NCBI GenBank assembly: GCA_008802785.1
Contig: VUYT01000049.1
Coordinates: forward strand, 21,064 to 85,063
Source: Symmetrospora coprosmae
Lineage: Eukaryota > Basidiomycota > Cystobasidiomycetes > Symmetrosporaceae
Length of the DNA stretch: 64,000 nt
Direction of reading: 5' to 3'
Shown here: positions 1 to 64,000 of the stretch, piece by piece
How the letters are laid out: each line of letters starts with the position of its first letter
How positions within the stretch are numbered: position 1 is the stretch's first letter
The notes under the pieces: model-generated
Seen by the model: the letters and a program-made list of their open reading frames with translations, nothing else
Told to the model about the DNA's origin: nothing
Database searches by the model: none
Position numbers and translations under genes: made by a program

Positions 1-359
1 TGTTGTAGCGATCAAGCAGTGCCGCAGTACATATGCATCCATTGCATCGCATCGCGTCGTCGCGTCTGTCTGTGTGTCTGGCCTGTCCTGTCTTTGCGGC
101 TTTTCAAGTACGTCATTTTCCCGCAGCAGTCATGCAGCAGCGGCGGTCGGTCGGCAGAACGGCCGAATCTGTCTTGGCTTGGAAGAGGAAGAGGCTCCTT
201 TCCAGGTCCCTCCGAGTCGCCACGATATACTCTGCTTTCTTCTGTACAGCATCACTGGTACTGAGTGCATCCTCTCACCCACTTCGCTCATTCTTCCATC
301 GCTCCTTGCCGTCACTTTTCCACGTCGGGTCCTTGACTCCCGTGCCCAGCCACCGGATC
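1..359. other. 5' flank of first aspartic protease gene
   Basis: No supported gene. An open frame runs through the region into the protease start, but the upstream part has no convincing protein character. It probably holds the promoter and 5' UTR of the protease starting at 360. Confidence 0.5.
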
Positions 360-2219
360 ATGCGCACCTTCGCAGGCGCAGCCGTGGCTCTGAGCCTCCT
401 GAACATCGCCGGACCCGCAGCAGCAGCGCCAGCTCCGCCACCGATACACGCCTACACGCCATTCGATGACCTCGACCTGCTCGCATCGTCGTCGGAGAAG
501 CGCGACCTCGACCGCCGATTCACCTCGAACGGTGGCATGCGGGTCGGCTTCCAGCAGAAGCGTGGCAGCGAGTACGGCCGGACGGTGAAGCGCTTCGCCA
601 AGAGGCAGGGCAACTCTCCCGCGGACGATTCTGCAGACTTGCTCAACTACCTCGATATCCGGTACGTGCCCTCAGCCCGCGACCTAGGTGCCTTCCTCCC
701 GAGTCGCTGACCTCGCCTTCCATTTCGGAACGATGACGCCGCCCTGCAGGTACATTGCTACGATCAACATCGCCGGACAAGATCTCGATGTCATCCTCGA
801 CACAGGGAGCACGGAGTGAGTCTGGACGTACTGTCCGGGCCCCGTTCCTGCGCTGACGCCACTTCGCAGCACCTTCGTGTACTCAGCGCAGCCCGATCCT
901 CTCGCTGGTCTTCCAGCGTCGCAGCTGCCTCCCCTCTTCGACAACACCACTCGGGAGGGCCTTTACGAGACCGACCTCGTCTATGAGGCGCAGTACGGCG
1001 CCGGAAACGGCGTGACGTCCACTCTAGGGACAGTCATGCTGGCCGACTGCTTCTTGAACGGCACGGACCTCGGCGACGGAACACCACTCACAGTCACGAA
1101 CCTGTCCTTCGCTGCGCTGTACCAGTCTACGGCCGCGACTGGGGCCTCTGGCCTGCTCGGTCTCGGCTTCCCCCTAAACGGTAAGGTTCAGCAGCTTTGA
1201 ATCAAAGCGAAAGGCAGCTAATGCTTGAGCTGCGCACAGGCATTGTATGGCTCGAGGCCATCACCCGCTACTATAACCAGACGGGGCAGGCTCTCTCTCT
1301 CAACGAAAGCGCCGAGTACTGGCCGATCGTGCCGCTTCTCTTCCATGAGGAGCGGATCCCGCGCAACCTCTTCTCGGTCGAGGTCGACAGAAACAACGAG
1401 ACCGTCGTGCCGACCGCCGCGACACAGTTCGACTACACCGAGGGTGGCACGCTCACCCTTGGCGATTTCCCGGAGGGTCTCGGAGAGAGCGACTTTTCTT
1501 GGTCGGCGGTTCCCGTTGTCCAATTCAACGAGGTCGGACAAGCCAGAGGTCTGCCAGTAGCCACTGGTAACAGATGGACGACTCCTTTGCAAGCTATCTA
1601 CTTCAATGGACGAAGACTTGACGACACTCTGCAGCAGACGGACAACGAGGACGGCAATTTTGTCCTTATCGACACGGGCAACCCGTCGACCGCTCTGCCG
1701 AGTGACGTCCTCAGCCAGATCACTAACGCGTTCGCTGCTAATCCCGACGTAAGCTCCCGCCGTCTTCGATTGACCCCTGCCATCCAGGCTGACGGATATG
1801 CCACACCATCGTAGAACCTTGTCGTCCCATGTGACTCGACTTTTGAGCTCATCTTCCAGATTGGCGGTACCAACTTCACAATGGCCCGCGAGGATTTCCT
1901 TGTTCCGTCGGCCGAGGCGCTCGACTCGCTGCAGTTCGGTGGATTCAGCACGCAAGGTTGCCAGTTGCAAGCGCAGCCGAACTCCCCTACTCCCAACGAG
2001 ATCGGACCCGGTACATCGATCAGCTATCTCTTCGGAGCACCGTTCCTGCGCTCAGTCTACTCGGTATGTCTCCTTGACTCTGGCTGTGCATTTCCTGTCG
2101 CAACATACGGCTGATCAGCGTTATCTGATGTCGCCCTGACGCAGGTCTTCGATTACGGAGACCTGACCAACAGCATCGCTACACCACCGCGCATCGGTCT
2201 CCGCTCGCGCGTTCAGTAG
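360..2219 (+). CDS. Secreted pepsin-like aspartic protease (copy 1 of tandem pair)
   Basis: Six exons (360-661, 750-815, 870-1180, 1240-1748, 1815-2063, 2145-2219) give 503 aa. This is a secreted A1-family endopeptidase that should cleave proteins outside the cell or in the cell wall. Residues 1-20 are a hydrophobic signal peptide ending in Ala-rich sequence. A propeptide with dibasic sites follows, the last being KRQ at 81-83, a likely Kex2-type cut. The first catalytic motif is LDTGST with Asp118, and the second is IDTGNPST with Asp371. The residue after the second DTG is Asn where Thr or Ser is usual, so activity should be tested rather than assumed. The intron positions are the same as in the next gene downstream, so the two are a tandem duplication. 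The start was chosen because it opens directly into the signal peptide. Confidence 0.88.
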
Positions 2220-2894
2220 GCACCAATATGCAACCTCCTTCGGTCGGTCGGCCTGACCCGTCCTGGGGCCACGGACACTCGATATACGTCAGGATAATCA
2301 GATTTGTAGCAATGTAGATTTAGCGAAATCATCTTAGCGCGCCGACAATCTATTCTATCATCTCAAGGTCATTCTCATCGTTTCGCCTTTCTCGCCGCCG
2401 AACTCGCGAGGTCCCTAAGGCCCAGGCATAGTCGGGCCTGCATGGCTGATCCTCCGATGGCTCAGGCTCTCTCTGCTCGAAAACCTGGAATTGACCAAAG
2501 CGCCTTCATGGCGGCCAATTCATGCCGTTGATTGCGCCCTGAGGCAGACTCCCAGAAACTCCGCTTGTTAACTGACATGACGCGCGACACCGCGTGGCAG
2601 CGGAGAACCTGGCCCGCGTCGTCAAGAGGACGAGTCGAGTACCGAGCGGTCTTCGCCCCATCTCCTCGCTCCGAGACTCGGTGTTTCCATCTGCATCGAC
2701 ACCAAAGCAATCTTCTTTGCCTGCAGGTTCTCTCCTCCTCTTCACGAACCATCCCGCTCATCAGCAGCTTCCTCCGTCACCTCCTCCTCCGCCGTGCCCC
2801 ACGCGACTGCGTCAGACAGCTCCGCCAGATCTGCTGATCTGATTGCAGAGCAGCTGCAACCTCTCTCACTCTACACCAACATCACAAACTCAAC
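2220..2894. other. Spacer between the tandem proteases
   Basis: No gene is supported. Short open frames overlap on both strands without protein character. It should contain the terminator of protease 1 and the promoter of protease 2, with pyrimidine-rich stretches just before the second start. Confidence 0.5.
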
Positions 2895-4723
2895 ATGCGA
2901 AGCGCTGCAGCCTCTGCTGTCTTTGCGATCTCAAGCTTCCTTCTCACCGGTCCAGCTGCAGCCGCCCCAGCCCCAGCTCCCTTCCCAGCGCCGCTTCACG
3001 CGTTTACGCCTTTCGACGATGTTGAGCTCCTCGCTGCATCGGTAGACGCGCAGCTCGACAAGCGCGTCGCGGTCTCAGGCGGGCTGCGCATTGGCTTCAA
3101 GGAGAGGCACGGCCAGTTCGGCGGGGCGGCCAAGCGTTTCACAAAGAGGCAGGCTGCGGACGACGAGTCTGAGCTCGGCAACTTTGGCGATATCCGGTGT
3201 GTTTGCGCTCTGGCTTACTAGTCTCCTCCACGCCGGTAAGCTGATCTGAATCCTTCGCACACAGCTACCTCGCCACCATCACCATAGCAGGACAGGAGCT
3301 GGATGTCATCCTTGACACTGGCAGTACCGAGTGCGTCCCCTGCTCTTAACTCCTGGCACATCTAATCCGTAGTGACTGACTCTCCCACCCGCAGCACCTT
3401 CGTCTATACGAGCCAGCCGGAGCCGTTTGAGGGTGTCCCCGCCGACCAGGTCCCGCCCCTGTTCGACAATTCGACACGACCCGGTCTCTACTCCACAGGC
3501 ATCCCATACGAGGCCCGGTACGGAAGCGGGAACGGCATCACAACTACGCGAGGCAATGTCCAGCTCGCAGATGTCTACATGAACGGCACAGACATCGGAG
3601 ACGGTACCCCTCTCGCGGTAGCCAACCTCTCCTTTGCGGCACTGTACGAGTCAAGCTCTGCTACTGGCGCTTCAGGACTGCTCGGTCTCGGCTTCCCCCT
3701 GAATGGTCAGTTGAGCTTGGTCCATGCTTCCGGTGCGATGCTGACTCGTTCCTCTTAACAGGCATCGTATGGCCATCGGTCATCTCAAGCTACTACAACG
3801 AGACCGGAGAGGCTCTTTCTCCCGACCAGAGCGCACGCTTCTACCCCATCGTGCCCCTTCTGCACCACGAGGGCCGCATCCCGCGTAACTTGTTCTCCGT
3901 CGAGGTCGACCGTGACCCGGCCGACGCTCCTCCTCCTACTGGCTTTGTATACACCGCTGGAGGTACGCTCACTCTTGGAGACTTCCCTGAAGGCACCCAG
4001 GAATCGGACTTCACCTGGTCTCCAGTGCCTATCGTCGAGTTCAACGAGGTCGGGGTTAGCCGTGGGCTTCCGAAAGCAACCGGCAACAGATGGACTCTCG
4101 AACTGCAGGGAATCTACTTCAACGGAGCACGTCTTCAGGACACTGAAGAGGGTAGCGCAGGAACGGACGGGAAGCAGTATCTCCTGGTCGATACGGGGAA
4201 CCCATCCACCGGTCTGCCTCAGGATGTCCTGCTGCAGATCACGAACGCCTACGCGGCCAATCCGAGCGTGAGTGCCTACCTCAGAGCCTCTAGAAAGTCC
4301 TCTTGCTAACAAATGCTCTCGCAGAACGCCTTTGTGGCCTGTGACGCGCCTTTCGAGCTTGCGTTCCAGTTCGGCGGGAAGAACTTCACCATGAACCGCG
4401 CCGACTTCCTGGTCCCTTCATCTGAGGCTCTGGACTCGGTTCAGCTTGGTGGATCTACGGACTCAGGTTGCCAGGTGCAGATTCAACCGGGAGAGGTCTC
4501 TCCCGAGGACTTTGGGAAGGGGACACACATCTCTGGGACCCTAGGTACACCATTCCTTCGCTCGGTATTTTCCGTAGGTTATCAGCTCCCTCAAGCGCGC
4601 ACCTGATATCGCACAGCTGAATCGCATTCTTCTTGTGTGCTGCCGCAGGTCTTCGACTATGGAGACCTGACCGATGCCATCTCGTCCCCTCCGCGCATCG
4701 GCCTCGCTCAGCGCACGCAGTGA
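2895..4723 (+). CDS. Secreted pepsin-like aspartic protease (copy 2 of tandem pair)
   Basis: Six exons (2895-3196, 3265-3330, 3395-3705, 3762-4267, 4325-4573, 4649-4723) give 502 aa. Exon lengths 302/66/311/506/249/75 match those of the upstream copy (302/66/311/509/249/75) except for one codon in exon 4. It has a signal peptide (residues 1 to about 22), a propeptide with a KRFTKRQ dibasic site, a first motif LDTGST at Asp118 and a second motif VDTGNPST at Asp370. The DTGN form of the second motif is shared with copy 1, so it is a property of this lineage, not a sequencing slip. Family knowledge: A1 peptidases use the two Asp residues to activate water for peptide-bond cleavage. The proteins differ at many sites, so the duplication is not recent. 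Role and substrate are unknown. Confidence 0.88.
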
Positions 4724-5072
4724 GAGCGGCGAACGGCAGCAAGCTCCAATGCTTGTATCCCGATTCAATCACTCACGCTTCTTCGGTAGTTCGCTGTCAC
4801 GTATCTGTATCTAAAACCTCACGCCTGAAACTCGCATAACGTAACGTCATTAGCCGCAGCCAGCGCTACAACCGCACGGTCGAGTATGCCATCGCTCATG
4901 GCCTCGACGATTGCGACTTGGCACACGAGCGCCTCTGAAATGCCTTGATACCTGGTGTCTCTTGCGGAGCCCACTTCACGAGACTCACGATATACAACAA
5001 CATGTTACGCGGTTCTGCCCTGCGCCCTGCCTCTGCATTGGCCAAGTACGCTTGGAGATGCCGGACACAGAA
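4724..5072. other. Convergent intergenic region
   Basis: Tail-to-tail spacer between protease 2 (+) and the RRM gene (-). I see no gene, RNA or repeat in it. Confidence 0.5.
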
Positions 5073-5905
5073 TCATTCTTCTTCATCATCCTGCTGAGGC
5101 TGCTTGTCGGCGGCCGCAGACTCGCCAAGTGGCCGGTTGTGGTTTTTCAGCCAAGCCTCGTCTTCCCAGACTGTGCACGGACAAACGAGACGGTAATGAG
5201 CTTCAAGCTTGACAGTCCGAGTAAACACTCCGGCTTGCGGAAACGTACTAGCACGATTGCTGTTCCCCGGCATTTGCGCTTTTGACGGCTTTGCGATGTT
5301 GCATTTGATGGTCTGCGATAGGTGAGACAATGCAGGATTAGCTTGTTGCGCATGGGCACACGCTCGAGGATGTGCCAACGGGGATCCGCACCCGTCCGTT
5401 GAGCTCGTTGAGGTGCATATTGTCGATAGCTTCGAGCGCGTCCGAGTTCTGCGAGAAGATCACAAAGCCGAACCCGCGGTTGCTGTCGCTGTCGGCGTCT
5501 TCGATCTGGCGCTGCCCGCCGTATCCACCGCGCCCCCCTCTACCACCACCGCGCCCGCCTCTGCCTCCGCGTCCACCTCCATCGCGCCCGTCGCCTGTGT
5601 GCGCATCGCAAAAGCGTCTCAGCCTGGCTCGTTGAAGAAACGGCCAGCGGAAAGCCTCCACTCACGCTGCCCCTGGTTCTTTGGTATTTGCACGTCGAGG
5701 ACATCGCCAAAGGGGAGGAAAGCGGCGTACAGCGCCTGCGAGTCCACCTCGCGTCCTAGTCCGGCTGTTGCATGAGGGTGGTGCGGTCTCAGCTCCGAGG
5801 TCTTTCCCAGTGCCATCAGCGGTGAGGCAGCCGCAGCACAGCCCGGCCTGACTGACAGACGTAGACGGTGTTCTTTGTGTCTCCTGATGGTTCGCCTGCT
5901 TGCAT
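5073..5905 (-). CDS. Cyp33/PPIE-type RRM protein with an internal RGG box, no isomerase domain
   Basis: Five exons read leftwards (5905-5857, 5764-5666, 5594-5392, 5312-5249, 5170-5073) give 170 aa. It is a stand-alone RNA-binding protein. The RRM starts with RNP2-like VYVSGL and a helix resembling that of the cyclophilin-33 RRM (ALYAAFLPFGDVLDVQIP). RNP1 is RGFGFVIF, and the domain closes with ELNGRTIKCNIAKP. Between strand 2 and strand 3 lies a Gly/Arg-rich insert of roughly 40 residues, which begins exactly at the exon 3 acceptor. The tail has an IWEDEAWLKNH segment and an acidic end. No peptidyl-prolyl isomerase domain follows, unlike human PPIE. It is head to head with calmodulin, 188 bases apart, so they may share a promoter. 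A nuclear role in RNA handling is inferred from the family only. Confidence 0.82.
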
Positions 5906-6093
5906 CCTGTATGCGTAGTATGGGTGAAGTTGATGATGTTGGCGTGTCGGTTCGCGGCCCTCTGCCTCTGCCCTGTCGCTGTCCGCTTGCTGCTGGCTGG
6001 CCCCTCTGTGCGAAATCGCCCGTGCTGGCCAGACCCTTTCTCCCTCTCCGCGACGTCCATCCACTCTCAGCGCAACCCCTCCACGACAGCATC

Positions 6094-7423
<1,330 letters not shown>

Positions 7424-7854
7424 AGGGAGCAGTAAGGCGTGGCAGCATGGTGCTAGACGGGGCGTGCGCTGTCGCTCTGGGAGGGACAAGGAGGAAGAGA
7501 AAGGGGAATCTACAGGACTGCTTGATGGTTTGTTCTCCTCCTCCGCGCATGTCCCGCCGTACTCGGCTACCCCAATGACGAGCAATGAACATGGCACAGC
7601 TTGATAGTATGACCATGAGCAACTGTGTCCATCAGACCTGTCTTCCTTTGCTGTGTGGATCCTGTCCCTAAGCCTGCATCTCCGTCGAACCGGTGCGATC
7701 ACTCCCCGCAGTTACGTCAATCCCGCTTGCCAGTGCGGCGGTCAGTGGGTGGGGGGGAGGGGGGGGGGGCGCGACTCTGTTCTACTCTGCTGCGACCCAA
7801 CTGCACACGGCACTGCTGCATCCCACACGTCGCAGCACACGCACGCACGCCGCC
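7424..7854. other. Intergenic region with a G-rich run
   Basis: Between calmodulin and the SMP-C2 gene. No gene is supported. It holds a G-rich tract at about 7746-7770 with long uninterrupted G runs, about 90 bases before the downstream start codon. Such a run could form a G-quadruplex on the plus strand. Confidence 0.55.
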
Positions 7855-10800
7855 ATGGCCATCATTGAGCATCACCTCGGTGAGGGATACTCGGAGCATC
7901 ACAAGGTGAGGGGCTGGAGTGGGGGATCAGGCACCTGCGCTGCACCACGCCCGTGGTGCGAAATCACGCTCGGCAGCATGGGCGGGGCAGATAGGCAGCC
8001 CCCAAGGATGAGCAGGCAGATGCGGCAGAACTCTGCTCAATCTAACATCGTGCGTGCATCCATCCGCAGATTCCCAATGTGAAGGAGTTCCGCGAGGAGC
8101 AGCGGCGGCGGTACGAGCAGGCGGATGAGCGCGCCCGCAAGCTCTCGCAGCAGGCAATGTCGGCGCCCGTGGACGACTACGAGGACGAGGACGCCTATAG
8201 GTACGGGCAGGCGCGCACCATGCCTCGCGAGCCTCGAGACGTCGATCGGACGGCTGTCAAGCCCGAGCCGGACGAGGACCAGAAGCAGGAGCAGCAGCCT
8301 AAAGACGTCGATGACGAGGAGGGAGACATCTCCAAGATCCCCCGAGGCGACAAGAAGCCGCAGACGGGCAAGGAGGAGAAGGAGGACCTCATGAAGAAGA
8401 ACAAGGAGGCCGGGAAGAAGTCAAACAAGGTCGATTACCAGGGGTGAGTGTTGGCGAGGTCCCCCGAGTCGCGCAGGCTTGATGCACCCTAACGCCTGGC
8501 TAATCAGATCGTGATCCTCCCTGCCCTCTACAGCGAACGCATCGTCAAGGACCCCGTTACTGGCCAGGACGTCATCGTCAAGGACGCCGATTTTGGAGAA
8601 TACGATGCTGAGGAGTTCGACCCAAGGCACCCAGAGAAGCCTGGACCATCGACAAAACCTCCTCCGCGCAACCCACGCGCGTACGACACAATCCACACCG
8701 CTCCCAAGCCTGCGTCGCCTACCAACATTCTGCTGCAGCCGTTCCCGGCGCCCGTAGACGTCAAGACCTTTACCTCGATCCGAGGCACGCTCAACGCCCT
8801 CGCAGCTGGCATTGCCATCGGACTTGGCGTTCTCTGGTTCCTCGTCGCCTTCCGAGCTGGCTTCTGGGCTTTCATCATCCGCTCATCCCTCATCGGCACC
8901 ATCGGCATCGGCACCTTTCTCAGCGTTGGCCTTCTCGCAAAGAAGCTCGAAAAGGATATTGAGCGTGCTCGGGCAGAAATGCACCGCAAGCGGGGCGTCA
9001 GCCACGTTCCTCCGGTGCCCGAGTCCACCGAATGGCTGTAAGCCATCTCTTCCGCACTTGTAGTCGTGACTACAGGCTGACAAGTCCCTCTTACTTACGC
9101 CCCACAGGAACGCCCTTCTGGCGACGGTCTGGCCGCTCATCGACCCACAGCTCTTCGCAAGTGTCGTGGACATGGTCGAGGACATCATGCAGGCCTCGCT
9201 GCCCAAGTTCGTCGATGCCGTCCGCATCAGCGATCTCGGACTCGGCAACAACCCGCTGCGCATCGTAGCGATGCGCGGTCTGCCAGATCAGGTCGGGGAC
9301 AAGGAGTACCCGCGCGAGGAGTGGATCTACCGCGCCAAGCCTGGGGATGCCCAGGTTGCAGACGCCGGTTCGAACGCCAAACGCAATGTCAATGGTCCTG
9401 CAGCCGCAGCCATGGCTGCCGGCCATGTCGAGCGGGAGAACGACAAGAAGAGTGGCGCCCAGACGGGCGGTGTGCAGGATATCGACGGGGAAGATGAGCG
9501 CCAGCGCAAGATTGACCGGGCCGTCCAGGAGAAGAAGGAGAATGGGAACGAGACGAGCATGAACGATGTCGACAAGTCCGAAGAGGAGCTCGACCAATCT
9601 GGCGACTATGTCAACTACGAGGTCTCGCTCGCCTACCAGGCAAAGCCGGGGCACTCCACCAACAAGCGGGCGTCCAATATCCACCTGATGATCGAATTCT
9701 TTCTGGGTGCAGTGAGTGCAGGATGTGCGACACTTATCGGGCTCAGCTGACTGATGCGTTATTTAATCCTACCAGTTCGACTGGCTACACATCCCCGTTC
9801 CTGTAAGTATGGACGATGGCGGTCCCGTCTTATCGATAGCGCATCCACTGATCTCATACTACATTGTATCGCCAGATCTGGATCCAAGTCGAAGGCCTCG
9901 TCGTTACTGCCCGCTTACGCATCCAGATGGTGCCTCAGATGCCATACATCCGCAACATGACCTTCACCCTGATGGGCGTACCCAAAGTCGAGATCTCGGC
10001 CATTCCCATGTCAAAGGCTCTGCCCAACGTCCTGGACCTGCCCCTCATCTCCGGCTTCGTTCAGTCGTCGATCGCTGCCGCCGCGAACGAGTACGTCGCG
10101 CCCAAGAGCATGACGCTCAATATGGCTCGTGAGTTGCTCCCCTACGACTCCATCACACGTTTGTTGAAGCTCAATGACTGAGACGCGTTATATCCGGCAG
10201 AGATGTTGATGGGCGATGGTATCAAGAAGGACACTCTGGCTCTTGGCGTCTTTGTCATCACTCTGCACTACGCAACCGACCTCTCCGCTCAAGATAGCAA
10301 CGGCAAGAGCGACCCATACAGTGCGTAACGCGATGCCAAGCGCCGTTCAGCCGAAGCTGTGTGACTTACGGAGCTCCTTCTGCCCTACAGTTGTGCTGTC
10401 GTACGCCAAATTCGGAAAGCCCATGTACTCTACCCGCATCATCATGGGCGATCTCAACCCGGTCTTTGAGGAGACTGCTGTCCTCCTTGTCTCGGCCGAT
10501 GAGGTCAAAGCGCAGGAGTCGCTCTCTATCCAGCTCTGGGATAATGACAAGTGCGTGTTTCTGGCAAGAGAAGACTTTTGGTGATGTTAGCTGACATCAA
10601 CCCGCTCGGCAGGATGTCCGCCGATGACCTGGTTGGGCGAGTCCACGTGCCGCTCGAGGAGCTCATGGGCGAGCCGGGCAAGGTCAACAAACGGACAGAC
10701 GATCTGCAAGGCTTTGAGGATGCCGACGAGATGCGAGGCTCGCTTACCTGGTCGGTCGCATATTACGACAAGGCCAAGCTCGACCGCAACCTCGCGACCA

Positions 10801-12450
10801 AGAAGGGAACGGCGGAAGGTCTGCCCAAGGAGGTCAAGGACAAGCCCGAGGCCGAACAGCAGGCCGCTCCCACCGACAACAAGGAGGCGGCCGATGCACT
10901 GCACATCCCTCCTCGCAAGGATCTCAAATCTGGCGTATTCAGCTGCATCATCCACCAGATCAACTCGCTCGAGCGGCAGAACCTCAAGGGCGCCTCAGGC
11001 AGCAGCAAGAAGCGCGAGGGCAGTGCCGGACAGGACACTGACGCGCCAGAGGAGGAAGGGCCGAACCTCCCAAACTCGTACTGCGAGATCTACGTCAACG
11101 ATGCCATGGTTTACAAGACGCGAACGAAGATGTACACATCTATGCCGTTCTTCGAGGCGGGCACAGAGGTCTTCATTCGAGACTGGACTACGGCCATTGT
11201 CAGGATTGCCGTACGCGACGCCAGGCTCCGCGAGCACGACCCAGTCCTGGGCATTGTCTCTGCCAAATTCACAGACCTGTTCCGCGGAAGCTCGCAGGTC
11301 ACGCAGATGATGGCACTCCAGGAGGGTGTCGGATTCGGGCGAGGTAGGCTGACTGGTCACTCCGTGTTCTTGAGCACTGCTGACGCAAACATGCAGTCAA
11401 CTGCTCCTTCCTCTTCAAGGCCGTCGATGCGCACCTCGACAAGAGCATGCTCGGCTGGGATACTGCGACTGTCGAGCTCCTCTCGGACATCGTCCTGGAC
11501 ACCTCCGAGGCGCACGGCTCACTCTCGACCAAGAAGCTCAAGCTTCACACGCGGGACAGCGACCACAAGGTCAGCTCAAAGAGTGCACATATCGAGGGCG
11601 ACCGCATCACGTGGGACATTGGAGACGAGGACATTCGCATGCCCGTTTACAACCGCTTTGCGAACGCTCTCGAATTCGACCTCGGCGGAAGCAGTCTCAA
11701 CCCGCTCGACAAAGAGCCGGATGCGATTGCCGTGCTCTGGCTCCGCGATCTCGTCGATAACGAGGAGAAGGAGTGGGCTGTCTCCTTTCGCCGACTGAAG
11801 TCGATACGCAGTGACTGACTCAATGAACCCTTCTCTGTGTGCTAGGGTCCGCATTCCGGTCGTCAAGGGCCCGAAGATGCAGCTACTCCGCCAGAATTAC
11901 CTTTCCGAGAAGATGCTCGATACGCACCCTCACGAGGTCGTTGGACACATTACCTTTACCGTCAGGCTCGAGCCTGGCCTTGATCCCGACCACGAGATGG
12001 TCGCTCAGAAGACCAACACGAACCGACACGAGTGAGGAGTCGCATCTGAGCTCTGGTGCTTGATGTTGACCGCTAACATTCGAGTTATGTACGCAGATTC
12101 GAGGTGTTTGATCGAGTCGAGGGACAGGCCGCCATCGCCGAGCAGAACGCGCATGCCGATGACGACGGTGTCGTCGACAAGCACGAGCAGAAGCAGATCG
12201 ACAAGGCCAAGAAGAAGGCTCTCGAGTCGCGTCACCGCGGGTGGGTGCCTTCGAATCGATGTTCTCGCTCGATTTACGGGCCCGCACTGACCAGATACTC
12301 CTTCCGCTTCGCAGCAAAATGCAGCTCGGAGCTGTCCGAACTGCGGTCTGGATGAAGGACGGCCTGAAGGCGAGGAAGGACAAGCTCAGGGCGAAGCTTC
12401 CCGGCGGCACGCCTGTCAAGGACGAGCCAGCCGTCCAGTCTGAGGTCTAA
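7855..12450 (+). CDS. Tricalbin/Mug190-like SMP and C2 domain membrane tether
   Basis: Thirteen exons (7855-7905, 8070-8443, 8534-9037, 9108-9711, 9776-9802, 9876-10128, 10201-10320, 10391-10550, 10613-11343, 11397-11799, 11846-12031, 12097-12240, 12315-12450) give 1230 aa. An acidic/basic N-terminus is followed by a hydrophobic hairpin (about 228-280) for ER insertion. Next comes an SMP lipid-transfer domain (about 310-600) interrupted by a charged low-complexity insert. C2 domains follow near 610-720 and 800-930; the first has SDPY and DNDKMSADD Ca2+-loop acidic residues. Family role: tethering cortical ER to the plasma membrane and moving lipids between them. The layout recalls extended synaptotagmins, and the C-terminal half looks closest to fungal Mug190 proteins. 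The exon 10 donor (GTCGAT at 11800) is atypical and is the weakest junction. Confidence 0.85.
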
Positions 12451-12618
12451 GCGGTCTAATCAAGCAAGAAGTCAGTCCGCCTCTCACGATATCCGTTCAG
12501 TCGTCAGCGCTAGATAGCTATGGTCGCTTGTAACGCCCCGCATACACGAATTGTGCCGCAATTGGCCGATGAAATACATACATTGTGCACTACTAGCGGT
12601 ATTTCGTCTGACTGGGCG

Positions 12619-14072
12619 TCAGGCAGTTTTCAGTCTCGGGCCCGGTGCGGCTGGCTGATAATAAGCACCCAGCAAGCGCACAATAAGCCACGCATGGATG
12701 GCGAACAGCAGAACACTTGCTGCCCAGACCGATGTGAAGCTCGCTTCGCCGAGGAGCTCCATGCCGTACGCCTGACGCAGCCAGACGGCCTGTCCCGCAA
12801 CCCAAGCCAGGAGGAGAGTCCAACCCCCTGCTTCCCATCGATTGTCGAAGTATAGCTCGTGCAGGACCAGAGGGAGGAACCAAAGGCTCCACATGAAATA
12901 TTGTGATGTGCATACCCGGTTGAAGGCCGTAAAGGTGAGGGTCTGCACGAACATTGCGAACGGGAGGGATGCTCTGCGCCCGAGGAAGATGCCAAGGGCT
13001 GCGACAAGTCCTAACTGTGGCACGAAGCTCGAGTTGAGTAGTGTCGTTGCCAGTGACTTTAGATTGAGTTTCAGTGGCGCGCTGCCGAGTGAGGCAAAAG
13101 CAGAGCTAGAGAGCTGCAAGTAGATGGCGTAGAAGTGATGGGAAAAGTTGTGCCGGTGGTCGAGGCGGGTGAGGTGATATAGGAACGTGTGCTCGACGAA
13201 AGGCTGTCCCCAGCTGCGGCAAGAGGCATTAGTCCAAATAGCGTCATGAGCAAGATGAGCGGGACTTACAGGCTGTACATTGCCGCATTGAGAAGCATGA
13301 AAGTGGCGAATGAGACGACAGCAAATTGTAGCTGGTGCCATTGCGGTCTCCACCATTTGCTTTCATTCGCGAGCTTGGCCATGATGGGCGCAGCGTAGAT
13401 GACTGGGTACAGCTTGAAGTGTACTGCCAGGCCAAAGACGATTGCCGAGGCCTTCCAGCGCTGCGCGTTGGCCAGAGCGAGCATCGCCACGACAATGACA
13501 CCCAGCAAGGCCTCGGCACTCCCTCTCGTCGAAATGTTGGCCACGAAAGGGTTGAGCAGCCAAATTGTGCTGACGAAGAGCTTGGCTTTTCTGGCAGGGA
13601 GCTGCTGCTGGGTCGTGAGGATGCGGTACAGTAAGCACCCGACAACAAGGTCCGCAGCAGCGAAGAGACATTTGCCGAATAGCGGGTGAAGGAGGGTGCC
13701 TGGCACGAGAAGCGCGGCCAGGAGGGGCGTGTACCGGTAGGTTGCCCGGTCGTACGGCGTGCCTATCCGGCCTGCTGCACTCGAAAGCGGGCCCGGAGCT
13801 GGCGTGGACGGGTGCACGATGAAGGCCGCGGCGTCGGAGAAGACGAAGTAGTCGACGTCGGTGTACTTGAGTGCATGATGGGCATCATGGTATGCTCCGT
13901 ACGCTATGAGAACGACGCGCAGGAGAGCTGCAAGGGGGAGGAGGGTAACGCTAAAAGAGGCAGCGGAAGGGGATAACAAGTGGAGGAGGGAAGGAGGTGA
14001 GCGTGCAGGGCCAGATGAGCCAGGGCGAGCTTGGGTCCCGGGAGCTCTCGAAAGGGTCGTAGGTGGTGGCAT
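12619..14072 (-). CDS. GPI14: GPI mannosyltransferase I catalytic subunit (PIG-M/Gpi14)
   Basis: Two exons (14072-13270, 13213-12619) give 465 aa. It transfers the first mannose from dolichol-phosphate-mannose to GlcN-PI in the ER lumen during GPI-anchor synthesis. Many hydrophobic segments span the protein. The luminal loop carries the DXD motif DVDYFVFSDA at 72-80 typical of this GT-C family, followed by GTPYDRATYRYTPLLA. The Pbn1/PIG-X partner is not in this window. The intron ends GTAAGT...GCAG and splits a Leu codon. It is divergent from the SNARE gene, with 439 bases between their starts. Confidence 0.92.
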
Positions 14073-14511
14073 GAAGGCGGGGCCTGCGCGACTAGGTAAG
14101 CGCGGCTCGGAGGGATGTAGCGATTGCGATGTGAGCCTTTCCGGCTGTAGTGGATGCCTATGCTGTCAATGCGATCTTCATTATCTGGTGCGAATGCGGT
14201 TTCTTCGAGCGGGCTGTGCTGTGCCTGGCTTGTCCTCGCTGTGAGCCTCCAAGGTCCAAGGCAGGGGCGCGTTGGCGAGCTGATCAGCTGAAACGGGTTG
14301 CCTTCTCGTCAGTCAACTCAGCTGAAGCGATACTCACAGATTCCACCCAAGTACGTACAGCGCGGAGATGAGCGCTATCTGCCGGGCACTTGGGATACTG
14401 CCGTGCTTATGCCCTGCGTGGCGCGGGAGGCTGACGTGCAACTGCGGGTGTGCACCCATCCCCTTCCCTCCGTCTCCCAGCAGCCACCCACCTCTCGACA
14501 GACAGAACAGC
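14073..14511. promoter_or_regulatory. Shared promoter region of GPI14 and the SNARE gene
   Basis: Head-to-head region between two starts. No coding sequence is supported. No TATA box stands out. The assignment as promoter rests on position alone. Confidence 0.4.
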
Positions 14512-15379
14512 ATGTGAGCAGCGCAGCCCGGAAGATTGTCCGCACGGCGGTCCATCTGCTGACGTTCACCCGGCTCGTATGCTCGTTGCGCCTCATTGCC
14601 TCGTCCAGGTCGGGCTCACCAGAGTGCGTGCAGGCAGGCACCTTCTCCTGCCGAGCGTCTGGCACAATACAGGGCAACCCGAGCTGATGCTCGCGCCTCT
14701 CCTGCTGACCGCACGACAGACCGTACGACCCATATGTGCCTTCCCCTTCTGGCTCCCAGCCAGGCTCAGCGGGCCGCCAGCCCGGCTCGGCGGGACAGCA
14801 GCCAGGCTCAGCGGGTGGCAGCAGTGGAGGAGCAGGCAACGCGCGGACAGCGGCCATCCAGGCAGAGATTGACAACACGGTCAACATCATGCAGGAGAAC
14901 ATCAAGAAGGTCGCGCAGAGGGGGGAGCGGCTCGACACGCTGCAGGACAAGACGGGTGGGTCCCGGCAGCTTGCGCAGTACGGCAGCGACGCCTAGGCCA
15001 AGCGACTGACTGTGGCTCGACTCACGTTATGCAGACACGCTCGCGGTGTCCGCACAAGGCTTCAGGCGCGGGGCGAACCGGGTGCGGAAGGCAATGTGGT
15101 GGAAGGTGCGTGCGGGGCCTCGGCCGTGTGGGCGCCTGGCAGACGTGCACCTGGACTGACTGTCTCGATTAACCCACGCACACAGGACATGAAGATGCGC
15201 CTGCTCATCATTGCGGGCATTGTCATCCTCATCATTGTCATAGTTGGTGCGTCTAGAGAGGAGGGCGGCGATCTCACAGTCAGCAAGCAGCACGCTGTGG
15301 CTCCCGCTGACATGCACCTTCTCTCTCGCGCGCGCCACTTCCTATACGCTGCATAGTCCCAATCGTCATCAAGAAATGA
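14512..15379 (+). CDS. SNC1: Synaptobrevin/VAMP-type R-SNARE
   Basis: Six exons (14512-14513, 14609-14623, 14720-14955, 15035-15105, 15186-15246, 15357-15379) give 135 aa. It is a v-SNARE for fusion of secretory vesicles with the plasma membrane or endosomes. The N-terminus is rich in PGSAG repeats and begins PYDPYVPS. The SNARE motif follows, with a likely zero-layer Arg in [11 protein letters not shown], then a WWKDMKMR juxtamembrane stretch and a C-terminal membrane anchor (about 113-133) ending IVIKK. I place the start so that the ATG is split, with AT in exon 1 and G at the head of a 15-nt exon 2. This yields MSGSPEPYDPYVP with all phases consistent, and no other ATG reaches the conserved PYDPY segment in frame. 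Exons 3-6 are firm; exons 1-2 are inferred. Confidence 0.85.
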
Positions 15380-16633
15380 GATGAGTCGCACGACAGTTCG
15401 GGCGGGAACGCTTTCGAGCGTGAGTATGGAGTCGATTCGAGCCGGAGCTTCTTGCAACCGACTGACATCGGATGCGGATGCAGCCATTGGTCCCATCTCT
15501 CCTCCCTCGGGTTCGAGTGCTTCTTGAGCTCAGTACAGCGCTGGTCGACCTGAGATGTAGCTCGAGCTCGAGCCCTGGAGCCGGGTCTCAGGGACGGGCC
15601 GGCGTTTCCACCACCCCTTTCCCCCTTCCACCGCCACTATGGACGCGCTCTCCTTCGCAAAAGCTCAGAGACAGTGCCCCTATTGGCACCTCTCCCTCCC
15701 CTCCTTCTTCCTCACAGCCACCGGACTGTCGTGCATACGGCCCTGCTTCATTCAGGCCCTTCCCCCTCCGTCCCTTCAACCAACTTCCTTCCGACCGAGT
15801 ATACCTACTCATGACCTCAGAGACGCCAAAGTTACCTGAGTCACAAGGCCCAAACATCCGCTGTGTCGCGTTCGTCTGTCGCTCTCGCTTCCGTGTTGAT
15901 ACAAGTCGTCTGTGCCAATGTCTTCAAAGCTCGCTCACTCTATGCGATGGACCGCCTGCAGCCAGCGCAGACAGGCTGTCGCTTGCCATGGTTTGCAAAG
16001 AACAGCCTGCGCCCCCCTGCGCAAAGCTCAGCACGCCAGCTTTGCATTGTGGATGGCGACTCAGCCATAGTGTCAGCCTCAACGAGGCACGTGCTCCCCG
16101 CGAGTGTTACGAGTACCCGCTTGGCTGCCCTTGCTCTTCTCGACGGGAGAGCTTCAGCCGTCTCACCACCAGCAGGGAGAACAGAGGCTGGCAGATTGGA
16201 GGGTACCGCAGAGGTTGTTGCGCGCTCGGATAGACGGAAGTGCCTGCCACCCAGAACCGCAAGGGCAAGAAGGGCGGTCGCACCGAGGAGAAGCGGCCAA
16301 GACTACAAGCACGGGAGGAGCGCAGGGTGAGCACCCATTGAAGCAGCGTAGCGAGCCGCAGACACTGATGCAAGCGTGCGCTATACAGTACAGACTGCAT
16401 CGGTCCTGCTTCGACGCCCTGAGCCCTGTCTGCCCTCGCATGCTCCTCACCACCAAAGGCAGTGACGGGTGTCGGACCTGACAGCGTGCTTGGACGCAGC
16501 AGCAACAGCTCCGACCGCGCGGTGGACCGCGGCGGGCAGCGGGTGCAGCAGCGGATACTGGTAGTCCAGGATACGTCCGCGGAGGTGGAGAGAGGGAGAC
16601 GCCTCCCTCTGCCTGGTGGTCACCTTCCAGACA
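15380..16633. other. Long intergenic region
   Basis: About 1.25 kb between the SNARE gene and the next start. Open frames on both strands (one of 253 codons at 15472-16233) have no domain, no splice logic and skewed composition, so I do not call a gene. It probably includes a long 5' UTR for the downstream gene. Confidence 0.45.
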
Positions 16634-19600
16634 ATGCTCCAGAGCTCGTCCGTCCTCATCCTCGTCGTCCTCGTCGGCTCGACCGTGGTCATTGTCGCCC
16701 TCGCCGTCTCGAGGAGGAGAGCCCGTCAGCGCAGGCAGGCAGAGAGGAAGCGCCGCTTGCTGGGCATACCGGATCCAGTGCATCCAGCTCCGAAGGGCAG
16801 CACCATCACCAGCACCAGCAGCGCCGTCAGCTTGCGGAGTCGTTCCCTCTCCCTTCCCGGAGTGCGGAGGCGATTCACCCAGACCTGGTCGAACCTCTTC
16901 CCGCCGCTCGCTCTCGCCCTTGCAGACCACGACAGCAGCAGCGCCCAGCCCAGCAAGGCAGAAGAATCCACCATGAGCGCAAAGAAGCGGAATGGGCCGT
17001 CCCGCCTCCCGTCCGCTGGCGCCGCATCCCCATCAGCCGCGAACTCATCTTCGCCACTCCACACCTTGACCACCCTCGCGTCACCCCCAGTCCCAGCAAC
17101 TGGCGTGCTCAGCCCCACATCCTCCAACAAGAAAGCCTCTGCACGATCCACTCCGGTCGGCAAAGGCAGCCGAAAAGCGAGCATGTCAAAGCCGAAGACG
17201 AGCCTGCCGAGTGTACGCTCAATAGGCATACAGGTGCCCTCGCCAATACCATCGGATGACGACGAGGCGACCACTACGCAGGCAGTCAGGCGGATATCAA
17301 GTACTCATGCGGAAGGACGCGAGGCAGGAGGGCAAGACTCGGCTTCAACAGGCAACGGAGCCGCGCAGCCATCGACAGCATCTACACCGTCGAAACCGAC
17401 GCCGCCACCGACAGCGACTTTGTCGCCATTTTCGTCTCCCTTGCCAAGCATTGGAGAGGCTGTCTCAACAAGCGCATCGCCACAGAGTGCAAGAGATGCG
17501 GTCCCTCATCCGAATGGGTTCGCAGCAGAAGCAGGCGATAGCACGAGGTCCCCGGACCCGAGCTCCTCGCCTGAGCTGCACTCATCTCCCTCTATGAATA
17601 CCTTGAACGAGACTCCATCCCGCTCTGGTCGCAAAGCGCGCCGTACCTCGGGCCGCCAGCAGTCTCAGGTTGCGATCCCAGGCCTGACGCCATCCGTGTC
17701 CATTTCGACCGAGCAGCTCCGGCCAAGTCAAGCCTCGACCAATTCCGCGTCGCCCACCACACCCATCGCTGCAGCGGCTGTATCCGAGTCTCCGCAAACC
17801 TATCATGGTCCAACTCTTGCCGGGTTGGGAATCGCCGACAACGAGAGACACAACAGCAATTCTGGCTCATCCTCCTCGTCCGCTGCGCCCTCGGTGCCTG
17901 CTTCCACCCATATCTCGCAGTCCAACTCGCGGGACCACTCGATATCGGGCCGCTCCGCATCGTACTCCGTTTCGACAAGCGATACAGCCGCAACGAGCTT
18001 CGATCATCTCGATGCAGGGCAGGAGAGTCCGGTGCGGAAGGACGCAGACAGAGCCAGCAGCAGTAACGGACGGCAGGAGGGTCCATCCACAGCGGAGCCA
18101 TACTGCTTTCACAGCTCGTTCCGGGCCGAGGTAGAGCAAGCTCGGCCCGAGCCGAAAAGAGGTGCGCATCAGCGACAGCAATCTTACTCTGCTGCGAGGA
18201 AGAACAGAGAGCTGTCTCTGCCTACACCGCCAGATAGCGAGCCACGGCGTCGCCCCACGCAGCAGCGCAGCCAGCATGCCTCGCCGCTGGATGCACGTTT
18301 TAGTAGCATGCAGTCGCCCTCGCTCGCACTCCGTCAACCTCCCTTGCCATACTTACACTCTCCGAACCAGGCAATGCTTGCTCAACAGCAGCAGCACAAT
18401 CACCAGCAGCAGTACCTGTCGATGCTCCAGCAGCAGCAGCGGTATCAGCAAGCGGCGCAACAACAGCAACAACAACAACAACAGCAGCAACAGCAACAGT
18501 TGCGAGAGCAGCAGCAACAGCAGTACGGCTACATTGTGCAAAAGGCGTATCAAGACGCGTTTGCTGGCGCAATGCTGCAGCAGCAGCGGATGGCACAGCA
18601 GGCGAGTGGCATTGCGCCCGCCGACTATGGCATGCAGTTTTCAGCCTCGAGTTCCCGGGGAGCGTCACCTGCTGCTGCTCCGCCGCCGGCCATGGCCGCT
18701 GGTCAGATCTCCAGGCCAGCATCTCCTCTCACCTTTCCATCGCTGTCACCCAGTCCGGCTAACACTACGGAGGGAGCGACCAACGGATGCGTGCTGCCTG
18801 GCTCGCACCAGCTACCTCAAGCCGGACATCCGGCCGCACAGCCCTTAGAGATCCTCCATTCCATGCAGGAGCTGCAGAGCCAGTTGCAGTCCGCACACGC
18901 AGGTGTGATGCTCCCGCAGATGTCTCCAGCATTCCCGAATGGACAACGGACCATTCCGCCTTCGCCGTCCTTGTCGCCTTCGCCTGCTCTAGCCTCGGTG
19001 GGCTGGTCACATCCGCCTAGCCCCTCTGTTCACGGAGGTCAGCCCTCGCCTGCGCTTGTGAGCGCGGTCCACATGCTGTATCAGCCGATCCCTTCCCCCG
19101 CAACTCCGCAGATGAGCTTGCTCAATACCTCAGCCTACCCGCCAAGCGACTATGCTCAGCATCATTCTGTATCTGCCTCGTCACCAGGCTGGATGCATAG
19201 CCCGAGTCTCGTTTCGCCGCAGCATGCATCGATGTCCGGCACGCCAGCATACGGCAGTGCGGTGCATCCTGCCGCCTCGCAAGGTCCGCTCGGTCTGCGC
19301 CAGAGCACTGGCAGGTTGCGGCAGGACACTTTCGGAGATTCAGAGAGGCTGGGTAAGGCCCGCAGCACTCGCAGGGCCAGCCGAGGCGGCCAGGCCGATG
19401 GATCAGACGGAGGAGATTTACGCGGGAGCGATGATGCGGGAATATCGCTCGCTTCTCCACAAGCACGTCGTCCTTCGTTCGGCGCTTCGCGTGGTAGGAG
19501 ACAGTCCCTGGCTCCGCCACCCTTATCGTCAGCAACGCCAACCAAGAAGCAGCCGCATGCGGACTTCCCCCAAGATCGCTCGATCACGCCTGACTTGGAG

Positions 19601-20592
19601 ACGCTTGACTCCTTGAAAGACAGGGAGGACGACACGCTCGCCGTATCCGAGATCTTGGCCAAGATGAAGGCCATGGAGGCTGTGCTTGAGCGAAGAGGCA
19701 AGGAGCTCGAGCTCGCTACCTGGCGCGTCAAGTGTGGCGATGTCGACCGCTTGAATATGGAGACGGAGCACCAGAAGGCGCTCAACCACTTCTACGAGCG
19801 AGCAGAGAGAGCAGAAGCGAGGCTCAGACTGGCAGATGAGGGTGGAAATCGGCCGATCAATGGCGGCTCTTCGCCTTCGTTGCCTGCTCGTGGGATCTAT
19901 GATCAGCCTACATCAAGCGAGGCAAGCACGGACGGTGTGGATGAGTCTGATGATGGAAACATCGAGAGTCGGGTGGGTGCCTCTCCAGTCTATGTCGGGT
20001 TGGCTGGACAAGCTGACCTGCTTGCGTTGTTTAGCGCGCTCGCCGCCCCTCGGGCTCCGTCTCGAATGGCACACCTGGCTTGACTGAGTTCCAGTCACCC
20101 ATGACGGCGTCCTACTCAAGCTATACGGTATCGCCTTCTCTCGATACGCCTCTGCGACACCCGCCCCACCCTTTCAAGCAGTCCAAAAAGGGGCGCCGTG
20201 CGAAGCGCAGCGAACCAACCGCGAACGACCCCTTCTCGGTCAATCGCTTCCGCAGCCACCACTCCGAGGTGTCAAGTGACGCTGGTCACGACAGCAGCGA
20301 TAGTGACGACTTGGAGATTGTGCTCAGTCGCAGCCGCAGTCCAAGCCTGGGTCCAGTCGTGCCGAGCGACCAACTGCACAACCTGCCCTCGCTAAGCGAC
20401 CCTGCAAGTAAGGCTGTCGGTCTAGGCGTCGTCATGGCTAGCTCGGACGCCGACATCGATCATGAGAGCGCCCTGCCTGCGAATTACGTCGGCTCCATCC
20501 CCTCATTCAGCTTCTCCCGCCCGCCAACATCACCCACACCACTCGAGCCCGCGCAAAACCCACTAGATGCTCACTCACCTGATGGACAATGA
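16634..20592 (+). CDS. Large single-pass membrane protein with low-complexity and Gln-rich regions; function unknown
   Basis: Two exons (16634-19972, 20035-20592) give 1298 aa. I do not recognise the family. Residues 1 to about 28 form a hydrophobic segment followed at once by an Arg-rich stretch (RRRARQRRQAERKRR). That suggests an N-terminal membrane anchor with the rest of the protein in the cytosol. The middle is Ser/Pro/Thr-rich and disordered, with a Gln-rich tract at 18380-18530. A predicted coiled coil near 19640-19830 begins SEILAKMKAMEAVLERR. The second exon ends in a Ser-rich tail. The intron is GTGGGT...TTTAG and phase 0. Low complexity of this kind is common in fungal polarity or scaffold proteins, but that is only a guess. 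Confidence 0.75.
18365..18540 (+). repeat. Polyglutamine-coding CAG/CAA repeat
   Basis: Imperfect CAG/CAA trinucleotides inside the 1298-aa gene code for several Gln runs broken by His, Arg, Leu and Tyr, including one run of 14 or so Gln residues near 18460-18500. Mixed CAG and CAA codons argue for selection on the protein and against recent slippage only. Confidence 0.85.
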
Positions 20593-20914
20593 CCCTCCGC
20601 TGCAGATTACCCGTACCTCTTGACGTCATGCTCTCCCCTGCTGTTCTCGTTGTTGTCATCAACAGACCCCTATGACGCAATGCGCAGGGTCATGTGCAGG
20701 GCAAATCGTGCTGACTTGCGTATCCCTAGCGAAACTAACGGATCCGCAGGTTGTCGTACGCTAACTTACACATGCTGGCTCGGCTAACGCCCCTTTTCCT
20801 GCCGGTATGCATGTGTTAAGCGAGGTCCTCCATGGTCCTGGAAGATCGGAGCTTGTATAAAAGCGGTACCGCTTCGATCTGCTCCTTTCTCCTCTTCTTT
20901 CCTTCCCAGGCAAC
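20593..20914 (+). promoter_or_regulatory. Intergenic region with a TATA box
   Basis: A clear TATAAAAG box lies at about 20856-20863, followed by a pyrimidine-rich stretch and an ATG at 20915. This is the only textbook TATA element I noted in the window. It points to the disrupted gene downstream, which suggests that gene was once strongly or conditionally expressed. Confidence 0.55.
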
Positions 20915-23129
20915 ATGGCCTCTTTGAGCTTTGGCTAACGGTTCGCGATCCATTCTACAGCAGTACTCTCGAAAGAGGCCTGGGCCCACGCAAAAGCCCC
21001 TTTCGGACTCTGCCTCGTGCAGCTGATGGCGCGAGTGGCGAACGCAACGGCGTCAAGCAGCCTCTGCTTGCCTCGGAGGCCGGAAGCTGGTCGGCCGCCA
21101 TCTGCCCGAAGGGATGGCTATCCTGGCCGTCAATGTGGCCACACTCCCTCAGATGCGCTACGTTGTCTTGCTCAATGCCGGCGAGCTGAGCCATGCATTC
21201 CGACCGAATGGAGTCCAGCAGGGCGGAGCGAGTGCTCGCCTCTGCGCTAGCTTCGATTCGCTCGCCTCTCCGAATTCGACGCGATCTTCTCCCCGTGGCG
21301 TCGCAGGAGGCGGTTCTCCCTTCTCATATATACGCACGTACCGGGACGTCGCCTACGACGGCTACTGTCTCGCGGTCCCGGGCGCCGGCCGCGAAGATGA
21401 CATCGTCCCTAGATCCAGAAAGGCGGAGCCCCTGACTGCATCTAAGATAACCTCACACTCCATGCAGGGACGGCCTGCTTCACGTCCTGTGGAAGATGGT
21501 GTATGTCGGCATTAAGTCGCTCTTTGGCATCTCCTGGAGAGCCAAGGACACGTCAAGAATCCCCTCCTGGGACGAGAGCTTCGCCAAAGTCGAGTTCTCG
21601 ACGAGGGCCGACGCGAGCAGCTCAAAGAGCAGGTCGGGTCTACATCCGGGCTCGCGGCGAGATCCAGACGATAATGGTTGCCTACTACCAAGCCAACCTC
21701 GCAGAGTGGGTACTTCTCTGACAATCTGTACTTCAGACTGATGGCTGATGGCCTTCGTGTGCATGCAGGGCGAAGGAGTAAGGAAGGAGGAGAGGCAGGG
21801 GATCAAGCAAAAGGAAAGGAGTGAAGAATGTTGCAGCATGACCCAAAGGAGCGTGGCAGAGACAGAAGACAACAGCAGCAAGAGAGACGAGAGAAGTATC
21901 CGTGGCACCGGCAACTCCAATTGTCGTCAGTAAGGGCTGTGAGGACGGCCATCGCCGCCGTACAAACGCACACGGTCGTGCCCCGGAAGTCGGTGCATCC
22001 CGCCAACGGCACCGTCTCCTATCGTGCCGTCCCGGCCAACTTCGAGACAGAGTATCCGCACGAGCGAGTCGACAAGATTTTCCCACATACTCTGCCTACC
22101 CGCCATCTGGAGGGATCGAGGACAGCGCGATAGAGCTGCACTGGCTGTCGTAACGAACCGACTCGAGGTGAGCTTTGACCTTCCCCGCTCGTAGTACCCG
22201 CATCCTCCCCACGCTCGGATCTAGAATAAAAATGCTGCTGACGATGCGGCGTCTTCGTCTGTCGTAGGTCGAGCAGGACTTCTGCGCGGAAGCTCTCGGT
22301 CTCACCTCCCGAGACGCTCTGCTCGATGACCAGCTCTGCCGCGGCCTCTACTTGACGCAGAACCATCATGCGAACCGGCTGACGCACGACAACCTCATGA
22401 ACACGACCCTCGAGAAAACGTACGACAATGACCTCTTCAAGGCGCCCAAGGTTCTTCTCAAGTACCTCTCAAGCAGGCAAACGAGGGGAAGGTCATCGAT
22501 ATCTTCCTCGGCCATCAGTACAGGATGCCACTCAAGACGAAAGACCTGGCAAAAATCATTCGTGGAGCGACGGTCTCCGATGACTCGACATTCTCCTTCA
22601 TCCGCGGGTAAGTGTGCTCGCCTGTCTACAGTCTCCGAGTTCTGGCTTCGTTCTCGCTGATGCCAGTCTGACATCCACAGGGCCGCCGACACCACGTAGG
22701 TTACCTCGGCTCAAACCCTACACGTCTTGGATAAGGCTGACAGCACCCACTTGTATTCAGTGGCTCGTACAGAGCTGCGGGAGAAGCGCAGAAGACAAAC
22801 GTCTCGCCGGCACTCAAGGACCGACCTTTCGACTACCTGGTGTCCTTCACCTTCGGCGAAGTCAAGGGCTTGTGAGTTAGCCATCAGGTCTTCGTTCCGC
22901 TATCGCTTCTTCTGAGCAAAGCGAAGGTGTCCATCGCAGCGTGAACAACGGAGTCGCTGCGACCGACGACTGGACGTGGATCAAGACCTACGACGAGGCA
23001 TTTGTCGTAAGGACTCCAGTGAACCTCGAGCACGAGTACGGCTGGACCAGGCCCCTCTTCCCTGGCGAGGAACAGGCGGACGACCAGGTTGATGGCGGTG
23101 CAGGCAGCCAGGAGGAAGACGACGAGTAG
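20915..23129 (+). pseudogene. Frame-disrupted gene of unknown family
   Basis: Coding character is obvious in pieces but does not stay in one frame. Strongly codon-biased segments lie at about 21114-21250, 22040-22150, 22270-22470, 22470-22610, 22720-22790 and 22790-22870, and then in the last exon 22941-23129. Neighbouring pieces are separated by what look like single missing bases, for example near 22080, 22150, 22463 and 22785. The last intron (donor GTGAGT at 22873, acceptor GCAG before the final exon) is intact and in phase, and the final exon ends in an acidic tail. I do not recognise the protein. The ATG at 20915 meets a stop after seven codons. The neighbouring genes show no such shifts, so general assembly error is unlikely, though a local low-coverage stretch remains possible. 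Confidence 0.5.
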
Positions 23130-23706
23130 GCTTTGCTCCTACCTCAGAAAAGCACAACTCAGTCTGTCCCCACGTGCATCACCCTCTTTTGTCTTCCCGC
23201 GCTTTACCATCTACTACAGGCATCTGATACGTTGTACTGCTATCCACCATCGTAGCCAGTCCCTCGTTAATTCAGTCCCTCACATTTGCCCGAACCGCCG
23301 TGCCGCGTTCTTCTTATCCAGATCGGGCTATACACTGCAAACATGAGCACATACTTGCGGGCTTCCGCTTCATTCCTGACTGTTGCTGGCCCTCGCTGGG
23401 CCTTGCTGGGCTCTGCTAACCTTTGCTGGCCTTTGCTGGCCTTTGCTGGCCTTTGCTGGCCTTTGCTGGCATTTGCTGGCATTTGCTGGGCCTTGCTAGG
23501 CTACGAAGGATCTACCCACACCTCCCAGGCGATAGCTTTCTAGCGCGGACATTCTCGTGCACGAGACATTAGCAAGCAGCTCGTGCTGTACTTCAGAAAA
23601 AGGTACGTATAGACTGTATTGCGAGGCAGCTGAGCATGGCGCGCGAACCGAAGGCGCAGGAAGCACAAAAAGAACTAGTCCATGCAGAGGCAGACAGTCA
23701 TGCCTG
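23130..23706. other. Intergenic region holding a minisatellite
   Basis: Convergent spacer between the disrupted gene (+) and the lipase-like gene (-). Apart from the 10-bp repeat at 23381-23500, nothing is recognisable. Confidence 0.55.
23381..23500. repeat. 10-bp minisatellite (CTTTGCTGGC)
   Basis: About twelve head-to-tail 10-bp units. Five perfect copies of CTTTGCTGGC occupy 23421-23470, flanked by diverged copies such as CCTTGCTGGG and ATTTGCTGGC. It is not a multiple of three overall and lies outside any gene model. Confidence 0.9.
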
Positions 23707-25049
23707 CTAGAAACCCTTGTCCCTGAACCCACACGAGCCTGGAGCGACGAAGTAGAATTGGTGGTCCTTGGCCGACGAGCCGTTGCCCAGGCAAGTGCTG
23801 TTCTCGTTGTTACCGTAGCAGCTGTGCAATGATGAAGTCGGGCCGGTCAGCCAGGGTCGAGCGAAAAGATAGCAGACTGCGGTTATGCTTACTTGACGAG
23901 CCACTGAGACTTGTCACCGTGGATGTGCACCTTGCTGCCAACGTGATAATATGCATTGAAGGGAATCTGCTGTACCATCTTATCGTTGCCGGAAACGAGA
24001 CTCTGGCCGGCGAGAACCCTGATGTTGCGCGGGTCAGCGGAGACAGCTCGAGCGCGTTATTCAGGTACGAGAAGCAGATGAACGCACTGGAACAGATTGT
24101 CGTAGCGGACGACCGATGCGTAATTGAAGGCCCGTGGCATGCCCTGGTTGTGCGAATAGTGGACCAAATTGCGCGCACCGAGGTCGAGACCAGCAAGAGC
24201 AGCGACGGCGCCACCAACGCCGAGTCCTGAAACTGAGAAAAGCAAACCGCTCTCCTGATTTGAGAGGGAGAGAGCGCACGTTAGGGTGATAGTCGTAATG
24301 AGGAGACGGGCGGCGGGGGACGCGCGAGCCAGACAAGACGCACCCTCACTGCCTTTTTGGCGACCTCGAAGTCGTTAGTCGCCTTCTTGACAGCCATGTA
24401 AAGCTTGTATACACTGTCCGCAACCATGCAGCCCTGGCAATTGGGAATCAGGCCCTCGAGGGATTGGTACTCCCAGCTCAAACCCTCAATCGGGTTGCCC
24501 TTGAAGACGATGACGATCTGTAAAGAGCAAAGCATATCAGAAACTGTCAATGTATCGCTATACATGGAGAGATGCTCACCTTCTCCATGTCCGGGACTTT
24601 GGCGATGTATCCTGACTGGCCGACGTTCATGCCCGGGACAGGGACGTTGAACTCCTGGAGGACGGTGAAACCCTTGGGAAAGGTGCCAGGGCACGTCTTC
24701 CTGAAGTCACCGTATGCAGACATCGAGAGGTAGGCGTGGAGGCGGGCGTGGTCCTGCTGAGTGGGGCTACGGGTGCGAGCATACATGTCAGTGACGCCTA
24801 GGCCGGCCATGTTGCAAATGTCACAGATACGCACTCTACTTTCCACCAGGTCATACCGTTCAGGTAGTACCAGTCACTGTGATCAGGTGTATTCCACTCT
24901 GCACGCTTGCTGAGATCGGTAGAGGCACCGCCAGACGTCACGACGTGATCCGCACGTCGGGGCGAGTTCTGGTGGCCCGAAGCAGCCGAGACGAGCCCGA
25001 TGCTGGCGAGAGCTGCAAGGGCCGATGCGAGGATGATTGACTTGACCAT
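23707..25049 (-). CDS. Secreted class-3 lipase-like protein lacking the catalytic serine
   Basis: Six exons (25049-24835, 24766-24580, 24517-24350, 24254-24088, 24018-23893, 23821-23707) give 325 aa with an N-terminal signal peptide (MVKSIILASALAALASIGLV). The fold signature of fungal lipase class 3 is present. The IVIVFKG strand corresponds to the oxyanion strand, SGNDKMVQQIP has the acidic residue Asp258, and KDHQFYF has His308 near the C-terminus. The nucleophile elbow, normally GHSLGG, reads GLGVGG at 200-205, so the catalytic Ser is Gly202. The codon is GGC, one base from AGC. The GTT and CTC neighbours are also changed. It is therefore probably a non-hydrolytic lipase fold, perhaps lipid-binding. 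All reading frames and splice sites are intact, so it is not a decayed gene. Confidence 0.85.
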
Positions 25050-25607
25050 GATTGGACGGTGACTGTGGGTGAGTTCGAGGGGTTTGGGCGCTTTTTCGGT
25101 GGATGTATAGGGTCGCAAGAGAGCGTGGGTGAGATACGACTGGAAGAGGGGCGAAGGAGGTGAGTAGTTAGGAGAGATGGGAAAGCAGAGGAGAGCAGGA
25201 GAGGAAGTCTTCACTTTGTGCTCAGTCAGTGTCAGCGTGTGCGAGCCAGAAGCGGTGCTGTTGGCGGGCCCTCGAGGTCCTCTCGCAGGCGCGCGCCAAA
25301 CACCATCAAAACAGAGGCCCTGGCACCCAGTCGCGCAGCTAAGAATAGAATCGTTCGCGCATTCTTCGGCTCGAGGCCTGCATCACACTGCGCCGCTTTG
25401 TCCGCTTGCGCTGCCGCCGCAACCAACGCGGTTCATGTCATGCGGCGGCGCCTGAGGCGGGCTGTCCGCAGCAAGCCGTTCGCGGAGTCGCAAGCACCCG
25501 CTGATGCATCACCACCGCCGGATCGGCAAAGACGCAGCACGTGCAGAGTCGCGATGACCTCTTCACCTTCTTTCCGCACTCTCATCAACAACAAGGAGAG
25601 GACAGAC
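25050..25607. other. Spacer upstream of the lipase-like gene
   Basis: Between the lipase-like start and the stop of Ssr4, both on the minus strand. An overlapping plus-strand ORF of 372 codons (25218-26336) is antisense to Ssr4 and is not supported. No other element is seen. Confidence 0.5.
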
Positions 25608-27603
25608 TCAACTACACAGCGCCATGTACTCGTCAAACATGCTCTCCTCCAGCATAAGGCCGTCGCCGCTGCCGTTTCCATTTCCGTAGTCCATGCCATT
25701 GCCAAAGAGGTACTCGTCCTCATCGTCAAAGAGCCCGCCGTTCCGCTCCTCCGTCGACGGCTCCTGGTCCGTCGCCTGCTCAGCGTAGCCCTGGTTCGTC
25801 ACCTCGGCCAGCTGCTGCCCGTTCTGCTGTTTCGCATCCTGCTGCTGCTTCTGATCGAGGACCGTCCGCTGCGCCGCCTCTTCCGCCTCGCGCTCCCGCT
25901 TGATGCGCTCCTCCTCCTCAGCTCGCAATGCCGCCTCCTGCTCTCGAGCGGCTTTGCGCATATTGAAAGCCTGCATAGCGCCCTCCGTCATGTCTGCAAT
26001 GCTCATGACGTGCGGGAGGGGCGCAAGGAGATTTGGCGCCTTTACAGCGCTTGCACCGGGCCCTCCGGCGGTTGCAGCTGCGGCCTCACTCGACTTGGTG
26101 CGCAAGTCTGCAACTTCGGCCTCGGCGATAGCAATCTGCGCCTTCAGGTCGGCGACCGATGGCAGAGCTGGCGCTTTCCAGGATGTGAGGACGTCATCGA
26201 CCGTGAGCTGCAATGGCACACATGGTCAGCCATGCAGCCGGCAGCCAGAACGCTCGACCAGACTCACTGCGTCAAATATAGGCGCTATCAACGCATGATT
26301 CTTCTCGTACCGCAGACCAGCCCACGACCGCTCTGACAGGTACTCGTACGGGTCGCTGAATGGCGCCGGAAAGGTCACGGTAGACGAAAGCAGCCTCATG
26401 CGCGCCAGCTGCTGAGCCTGCGCCGCTTGTGCAGCTTGAGCTTGAGCAGCTTGCGCCGCTGCCTGCTGCTTCTGTTGCTGCTGCTGCATCCGCTGCTGTT
26501 GCTCCAGCTGTTGCGCTGGCGGCATGGCCTGACCGTGTCCAGCGGGTGTGGCAGATCTCCGACCCGCTGCCGCAGGACTAGGTAGGAGTTGGGGCTGGGC
26601 ATATGTCTGCGGTGGTGTCGCTTGAGGTTGCTGTTGCTGGAATGGCGGACGCATGCCGGGAGCAGGCACCCCACTCCGGGGTCGATTCTGAGCTTGCATC
26701 CCTGGTTGTGGCGGCGGGGACTGCATATGTGACTGCTGCCGCTGCTGGAGCTGCTGCACCTGAGCGTGCGTCATCGGTTGCTGACCCGGCTGCTGAGGAG
26801 GCGACTGCTGTGGCTGCTGCTGCTGCTGAGGCTGTCCATTTGGCGGCCCTGGTCTTCGCAGAGGGTACACGAACGGCTCCGCCACGGTCGGCAGCGGGTA
26901 CCGCCGGATGACTTCTCGCTCCCATCCGGGCGGCGCACGCGTCTGCATCCGGTCATCTCTGCCCCAGTACACGAACCACAGGTTCGGGTTGCCTATCTGG
27001 TTCTGTCCGCCCGACGAAATGCGAAAGCGCATCCTGAAGCGCGCGATGTTGAGCTCGGGCGTGTCGAGGGGGAGCGGGACCGACGTGCTCGAGGGCGGGT
27101 AGATGCCCTGAGTGACGACGTACGTCTCGAGCTCGAGCGGCTGCCCTGTAGGGCTTGCAGGGTTGTTGATGGTCTGCGTGGTCAGGTTGCGCGACTCGGT
27201 CGACTGCGCGTAGCGGATTCCGTCGGTCGGCCAGGGCCGCGCAGGGTCATTGTAGATGAGCGAGACGGTTCCAGCTGTGTGCCATCCGTCCAATCGCGAT
27301 GCAGCAGAGCAGTGAGTACGTCGTGGCGAGCGGAGACGTCGTTCAAGGGATTCGTCAAGGAGGTATCCAGTCCATGATGGTACGGCGTCAGCTCCATGCA
27401 AGACAGCAGGAGCAGCATCGCCCACGACACAACTGAGAGAGAGCGCGCCCACCTCTTGGCTTGTCGATGAAGCACCAGCTGAATGCCGTGTCCGTCATGC
27501 CGTGCGCCATCCGGAGCAGCGTGTCAATGACCACGGGCGCAGTCGGCGGCGTCGGCGCCTCTGCCAGGTTGACATTGGCCCGCAGCACAATCTCTGGGTT
27601 CAT
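25608..27603 (-). CDS. ssr4: SWI/SNF and RSC complex subunit Ssr4
   Basis: Three exons (27603-27453, 27274-26268, 26207-25608) give 585 aa. The N-terminal region matches the DUF1750/Ssr4 family: FIDKPRAGTVSLIYND, then PTDGIRYAQ, then NLWFVYWGRDDR and VIRRYPLP. In fission yeast Ssr4 is a subunit of both SWI/SNF and RSC remodelling complexes. The middle is very rich in Gln, Pro and Ala, and a charged coiled coil and acidic C-terminus follow (EEEERIKREREAEEAAQR, then FDDEDEYLFG). Splice phases all fit. The product is nuclear. Its neighbour Ies2 also serves chromatin remodelling, but the two genes are 620 bases apart with no sign of joint control. Confidence 0.8.
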
Positions 27604-28226
27604 TGTGGCCTGCGCAATTCCCCTCGCAGCCGGCGAGCTGAGCCTGCAGGGTTGACGGTGACGAGGGTGGATCGTGACGAGCGAGTGAGCCAGCAGCGGC
27701 AGCACGAAGGAAGATAGGGGCAGCTGCACTCGAGGTGAACTGCCGGAGAACAAGCAGAAAGATAGACCGCTAGAAGGCATGTGCAGAGCCACACAGAACG
27801 GTCACTAATCATTGCATGCTTACGCCCTGTATTTACGGGCTCTACGCCGAGCGGCTGCTACAACAACATGGGCAGAGGCCTGCTGACATTCCCGCACAGG
27901 GCGGAACGATACGCTAATCGATGAGCTCAGTCGTTGCCGACCTTCTGCTGGCAAGACACAGAGTCAGAATTGCGATTCTTGTCAGCCAAGCGCGATTAAG
28001 CCGGGAGGTTAAAGCGGGAATTGAAATAGAATGCACGCGAGGCGGGTAACCTCAGAAAGATCAATTGGAGTTGTGTATAGAAGGTATGCTTCAGCGTCTC
28101 GCTTGGAGACTCAGGAGCGTATCCCTAGTTTTCTCATCGCCGGAAACCCGTCTCGCGTGCATGGTGGAGGAGTAGCGTGATGAGTAGCTCGTCGTAGACT
28201 CACCAGCTCGTTAGGGTCCCACCAGC
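27604..28226. other. Spacer between Ssr4 and Ies2 genes
   Basis: Promoter side of Ssr4 and 3' side of Ies2. It is less GC-rich than the genes. I see no gene or repeat. Confidence 0.5.
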
Positions 28227-29936
28227 TCATGCGACCGCGACAGCTGCACCTCCAGGCCGCTTGAGCATCCTCGTGGGTGGCGGAGGCCGCGGCGGAGGAT
28301 AGACGACCTGCTTCACTGGCGTATCCTCCTTCATCAGGACCTCCTGAACCTTGGGCAGATTCGGCGGCCAGGTGAATCTCTCCTCGAGTGAGGTTGGCAC
28401 CGCCCAGATCTCCTTGTATTCGCCATTGCGGATGCTCGAGACCCAGCGGTAGCTCGTCGGGATCCTCGGCGCACGCTGCTGAAGGAGCTCCCGCATCTGC
28501 TCGGGCGGGATGACCTGACCGTTTTCGTCGACCCCACCCTGTTTTGGCAAGACCATCGGCGAGTCTTCGACGGGCCTCTCGACTTTCGTCTGCGCTGCAA
28601 GTCTCGACGTGCTGGCTGCAGCTCGCCGCCCACCGACCGGCTTCTTGAGCAAGCGCTCGATCGTCTCGGCCTTTTCCTCCTCGAGCTTTTTATTGAGCAG
28701 ATGCTTTCGCCGTCGAGATGTCTCGACTTTGCGCATGGCTACCTCGTCGGCCGTCAGGATCTTCTTCTTGGATGGCGCTATCGTTGGCAGAGGGAAGGTC
28801 AGCAAGGTAGGCAGCAGAAGGAGAAGAGGGCGACGTACCATCTGGCAAGGCAAGCAGCTCTGGTTCTGCACCAATATGCGCAGCACGTTGCCGTGCAGTC
28901 ATGTTGGTCATCGAGACATTTGAGCCTTCCGACTTGTCGGACAGGAAGTCGTCCTCGTCGTCGTATTCCGCCCCGAGGCCTTGGTCGTCGGAACCCAGCT
29001 CGTCTTCATCCTCATCGTAGTCGTTGAGCGTCTCGTCAAACTCTGTCGGGTGATGAGACAGCTGTCAGTGTTCCACCTTGCACAGCTCCTGCACTCTGTA
29101 CAGCTCCTGCACTCTGACAGCTACCCACCCTCCATTTCTGTATGTTTCCGCTTGCCTTTGCCAGCAGGAGCAGCGGCAGCCTGCTTGCCCTTCTTCGCGC
29201 CGCCCTTCGCGCTCGCAGACTTTCCTTTTGCCTTGCTGCCGCCAGTCTTTAGCGAGACGATGGTAGGATTGGGTAGGGGTGCTGGATATGATGCCTGACC
29301 AGAGCCACCAAATTTTAGCTTTATCTTGGTCGTCCCGGCAGAGGCAGCTGCAGCGGGTGCCTCTGTCTGCATCGAGTAGTCGTCGCTGTCGTCGAGCTCG
29401 TCCTCCTCATCGCCCTCTGCATCCTCGTCATCGTCATCGTCATCCTCTTCGTCGTCCTCATCGCCTTCGGCGTCCTCTTCAGCATATTGCACGCCTCCTA
29501 CGTGTCCCTGACTGTACTGCTGATTGGTCGCATACCCCGGCTCGTCGTATGCCTGGTCGCTCGCCATGGCACTGTCGACGTCCATGCTCGCGTTCGCCTT
29601 GATGGCTGCCTGTCGCTTGCCCCGGGTTGCTGACGGTGCAGGCGAGGCGACCGCAGCAGGAGCCGCTGGGGTGTGTGCCTTACCTGCGCTATTGCCGCCT
29701 GGATTGACCCGTATCCGCGTGCTGGGCGTACGTGAGGATGGGCCGGGCGACGCCGATGCAGCCGAGGTTGAAGCGACAGCGTTGACAGCAGCAGATTTGG
29801 CAGGGACCGCTCGAGCTTTCGCTTTGGATGGTGCCTTCGCCTTTGCAGCAGCCTTGCCTCCCTGGTCGCTGTCATCGCTGCCCAGCTCATCGTGGTAGTC
29901 GTCCTCGTCGTCCGATTCGACGATTCGGGGTGCCAT
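28227..29936 (-). CDS. IES2: INO80 complex subunit Ies2 (PAPA-1 domain)
   Basis: Three exons (29936-29129, 29042-28839, 28777-28227) give 520 aa. The start MAPRIVESDDEDDYHDEL and the many Asp/Glu tracts are followed by the PAPA-1 region: MTARQRAAHIG, LLALPD, then KKKILTADEVAMRKVETSRR and a Lys/Glu-rich helix. Ies2/INO80B activates the Ino80 ATPase in chromatin remodelling. Near the C-terminus are PTSYRWVSSIRNGEYKEIWA and PKVQEVLM, then a Pro-rich end. No HIT zinc finger is obvious. Splice phases fit exactly. The start lies 356 bases from the divergent mitochondrial-protein gene. Confidence 0.85.
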
Positions 29937-30292
29937 GGCGGCGCGAGGTTGGAGAGGGATGGAGGAGCTATGGGATTGGGAAACGTGCAGACGCTATTGC
30001 GCTGGATGTGTTGACGTGCTATGGTTCACAATCCATTGATGTACAGGACAGAAAGAGTTGCGATAGACGACGAGAGAGATGGTTGGTGGGAGCAGAACGA
30101 GCGAAGCTCCGAACCGGCCCAGGTTTCGCTAAGACCAGCCAACCGCAGGGCCGCCGCATCCCCCATCGCTGCTCTCGCATATATACAATCCTCCACGCAA
30201 CCTGAGCGCAAGACTGGAATCTATGTCTCGACGAATGCCTGCGTCTGCCGGGATGCTGCTCGGACGATCCACAAAGATGCGAGCTCGGCCCA
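29937..30292. promoter_or_regulatory. Divergent promoter region
   Basis: Head-to-head space between Ies2 (-) and the 540-aa gene (+). No motif is assigned; the role is inferred from position. Confidence 0.4.
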
Positions 30293-32322
30293 ATGCGGCC
30301 GTCCCCATCATCCCTCCATCGCGTCATGCGCGCTTCTCCCGGAGCTGCATCCAATATCGGACCTTTGCGCTCTCCTCCAGCGCGTTGGCCGCGTCCTCAA
30401 CTGCCGCTCCATCCAGTTCGAACATCGCCAAGATCCAGGGCAAGTCGCCGCCGTGCCATATATACACGCGTATGGGCCGCTTATGCAGGGTCACCACGCT
30501 CTGATTCCAGTCGTTCCCTTCTCCATCCTCCCTCGGATGGCCTTGCCTCGGGCACGGATGCTCATGGAGATGTCCTTGCTCGCTCTGCGCCGGCGCCCTC
30601 TCAGTGCGATGTGGAATGTGGGTCGCCGCTCGATTGTTGCAAAAGGAGCAGCAGATGTTGATGTTGTATAGGCCGTCGTCAGCTTCTCCTCCGGTGGCTC
30701 GGACTCAATAACGACATCCCCGACATCGAGATAATCCGGTGGAAGGTAGGCACAAGCGGGCATATCCCACGAGACGCATCCCGCTAACGTGCCCTGTGCG
30801 CAGCCGATATACCTACCGTGCTGGCAAATGGACTTCTCGCTTACGATACAAGCGCGGTTGGAAGGGGATGACCACAGCCTGGTCCTGACAGCCGTTGACA
30901 TCCCCTTCTGTGGAGCGGGCCCGGAGGTTGCGCCCCTCGGCACCTCTGGACATGGCTTCTGGCCCATGTCATTGATATCTGCCGAGCTACAAGACTACGA
31001 TCCTACTAAGCATTCGGACATCTTCCAGTCCTGCGATGTGCCAGAAGGCGAACCTGTTCCATCCGCGCAACCGATGGCTTTCACGCTGGGTCCCCAAGAT
31101 GTGCTCGGACACGTCAACAGGGTCCTTGCAAACGTCAGGAACGATGAGGTTCGCTTTCCAGGAGGTAACAAGACGACTCTCTTTGCCGCCTACCCATACT
31201 ATGCTCCCATGTATCTCATCGAGGGCCGTGACAAGAAGGTGGAGGCCGGTAGCAGTGTGAGTGACCGGTCTTCGCCTCAAGGCGATGCCTTCGCTCATCG
31301 CCGCAATTCCTATCCAGATCACGGCGCTATATTCTGGCCGCGCGGACGTGAGTATGAGCAGCTTTGGGTGACACGGCGTAAAGCGGCGCGGACTGTCGGC
31401 TAAGGTCCGTTCTTCTCGCAGCCATCCTCCTTTGGACACGCCAAAGGATTCGGCCTATGGCAGCCAGAAGAGGGCGTGTGGGCCCCGAGTGGCGGGCATC
31501 CGCTCACCGTCGAGATCATGGCCTTTCAGAAGCCCAAGATCGTCCCCAGCTTCCCGGGTCGTAGCGATGCGGCGGCCAGCGACACGTCTAGCGAAGGTAG
31601 CGACAAGCCTTTCATCAGCAATCCCTTCGAGGCCGCGCGGCAAGCTGCTAACTCTGGATCCTACGATGGGGCACCTTCTCCTTCAGACTCGTCCGAGGGC
31701 ATGGGCGGGACGCTCGGGGCACTAAAATTCCGCGCGCTCGTCGCTGTCGCCGGAGAGCTGGTCAAGGATGCCATGCCCAAGGCCCTGGAGACTGCTCTTT
31801 TGCCCGAGAACTCTGCCATTCTCGGATTGAATGCCGCATCGAATCACGAGGCCGTTGCGCGGAAAGTGGCCACGATACCCAACGCCGTTGCCTTCACCGA
31901 GACGGGCGAGCGGAATCGGAGATATATCAAGGCCATGAACGATATCAGAAGCGCTACTGAACAGTTGAATGTGGGTCGAGAGTAGTAGACGAGCTCCAAC
32001 CTCAAACTGATCCGCTTTGTCGCATTGCAGGCCGCCAAAGCGATCCCGAGCATGAAGGAAGGTGTCAAGGTGGCGCTTGTGCCGTATGGTAGATCAAGGG
32101 TAGGCGCTCTCTGCCGAAAGCGCTCTTTCGGCCTCGCTGACCGAGAACGCCCTGCCTCATCAACGCTAGATTCCTATGAAACGCCTCGACGCGAAGGGCC
32201 TGGCCGAGTACAAGGCTGAGGCCGTAGCCGAGGCGAGCAAGAGCCTCTCGGCGGCTCAGCAGGAAGCGGAAGAGTCTTACCCGGAGTGGGCGAGGCAAAG
32301 CAACCCGCATGCCAAGTTCTGA
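30293..32322 (+). CDS. Probable mitochondrial protein of unknown function
   Basis: Preferred model: six exons (30293-30617, 30672-30745, 30804-31256, 31422-31970, 32031-32099, 32170-32322), 540 aa, all phases consistent. The first 70 or so residues contain many Arg and Ser and almost no acidic residues, as in a mitochondrial presequence. A segment LLRWLGLNNDIPDIEIIRWK leads into YLPCWQMDFSLTIQARLEGD. The C-terminus has Ala/Glu-rich helices and ends NPHAKF. I do not recognise the family. An alternative start at 30537, with one longer intron from 30666 to 30803, would give 450 aa and also keeps frame. I prefer the first model because its introns have the usual length here. Exons 3 to 6 are firm; the 5' end is not. 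Confidence 0.62.
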
Positions 32323-32863
32323 CCGTTGCACGACGGCGACAAACGGGGATTTCGGAGTCGAGGAGCCGCGCGGGCTGGTCTCATGGTCGCTCGGACTGGC
32401 AGGCGGAGGAGGCATCAGCGCAGCGGAAATTTGGCCAGCCGCTGTATCACGTAGAGCAGATGTCACGTATGTGCCAGCATTACGTGATTGCCCAGAACTC
32501 GTCCAGGAGACGAAGTGTCGCAAAATCGCCTCGCTTGTTTCTCCTTGACTCTGCTCCTCCCACTAGCCATCTTGACAGCCTGAGAGAGTGTGGCCTGACC
32601 TCTCGGCCAAGCATTCTAGCTGTCGCGTTCTAGCTACAATGAGCCTACGAAAGCACGATCCGCAAGAGAGGCGACGTCTTTCAACGTGCCGTCCCATGCG
32701 AAACACTGAGGGGGTTCCACGCTCGGGACAGACCAGCTGCCCCACCCCGCGTGGAAAGGGTCTACCTATGTGCGAGAAGGAGAAAGTAGCTTGCGAGAGA
32801 CGGGAGACGGGAGACGGGAGACGGAAAACGAGAGCGGAGAAGAGAGAGGAGAGGACGAGGAGG
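32323..32863. other. Convergent spacer downstream of the Fanzor-like gene
   Basis: Tail-to-tail region. It holds a short GGGAGAC heptamer repeat at about 32798-32824 and nothing else I can name. In TnpB/Fanzor systems the guide RNA is usually made from sequence next to the 3' end of the nuclease gene, so this is where one would look. Confidence 0.45.
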
Positions 32864-35800
32864 TCAAGTGCGGACGAACGTGTGAGGCTGGTTGGGGTCA
32901 GGAGCGACGTAGCCCGCCCAGGTACCCGCAGGGATGGTCACGAACGGCTGTTCGGCAGGACCGACATTGAACGGCGGCCGCCGACCATCGGTCTCGATGT
33001 AGTGTCCGAGGATGTAGCAGTGGAGACCGCCGCTGTTGGCATCTCGGTTGAAGACGACTTGAAGCTGTCCAGGAGGGTTGTTGGCGTTCGGTGCCGCACG
33101 CAAGGACGCGTCGAGAGCGTGTGCTTGTCCGAGCGTTGCTGGGTGTGGGCAAAGAGCATGCGTGCAGCCCTGCACCCTATGTGTCGGTCTCCCTGAAATG
33201 GTGTGCAGTGTCAGCCACGGCGACGACGGTCGGAGAGAGAGCAGACGCGCGCACATTCTGGAACGCCATGAGCGCTAACGAGACCAGCTAGCGTGCCATC
33301 AGCTCGCTGACAGTGACGTTGCAGACCATGATGGCCATTGTTGCGACGCCGTCGCTTGACAGTCCTGTTCGGAGGAGAGTCACCTCAGTTAGAGCATTGC
33401 ATTGCAAAGCCTCGCTCGCATAGACATACTTGTGCGCTGCGTTCTGGCACTTGAAGACCACGCGCTCTAGCGTCTGCACGCGATGGACATGCTGGTTTGC
33501 CTGAGGCTGCACTGCGCCATTCTGCCAGATATCGCCCTGGAAAGAGCAAGCTGCGATAGTAGACGTGCCGCGCTCGCGTACGAGAACGACAGTGTGCCCG
33601 AGAATAGCCAAGAGGCGAGCCAAGGACTGTAGCACGTATCGTCAGTTATTTTGCCATAGAAGTCAACAAGCCTAGATCGAGCAACCTACAAGCTGTGCCG
33701 CTGCCGCGTGTCCGCCTGCCCAAGTGTTGCCCTGTCCGAAGCCGAATGCCACAAGTGCTTTGAGTAGGTGGACAGGGCGGTTGAAGCGGATGCGGAGAGC
33801 ATCTCGGATTGAGCCAAGAGCGCGCTCTCGACGTGGATGTTTGAGGTGGAGAGGGCGACCGGAAGCATGGAACTCGGCGTGCGTAATGTCGCCCACGACG
33901 TATCGAGCCAGGCGAGTCTCCTGGGAGGCGCGAGTGACCTCGACTGTTCGGCGCCGTCGCGTGGCCCTGACACGGCGTTTGTAGAATGCTCGCAATTTGC
34001 CGTACACAAGCGCTTTCTGCGCTGTGTAGACCGCGTTCTGCGGCGGTAAGATTGATAAGCCTGTCAGTAGCTTCCCTATGATGAGGAAAAGATAGGCAAA
34101 CTCACCAAGCGAATGTCGCAGCCTTCTCTCGCGATCTGCAAGCCGCGCAAGTGATCTATCATGGTGTTTACCGAATCGCGATTGAGCAGAACTGCACGAG
34201 CTGCATCAGATGCACGGGCATCTCTCTCGTTGCGATTTGACCAAGCTGTGGCTGTAGCCTCCAGGCTGTGACGTCCTCGCTCGAGTCGAACATGCGCTGC
34301 CGTGCCTGCTCCGGCTTGATGCGCTTCTGGCAGGTGCGCGTCGACAGCTGCCACCTGATAGACCTGTCCAGGATCCATGCCAATCAAGCGACGGTTGGGG
34401 TTATGAAAGACTGCGGCGGGGAGAAGTGGCGTGCGGGAAATGGAAGTAAGAGAGCCGGTGCTGTCCCCGCCCGGGTATGTTGTTTCGGGCGGAGGTACAT
34501 TCTGATGCCGTGCGATCTTGACCAGCTCTTCGACGCGGGTGATGCGGGACTGCCGAACGTAGGCTGGGACATTCGAAGCCATCTTGACGCGTATCTTGAG
34601 GTCCTGACCGTCTGTGATGATGGCGATCGATTCGAGCTGATTGTCCAAGCCGCCTGTGTACAGGAGGGTCAGCTTCGTTAGACTCGAAAGACTCGAAAAG
34701 ATGCTGTTGCACTAACATAAGCGTATAGTATCCGGGCTCGTTACGGTCTGGCCGAACATCCCAGGAAAGAAGCGCGCAAAGGCAGCACGCTGAGCCTCGC
34801 CTGTCATCCCACTTGCGGCCGCGTAGCGTAGGGGAGCGTTGGGGAGGTGAGGCTAACACAAAATGTCAGTGAATTGATATCTTGGGGAATGGAGTACTGA
34901 GACAGACTCACCGTCCGATTGATAGCAACGTCGACGTCGGTGAACTGATACATGCCTCCTCTCGGCCGTCGGAGAGCAGGGAGCAGGGCGCTCGCAAGAA
35001 TCTTGTAGTCGATGGGAATACGCTCATCTCGATATTCATTCTTATCCGGGGTGAGCTTGATGCCCTTGTAGTTGCCAGGCAAGACACCAAGCGCATTGGC
35101 AGATAGATGTCGGTGCATTTGACCGGCGTACCGCAAGAAGAGGAAAAGACGAGTACCGATTCGCCAGTCTCGCGCCATGATGTCATCCCAGCCCTGATTG
35201 TGCCCGGCATCGTCGTAAATGTCGCGAGTGGTAGGGTAATTCACGAGTGGGGCTGCCGGGGGAACGTTGGTGAAGGTAGGAAGATGTGGAAGCAGAGCGG
35301 AGTTGAGCAGCTGAATGATGGGCTGAATAACTCGGAGCCACCGAGCTCTGTGCGCTTGGCTGATTGGCGCGGGAAACATCGGATGCTGTCCGTTGTAGGG
35401 CAGCGCGGGTGCATTCAAAGGGTAGTGAGCAAGCTTGATGAAGCGGGGATGCAAGAACGCTGCTGTTCGCTCTGCAAGCGTATCAAAATGCGCAGCTCCC
35501 TGCCCTTGCGGGAAAAGAACTCTGCGCAGATCGCTCAAGACGACGCGGATCGCAGCAGGCACGGCCTTCTGAAGGTGTGTCTTCAAGTTACCGGCTCGCA
35601 AGCCTTTCACCTGGTCGACAAACGAACGCCAACTGTACGTGGACGTCCGCAGATCGACCATGGTGCTGCCTGGCACTCGAATGCATGCATGCACGTTGGA
35701 CTGGTAGATCTGCCGTAGACTGCCGCCAGCAAATTGGGGCGTGAGGAGACAGTCCAGCACTTCGCGCTGGAAGCCGTAGTGCAGCTGGAAGGGATTGATG

Positions 35801-36183
35801 GGATCTGGATGTGCGGGACGTGTCGTAGCGGGAAATGCGGGGATGATGTGTGGGATGGCCAGTGGGACAGGTCCGAGAAGGATGGGAGGAACGCTGAAAT
35901 GGTCATAGGAAGGAAACGGGAAGAGGGCGGTAGGCTGACGGGTAACAACTGCGCCGAGCGGGACAGTGAGGTATCCGTACTGAGCGAGCTGGTTGTCGAG
36001 GATGTTTGCGAGGAAATCGTGCTGAAGAACAGTGAACTCGTAGTGGAGCTGAGTCGCTTCGCCAGCGAAGTGTCCAACTTGCCAGACGAGTCGTGTTTTC
36101 TTGCGCGAGCTCCAGAGAGGGGGAAGAGCGGCACGGAGCTTGACACGCGGGTAGGTACGGATGCCTGGATTACTGGGGGCCAT
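32864..36183 (-). CDS. TnpB/Fanzor-like RuvC-domain protein
   Basis: Seven exons (36183-34912, 34852-34717, 34653-34106, 34037-33690, 33626-33430, 33364-33255, 33192-32864) give 979 aa. Every junction keeps phase; intron 5 has donor GTATGT, a CTAAC branch site and an AACAG acceptor. The first 520 or so residues are unrecognised. Then come RuvC-I-like RLIGMDPGQVYQVAAVD (Asp563), an Arg-rich helical stretch, and VAFGFGQGNTWAGGHA. VVLVRERGTSTIAACSF follows (Glu786, Cys795), then RVQGCTHALC (Cys880, Cys885) and VVFNRDANSGG (Asp921). This is the order of TnpB/Fanzor nucleases: Asp, shifted Glu beside a TS motif, zinc knuckle, NRD. The first half of the zinc knuckle looks degenerate. If active it would be an RNA-guided DNA endonuclease. 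If not, it may be domesticated. No terminal inverted repeats were recognised. Confidence 0.6.
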
Positions 36184-36573
36184 GGGCTATCAAGAACGCA
36201 GTCAGCAGCATATTAGGATATGGTTAGCAGGAGAGTGTTACGGACAGGATCTAGCAACCTGGAGAGGAGACGGAAGTACTGACGCGGCAGCGGTGAGGGC
36301 GACTGGAATGGGAGGTGTAATGCTATGAGATGGATGCTTGGAAAGTGAAGGAGAGAGGAGCAGGACGAGCTAACGATCTGTATTTATGCAGGGAGTCAAT
36401 GAAAAGACGGTCTCCAGAGCGCAAAAGGTCCGTTGTCAGGCTTTGGATCTCGTTGTCAGCGTCGTCAGGGGCTTTGCGGGAAGGCTCAAGACAAAGGCGG
36501 AGATTGACAATGGAAGCAGCATCGACGTTGTTTGCAGGTGCTCCTTGGCTATACTCCAATACTGCATCACACA
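36184..36573. promoter_or_regulatory. Divergent promoter region
   Basis: A 390-base head-to-head space between the Fanzor-like gene (-) and the coiled-coil gene (+). It contains AT-rich patches and no recognised element. Confidence 0.4.
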
Positions 36574-38481
36574 ATGTCAGCCAATTCGATGAGCATGTCG
36601 CCGGCGCCAGAACCTGCTTTGCGCGATCTGAAAAGCCTCGAAGAGAGCATCACTCGACTTGTGCAGACAAGCCTCGGAGAGATAAAGGAGGAGATGCAGA
36701 CAGGCTTTCAGAGTATGAACGATAAGCTCGACGGCTTCGAGAACGTGCTGCAGGAAGGACTTCGGTCAGGTGTGCCAACAAAGTACGCCCAGCAGATTCG
36801 AGATCAGGAACGTCAGCTACGCGAGCTGCGCGGGCAGCTGGCCAGCAGCGAAGCGACCGCAGAGCGGTTGCGGAACACGGACGGCATGAAGCTCGGTCAG
36901 GCGCTACAGGCAGTCAGTGCTGCAGCGAGACAAGTAACAGCGCCTGCCAAGACAAAGTTCACGGAGTTAGTTGGAGACGTCGTTCGGACCAAGGTGATGC
37001 AGTATCATTCCGCCGGTCCTTTGGCCGTAGCTGACGGGTGTTGCCAATCAGGAAATGACCAAGGCGAAAATTAGAAGTCGATTTAGAGCGTTGACGCGTG
37101 TCAATGGGGCAGATACCCTGCCAGCGGAGAGCAGGAGCACATTGGACAAGAAGCATCCTCTGTGGCCGCTGTTCAGCTCGATTGCGAGCGAAGGTGTGTA
37201 TAGACGCGCAGCGAGCATGCAGTTTAATGAACGCGCCTACTGATACCCTTGCTATCAGTTGACATGATCAACTTCTTCGTCGACCCCGCGAACCGAGCGT
37301 TGGCCAACATGCTGCCGCAGCCCGGCAATTGTCAGCTTTGGCTGACGGAGCAGCCCTGCAGAACAATCGGAGACATGCCCGATGACAGCCTCGAGCTGCC
37401 TGTGCCGGAGTCGTTGGGTCAGCCTGAGCGCAAAGGAAAAGGTGTTGCTAGCAAGGCATCGACCGGCTTGGCGTCCCAGCTTGCATCCACACGTGCGCCA
37501 GGCACCGACGCTGCCGTCGACTTGCACCCCACCGACCTTGCGCAACTCTTCTCGCTTCCGGAAGGCCCGCCCACCACGTTCTACGCCGATCTCTCGGCTC
37601 CTCTCATGTCACAGGCGCCTGCGGCTGAGCCTGGCACCAGCTCTCGGCCTTCAGTCACAGCCAGGTCCACCTCGTCTGCATCGAGCAAGCGCAAAAAGTC
37701 TGCCAGTCCCCCGCCGGCTACGGGTAACATCCTCTACGACAATTACAAAGATTTGAACAGCTACCTAGCCGGAGAGTGGGGATTCACGAAAGAGCCGGAG
37801 GCCACACACCTTCACCGGAGCCAGTCCAACCGCGAGCTCTCCGCAGATGCGGAAGAGCGCCCACCGACCCAACGTCGACGGGCAGAGACCACAGCGGCCG
37901 TCAGGGTGCATCCGTCGGAGCTTCCGACCTTTCACAGCCAGAGTCTCGCCCTTTTCAACCTGCACTCGACGCCGGCACACAGCGACCCTTTCATTGCTCA
38001 ATCAGCCCCGCCTCAGCAGAGCACTCATCTCTTCTCCGAATCTAGCTTCCCTCCTCCCTCTTTCAGGCCTGCCATGGAAAGGCAACCCTCCTTCCCAGCC
38101 TACCCATCAGCGACTGCGGGAAACCGCTCGTTTCCGCCAACGTTCACCTTGCCAGACGCTCATCGAATGAGATCGGCTACCACCTCTACGATGAGCTCCG
38201 CATCAAGTCGCCCGCAGTACAGTCCCACCAGCCCTGTCACCTTCCAGGCTCCGACGAGCCCAGCCCGCTCCCGAACGACCAGTAGGAACACCAGTCCGAC
38301 GCACCGCCTGAGGCGACAGCCGTCTAAAGCAAGCAGCTTGCACGGCAGCTTCTTGCCTGAAGAGACTCCTGGGCAGCTGGAGTCGGACGCGGCGAGCCGT
38401 ACACGAGAGGCTCGTAGAGATGCAAGCTACACAGTACCGATCTCACATGTACCCCACGACGCTAAGACCTTGCTCAAATAA
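36574..38481 (+). CDS. Coiled-coil and disordered protein of unknown function
   Basis: Three exons (36574-36993, 37052-37193, 37259-38481) give 594 aa. The first 140 residues are helical and coiled-coil like (LEESITRLVQTSLGEIKEEM, then IRDQERQLRELRGQLASSEA). The centre has ALTRVNGADTLP, HPLWPLFSSI and VDMINFFVDPANRAL. The C-terminal half is Ser/Pro-rich and disordered with basic KRKK and RRRR patches. I do not recognise a family. Intron phases (0 and 1) fit. The pattern would suit a nuclear regulatory or scaffold protein, but this is only inference. Confidence 0.72.
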
Positions 38482-38649
38482 AGGCAGACTGCCTGCGCAA
38501 GTTCTGCGTTCACCCAATGGTGTCGCGTCTCCAAAAAGCCTGTGCAAGGTTTCCGGGCACGAAAGCCCATTCTGTGCCATTGCTGTCTGGTCGTTTTGTT
38601 GTCTTGTTGTCTGGTCGTCTGGTCGTCCCTCTTGTCGATGGTGGCCACC

Positions 38650-38766
38650 TCAATGCTCATGCTCAATGCTCATGCTCAATGCTCAATGCTCAATGCTCAG
38701 TGCTCACTGCTCAATGCTCGTCCTCAAGATTAATGCTCGATGCTCGATGCCCAATGCTCAGTGCCC
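38650..38766. repeat. Heptamer minisatellite (CAATGCT)
   Basis: Tandem AATGCTC/CATGCTC units, at first regular, then diverging (CAGTGCTC, GATGCTCG). It lies upstream of the CPL1-like gene. Copy number cannot be counted cleanly because units vary in length. Confidence 0.85.
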
Positions 38767-38882
38767 AGCTTCATCCACTACGTACTTACAGGCACTGGCT
38801 ATACCAATCATTCGAGAAGATACAGGTTGAGCCCGCCTGGCAGACCGTTCCACCCGTCCAGCCCAATCCTCCACACTGGCAA

Positions 38883-38995
38883 ACGGGTCGCTTGCGAACG
38901 GGGCGCTTGCGAACGGGGCGCTTGCGAACGGGTCGCTTGCGAACGGTGCGCTTGCGAACGGGGCGCTCGCGAACGGGGCGCTCGGCGGGGCGCTC
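38883..38995. repeat. 15-bp minisatellite (GCTTGCGAACGGGGC)
   Basis: About seven units with a 15-base period (cttgcg at 38891, 38906, 38921, 38936 and 38951, then ctcgcg and ctcggcg). The array ends about 160 bases before the CPL1-like start codon, in its likely promoter. Confidence 0.9.
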
Positions 38996-39154
38996 GAATG
39001 GTCACACGATGGTGCCCTTCTTCTCTCTTCTCTTCTTACCCTTCCCCCATCGCCTGCTCCTCCTCCCTCTTCGCTCTTCAGTGTCCACCACTCTCCTTAA
39101 GCAGCAGCACCCAACCCCTGTCTCTCTCGTCTCATACCCCAAAAAATAACCAAG

Positions 39155-40884
39155 ATGCGCGCCGTCTCCCTCGCCCTCGCTATGGGCGCCCTGCTCTTCG
39201 GCAGCGGCGTCTTCGCCAACGAGACTGTACACCAGGAGCGCTCCGACATCTCCGAAGCACCTTCTCACGTCCTCCAGCGCCGCACGTTCGGCCACGGCAG
39301 CTACTCGTACTGCAGCGATAAGCGGTACAAGCTCGCCTTCCACTCTGGCTCCGGCAGCTGCTCGTGCGTCTCGTCGTGCGGATCCAAGCAGAAGGAGTGC
39401 CCAGACCCACGGAGCGGCAAAGGATACGGTGCCTGCAGCGGCAAGGGATGCACCATCATCTGCAACGACGGCTTCGAGTTGAGGTGAGTTGATGGCCGTC
39501 GCCGCCCGTTTTCGTCGACTCCGTCCAAAACTCCGTGCTCACGGAAATCCCCCTTCATCCTCCACCTTCTCAACATCTCCCTATCTACCTTATCAACACG
39601 ACACGTTATACACGCATACAGCAACGGCGACTGCAAGGCCATCCCTCCCAAGTGCAAGGAGAACGAAATCATCAGCAACGGCAAGTGTGTCTGCCCATCC
39701 GGCTTCGAGGTCAAGAAAGGCGCGTGCGTGAAGATCCCGACCTGCAAGGAGTTCGAGAAGTGGAATGGCAAGAGCTGCGAGTGTGCTCCCAGTATGTATA
39801 CGCCTTTGCTATCCGTGATCGTCTGCTCAATTCATGCTGACACCCTCATCCCCGTCTCACAGGCTGCGGCAGGCACAAGAAGACCAACCAGTGCGAGCCC
39901 CAATGCCCGATCAACTCGTGGTACGACGGCAAGGCTGGCGAGTGCAAGTGCGACTACAAGTTCATCAAGGTCAACGGCCAGTGCAAGCCTGACTGTGGCT
40001 CGGACAAGGAGGTGAGCTGGCCCCTTTTGTGGCGTACTGGCTGGCCCTTCTTGCTTTGCACGCTGGCTTGACGCTGTACCTTCCCTATGCAGTGGTGCGA
40101 CGACTCCCACAAGTGCATCTGCAAGCCCGGCTTCGTCGATATCTGGGGAACATGCAAGCCGGTCCCGACCTGCCCGATCGGCCAGTCCTACGACAAGATC
40201 TCCAAGTCGTGCAAGTGCCCGGAGGGTACGCAGCTCGTTAGCAAGTGGTGCAAGCCCATTGTCCCTTCGTGCCCGAAGAACGAGGTCTACGACTTCAAGA
40301 CCAAGTCGTGCATCTGCATCCCGAGCTGCAAGCGAGGCCACAAGAACACTTGCGAGCCCGTCACCCCTCCCCCTGTCGGCCCGTCCCAGAAGCCTAAGCC
40401 TAAGCCGGGACACGGCCACTGGGCTCAGGACCTGCACAAGGCCATCTGGGACTCGCGCCACCACCGTCGCGAGCAGGTCAGTGCAACTCTTCTGAGCCTC
40501 CTCTTCCACCACTATCTTCTGACATGCTCGTACTCGCATCCAACAGGACGCTGAATTCTGCCCTGACGGACTCTCGGCCTGCCCCATCTCGCAGACGCTT
40601 GGCGGCGGCTACGAGTGCCTGGATACCACCGAGGAGCTCGAGAACTGTGGCGGTTGCACTGCCAACGGCGACGGTGTCGACTGCACTGCCATCCCCAACG
40701 CTTCCGGCGTTGGATGCCAGGCTGGCCGCTGTGTCGTCTTCTCTTGCGCAGGTGAGCATGATCCGCGCCTCGTGACCAGATCCTCAGATCTCGAGCTAAC
40801 GTGCTCTTCGCCCTCCTTGCAGCCAACTTCCGCCTCTCGCCAGCCGGCGAGTGCACGCCATCTCTCTTCTTCTCGTCGGCCTAA
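39155..40884 (+). CDS. Secreted cysteine-rich protein with C-terminal CPL1-like domain
   Basis: Six exons (39155-39483, 39622-39791, 39863-40011, 40093-40476, 40547-40751, 40823-40884) give 432 aa. A signal peptide (residues 1-21) is followed by repeated EGF-like cysteine modules, for example NGKCVCPSGFEVKKGACVK and KSCKCPEGTQLVSKWCKP. A Pro/Lys/His-rich linker comes next, then the CPL1-like domain from about 345: FCPDGLSACPIS, YECLDT, ENCGGC, DCTAIPN and GRCVVFSC. This domain is common in secreted basidiomycete proteins; Cryptococcus CPL1 is the named example. It probably acts in the cell wall or outside the cell. Exon borders fall between cysteine modules, in keeping with exon shuffling or duplication. 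Confidence 0.88.
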
Positions 40885-41936
40885 AGTAGAAGTCACCCTC
40901 TCGTCGTTTGCACAAAGCACGGACTCTCTCGTTCAGCACATCGTTCCTCATTTGTCACTTCTACGCACCACCGGGTCCCGCCATCACTGGCAGGCGCACC
41001 CTCTGGCCGCTCTTTTCCTTCTCGCCCATCGTCCTCCAACCGACAACGATGCGGCGCTCTGGACACTTTCTCTCTCGTCGGCTGCCTAGATCGCGAAACG
41101 GGCTGTTCGTCATTACTCTCTTTTACTCTCGTTCGGGGTCGTCTTATCGTTGGTAGACAAGTGTAACCCGTACTCGAGGCCACACACTTCCTTCTCCACA
41201 CCCGGCCTTGTGCCTGTGCGGCATCGCAAGGACACTCTCGATGGCTAGGCGTGCCTGTCTGCAGTAGTAATTCACATTCTTTTCATTCATTGCTTCTAGA
41301 GGTGGGCCATCGTCGGCCAGTCAATGTCATCGTTGTCTCTTTCAAGTTGCTAGAGACCTCCTAGCCTTCCGCAAGCGAGCATGAAGCGGAGAGCAGCGTG
41401 GCGGCGGGTTGGCTGGCTGGGGCTGCAGTGGGTCAGTCTGGCCTATGCCCAAGGCCACGTCCATGTAGCACCAGACTCAGGCTGTGCTGCTGCTGCTGCT
41501 GCTACTGTCGCCTGTCACTCTCTTCGCGGAACCTCGTGCGACTTCTGATTGTGGCGTTGACGCGTGCCGTCAGTCTGGCGTCGACTCGGAGTGGGCACAC
41601 ATTCGGGCAATGGTTGCACCGCACTCTGTCGCAGCCTGTTCGCACTTGCATTGTCGCCCTCTGCTGATCATCAGCATTCCCTATTGACGCTCTCTTCCGT
41701 AGCGCAAAGAAGGAAGAGCCCTGTGCGCGTCGACCTTGTTCGCGCGCGCGCGCCTTGGTCGCTCCATCCCTCCGCCCTTGCCGCCTTTTCGTCTCGCTCT
41801 GCGCACTCAACAAAAAAGGAGGCAGCAGGAAGGGGGAGCCACAAGGAGAGGGAGCAGCAAGGAGAGTGTCGACACAGCGGGAGAAGCGAGCATACTCGGA
41901 GAAGGACACCCTCTCGTTCGTGAATCAGCCCCAGCC
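40885..41936. other. Long upstream region of HMG-CoA reductase
   Basis: About 1.05 kb with no supported gene. It includes a CG dinucleotide run near 41736-41750 and Ser/Arg-type open frames without domain character. The HMGR frame stays open back to 41736, so a longer N-terminus cannot be excluded, but the ATG at 41937 is the first sensible start. Confidence 0.5.
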
Positions 41937-44900
41937 ATGCCGTCCTCAGCCTCCAGCGGCAGTGGCAGCGGCGCCAGCAGCAGCAGCGGCGGCGGTGTCG
42001 GTACCGTGTTCGCGCCGCTGAGGCTGCTCGCGAGGACTGCGAGCAAGATGCCCATCGAGGTCATCACCCTCGGGTTCTGCATCGTCACGCTGGCCTACTT
42101 CCAGCTCCTCCACGCCGTCAAGCACTCTGAGTTCCTCCATCACCCTTCAGCAGCCGGTGGAGCCGGTGCAGCGGCGAGTTCCTCGGACCATCTGGCAGGA
42201 GAGGACATAGCAGGAGGAGCAGACCCGTCGACGCTAGCAGCAGAAGCTGGCACCCTGCTCGCAAGAACTGCGACCGGCAGCTGGGTAGAGGTCCCAGCCG
42301 GCCACAGCAGCGAGGCAGTCACCCTCGTCCTGCACAGGGTCGTCGCAGGGGTCGATCTCGACCACGAGGCAATCTACCCGTATCACCATCAGGCCGCTGC
42401 ACAAGACGATCGCAACATCCTCGCCTTCCCGGCACACTCGTCGTCACCCGTCACGCTCGCAGATGAGATCACTCCCGACAGCCTGCCCACGTCTGGGAAA
42501 GCCCCTCGCGCCCTGCTTGCCAACAGCGAGCAGGCCAACGCATCCCTGCGAGACTTTGAAGACTATCTCCGAAGCTCTGCCCTGTCTGCAGGCGATGGCA
42601 GCCACCAGCGGAGACTCACAGAAGTCTGCTACAAGCCGCCTACCACTTCCATCTTTGCTGCGAGCGAGTGCTTCACCGTCTCTTTCGACACGACCGCGTC
42701 GGTCGATGGCAACTCTGCCTTGCTGTCCTTTGGTCTGCTCCCAACGCCGGAAGCGCAGGACTGGATCCAGTCGCTGGTCGCCAAGCAGCCCGTAGCTAGC
42801 TCAGATGCGCGCGGCTACTCCTACGTATCCATGTCCTCGCTGCAGAGCAGGCCCGTGGCCGACTCTGGCCTGGGCCTCTCCTTCAAGGCCTTCCCGGCCG
42901 GAACGAGCGGGCTCGCCAATGCATCTAGCATGTCCGGCAGCTATGGAGAGGAGGAGACAAAGAGCGTCCGGTGGATGCTCTATGCTGCCCGGGCCTTTGT
43001 CATGCGCTTCTACGCTCTCGCCAAGGTGGGTTGCGAAACGCGTGTCTGCACCCGTGACTTTCGCTGATTGCCATTCTGCCGGGCCCACACGCAGAAAGCC
43101 GACTCTGCCGATATCTTCGTCATGCTCATCGGATACCTTTTGATGCACCTCACCTTCATCAACACATTCATCAATATGCGCAAGCTCGGCAGCAAATTCT
43201 GGCTGGGCTGCTCTGTCCTGGTCAGCGGCACCTTCGGGTTCCTCCTTGCCCTCTTCACAGCCTCAATGATCGGCATCGCCATCAATCCCATCATCCTCTC
43301 CGAGGCATTGCCATTCCTCATCATTACTGTCGGGTTCGAGAAGCCTTTCATCCTCGCACGCGCCGTCTTCACCAACCCAGCTCTGACGCCAGTTACAAAG
43401 GACGCCCACCCGCTCCTCAAGTCGCGCGTCGCCTCCCGGTGTACGCTCTTTCCCAGCTCGGCGACAAACAAGCGTGTCTCTGCCTTTGGGCCACACCCAG
43501 ACAGCTCAAATGGAGACGACTCGACTGCATCCGTGCCCATGGCGGCTGTGCGATCTAATGGCATTCGCTGGTCCCAGCCAGTCCCTGCCAAGGACATCGT
43601 CCTCCAAGGCTTCGACAAGACGGGCAGGCAGATCGTCCGCGACTACCTTATCGAGATTGCGGTGCTCATCGCAGGCTCGTTCACCGGAGTCCCCGGCCTG
43701 AAGGAGTTCTGCCAGCTGGCGGCCTTAATCCTTTTCTTCGATTGCGTCTTCCTCTTCGGCTTCTTCGCTTCCGTCATGACGGTCATGGTGGAGGTGGGTG
43801 CGCTCGCAGGCGATGCCATCATGAGCTTGCTGACCCCGAACTGTTCGCTCAGGTCCGCCGCATCCGCATCGTGCGAGGCTTGCGAAGAGTCGACTCTTCT
43901 GCCGACCTGGCTCACATTCTCGATGATGGCACCACTCCTGATCTCAACGCACCGGTCGACGATACAGACACGGACGCCTTGACGCCCAAGCAGCGCATCA
44001 CCCGCTTGCTGTTTGGGGCGCCCGCAGGCGAAAACGGCGAGAGCCCGACTGCACGCCTCAAGATTCTCCTCATAGGCGCATTCCTCATCCTGCACGCACT
44101 CAACCTCTGCACCACTCTGACTGCCAAGACGGCTATCACGAGGCATTCGGCTGCGACCACTACCACATCACCTGCGATTTCTGCGTCAAGCTTCTACTCG
44201 CAATTTGTCAGCACCGACCCCGTCAACTCTGCCATCGCACCCGTCCTGGCCAAGCTGTCGGCCATGCACCCGTCCTATGAGATCCCGCTCGTCGTGCAGG
44301 TCCCGCCTCCGACCGTCTTCCGCATGGTCCTTCCTGGCCAGTCTGTTCGCGACATCACAACCCGGGCCGCAGCCGCGCTTGCAGACCGCAGCACCGTCGC
44401 TGGCTCGATGGCCATTCTCGACCGCTTCATGAGCGGCTGGACCAAGCTCGTCGGCGATCCCGTCCTGAGCAAATGGATTGTCATTGTGCTTGTCGTCAGC
44501 GTCTTCCTGAACGGCTATCTGCTCAAGGGCATCGCTGTCGGAGACACGGGCGTGGGAGAAGGGTATATGCCGACAAGCGCACCCGAGGCAGCCACCCGGC
44601 TGCTCCTTGGTACGAGCGGCAAAGCCGAGACTGCCATGTCCAGGATGAAGCGCCGCTGGTCCGGAGGAGTCGAGGGCCTCTCGCGGATGCAAACCGAGTG
44701 GACGCTGGCCGACGCGGCTGTCATGGCCAAGGAGCGCCGGAAGGACCTCATCAAGGACGAGAAGGACCGAGATGCTGCTGCTCTGCTGGCTGCCAAAGCC
44801 AAGAAGAGCCGCAAGCCTTCTTCATCTGCTGGCTCATCCGACGAGAGCACTGCTGGATCGCCTCTCTTCATGTCGACCAAGAAGCGGACCGCGCCTTATC

Positions 44901-46670
44901 CGACGGGCAGGCTTGTATCGGCCAATGAGAAGACGCCTGTTGTTCCTGCCATTCTTACACCGTCGAGCGATCTCGCCAACGGGAAACAGCTCGGTCACTC
45001 CGAGACTTCCTCCGAGGCCGCCACCGATACTCCTGCCACCACCGTCCTTGACGAGACCGATAGTGAGACGCCTACCGTTGGCAGGGACACCAAAGTTGTT
45101 CGCGCTCTGGAGGAAATTGCGACTGTCTTTGCCATGGGCAAAGGGGCCGAGCTTGTCAACGACGAGGAGATCATCCTGCTTGTGCAGAAGGGCAAGGTCG
45201 CCGCATACGCGCTGGAGAAGCTGCTGAAGGACCACTTGCGCGCTGTCAAGATCAGGCGAGCCCTCATCTGTGAGTATCGCGTGCTCGTCGATAGAATTGA
45301 CCAATGTTCCGTACTGAGATGGTCACGCCTTTCTACAGCACGAGCGTCCATCACGAAGAGTCTTGAGCAGTCGCTGCTGCCATACCACCACTACGACTAC
45401 AGCAAGGTCATTGGTCAGTGCTGCGAAAACGTCGTCGGCTACACACCTATCCCCATCGGTATCGCCGGTCCGCTCCGCATCGATGGTGTCGCTTACCCTC
45501 TGCCAATGGCAACTACGGAGGGCGCACTTGTCGCTTCGACATCACGAGGCTGCAAGGCTCTCAATGCCGGCGGCGGTGTCACGACTGTTGTTACGCAGGA
45601 TGCCATGACGCGTGGACCGGCTCTCGAGTTTCCGAGCGCCGCCATGTGCGGTGCGGCCAAGAAATGGATTGACAGCGAGGAGGGGTCGACCATCATGAAG
45701 GCCGCCTTCAACAGCACCTCCCGCTTCGCTCGTCTGCAGTCGCTGAAGGCTGGGCTGGCTGGACGCACGCTCTACGTGCGTTTCGCTACGCAGACGGGCG
45801 ACGCCATGGGCATGAACATGATCTCCAAGGGCACGGAGCGCGCCCTCGAGACGATGCAGACGGACCACTTCCCAGAGATGAAGGTCGTTGCCCTTTCAGG
45901 CAACTACTGCACCGACAAGAAGCCTGCCGCTATCAACTGGATCGAGGGTCGCGGCAAGAGCGTGGTCGCCGAAGGCATTGTTCCTGGCAACATCGTGAAG
46001 ACCATTCTCAAGACGACCGTCAAGGACCTCGTCAAGGTCAACATCAGCAAGAACCTCGTCGGAAGTGCCATGGCCGGTACAATGGGCGGTAACAACGCAC
46101 ACGCCGCCAACAACTTGGCAGCCATCTACCTCGCTACGGGTCAAGACCCGGCTCAGGTTGTCGAATCGGCCAATTGTATCACCCTCATGGAGGCGATCAA
46201 TGATGGTCAGGACCTGCTCATCAGCTGCACGATGCCCAGCATTGAGGTCGGCACCATCGGAGGTGGAACCAGTGAGTTCTGTCTCACACACCTCGTCATC
46301 GAGAGCCGAGCTGACTTTGCATGTCTACTCGTTAGTTCTCCCTCCCCAGCTCGCCATGCTGACCATGCTCGGGGTAAACGGTCCTCACCCTACTCACCCG
46401 GGAGAGAACGCCAGGCGCCTTGCGCAGATCATCTGCGCTGCTGTCCTCGCTGGAGAGCTGTCCCTAATGAGCTCTCTTGCAGAAGGCAGTCTGGTCCGCT
46501 CTCACATGGCCCTCAACCGGTCTGCGCCCGCGACGCCAGCCACAGTGCAGGTCACGGGTCACAGCTACCTTACGCCAGCGCCTACGCGACCAGGAACACC
46601 CGGGCCGGGCCAACCTATTGCTCGACAGCCGAGCAATCTGCATCTCACGCCAATGTCCAGACAGACGTGA
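41937..46670 (+). CDS. HMG1: 3-hydroxy-3-methylglutaryl-CoA reductase
   Basis: Five exons (41937-43025, 43095-43793, 43853-45269, 45339-46271, 46336-46670) give 1490 aa. It makes mevalonate from HMG-CoA with NADPH, the committed step for ergosterol and isoprenoids, in the ER membrane. After a Ser/Gly-rich start, a first membrane segment (about 40-60) precedes a large luminal loop. Exon 2 holds the sterol-sensing-type membrane domain. A variable linker leads to the catalytic domain from about residue 1090, with [49 protein letters not shown] and [13 protein letters not shown]. It is longer than yeast Hmg1 (1054 aa), mainly in the luminal loop and linker. The last exon ends with HMALNRS and a Pro/Thr-rich tail. 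Confidence 0.95.
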
Positions 46671-46941
46671 CATCGCAACATTGTCGTCTAGCACGCCGCC
46701 CCGATACCCGTCCAGGCAGTACCTTCTTTCATTGCGCGCCATTTGGGGGAGTAGTGTCGCTCCCGCCTCGCAGTACACATTTCGAGATGCATTCACAGAC
46801 TAGCATTGAGATAGCAAAGCATCGGCTACTTGGGGTTCGGTCTTCGGACGCATTGCAACTTGTACAGATACTTGCTCGCACTGCGCAACTTACACGGGAA
46901 CTGCTCCATACTGCTCTCGATGGTGATGCCAAAGGCATCGG

Positions 46942-48316
46942 CTACTTCCTGCTCTTGATATCTGCAGCTTGACGACCGTTCTCGAGAGTGACCTCATCTG
47001 TCTCTCTGCTCATACTCCTCAGCACCTGACTATCGTTTTGCTCTCGCGCCTTGAGGAAACAGGGCAGGTTCAATAGCAATGCGCTGACAGACGGGAAGGT
47101 GAACGTGATCAGCTCAATCAGGAAGCCAATGCGGCTGTATAAACTCACGCGCTGAACTCAGGCAGAACTGCTAGGCAGTACTCGAGGGCAGTGAAACGCC
47201 CGGTGAAGCCATCGCGGGTGTAGTTCTCCGGGTTAGTGTATGACAGCTGGAGCGGTCGAGAATCGTCAGCAATCGCAATCATGCGGGAAATCAGGAGAGC
47301 TCACCTTGTAGATGGCAGCCTGAAGAACGCCGAAGATCCCGCGGACGTGCAGGAAGAACGCGACTAGGTAGAGAGCTACCAATGCGAAGTGAAGCTTTAG
47401 GCTGAGCCGCTTGGCCTCTGATTGAGTCTTGACGAGACAGAAGGCGAAGAGCACAGTCATGGCGAAGAAGATGGCGCTGCCTGTGGTCCTGAGCATCTTG
47501 GAAATGTGCATTGCGCGGTCCATCTCCCCGGCTGTTTTGTCGCTACCTTCTGTTGTTCCAGCTAGGTACGACCCTCCCGTCACGATGAGCGTACTAGAGT
47601 AAGACAGTCGGATGAAGCAAGTCATCAGCTTCATCCGCTGGGGCGCGAACGAATAGATAGCGAACAGGCGGCAGGCACGTACTTTGCCGGGATCAGGAAG
47701 GCATGCACAATGTCCATAACCTGATCTCTGTATCTCCAGGGTGTCCACAGTGGGAGCATGAAGACGACCGCGAGCACATGCTTCCTCTGTTCGTTCTTGT
47801 CGTCAATCTGCTTCGCCAACCAGGTGTAGCCAAGGTGTTGCCTATGCCAGCTTTTGAGGAAGAGGTAGGCCGTGAGGGTCTGAAAAGTTGCCGGGAAAAC
47901 CAGGTATCAGTAAGGTTGATATCACTCGAGCTTTCCATCGGAACCTGGCTTACAAGCGTGAAGTAGCCCTCGGCACCTGTAGCCGGAACGGGAGGACCAG
48001 AGTTGAGGTTAGCCGCACACCGAGCAATGCACCGAGGCAGACAATCCGCACTCAGGACCAAGTACGCAATGAATACATCCACGTTGTCAAAGACGAGAAT
48101 GCCAAATGCGACCCCGAGAGCTTGAGACACGACTCGGATGCAGACATGCGAGAACAGGAGGGTGTGTTTTGATCTCCATTTGTAATCCTTGCGGTTGTAG
48201 CGCCAGACCATGTGTAGGAACAGGCCAAAGTAGAGCAGCGCAAACAGGAGAGCTATCCCGGCCTCTACGGTGAGGTGCCGGTTGCGGGCAGGTAGGTCGG
48301 AGGGGATGTTGTCCAT
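46942..48316 (-). CDS. Multi-pass (about 7 TM) fungal membrane protein
   Basis: Six exons (48316-48052, 47976-47954, 47879-47683, 47593-47305, 47246-47149, 47083-46942) give 337 aa. There are about seven hydrophobic segments, starting with [20 protein letters not shown], and basic loops such as [11 protein letters not shown] charged C-terminal tail ends the protein. The layout resembles fungal DUF7702-type or receptor-like membrane proteins, but I see no decisive motif, so the family is tentative. Exon 2 is only 23 nt. It is tail to tail with HMGR. An upstream in-frame ATG at 48382 exists; 48316 gives a more natural short N-terminus. Confidence 0.72.
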
Positions 48317-48956
48317 GTTGGGCTCTGGCGGGGCTCTCGCGCGGTTGGGCAGAAGCTGGGTGTGAGCGATGTATTTCAACAATGAAGATCAGGAGGTCAG
48401 GTAAGGCAGGCCAGAGCAGGCCAGGCAACGTCTGCCCTATCTCGCACGTTCGGACGCGCTCGGATCCGAGAGGGCCTCTCGGATCCGAGCGGAGCCGAAC
48501 AGGGGGTGCATGGGTACGCCTCGCGGAGCCGAGCAGAAGCGTCAGCAGAGCCCTTGGAGATGTCGCTGCTGCGATTGCAAGTCTGCATGTGCATGTACCA
48601 CTAGATCTGCGCACAAGGGGGTTCGCTGAGGTGTGACACCGGTACCGACGATCCGGCCTGGATGGATCGGATGCGGCTCCTGGTCTTTGGCTTGCCGGGG
48701 AAGCCATTCTGTTCGCGCAGTGCGATGCAGTGTGACAGCAGATTACTTGAATGTAGCCAACTCTGTGTGAGATCGTGCTTCTTAGTGGGCGTTGGCCGGT
48801 GTCAGGAGACGCGTCCAGCGACGTGCCCTCATTCAGGCACAACTGAGGAGTGCCACCACCTTGCCACCACCTTGAACCGCTTCACACACCCACCCTCCCT
48901 CTCTCTGGCATCTCTGGCTCTCCTTCGCTCCAACTCGCAGCAATTGATGCATCAGG
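48317..48956. promoter_or_regulatory. Divergent promoter region with a palindrome
   Basis: 640 bases between the membrane-protein start (-) and the RRM-protein start (+). It contains a near-perfect 33-bp inverted repeat (48458-48490) and further GAGCCGA-type copies close by. No gene is supported. Confidence 0.5.
48458..48490. repeat. 33-bp inverted repeat built from two CTCGGATCCGAG palindromes
   Basis: Two copies of the 12-bp palindrome CTCGGATCCGAG (48459-48470 and 48478-48489) lie in mirror context. The whole is GCTCGGATCCGAGAGG, one G, then its reverse complement. It could be a dimeric factor site or a cruciform-forming element. Confidence 0.85.
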
Positions 48957-51900
48957 ATGTCAGGCAGCAAGATGGAGAGAATCGTCGAAGAAGCAGGTGA
49001 CGCGCGCGACGTAACCGCACCGACACCGGGGCAGACCAGACGCTGCGAGCAGGACGACCTTTCCGGAAGTGCATCCGACGACGCGACTGTTCTGGCAGTT
49101 CAAGAGCTCCATTCGCACGCCCAGATCGCCGAGATGCTGCAGAGTGAAGACGTGTACACGGTCTCTACGCTTTTGCGATGCGAGATGCAAGACTTCCTGC
49201 CCGATGCCGAAGCACCGGACGCGCCGAATGCTGAAGACGGTGAGAGCGTCTGCGCTCGGGACCTCTCCTTCCTGACTGACGCTCGGAGTAGCGTCTCGCA
49301 CAGGAGCGAATGGGGACGACGCTCAGAGCGACACAAGTGTACACTCAGACTCATCCGTTCAGTTCCTCCTCGCTTCCACCGTCCAAAAACCTGAGGTCCC
49401 GCAAGGATGGAAGACGGCACTCGCCAAATGCCTTCAGTCTACCCCAGCGGCAGAAAGCGTATCATTCAGCAGCAGCCCAAACGATTCGCAGCAGCATTAC
49501 ACTCCTGGCAACGTGAAGATCGAGCTGCTCTCCTCGCCTGAGCTATCCTCCATCTCCTCCGGAGGCATCGGATCAAGCCATGCCACTTCTCCATACTACA
49601 ATACTAGCAGCAGCAGCTCAAGCCAAGTAGCCTTCCTATCTCCTTCCTTCACGACTACTGCTGGGCAGAAGAAGAGGGTACTCGCCCTTATTCCGCAGAA
49701 AGGGGATCACAAGACCGCCTTAACGCCCATCAAGCACGGCTCCTTCAGCATGGAGGGAAGCTCACAAGAGAAACTGGACAACCACTCAGCTCTAGAAGTC
49801 CAAGACGCATCATGTTCTCTCTCTCACACTCAGCAAGACAGCAGCAGTAGCCAAATGATCAAGACGAGCACGCCTGCACCCCCTCGCTACGCCGGTCCAG
49901 CCGTCCTACCTGCTGCCAAAACGACCTTCCTATCAGCTAAGACATTTGTCATCAAATTATACAACCTTCCCTGGGCAGTCACCGTTGACGATGTACTGCA
50001 GTGGCTCGGCGCAGACGCCACCCGCTCTCTCATCCCACAGTCAGAACAGATTGTAGCTGTCCACATACTATGCGACCGCTTCAAGGGCAGGACCAAGGCG
50101 CCTGCATTCGTCGAATTCCAAGATGCAAGATCGGCCCTCGCTGCCGTTGCGTCCTGTCACAACAAAGAGATGAAAGGAAGGGTCATCAGCGTCCACATGG
50201 GAAGCAGGAAAGCTCTGATGCGCGAGGTAGGTCAGGAATGTATCTGTCGTGAGGATGGTCGTCTCAAAGGCTCAGCGCTCTGTCTGAACCACCAGATCTT
50301 CCCGACTTGGGCCTCCTCTGCCCTGTCCGATGAGCCAAATGCACCCGTGGTATCAAGCTTCGAGCTCGAAGGCCTGGAGGGCCTCTGCAGGTTGAAGGTA
50401 GGCATCTTCTTTTCTCACATGTCTTGGTCATCCGTCCTTTTTCTTTAACAAGAATTGCTTGTCAGCAGGCACCTTTCGCATCGCAAACGCCCGAGCGACC
50501 GTACCTGAACATCCTCAGCATCGCCGCGAAGGTGAGTCGTATGCAGGTACCTAGAGAGCGCAAAGGCATCTTGGTCAATCTCACCGTGTCTATCTCGCAG
50601 TATCCCTGGAGGTCGACGGACCTCCTCGCGTCTGAGAGCGAAGAGCAAGCAAGAGTTCTTCGAGCTATCAGGGGTAAGCGGGACCTCTGGACGTGACACC
50701 CTGCGTCTAGCATGTGCTGACACGGCCTTCATGCAGCCGCATACAAGCTCCTCATTCAGCACGGGAGGAGGATACCAGGCGCGGACAAGATCAAAGGTCT
50801 CTTCGTGAGTGGAGGTGGTGCACAAGCGTGGCGTTCTCGACTGAGGCACTGCGCTCTACCGTAGACTACGTTCCTCCAGAGGCATGGAGGTAAGCCGCAC
50901 AGCAAGTAAATCTCCGGCGCCACTGATTCATGCGTACCCGTATCCTTGCCAGGCCTGTCCGGCTCGCTCGTGACTTTTCCCGTCGAAGTGGATGTTGAGC
51001 AGTACAGGAGCTGGAGGCCGCGGCTGGAGAAGGCTACGAGCAACTATCGACCCATCGCACAGCCAATCGAAGTAGAGCTGGCTTCGCCCGCGGCCCCTCC
51101 GCCATCGCAAGAGAACGAGACGTCTTCTTCCGAGGAGTCCAGCTCGCTCAACATGTCATCGAAGACCAGCGGCTCCTCCAAAGGGAAAGGCAAGCAGACC
51201 AGCTACCAGCCAAAAGCCAAGGCAGTCATCGAGGCATTGCTCAATGCACAGATCGAGACTGCCAGGCGCGACCTGGCCGCTCTCAAGTCCTCCGCTGAGG
51301 CTACACCTGAGACGTCGCCTGAGGCTAAGCTGCCTATCCCGCCGGCGGCGCCCAAGCGAGACCCTGCTGTCAAGGTCATCGACTTCGCGACACCTCACCG
51401 AAATGCAGTAAGGGCGCGATCGCTGAAGGAGGCGAACGAGGCGTACGACCGCGATAGGCAGAGGAGGAGGAGGGTGGAGCGAGCTAGAGAGGCGCCGCGA
51501 TTGACCAGGACGGCAGATGCAGCGGAGGAAGGAGTATCGAGGGAGACCCTAAGTACTCTGACAAACAGGACTGGCGGCGATGCGAGCAGCAGAGCCGGCT
51601 CAGCAAGGGCGAGCGGTGGAGGCATTGGTAACGCGGGCGGGCTAGGGAGGAATTTGTCCAATCTCAGCATGGACAGCCAGGCATCCTCGCAAAACATGGG
51701 CAAGAGCACCGCATCCTCTCCGATGACTATCGAGAAGACGGGCAAGATCGAGTCGCTCTTCACTCCTCCCAGATGCTCCCTTCCCACTCCGGCATCCAAG
51801 AACAGTCAGCGAAAGGAGAGACACGACGATGGGCCTGCAAGCCCAAGTGTGAGCGGAGGCAAGACCAAGGAAGACGATGCGACACGAAAGAAGGATGCAG

Positions 51901-51977
51901 CTGCTGCGTTGCTGAACGAGTATGGAATGTCAAGGGAGGACCTCATTGCAGTACTGCAGAAGCTGCTGTCGGAGTGA
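48957..51977 (+). CDS. RRM RNA-binding protein, large, mostly disordered
   Basis: Seven exons (48957-49239, 49304-50397, 50466-50531, 50601-50673, 50737-50804, 50865-50889, 50953-51977) give 877 aa. An RRM lies at about residues 308-400: TFVIKLYNLPWAVTVDDVLQ (RNP2-like YNLPW), KAPAFVEF (RNP1-like) and GRVISVHMGSRKAL. It is followed by VGQECICREDGRLKGSALCL. The short exons 3-6 code for one continuous conserved stretch (YPWRSTDLLAS, KLLIQHGRRIPGADKIKGLF). The C-terminal third is Ser-rich and basic and ends in a helix, EYGMSREDLIAVLQKLL. It is probably a post-transcriptional regulator. I cannot name the orthologue. Confidence 0.8.
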
Positions 51978-52492
51978 CGGGACGAATAGAATCAATGACG
52001 TGCTGAAATTATGGAGGAGAGGTAACGACACGAGGAAGATGTGACATCAAGGGAGTGTAGCCTACACCAGGTCGATCGGCAGTCTATATGCAAAGTAAAG
52101 CAGATGTAGCCTGTACCCCTTCGAGAGTAGCCAACCTCAGGCTGTCAGAATTGTCCTCATTGTCGGTGGGGTGGCATGCGACGCGTCCTTGCGCGCGCGC
52201 GTGGCGACAAGCACGCGTTTTCCCAAGCCACGGACGAGCTTCTCTCTTGCTCTGCGAAACACCACCACCAACTGATCTGCACCAAGCGCAATAGACGCAG
52301 ACAGCCGCACTCTCCTGATCGCATCTGTACCGTACCGGTTCAGTGCTCGCTCGGTCCTCATCCGCCTTCCTTCCGGCAGTTCCACCTCATCGAGCGGAGG
52401 TCTCGAGCTCACACCGACCGCGCGCGTCGAGTCGACGTGCGTCCAACGGCTGTCCATCCCCCCAAGCCACAGCAGCAGCATAGCAGCCCGCT
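51978..52492. other. Intergenic region
   Basis: Between two plus-strand genes. It has a short CG run near 52192-52202. Otherwise I see nothing. Confidence 0.5.
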
Positions 52493-55400
52493 ATGGATAC
52501 ATCAGCATCAACCCCGACATCATTGCATAGCAGTGGCGGACGCCGTCACTTGAAGCGGCTCTCCCTGTCCGTTGGATCCAGCTCCGTCTTTGGCGGCTCG
52601 GGCAGTCCCACTGCGACAATGTCCGCAGAGCGTTCGCAGCGACAGCTCTCGCACGAGATGGGCGGCAGCAGCCCAATGACGCCTGACCGGCATGCATCTA
52701 CCGCCTCGCCTTCCTCTGGTTCATCTCTCCGATCCCACCGCGACTCTGCCTTGAACCGCTCCGTCGGCGCGGGCGCAGGCTCCTCGAGCTTCAGCTCGAG
52801 CGGTCGTAGGCAGCGACCTATGTCGCTCTACGGGGGCAGCAGCGGCCTGTCGCCCATCACCGCTGGAGTGGTCATGCAGTCAGATGCGGAGCCCTCTGGA
52901 ACGCAGGCGTCGCCCTCTCCTCTGGCGCGGACCTCCCTCCTCTCGAGCTTGTCCGAGGAGCACCACAACGCAAGCTCGAGTGCCGAGCGCGAAGACGCCG
53001 ACGCGTCTTTCTCACCGACGGTGACGCTGAATTGCGTAGGCAACCTGAGCAATAGCGTAGGAAGGCGGAGCATTCTAGGACGCTCTGCAGGAGCGAGGCG
53101 GCAAAGCAGCATCTCGTATGCCCGCTCTAACGGCTCGGATAGCGCGCCATCGACGCCACGCAGCAGCGCGACTCTTTCGCGCGAAGGCGGCTTTGACGCG
53201 TCAATAGGAGGGATGAAGAGCCCAATGCACGGCGAAGCAATGCTCTCGCCAGCCGCATCGTCCTCTTCCCACTCGGCAAACGCGCCTCGCACTGCACAGG
53301 CTGGCGGCTACTTCCCTGCGCAAGCGCCAAGTGCTACGGTCGAGGAGAACGGACCTGCGTCTGAAGCCATGGCGCCGACTTCTAGCACATCGTCCATCAA
53401 CGAGATGAACATTGGCATTGGCGCACGGAGCGCAGATCTGCTCACGTTCATCGCAAAGAAAGAGAGAAAATGCATGGACTTGCGAGAGGGTGCGTTGAGC
53501 AGTCAGCCTCTCTTCCCGAATAAGCTGACTCCGTTTCCTGCGCTGGAAACACCACAGAGCTCAAGCGCCACGAAGAAGAGCTAGCCACACTGAAGAAGAA
53601 GTGGGAAGCAGTGATACAGAGGGAGATGCAAGCGGCGCAAGCGCCTGTGCCTTCGCCTCGACCCGCAGAGCCGTCAAACGTATCCCCTACAGCCGCTCTG
53701 ACATCACCTACGGGCGCTCCTGCCCTGCCCAGCGCAGGCGGTCTCTTCTCGTCGCTCGCTTCCTCCCTCACTGCATCAACATCAACATCCTCATCCTCCA
53801 CGCTCTCGACCCTCTCGGCATCTCCCTCGCCCAAGCCAACGGGCAACCGGCGCCTGCTGACTGCGCGGCATTCAGTCTCGGTCTCCTCGCCCTCGCGGTC
53901 ATCGAGCACCAGCCCAGTTGGTGCCAATGGCTTCCTCGGCGGAGCCGATCTCTCACAACAAGTATCCCCGACTCCCTCTGCATCGTCCGCCTCCTCCGGC
54001 TCGACTGCCAATGGCGAGGCGTACGACGTGTCCAAGATGGCAAAGTCCTGGCTTGGAGGCATGATGAAGTCTGCGACCTCGGTCCTGGATAGCCTGGCGC
54101 CGCCTCCTTCTTCTCCTTCGCCCAACGACCTGGGCACAGTTCGCGAGGAGGAAGAGCCTGAAGAAGGCGACGAGGAGGATAGCCACCATCGCTCAGCGTC
54201 ACGCACCTTGGCTGGACACCCGGGTGCTTCGGATTCGCAGCAACACGGCAGGAAGATTAGCGAGGCAACCACAAACGGGTCAAGCTCATCTGCTGGCTCG
54301 GGTTCTCCGAGCTCGACATACGAAGGCGACCGCTTCTCCAGCTCGACGTCGCGGTCGAGTGTGTCGAGCTTCCCTGGTGACGATGAAGCCGGCGATAGTC
54401 GATACAAGCGGCACGACGGCGACGATATCACGCCCGTAGCTACGCCCGTCCTCGAGAGCGCATCGCAGGCCACGCCGCGCGGTGGCAGTGGGGACAACAG
54501 CGGCGGGGCGGACGCCGAGGATCTGTGGGGTCTGAGCGGGTTCGAAAACGACTCGGCGCGCGAGGCGCGCGAAAAGCTCGAGAGGGATCGCATCGATGTC
54601 GCACATGCGTCTAGTCCGCCGAGAGTCCTCGAGACGGCGGCTGCTAGTCCGTCGCTGGGGAGCAGCGCGGGCAGCAGAGCGAGCCATGGCAGGAGGAGAT
54701 CGACGGCTTTCGAGCTTGGTGGAGCTTGGGGCTCGATGGTCGGCAAGAAGTGGACAGAGGTCACCAATAGCGAAGTGTGAGTGCTCGAGTGCGGTGCACT
54801 GTCGTCCCCCTTAAGGTGCAGTCCGCTGATGCAAGGTCGTGCTTTCAGCCTCAAGAATTCGAAGCGGGCAACGATGAACTTTGTCGACACGTTCGAAAAG
54901 ACGCTGACGGACGTCATGACTGTCGATCCGTCCAAGGAGGACGGCGGCAGCGGCAACAATTCGAGCATGACGCTGGTCAATGGCGAATATGTCCCGTCGC
55001 TCGACTGGCCCGTCCCGCCTCAGGATCGCGCGCCCTCGCCTTCTCAGAAGCAGCGCGAGTTGCCCTCTGGAATCGGAGGGGCCGCTAGCTGGTCTGCCCT
55101 GCTGGGCGGCAGCAAGTCGGCTCAGCCCAAGCATGCACTGCACAACGGCAATGTTGGCGAGAGTGCGACCGCCTCGCACTCGCCAGGCAGCAGTTCCGGC
55201 TTTGTCAATGGCCGACGGAGCAGCAGCGGTCGACGGGCCTCTGCGAACCTGCTGGATGACAACGACGACGAGATGATCAGCGAGCAGAGCTTCTCTACCT
55301 CGCCTGCGGGGCGGGTGCTCCAGCCGCGCGGGACAGCCCAGAGCAGCAGCGGCGACCCTGTGCAGAACCGCTTGCAGGCGAGCAGGGCAAAGCACCAGAA

Positions 55401-55554
55401 GCGCATGAGCATGCCGTCGAATCTCCTCACGGGGCAGCCGCGCAAGTCGAGCCTTGGCGGCTCTCCTTCTGGCCGGGCGGGACTTGGGCTCGACAGCCTG
55501 AATGAGGAGGAGGATGCCGAGAAGGCTGAGGCGGAGGATAACTGGGGTTGGTAG
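52493..55554 (+). CDS. DUF4048 family protein
   Basis: Three exons (52493-53489, 53558-54776, 54849-55554) give 973 aa. Most of the protein is Ser-rich and disordered. Two features recall the fungal DUF4048 family: an N-terminal RRHLKRLSLSV motif, and the central helix ADLLTFIAKKERKCMDLREE continuing into LKRHEEELATLKKKWE, which is split by the first intron. Later comes YDVSKMAKSWLGGMMKSATS, and the C-terminus is DNWGW. Function is unknown. A long antisense ORF (53448-54980) runs across it and is a by-product of codon bias. Confidence 0.75.
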
Positions 55555-55889
55555 AAGGTTCGCAGTAGCTGGTAAAGTGCAGTATGTGCAGCAGCTTGGT
55601 AGTATTGGGTGTCGCGCGTGTGACTCGCTCGAGTGGCGGTTGCGCCGTGTCGACGTCGGGGGAGGTTAGCACATATAATTTGACCGCGTTGTTGTACGGT
55701 TCAGTAGCTGTACGCTGCGAGTCAGGAGTAACGATTCCTTTATGCAAGCGCGGTCGTCATTGCCCTGCAGCCCCTTGCGTAAGCGGGCAGCGGGCAGCGG
55801 GCAGTGGCCTCCTGTGCCTGACCTCACTAGGCCTCACTGCCCTTGCTCTGCCCAGCATCAGCCGTCCCATTCAATAAGCGCAAGCAAGC
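55555..55889. other. Intergenic region
   Basis: Between DUF4048 and Rpn1. It includes a small GCAGCGG direct repeat near 55784-55804. No gene is seen. Confidence 0.5.
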
Positions 55890-58800
55890 ATGAGCGACCC
55901 CAATGGAGTGCCATTCACGGTAGCCCCCGTCAGATCAGACGACCCTGCTAAAAAGAAGGAGGAGGACAAGAAGGAACAGGGGGAGGCGAATGGCGTCGAT
56001 GAGGCAAAGGGCAGCGGAAAGGTAGACGGCAAGGACAAGGACAAGGACGAGGAGGAGGAGCTGGTGGGTGGCATTGCACGGGCATGCTGCATCCATCGCG
56101 ACTGCTGACGCTGACGCTGTGCTCGCTGCTCTGTCTCTGTACCCCTTCCTGGCCACCGTGCGCTGTGAACGCGACTGCGATGATGCGCCCATCCCATCCC
56201 GCCCCCAGTCTGAGGAGGATCAGCAGCTCAAGGGAGAGCTCGAGATGCTCGTCGAGCGACTGAAGGTGAGTTGTACACATACGGTCTACTGCTATGCTCC
56301 TCCTTGTCGTTGGCCGTTCCCCGCTGAACAGGGCCCCGTCATCGCCTCTCTCACCCCCCTCCGTCCTGCTTGCGCGTACCCCACCCTGAAACGACACACA
56401 TACAACCCACAGGAACCCGACACGACTCTGTACCACCCTGCACTCGAATCCCTCCGCACCCTCATCCGCACAAGCACAGCATCCATGACATCCGTCCCAA
56501 AGCCGCTCAAGTTCCTCCACCCGCTGTACCCGGACCTGCAGGAGCTGTACGAGAAGTGGCCCAGCACGTCGAGCGCGAACGGGTCCAGCAAGAGCCTGTT
56601 CGCCGAGATCCTCTCCGTCCTCGCAATGACGTACTCGGACAGCGGGAAGCGCGAGACGCTCAGCTACCGGCTCAAAGGCGGCAGCGAGGAGGACCCGGGT
56701 CTCTGGGGACACGAGTACGTCAGGCACCTCGCGGCAGAGATCGAGGAGGAGTACGCCGTGCGCACAGACAAGCCCGAAGAAGCGACCTTCACCGCAGAGG
56801 AGTTGCACGCCCTCGCCCTCCGCCTCGTTCCGTTCCTGCTGTCGCACAATGGCGAGGCAGACGCCGTCGACCTCCTCCTCGAGATCGAGTCCATCTCGTC
56901 CATCATCCCATTTGTCGACGAAAACACCTACACGCGCGTCTGCCTCTACATGACTACATGCGTCAACCTTCTCCAGCCGCCGGACGACAGAGACTTCCTC
57001 AAGTGCGCGCGCGAGATCTACCGCAAGTTTGAGAAATACTCGCAGGCCATCGTGTGCAGTTTGCGTTTGGGCGACCAGGAGCTCATCAAGGAGGACTTTA
57101 GTGCACCAAAGAACCCGTGCGTATTCCAGCTCTCGCATGAATGACATATACCGTCGTCGCAGCCCGACTGACTCTGTCTGTCGCATTCGTCCCTCCCAGA
57201 TCCATGCGCCGGCAGCTCGCCTTCATTCTCGCTCGCCAGCAGTTCCACGGCGCAGATGAGGAAACGACCGATGAGGGCCTGCTCGACATTCTCAGCAACA
57301 CCAAGCTTGGCGAGCACTTTGAGCTGTTCGGCAAGGAGCTCAACCTGATTGAGCCGCGCTCGCTCGAGGATATCTACAAGTCGCATCTTGAAAACACGCG
57401 CTCTGGCGTCGGAGCCGTCGCCGTCGACTCGGCAAAGCAGAATCTCGCAGGCAGCTTTGTCAACGGCTTTGTCAATGCTGGCTTTGGGAACGACAAGCTC
57501 ATGGCAAAGGCGGAGGAGGGACAGAGCTGGATCTACAAGAACAAGGACCACGGTGAGTCGGTACTAGCTAGTCTATACTGCAGTGTCGAAGCCAGTGTCC
57601 TGACATCCAGGCACAGGCATGCTGTCTGCGGCTGCATCGCTCGGACTCTCCTTCCTCTGGAGCCCGGAGAAAGGCCTCGATGCCATCGATACGTACGCCT
57701 ATGTGCCAGAAGAATACATCAAAGCTGGCGCAGCACTAGCCAATGGAATTGTGCATTCGGGTGTCAAGACGGAAGCCGACGCTGCGTTTGCGCTGTTGGA
57801 AGAACATGTCGACAGCACGTCCGTGCCACTTCGAGTCTGTGCGATCATGGGGTGCGTTCTGGTCCGACTCTGTCTGTACTGTTTGTGTATCTGTCTAATA
57901 CGTCCCCTCCATCTTGTGCAGCATCGGAATCGCGTACGCTGGCACAGGGCGGCTCGACATCATGGAGAAGCTGCTTACGGTCGCTTCAGACACGTCACTG
58001 AGCATGGAGATTGCGTCGATGGCATCTCTGGCGCTGGGCTTTATCTTTGTCGGGTCGGGCAATGGCGATGTAACGGGCGCCATCCTGCAGACCATGATGG
58101 AGAGGGAAGAGAAGCAGCTCAGTGAGAAGTGGACGCGGTTCATGAGTTTGGGCCTGGCTCTACTCTATCTGGGTGCGTGCTACCTCCCATACCGCTCCTC
58201 TCTCTTATGCGCCGGCAGCTGACTTGCGCGTGCGCCATCTGACTCACAGGCCAGCAAGACAACTCGGACGCGACGATCGAAACGCTAAAAGCCATCGAGC
58301 ACCCCATCAGCAAATCGACGCAGATCCTCGTTGACGTCTGCTCGTACGCCGGGACAGGCAACGTGCTCAAGATTCAGGCGCTCCTCCACCACTGCAACGA
58401 CCACCTCGACAACGAGAAGGAGAACGACCTGCACCAGGCTATAGCGACGCTTGGCATTGCCGTCATTGCAATGGGCGAGGACATTGGCGCAGATATGAGC
58501 TTGCGGCAGTTCGACCACCTGGTGCGCCCTCCCAGTCTTCGCGTGCTGTCGTTATCTGTGGAGCTTGGACTAACGATCACTCCCTGACAGATGCACTATG
58601 GCGAGCCGACGATCCGGAGAGCAGTCCCGCTAGCCATCGGTCTGCTCAGCGCCTCCAACCCTGTCCTCACAATCCTCGACACGCTGTCCAAATACTCGCA
58701 CGACAACGACCTCGACGTCGCGCTGAACGCCATCTATGCGATGGGCTTAGTTGGCGCAGGGACAAACAATGCGCGTCTGGCACAGATGCTGCGGCAGCTC

Positions 58801-59375
58801 GCGAGCTACTACTATAAGGAGCCCGACTGCCTCTTCATGGTACGCATCGCGCAGGGTCTCGTCCACATGGGCAAGGGCATGATTGGCATCAACCCGTTCC
58901 ACACCGACCGGACACTCATGTCGCCCGTCGGCGTGGCCGGGCTGCTGAGCACGTTGATTGCGTTCACGGATGTGCGCGGCACGATTCTCGACAAGTGGGT
59001 GGCCCTGCTTCTGATCGATAGGCGTGAAGAAGGCCGAGACTGACGGATCTCGCGCCTCGCCTCGTTTACAGATCTCACTGGATGCTCTACTTCCTCACCA
59101 TGTCCATGTACCCGCGCTTCCTCATCACGTTCGACGAAGAGGGCGCCAACATCCCCGTCAGCGTGCGGGTGGGTCAGGCAGTGGACGTAGTCGGGCAGGC
59201 GGGCAAGCCGCGCGCCATCTCTGGGTTCCAGACGCACTCGACGCCCGTGCGGCTCGGCCACACGGAGCGCGCAGAGCTGGCCACGGAGGAGTTCTTCCCG
59301 TATACCCACGTCCTCGAAGGATTTGCTGTTCTCGCAAAGAACAAGGGGTTCGAGAAGGAGCAGGCGGATGTGTAA
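55890..59375 (+). CDS. RPN1: 26S proteasome regulatory particle base subunit Rpn1
   Basis: Nine exons (55890-56063, 56209-56265, 56413-57116, 57200-57552, 57617-57851, 57922-58172, 58250-58521, 58591-58994, 59072-59375) give 917 aa, close to human PSMD2 (908 aa). It is the largest non-ATPase base subunit and docks ubiquitin receptors and Ubp6. A charged Lys/Glu N-terminus is followed by [18 protein letters not shown] and [20 protein letters not shown]. Proteasome/cyclosome repeats follow, such as [21 protein letters not shown] and [16 protein letters not shown], then [18 protein letters not shown]. The C-terminal [20 protein letters not shown] is characteristic. Confidence 0.96.
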
Positions 59376-59615
59376 GAGTGCTGCTATGAGTGCACCTCGT
59401 GTAGACTGAAAGTCAGGGCATTAAAGTGCAATGCCTTCTTTCGAGGATGTCAAGGATGGGAAGACCAGTTATCGGTTTGCCTTGCTTATTGAGGCGTGAT
59501 GCTCCATCTCGGCTCTCCTGGGTCAGTGAGCGCAGGAAGCGCATCGCAAGCAAGAGAAGCGACAAATTTTCAGATTGCAGCATGACATACACGACTGCCC
59601 TCTATGTGTGCAGTT

Positions 59616-60636
59616 CTAGTGCTTGACGGCGTCCTTAACTTTCGAGGCCTCCTTCTCCATGTTGGCGACGCTGTCAAGGAGCAAGCATGCATAAGCTCGA
59701 ATACACGACACAGCACGATGGAGAGGCCACTCACAAGTCCCTGTTGTAATCAAAGGAGAGCGGGGAGCGTAGGTCCAGGGAGAAGGCAGTCAGTCTCGAG
59801 TCCCGGCTTACAAGACAGCTGCGTGCCTCCTCTTCTTACTTGATGAAGCTCTCCTCATCACTGCGGGCGGCATCATCGAAGAGGGAGAGTAGTATCAGTC
59901 TTGTATGCATTCATCGTGCCCAGAGCGTAAGAGAGAAGCACGCACGATGATCCGCTGTTGGACAGAAGCGCAGGTGCCTTTGCCTTGACCTCCTTGCTGC
60001 CACCGGCCATTGAGACGGCCTGTAGAAGCGTAGACCGTGGCGGGGAGAAGCAGCGCAGGCGCCGTCAGCATTGGAGGATGCCGTCTCTCATGCTCAGGGG
60101 ATCATCGCAGGCGTACAGCGATGAGTCCGGTCACGGCGAAGGTGCCGAGCGCCAGCTGCAAGAGGTCGGAGCATCATAGGAGGGCGTGCCGCGGGCATTG
60201 CAAGTGTCAGCACCATACGAGAGCTCGCTGCGAGCGCGTCGCCGTTCCTCCTCCTCCTTCTCCTTCTGCTGCCGCTGCATCTTCTGCCGCTTTCGAGCTT
60301 CTGGCACACGGCTGAACCCGACTGACTGGCAGTGCAGCGGCAGGCTCGACGAGCAGCGGCATCGGCAGCAGCAGCAGTAGCAGCAGCAGGAGCGGGAGCG
60401 TCGGGGCAAGCTGGCAGGCGATGAGCCCTACACGTACGTATTCGTTCTTGATGGCACGGCCTGCGTGACGGATCGTGCATTTGCTGGTCAGCTCGTGCTC
60501 CGTGCGTTCTGCTCCTTGGTGAGCTCTCACTCACCTGCAATGACTGAAAGTCGCATGAAATCCCACAGTGGACCAGCCCGTCAGCCCTATGCATGTCTCT
60601 GCGAGCAGTCACTCGTCCGTGCTCACCGTAAGACAT
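59616..60636 (-). CDS. ATP19: Mitochondrial ATP synthase subunit k (Atp19-like)
   Basis: Seven tiny exons (60636-60627, 60460-60438, 60155-60117, 60019-59946, 59860-59840, 59741-59736, 59670-59616; 10, 23, 39, 74, 21, 6 and 55 nt) give 75 aa. The protein starts MSYGRAIKNEYLALGTFAV, matching the subunit k pattern of a short polar head and an LA-GT transmembrane segment. It continues SMAGGSKEVKAKAP and ends with a charged helix (VANMEKEASKVKDAVKH). Subunit k lies in the F1Fo dimer interface in the inner membrane. Yeast Atp19 is 68 aa. The gene is too fragmented to show as an ORF. I rebuilt it from splice sites: every intron is GT-AG and the sum is 228 nt. Exon 6 is only GGACTT. Confidence 0.8.
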
Positions 60637-61004
60637 GGCTAATGTGATGTACTTCGGGGTGTGGATGTGGTGACCGTCAGAGAGCACGGGCAGTGGGCAC
60701 GGGCGAATTGGCGCATGGGCTGGCACCCGACGACCTGTCCTCCATCGCGGACCCGCTGTGAGTAACTGGGACAGCCGGGCCAACATGTTACGGAGAAGGG
60801 TAAGGACTACAGTATGCGCTACAACACAGTCTCGACTCCTGATGATCAGCTTCGAGCGCGTCTGCTGCCGCAAGGTCCCTGTTTGCCAAGCAGATGTGTC
60901 TGAAACTCGCACTCGCACAGACCGAGGGCGTACCACTGGCTTTGCTAACTGCCGTGCGCCGAGTGATAGCAGGCAGAATACAGTCTACGCCGCCGGACTG
61001 CCTC
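60637..61004. other. Spacer upstream of the Atp19-like gene
   Basis: Promoter side of the subunit k gene and 3' side of the Sec72-like gene. No further element is seen. Confidence 0.45.
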
Positions 61005-61936
61005 TCACGCCTTGCCTTGACCCTTGAGACCCTTCTCGACTTCTTCCAAGGCCCGGCTCAAGTCCTGACAACGGAAAAACGGGCGAAAGGTCAGACCATG
61101 CAGGAAACCGCGGCTTCATTGTGACTGAAGGCAGACCCACCTCATTTCCTGGCTCGAATTCGAGACCGAGCAGGAGGGCCTCCTTGGCCTCTTCAAACTG
61201 CTTGAGCCCTTCGAGCGCTTTGCCTTTCCGGAAGTAGCCCTTTGTCCACTGCTTCTTGATGCCTATTGTCGCATTCGCGTCAACGAGCGCTTCCACCCAC
61301 TGCCCATCCGCCGCGTACGCCGCCGAGCGGTTGCACAGGGCGATGGAGAGCTCGTCGCGCGAGTACTGGGCCGACTCGAAGATGGGCCGGCTTGCCGCGA
61401 GCGCCGCGCTGATCGAGTAGAAGCGGATGGCGTCGGGGTACTTTTGCGCGCGAAAGGCATTGTTACCGTCCTCCTTTGCCTTTGCAATGTGGTTGCTGCG
61501 CATGTTTGGGATCGGCTGCGGCGGTGGGGGGATGTACTCGCGCATCTGGAACTGGGGCGGGACACCGGGGGGCAACGGCTGCGGGTTGTCGTTCGTGTGG
61601 ACCATTGCGCGGATCAGGAGGTTCAGATGCGCAATCTCGGACGGCGGGATGGGGCTGTCCTCGTCTATCGAGATCTGGTTCGTCGTGGCATCGAGGGCGA
61701 GCTGTAGACGTTGAGGTCCGCAACAAGGGGTGGGGATGAGCAGAACAGAGGCGTCAGTGGCTGCCGACTGACGAGTGCCGCGAGTCCATGTCCGTGGAAC
61801 GCGGTGCTTGGATGAGCAGACTGACTGCGCGCAGGTTGATGTACTCGTCAGGTACAGGTGGTGGAGCTGCCGGTCCGCCAGCGGGTGCAGCTGCAGGGTG
61901 AGGGTGAGGATGCGGATGCGGATGTTGGTGGGCCAT
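61005..61936 (-). CDS. SEC72: Sec72-like TPR protein of the ER translocon
   Basis: Three exons (61936-61826, 61701-61141, 61064-61005) give 243 aa. A His/Pro repeat start (MAHQHPHPHPHPHP) and a Pro-rich stretch lead to PDEYINLRA. Then LALDATTNQISIDEDSPIPP and HLNLLIRAMV follow, as in fungal Sec72. A TPR array covers the second half: AKAKEDGNNAFRAQKYPDAI, then ALCNRSAAYAADGQWVEAL and KGYFRKGKALEGLKQFEEA. In yeast Sec72 is a cytosolic-face subunit of the Sec62/63 post-translational translocon and binds Hsp70 tails. The His-Pro run comes from CAxCCx-type short tandem repeats. Confidence 0.78.
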
Positions 61937-62177
61937 CTCGAGCAGGGATCCCAGAGAGGATGAGTCTTCTTTGTTGTATGCGGCTGTACTGGGTTGAAAG
62001 GGGACCCCGATGGGATCCGTCTTGAAGGCGACGCGTGCGTGCGGGCGGGCGAGGCCAAGGCAGGGCAGGGCAGTGCAGAGCTGTCTGCCTCTGCTTTCAG
62101 CGACTGCAGCTGCTCAGCAATTGCAGCTACATATCAGCAGCCAGACAGATCTGCCGCCAGGAGCACTCCCCTCCGCC

Positions 62178-63662
62178 ATGTCGAGCCTCACCCTCACCAT
62201 TGCGCCCGCGCGCATGAAGCCCGGGCATCACGCAGCGAAAGCGCCCCTCAAAGTGACGCTCCCAGGAACGAACAGCACGGCCGACCTGCTCGGTGAAATC
62301 GCAGCCAAGAAGAAGGTGATTGGTCTGCAATTCAGAAACGCTGGTCGATGTGTCAATGCCTCAAGTGCTGAGTAGCGATTCACTCTTCCGCACCCCCCGG
62401 CCGCAGCTCAGCGTTCACCGCGTCCGCCTCCAGTCGCAGGACAAGAAGCAAGCCGTGCCTAACGATGACAAGAAGACGCTCGCAAGCCTGTCGTGGCTGC
62501 AGGATGGCGACATGCTCCTCTACAAAGACCTCGGCCCGCAGATCTGTACGTCCTTCGCCTAGGCAGCTCCCCGGGGACGTTGGAGCTGATTTGCCGGAAC
62601 TCGTCTCGCGTGTTCAGCCTGGAGAACAGTGGTGAGGCAGTCCTGTTCATCGGCTCTCTCTGCGCCGGCACGCCTCCGCTAAACCCTGCGCTCATTGGCA
62701 GTTCCTCACGGAATACGCGGGACCGCTCATCATCCACCCGCTCTTCTACTTTTACGGAACGCAGCTCATCTACGACCATCTGCCGAAAGCGTACGCCACG
62801 AGCGGGCCATTCAAGCACTCCAAGATGCAGCTGTGCGTGGCAGTCGGTCGCGGCCTGTGTGTTGGTGACAGTAGGCCCTGAACTGCTTCCCCCCTTCCCG
62901 CATGCAGCTTCGCCTTCTCGATGGTCATGCTGCACTACATCAAGCGGGAGCTCGAGACAGTCTTGTGCGCGCGCTAAAGCTCGGTGGCACGCCTTTTGGG
63001 CTTTCTTTGACCTTCTCTCGTGTATCGTCCCAGCGTCCACCGGTTCTCCAACGCTACCATGCCCATCTTCAACATTTTCAAGAAGTGAGTCGTCGCCCTG
63101 TAGGACCGGTCCCAAAGGTCCGTCGCCCTAATGCTCCTCGTATCTACTTAGCTCCGGCTACTACTGGGGACTATCTGGGCTCCTCCTGTCCATCCCGCTC
63201 TACGGTCCGTGGTACTCTGCCGGCGCCCTGCGGGGAACCCTGCGCGGTACGGACGAGTTCCTCTGGCCTCTAGCAAGCATCTGGCTCGTACGTCTGCTTC
63301 GTGATTTCTTATTCTTTCCTGAGCCGAGCTGATCCTTCTATCTTACGACGCCTCAGTTCGCCCAAGTCTCGAACCTGGTCTGCCACCTGATCCTCCGCTC
63401 GCTGCGGCCCGCCCACGACCCGAAGCGGCGCGCCATTCCTACAGGGTACGCATTCGATGCCATCACCTGCCCCAACTACTTTTTCGAGTCGCTCGGCTGG
63501 CTCGTCTACACGGTCCTCACGCTCAACCCGGCGTCGGCCCTCTTCTGGGCCGTGGGCACGCTCCAGATGGCCGTCTGGGCAAAGAAGAAGCACAGGAACT
63601 ACAAGAAGGAGTTTGGGAGCCAGTATCCAAAGCGGTGGATCATGATCCCGTGGGTGTACTAA
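62178..63662 (+). CDS. TSC13: Very-long-chain enoyl-CoA reductase (Tsc13/TECR)
   Basis: Eight exons (62178-62315, 62407-62545, 62618-62631, 62702-62832, 62908-62964, 63034-63084, 63152-63287, 63357-63662) give 323 aa. It carries out the last reduction of the fatty-acid elongation cycle in the ER, using NADPH to make very-long-chain acyl-CoA for sphingolipids. A ubiquitin-like N-terminal region is followed by LGPQISWRTVFLTEYAGPL, HYIKRELETVFVHRFS, PIFNIFKNSGYYWG and CPNYFFESLGW. The C-terminus, KKHRNYKKEFGSQYPKRWIM, carries the KEF-YP motif of the steroid 5-alpha reductase-like fold. Exon 3 is a 14-nt microexon needed to restore the conserved SWRTV. Confidence 0.93.
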
Positions 63663-64000
63663 GGGTGTTTCGAGCGTTCGTCCGCTTGCGAGTTCTCGCT
63701 GCAATAGATGCATGGTTGCTGTTCTGCCCGGATCATACAATTGGCACACACGAAGGTATCGGCTTCAGTGCAGATGCTTCGAATGTGAGCGGACAGTCCA
63801 CCTCAGATTGACGATTGCAACCGGAGGTACCGTACTCCAGAGAAGCAGAGCAGGCCCGTCATTAAGGAAGCCAGGAAAGACTGGTCAAAGCCATTGCAAA
63901 CGGACAAGGTGTCGAATGTAATAGAGACAACAATGAGCGCAGAGAAAGTGCGAAGAGCGAGCAGGAGTCGGATACAGGGTGTGTGGGGAGCTGTGAGAGG
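63663..64000. other. 3' flank of TSC13
   Basis: No gene or repeat is recognisable before the window ends. Confidence 0.45.

What the first reader, a model, noticed from the sequence alone, without database searches (positions are those of the whole stretch)
32864..36183. Intron-rich TnpB/Fanzor-like protein, a possible eukaryotic RNA-guided nuclease or its domesticated relative
Splicing seven exons by phase gives one 979-aa protein with GMDPG (Asp563), an FGFGQGN...GGHA stretch, VVLVRERGTSTIAACSF (Glu786), RVQGCTHALC and FNRDAN (Asp921) in TnpB/Fanzor order. These motifs sit in four separate exons and were not used to choose the splice sites alone. Established: Fanzors are eukaryotic TnpB homologues with an Asp-Glu-Asp RuvC centre, a displaced Glu and a C-terminal zinc knuckle. 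Here the first knuckle appears to have lost a Cys, and the 520-aa N-terminal half is unlike anything I can name. Six introns and no visible terminal repeats suggest an old or host-tamed copy.
Basis: partly seen in the sequence, partly recalled or inferred. Interest (0 to 1): 0.85.

Follow-up and report, generated by a model that had tools for sequence, protein, structure and literature searches.

The report
Divergent Fanzor1-like gene in a fungus
An intron-bearing gene in what looks like a fungal genome encodes a protein with the ordered signature of Fanzor1, the eukaryotic cousin of CRISPR nucleases, but it is very diverged and lacks half of the usual zinc site, so whether it still cuts DNA with an RNA guide is open.

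Summary
Introns 1-4 are well supported; splicing between 33430 and 33170 is ambiguous. Pfam, NCBIfam and PDB sequence searches do not recognise the protein, and HMMER and hhalign against a three-member Fanzor1 profile are not significant. The score is reached by 0 of 20,000 shuffles and 1 of 20,000 ORF concatenations (loose gaps: 8 and 19); under 50 rival tail models it stays at 36.8-47.8, the lowest reached by 12 of 10,000 ORF concatenations. The first zinc knuckle is not met (A793, S796). No terminal repeats or guide-RNA structure were found in the flanks tested. Best reading: a strongly diverged Fanzor1-derived protein with an intact catalytic triad, probably a copy without its transposon. 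Activity is untested.

The parts
34912..36183 (-). exon 1, aa 1-424
   Evidence: modelled frame best of the three sense frames
34981..35022 (-). RIPIDYKILASALL (aa 388-401), matches Fanzor1 HVRIDTIILYQHIL / YMTVDSKILNYHIL
   Evidence: rank 1 of 966 positions; references
34853..34911 (-). intron 1, 59 nt, GTGAGT...TAG
34717..34852 (-). exon 2, aa 425-469
34654..34716 (-). intron 2, 63 nt, GTTAGT...CAG
34106..34653 (-). exon 3, aa 470-652, carries TDG and RuvC-I
34607..34615 (-). TDG (aa 483-485), WED motif described as characteristic of Fanzor1
   Evidence: (block rank 5 of 961); paper passage
34373..34375 (-). codon of D563 in RLIGMDPG (RuvC-I)
   Evidence: block rank 1 of 966
34038..34105 (-). 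intron 3, 68 nt, GTGAGT...CAG
33690..34037 (-). exon 4, aa 653-768
33720..33746 (-). FGFGQGNTW (aa 750-758), place of the Fanzor1 GDWS/GNWS block
   Evidence: block rank 2 of 970; references
33627..33689 (-). intron 4, 63 nt, GTAGGT...CAG
33430..33626 (-). exon 5, aa 769-833
   Evidence: reading stays open past 33430, so its 3' end is uncertain
33561..33578 (-). RERGTS (aa 785-790) with Glu786; the first zinc knuckle that should follow is degenerate (AACS)
   Evidence: block rank 3 of 964; references IDEFRTS, LDEYKTS, PEHYTS
32864..33192 (-). exon 7, aa 871-979 and stop
33149..33181 (-). HRVQGCTHALC (aa 875-885), same spacing as the Fanzor1 second knuckle H-x4-C-x4-C
   Evidence: block rank 1 of 968; references HGLLRCKNMSC, HGLLGCTNPNC, HHLLRCTNDSC; the His is lost in most rival tail models
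33041..33043 (-). codon of D921 in FNRDAN (RuvC-III)
   Evidence: block rank 6 of 969

Best explanation
A strongly diverged Fanzor1-derived protein of a fungus, probably a basidiomycete. It most likely keeps the TnpB/Fanzor build: an N-terminal half with REC and WED elements including TDG, then a RuvC nuclease with D563, E786 and D921 and a C-terminal knuckle region of which only the second half is canonical. Shown: the ordered motifs and an open multi-exon reading frame. Inferred: common descent with Fanzor1, the RuvC fold, and binding of a structured guide RNA. No terminal repeats were found beside it, so I read it as a copy without its transposon, kept or slowly decaying in the host. If it still works, it would bind a guide RNA and cut or mark DNA next to a short TAM; I put retained RNA-guided cleavage at about one in four.
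For: Seven blocks taken from SpuFz1, GtFz1 and PpFz1 (TDG block from two of the three) occur in order: score 47.8 against means of 16.9 (shuffles) and 17.7 (ORF concatenations); 0 of 20,000 and 1 of 20,000 reach it; with loose 10-400 aa gaps 8 and 19 of 20,000; reversed protein 12.8, loose gaps 24.0. With the 50 best tail models the score is 36.8-47.8 (median 41.6); 12 and 4 of 10,000 ORF concatenations reach the lowest and the median. The ordered regex TDG...DP[GN]...E-x2-TS...H-x4-C-x4-C...NR[DN] matches the protein and 0 of 20,000 ORF concatenations; without TDG also 0 of 20,000. TDG, DPG and the displaced Glu are described for Fanzors in PMC10711439 (passages). The C-x4-C second knuckle is in 3 of 3 solved Fanzor1s; L79 (9b0l) and TnpB 9nzp have C-x2-C there. 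Open frame over seven exons with GT-AG introns.
Against: No significant match by phmmer to PDB, by Pfam or by NCBIfam. A three-sequence Fanzor1 HMM gives -1.2 bits; hhalign scores below the shuffle mean and 191 of 300 shuffles reach it. The block score is far below the leave-one-out scores of the real Fanzor1s, 98-150. Single blocks are not all outstanding: TDG ranks 5, RuvC-II 3 and RuvC-III 6 within the protein. A cruder five-block version was weaker: 3 of 1500 shuffles and 25 of 1500 ORF concatenations reached it. Blocks, narrow gaps and regex spacings were set after seeing the protein. The first zinc knuckle is absent, the Arg-Asp after DPG is absent, and E786-D921 is 135 residues against 65 in SpuFz1. 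Tail splicing is ambiguous.
Confidence: 0.76

Rival explanations
1. A decaying Fanzor1 transposon relic: once a mobile-element gene, now under little constraint, with the zinc knuckle already broken. (A sub-case of the best explanation, not exclusive of it.)
For: First knuckle lost; exon 6 fails the codon test and tail splicing is ambiguous; no terminal repeats in the flanks tested.
Against: Open 979-aa frame, modelled frame best of the sense frames in 6 of 7 exons, consistent intron signals; all three catalytic residues kept.
Confidence: 0.3
2. A host-domesticated Fanzor1: kept for a cellular task (RNA-guided binding or cutting, or RNA binding alone), perhaps with a rebuilt zinc site using Cys795, Cys880, Cys885 and a further ligand. 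(Also a sub-case.)
For: No terminal repeats found in the flanks tested, several introns, intact triad, about 390 bp from its start codon to the first ATG of a plus-strand open frame at 36574.
Against: Copy number, orthologues and expression unknown; no genome held; no relative confirmed in the viral or prokaryote scans made.
Confidence: 0.25
3. An unrelated fungal protein in which short motifs imitate Fanzor1 by chance.
For: No profile search is significant; the Bao-Jurka motif without its zinc finger matches 18,162 of 20,000 ORF concatenations.
Against: The full ordered set is at or beyond the edge of both null distributions, also with rival tails; TDG lies where the Fanzor1 literature puts it (seen after I had noticed it).
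Confidence: 0.2
4. A Fanzor2 or a recent prokaryotic TnpB acquisition.
For: DPG and the displaced Glu are shared by Fanzor2 and some TnpBs (passages).
Against: Length 979 aa, C-x4-C second knuckle and TDG point to Fanzor1; several introns; no prokaryotic relative of exon 1 confirmed.
Confidence: 0.04

Closest known systems
Fanzor1 of Parasitella parasitica, PpFz1 (PDB 9cf0)
   Same: Order IDxxxL, TDG, DPG, GNWS-like, E-x2-TS, H-x4-C-x4-C, NRD
   Different: Has a CPKC first knuckle and DPGRRD; no significant sequence match to the window protein
Fanzor1 of Spizellomyces punctatus, SpuFz1 (PDB 8gkh)
   Same: Same ordered blocks; D383-E541-D606 triad
   Different: D-E 158 and E-D 65 residues against 223 and 135 here; DPN not DPG; complete zinc finger
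Fanzor1 of Guillardia theta, GtFz1 (PDB 9cer)
   Same: DPG, E-x2-TS without a preceding Asp (PEHYTS), C-x4-C second knuckle
   Different: Third catalytic residue is Asn (passages); here Asp921
TnpB-like L79 (PDB 9b0l) and IS200/IS605 TnpB (PDB 9nzp)
   Same: TnpB-superfamily C-terminal order; L79 has NEYLTT before its first Cys, like the displaced Glu
   Different: C-x2-C second knuckle; PMC10711439 places TnpB and Fanzor2 apart from Fanzor1

Membership tests
Fanzor/TnpB (Bao & Jurka motif) | D-X(125,275)-[TS][TS] spacing | tested here: met
   D563 to T789-S790, but the motif without the zinc finger is uninformative alone (18,162 of 20,000 nulls match)
Fanzor/TnpB (Bao & Jurka motif) | C4 zinc finger after [TS][TS]-X2 | tested here: not met
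   Strict C4 regex fails; A793 and S796 at the first CxxC, only Cys795 nearby; second pair C880/C885 present
Fanzor/TnpB (Bao & Jurka motif) | RD 5-50 residues after the zinc finger | tested here: met
   R920-D921, 34 residues between C885 and R920
Fanzor (PMC10711439) | DPG at RuvC-I | tested here: met
   GMDPG 561-565; block rank 1 of 966; literature
Fanzor (PMC10711439) | RuvC-II Glu six residues before the zinc finger | tested here: inconclusive
   E786-x2-T789-S790 matches E-x2-TS of solved Fanzor1s, but the zinc finger that defines the position is degenerate and the paper's full regex fails
Fanzor1 | TDG motif in the WED domain | tested here: met
   TDG at 483, collinear with SpuFz1 and PpFz1; described as characteristic in PMC10711439. 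That it lies in a WED fold is not shown
Fanzor1 | Second knuckle C-x4-C (read here from three PDB sequences) | tested here: met
   C880-x4-C885; kept in 49 of the 50 best tail models; 3 of 3 solved Fanzor1s
Fanzor1 | His five residues before that knuckle (H-x4-C-x4-C) | tested here: inconclusive
Fanzor1 | Significant profile similarity to known Fanzor1 | tested here: not met
   hmmsearch -1.2 bits; hhalign 191 of 300 shuffles as good; only three reference sequences, partly incomplete
Fanzor1 | RuvC and WED fold | tested here: inconclusive
   Single-sequence AlphaFold2 of exon 1 (mean pLDDT 34.1) and exon 3 (48.8) too poor to judge
Fanzor1 | Carried by a transposon (terminal repeats, transposase) | tested here: not met
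   No shared inverted 11- or 12-mer between 31901-32864 and 36184-37100, one 10-mer where shuffles give 0.76; no transposase family in 30 of the 129 ORFs of at least 150 aa. PMC3627910 says some Fanzor elements show no terminal inverted repeats
Fanzor1 | Adjacent guide RNA (omega/reRNA) | tested here: inconclusive
   3' flank folds no better than shuffles (z 1.52, 92 of 100 fold as well); no Rfam match at gathering scores in the window; no expression data
Fanzor1 | RNA-guided DNA cleavage | not testable with these tools
   Needs biochemistry

The most novel reading that the evidence does not exclude
A Fanzor1 that has left its transposon and become a fungal host gene, with its zinc-binding module remodelled and its catalytic triad kept, acting as a cellular RNA-guided nuclease or RNA-guided regulator.
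Probability: 0.18. Interest if true: 0.82.

Novelty: new variant of a known kind. Interest (0 to 1): 0.45.

Why it matters
The three Fanzor1s with structures found here come from two fungi and an alga (that Parasitella is a fungus is general knowledge). A further fungal member that standard profile searches miss, with the triad kept but the first knuckle gone, would suggest that Fanzor1 diversity is under-counted and would give a natural test of whether that knuckle is needed for guide-RNA binding or cleavage. If orthologues are conserved at the same place, it would be a candidate for a tamed eukaryotic RNA-guided nuclease.

Tried and rejected
Profile recognition of the single protein: phmmer against PDB, Pfam, NCBIfam (C-terminal 509 aa only), all negative; the one PDB hit (hemocyanin, E 1.5) I take as noise. 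HMM of three Fanzor1 C-terminal halves, -1.2 bits; hhalign with a longer three-sequence profile, no better than shuffles. First block test with unweighted BLOSUM scores and five blocks: only modest (3 of 1500 shuffles, 25 of 1500 ORF concatenations); it was replaced by an information-weighted seven-block test, a choice made after seeing the first result. Relatives: viral contigs with the C-terminal 509 aa, a PpFz1 fragment, a Fanzor1 alignment and exon 1, and genome contigs with exon 1: pattern hits in each, none confirmed by tblastn. Paralogues in the window: none by tblastn at E 0.01, only the gene itself. Own genome: not held. Structures: exon 1 and exon 3 folded alone, too poor for a fold search, so none was run. 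Direct and inverted repeats around the gene, terminal repeats, guide-RNA folding and Rfam: nothing that marks an element. The bacterial promoter/terminator scan does not apply to a eukaryote; it found no promoter and 4 terminator-like sites, about as in shuffles. Papers: 'Fanzor' with 'TnpB', 'fungi', 'basidiomycet', and 'Fanzor' with 'basidiomycete', returned 0 papers in this library; this says nothing about papers outside it. Searches were read as listings only. Four papers were seen as passages, none in full.
Full report
What is there. The region 32864-36183 carries, on the minus strand, an open multi-exon gene. Splicing seven exons (36183-34912, 34852-34717, 34653-34106, 34037-33690, 33626-33430, 33364-33255, 33192-32864) gives 979 aa and a stop. 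The six introns are 59-68 nt, GT-AG, each with a CTRAY pentamer. In a codon test trained on 659 codons of Pfam-matched stretches the modelled frame is the best of the three sense frames in 6 of 7 exons, although its absolute scores in those six are near zero (-0.03 to -0.10); exon 6 fails, and in exon 3 one antisense frame scores about the same (-0.05 against -0.07). A second test, trained on 4398 codons of eight long ORFs of which several have no family match, has the exon-5 frame as the best sense frame from 33640 to about 33140. Of the 50 best, 47 keep RERGTS, 50 NRDAN, 49 GCTHALC and 3 HRVQGC; the last acceptor ends at 33170 in 33, 33177 in 10, 33193 in 3, elsewhere in 4. I take introns 1-4 as well supported and 33430-33170 as open.

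The setting. G+C is 0.56-0.63 in the 32 two-kb steps of the window. Of the 129 stop-to-stop ORFs of at least 150 aa, 30 were scanned against Pfam and 9 had a match: HMG-CoA reductase, CPL1-like, C2, MUG190-like SMP, RRM, RPN1 N-terminal, proteasome/cyclosome repeat, TPR (just above its cut-off) and PAPA-1. That this is a basidiomycete is my own inference from CPL1-like and the intron style; it was not tested. No transposase family was among the matches. The flanks 31901-32864 and 36184-37100 share no inverted 11- or 12-mer and one 10-mer, as chance would give.

Ordinary recognition fails. PDB by phmmer, Pfam and NCBIfam return nothing meaningful. Scans of viral contigs with the C-terminal 509 aa and with exon 1, and of genome contigs with exon 1, confirmed no relative. 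No genome is held. The homology test open to me was therefore against three solved Fanzor1 chains, parts of whose sequences I read from PDB search outputs, using probes typed partly from memory.

Comparison with Fanzor1. The solved chains share, in order: an [IV]D-x3-L block, a TDG block (seen in two of three; that part of GtFz1 was not displayed), DP[GN], G[DN]W, E-x2-TS followed by CPxC, H-x4-C-x4-C and NR[DN]. The window protein has RIPIDYKIL (388), TDG (483), GMDPG (561), FGFGQGNTW (750), RERGTS (785), HRVQGCTHALC (875) and FNRDAN (918). An information-weighted score over seven blocks is 47.8; 0 of 20,000 shuffles and 1 of 20,000 concatenations of other ORF peptides from the window reach it; with uniform 10-400 residue gaps 8 and 19 of 20,000 do; the reversed protein scores 12.8, or 24.0 with loose gaps. 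Replacing the tail by each of the 50 best models gives 36.8 to 47.8, median 41.6; 12, 4 and 0 of 10,000 ORF concatenations reach 36.8, 41.6 and 47.8. The ordered regex from TDG to NR[DN] matches the protein and 0 of 20,000 ORF concatenations.

Limits of that comparison. Blocks, narrow gaps and regex spacings were set after looking at the protein. A cruder five-block score was only modest. Within the protein the TDG, RuvC-II and RuvC-III blocks rank 5, 3 and 6; IDxxxL, RuvC-I and knuckle 2 rank 1 and GxW ranks 2. The score is far below the leave-one-out scores of the real Fanzor1s, 98 to 150 (GtFz1 over six blocks). HMMER and hhalign over whole regions find nothing.

What differs. At the first zinc knuckle A793 and S796 stand where the solved Fanzor1s have Cys; Cys795 is displaced. 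The Arg-Asp after DPG is missing. D-E and E-D spacings are 223 and 135, against 158 and 65 in SpuFz1 (D383, E541, D606; PMC10432273, passages). Bao and Jurka include a C4 zinc finger in the strictly conserved motif (PMC3627910, passages); by that test the protein is not a canonical member, and I do not file it as one. PMC10711439 says that many, not all, TnpBs and Fanzors contain the zinc finger. In GtFz1 the third catalytic residue is Asn and the enzyme still cuts (PMC11423790, passages), so departures from consensus do not by themselves mean loss of activity.

Structure. AlphaFold2 without an alignment gave mean pLDDT 34.1 for exon 1 and 48.8 for exon 3. Exon 3 shows two strands near TDG, which would fit a WED element, but the model is too poor to count as evidence.

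How it most likely works. If Fanzor1 descent is right, the N-terminal half would hold the guide RNA and read a short TAM, and the RuvC centre D563-E786-D921 would cut. Whether a protein without the first knuckle still binds its RNA is the open point. I found no sign of a guide RNA: 331 nt around the stop codon and 3' flank fold no better than shuffles (z 1.52), and Rfam has no match at gathering scores in the window. The lack of terminal repeats with an intact frame fits either a tamed host gene or a stranded copy; the data do not separate them.

Verdict. The gene and motifs are confirmed with an unsettled tail; the Fanzor reading is supported as Fanzor1-derived (0.76, unchanged by the checking, since one search kept the result under rival tails); activity and domestication are untested. 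It is a diverged variant of a known kind.

Noticed in passing
window 32797-32824: Four perfect copies of a 7-bp tandem repeat (GAGACGG) about 40 bp downstream of the stop codon of the gene.
   Followed up: no
window 38580-38996: Cluster of short tandem arrays (8/16-bp, 7/61-bp and 15-bp units) about 2.4 kb beyond the 5' end of the gene.
   Followed up: no
window 40523-41086: Open frame with a CPL1-like match (Pfam PF21671, E 7.3e-19).
   Followed up: no
window 43559-46969: HMG-CoA reductase match within a 1137-aa open frame (E 5.7e-116).
   Followed up: no
window 33140-33640 (minus strand): The exon-5 frame stays the best-scoring sense frame through the proposed intron 5 and past the in-frame stop at 33288-33290; not explained by the seven-exon model.
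   Followed up: partly
window 36574-38478 (plus strand): Plus-strand open frames whose first ATG lies about 390 bp from the gene's start codon, with no Pfam match; possibly a shared promoter interval.
   Followed up: no

Follow-up and report, generated by a model that had tools for sequence, protein, structure and literature searches.

A gene family of Symmetrospora coprosmae that appears Fanzor1-like at the limit of detection, with apparently mobile two-gene members

Introduction

Does an intron-rich gene of the basidiomycete Symmetrospora coprosmae encode an RNA-guided nuclease of the Fanzor type, and is this copy a mobile element, a relic or a gene retained by its host? The question was raised by a sequence-only reading of the window, by which we mean the whole 64,000-nt stretch of DNA analysed (positions 21064-85063 of contig C43, in an assembly of 20.05 Mb and 77 contigs). 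Fz1 is described as highly spread in fungi in the available part of PMC10432273, and a fungal Fanzor is therefore not new per se. Literature searches combining Fanzor with basidiomycetes found no paper; those combining Fanzor with coiled coils found none that, by title or start of abstract, concerned a Fanzor partner gene; and the search on domestication showed, by title among the matches listed, no domesticated Fanzor, all three with thin coverage of subscription papers. What is new here is a repeated unit, of the type found on contig C21, that combines a coiled-coil-like partner gene, purifying selection and a conserved 3′ end of about 106 nt. The sequence of the window gene is best read as encoding a RuvC nuclease of Fanzor type that has diverged and is probably immobile.

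Gene model and ordered motifs

The gene occupies seven minus-strand exons running from an ATG at 36183 to a stop codon that ends at 32864, in a window whose G+C content is 56-63% in 2-kb steps. Splicing joins them into one 979-aa frame, and all six introns, in order 59, 63, 68, 63, 65 and 62 nt long, are GT..AG. The seven-exon model proposed from sequence only, with its GT-AG introns of 59-68 nt, was reproduced exactly and without adjustment. Its parts are as follows.

34912..36183, minus strand: exon 1, N-terminal half, 424 aa (spliced model; the paralogue exon is L016 6874-5546)
34717..34852, minus strand: exon 2 (spliced model)
34106..34653, minus strand: exon 3, RuvC-I with GMDPG and Asp563, codon 34375-34373 (spliced model and Fanzor1 blocks)
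33690..34037, minus strand: exon 4, FY helix and FGFGQGN..GGHA (spliced model and Fanzor1 blocks)
33430..33626, minus strand: exon 5, Glu786, codon 33575-33573, in ERGTS-TIAACSF (spliced model and Fanzor1 blocks)
33255..33364, minus strand: exon 6, Cys852, common to C21 (spliced model and C21 comparison)
32864..33192, minus strand: exon 7, Cys880-x4-Cys885 knuckle, Asp921 (codon 33043-33041), GRRPPF and stop (spliced model and Fanzor1 blocks)

Every motif that the sequence-only reading had listed was found in the claimed order, namely GMDPG (D563), FGFGQGN..GGHA (750-762), ERGTS (E786), RVQGCTHALC (C880, C885) and FNRDAN (D921), and they do fall in four separate exons (3, 4, 5 and 7). The accessible text of Bao and Jurka (2013; PMC3627910) gives the motif D-X(125,275)-[TS]-[TS]-X-X-[C4 zinc finger]-X(5,50)-RD as reported only from TnpB and Fanzor. 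In the window protein, 225 residues lie between D563 and T789-S790, and 34 between C885 and R920-D921. DPG is near-exclusive to Fanzors, and their Glu is relocated to six residues before the finger, according to the portion of PMC10711439 available; the window protein carries GMDPG at RuvC-I, where the C21 protein has GMDGG, and its displaced Glu (E811 in C21) stands in E786-R-G-T-S-T-I, an E-x2-[TS]S-x2 arrangement that ends just before the former Cys position 793. A Gly located 36 residues before the Glu of Fanzor1 (G500, E536) is called extremely conserved in the accessible text of PMC3627910, and Gly751 precedes Glu786 by 35 residues. The FY helix, HxxxxC and RPxxF, stretches common to the Fanzor1 proteins compared, also occur in order.

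The window protein departs from the published motif at the C4 zinc finger, the first CxxC being A793-x2-S796, and the same position reads AACS in both C21 and C14. The sequence-only reading had this knuckle losing a Cys; the loss stands, and its extent needs correcting, as both canonical cysteines are gone (Ala793 and Ser796) and one Cys sits at 795. The second half, C880-x4-C885, is kept, and Cys 795, 828 and 852 are common to the window and C21 proteins. With the first knuckle lost, strict Fanzor1 membership fails one clause; in the part of PMC10711439 available, the C4 finger is present in many Fanzors, not all. Of 200,000 shuffled versions of the window protein, 17 matched the regular expression DPG-x(100,300)-ExxTS-x(20,160)-RDxN and 29 matched it once loosened to D[PG]G; for C21, the loosened expression was matched by 13 of 200,000 shuffles. 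By these counts the ordered motif set is more than chance.

A full-length paralogue

Searched at the protein level, the genome yielded, among the best candidates scored, a second gene of full length, on contig C21, together with gene fragments on contigs C14 and C12. Once spliced, the C21 gene encodes 1002 aa with the catalytic triad kept and is 39% identical to the window protein (367 of 943 aligned residues). The identity extends across the first 520 residues (183/502) as well as beyond them (184/441), so conservation of the protein includes its large N-terminal half. Described earlier as unlike anything nameable, that half is no longer an orphan.

Both genes have intron phases 0,1,0,0,2,1, and four of the six introns fall at the identical alignment column, the other two being off by 3-5 columns. 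Because the C21 splice sites were picked with the window gene in view, the agreement in phase is partly by construction; the existence of suitable GT-AG introns of 58-83 nt at the C21 positions is not. At the level of sequence, the window gene model is backed by this paralogue. Over 943 codons, the two genes differ at 47, 40 and 67% of first, second and third positions, a pattern typical of a protein maintained by selection, in a comparison of two deep lineages where the constrained branch is indistinguishable.

Similarity to Fanzor1 and TnpB

Plain searches returned little. Pfam at E 10 gave no match for the window protein or both paralogues, and phmmer of the window protein against the PDB gave a single match, a hemocyanin at E 1.5, attributable to chance. 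A two-member family profile had no match in the PDB, and PF07282 found nothing in the genome at E 0.001. Against viral contigs, the family profile gave 43 pattern matches and 0 confirmed relatives. A DNA motif search of the viral contigs recovered L067, a viral Fanzor1 of 671 aa that matches PpFz1 (4.5e-35), SpuFz1 (2.8e-34) and GtFz1 (4.4e-23) in the PDB; used as a query, L067 matched nothing but itself. A further DNA-motif locus, with WNRDVNAA, was set aside as a chance match; the frame there is that of a long, phage-like protein in which the other Fanzor motifs are missing. Separately, a genome scan with a displaced-Glu TnpB found two relatives, which have no bearing on the window gene.

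The Fanzor1 reference set for comparison consisted of L067, PpFz1, SpuFz1 and GtFz1, represented by eight hand-set blocks, which map to equivalent positions in the window and C21 proteins. The window protein scored 46.7 bits and C21 43.9 bits, values reached by 0 of 2,000 shuffles in each case (shuffle maxima 42.4 and 35.0) and by 0 of 1,500 ORF decoys (maximum 41.1; L001-L021, L028, TnpB loci and L067 excluded). Leaving out SpuFz1 lowered the raw scores to 38.8 and 33.9. As the hand-set blocks and their gap ranges had been picked after seeing the window protein, the comparison was repeated with automatic blocks. The C21 score was then reached by 0 of 1,000 shuffles, and the window score by 254 of 1,000, its chain still falling on D563, E786 and RD.

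Profile methods gave borderline values. A Fanzor1 HMM scored the window protein at E 0.063 (as one sequence) and C21 at 0.079, neither significant, and 13 of 500 shuffles reached each score. In the HMM-HMM comparison that the sequence-only reading had proposed, hhalign of the family against the four Fanzor1 proteins gave E 0.053 and, at a permissive setting, one collinear alignment through the catalytic motifs; TnpB profiles gave E 0.2, outside the catalytic part, and E 0.42, neither significant, the latter placing D563 on the TnpB Asp without significance. Exons 1 and 3, folded singly as contiguous exons, yielded unusable models (pLDDT 48.8 and 34.1).

Blocks built from TnpB/Cas12f performed weakly. 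Among 3,000 shuffles each, 90 reached the window score of 19.4 and 133 that of C21; among 2,000 decoys (family loci L001-L021 and TnpB loci excluded) the counts were 138 and 234. Each protein has one block off target, the third in the window protein, where RD is missed, and the second in C21, where it is the Glu. When the known relative L79 (PDB 9b0l), which we take to be mimiviral and Fanzor2-like, was left out of the blocks, it scored 60.8, about three times the 19.4 of the window protein (16.7 with L79 omitted).

We conclude from these comparisons that the family appears Fanzor1-like at the limit of detection, the strict published motif failing at its zinc-finger clause. The Fanzor-type reading of the window gene was largely right, with its motifs in order and the hand-set blocks unmatched by any shuffle for either protein. 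That the protein is unrelated, with Fanzor motifs by coincidence, would fit the lack of a significant match in plain HMM searches, the non-significant automatic blocks for the window protein and the weak TnpB blocks. We consider it highly improbable, given ordered motifs in two proteins that differ at 61% of residues, block chains that are significant (hand-set for both proteins, automatic for C21) and the OMEGA-like 3′ ends of the C21-type copies described below.

A repeated two-gene unit

DNA searches place the C21 gene in a repeated unit. Contigs C14, C44 and C3 all start within further copies and show the right end again, and C12 has a truncated piece of it; up to GGGAAA-N-CCGC the four right ends are alike, and past that point each is different. 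On the other side, C25 and C57 also start within the unit, and their match to it extends to the end of a second gene that is transcribed divergently, so the unit carries two head-to-head genes and spans about 4.8 kb in C21. Left parts are present on C21, C25 and C57. Approximately 500 bp past the C21 divergence point are common to the C25 and C57 copies (with 58 bp at the C60 end), so the left boundary is provisional. The C21 partner protein is 278 aa long and has sub-threshold Pfam matches to coiled-coil-type families; Pfam identifies neither of the two unit genes as a transposase. The C21-type units are apparently mobile.

The C21-type copies compared are under strong purifying selection. 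Between C21 and C14, dN is 0.033 and dS 0.465 (dN/dS 0.07, 307 codons), and over 139 codons each, dN/dS is 0.09 for C21-C12 and 0.07 for C14-C12.

The 3′ stretch as a candidate guide RNA

Directly after the stop codon, a noncoding stretch of about 106 nt runs to the element end and is 96-98% identical among C21-type copies, against 73-79% for introns. For C21-C14, 104 of 106 positions are identical versus 137 of 188 in introns (Fisher p 2.7e-9); the corresponding counts are 87/91 versus 95/124 for C14-C12 (p 9e-5) and 87/91 versus 96/124 for C21-C12. SpuFz1, as described in the available part of PMC10432273, has the same layout of constant noncoding sequence between stop codon and element end with variable DNA beyond, and its guide RNA comprises 75 nt of the former plus 14-15 nt of flank. 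By this analogy, the C21-type stretch is a candidate guide RNA; it could instead be kept by transposase binding or gene conversion. Rfam gave 0 matches at the gathering score on L016, L017 and the window, and the predicted folding stability of the stretch does not exceed that of shuffles (z -0.4, with values down to -1.2 for longer stretches).

These data bear on another explanation, in which the protein is a guide-free RuvC/RNase H-like nuclease of a fungal transposon, descended from Fanzors, and the 3′ stretch is a mere transposase-binding end. Such a protein would accord with the missing first zinc knuckle and with similarity to known Fanzors at the limit, and the stretch, with a fold that is not unusually stable, occupies the end of the element, a place that binding by a transposase would suffice to preserve. 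Against this, the stretch spans stop codon to element end, as in SpuFz1 (PMC10432273, in the part available), and synonymous change is lowered inside the gene as well, dS between C21 and C14 falling from 0.53 to 0.17 in the last 50 codons. On balance we regard a guide-free nuclease as quite unlikely.

The window copy and its surroundings

The window copy is single among the best candidates scored in the protein search of the genome and shares no DNA similarity with the C21, C14 and C12 loci (one 25-bp match lies far outside the gene). It stands among ordinary genes, flanked on its left by PAPA-1 and on its right by HMG-CoA reductase; a MUG190-like gene is also in the neighbourhood. The absence of visible terminal repeats, as previously reported for this copy, was borne out: the surroundings contain ten inverted pairs and seven families of direct repeats, none of which resembles an element end convincingly, and in the longest inverted pair (30 nt, 70% complementary) the right arm falls within the neighbour's coding sequence. 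The 3′ flank shows no similarity to the C21 3′ stretch, 536 of 1000 shuffles scoring as high. Beside the window gene lies one further feature.

36574..38481, plus strand: divergent neighbour gene, 577-586 aa, with a coiled-coil-like N terminus by eye

This neighbour starts head to head with the window gene, 390 bp away, and belongs to no Pfam family. Its exons are 36574-36965 or -36969, 37075 or 37052-37193, and 37259-38481, the first junction being uncertain. It resembles the C21 partner in its placement and orientation, and both have a phase-1 intron ahead of an FxxDP stretch. Between the two proteins, single-pair blastp gave E 0.003-0.02, a weak similarity whose local score was reached by 244 of 5,000 shuffles and semi-global score by 139 of 5,000, and a genome search with the neighbour protein did not find the C21 partner. 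The likeness is suggestive only, and would make the neighbour a candidate counterpart of the partner in the C21 unit.

A reading of the window copy as the relic of a dead or dying transposon, and not a retained gene, might be argued from its single occurrence among the best candidates scored and its unconvincing ends. Its 979-aa frame, splice sites and triad are all intact, however, and the substitution pattern by codon position against C21 speaks for constraint, in two deep lineages where selection on the window branch is inseparable; we judge a relic unlikely. The window copy is old and perhaps host-retained, and the "host-tamed" status proposed for it earlier would fit these features. A bolder version is doubtful in our view: nuclease and coiled-coil-like partner would form a Fanzor-derived module kept by the host after loss of the transposon ends, with a guide supplied in trans by the mobile relatives or none at all, and with the knuckle rebuilt from other cysteines.

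Proposed mechanism and significance

We think it likely that the window gene encodes a divergent Fanzor1-type RuvC nuclease from an apparently mobile two-gene lineage with a 3′-end guide RNA, the window copy being old and single. The protein would be a RuvC nuclease with an intact Asp563-Glu786-Asp921 triad, its enlarged N-terminal half holding the guide-binding part, and its gene would belong to the lineage of two-gene, apparently mobile units in the same genome. By analogy with Fanzor1, the nuclease gene of each mobile copy would give rise at its end to an RNA, with the conserved 3′ stretch as its constant part and DNA flanking the element as its variable part, and the protein would use this RNA to cut a matching site. 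The window copy would have been retained after mobility was lost, with protein and divergent neighbour intact and element ends unrecognisable. The data show directly the gene model, the paralogue with its conserved triad, purifying selection among the C21-type copies compared, and the repeated two-gene unit with its conserved 3′ end; the fold, the guide RNA and its binding, the cutting and any activity of the window copy we infer.

If this reading is right, the Fanzor family extends to a divergent branch that is invisible to Pfam and PDB sequence searches, whose zinc knuckle is altered, whose guide-side half is larger and whose repeated unit includes a partner gene. The partner gene would then offer a practical way into what else a Fanzor element may require, and an intact single copy that shares its genome with apparently mobile relatives would make Fanzor domestication directly testable in one small genome.

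Comparison with known systems

TnpB proteins of the IS607 and IS605 types, including displaced-Glu TnpBs, share with the window protein the D-E-D order, TS beside the Glu and RDxN, whereas the similarity itself is not significant and the window gene has six introns and Fanzor1 blocks. L79 shares DPG, the displaced Glu and RDxN, and the stretch of it that was compared scores 46.6 bits in the Fanzor1 block chain, next to 46.7 for the window protein; it differs in having a complete C4 zinc finger and in matching TnpB profiles readily.

Fanzor1, as represented by SpuFz1, PpFz1, GtFz1 and L067, differs in several respects. The window and C21 proteins are 979-1002 aa long versus mostly 600-700 in the accessible part of PMC11423790, their first CxxC is A-x2-S, a partner gene lies head to head, and the similarity is at the detection limit; the D-to-E distance is 223 residues in the window protein versus 158 in SpuFz1 (D383, E541; PMC10432273, in the part available). 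The likenesses are the RuvC-I DPG, the FY helix, the Gly before the Glu, the displaced Glu before Thr-Ser, NRD and RPxxF, in that order. As in SpuFz1, the window protein has a C-x4-C knuckle half, and its relatives lie in a repeated unit with a conserved 3′ end after the stop codon.

Copy number and coding parts of the C21-type unit

All five of contigs C3, C14, C25, C44 and C57 start within copies of the C21-type unit, the apparently mobile pair of a nuclease paralogue and a divergently transcribed partner gene. The assembly thus seems to have been interrupted at these similar copies, so that the number of copies counted is a minimum. Sequence searches placed the partner gene and pieces of it as follows.

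L016 (C21), 7139-8127, + strand: divergent partner gene of the unit
L032 (C25), 1-443: partner-gene piece
L033 (C57), 1-443: partner-gene piece
L034 (C8), 1735-2293: partner-gene piece

The piece on C8 is 77% identical and contains stops in the frames printed; the genome protein search, in which only the best candidates were scored, reported no nuclease match on that contig. Between the C14 and C12 copies (L017 and L018), 130 of 151 positions are identical in the first half of exon 7 and 152 of 153 in the second half, near the element end, a pattern that could reflect either RNA constraint or gene conversion.

Flanking repeats

An additional repeat adjoins the left side of two C21-type copies (L032/L033, about 500-1080) and recurs at the end of C60 (L064). 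It includes a possible coding remnant (..HKEATQRFIYSFHLWEQEMEFD..), and could either belong to the element itself or be a separate repeat. The left-hand flank of the C25 copy (L032 1049-1154) and the right-hand flank of the C3 copy (L025 168-275) have a 108-bp stretch in common, at 87%. In the window, short tandem repeats cluster just past the divergent neighbour gene.

Window 38580-38995: 8-nt units, CTCAATG-like units and a 15-nt minisatellite (CTTGCGAACGGGGCG)

Fanzor1 and TnpB genes on viral contigs

The TnpBs of three viral-contig loci (L046, L051 and L061) carry the displaced Glu (EYYTSKxC), yet have D-L-G at RuvC-I; MAGs of Clostridium and Anaerocolumna (L062 and L063) contain relatives. 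The metagenomic viral contig IMGVR_UViG_3300042867_001586, 4 kb long, encodes a canonical Fanzor1.

L067, 1785-3797: canonical Fanzor1, 671 aa

By sequence comparison, this protein is akin to PpFz1 and SpuFz1.
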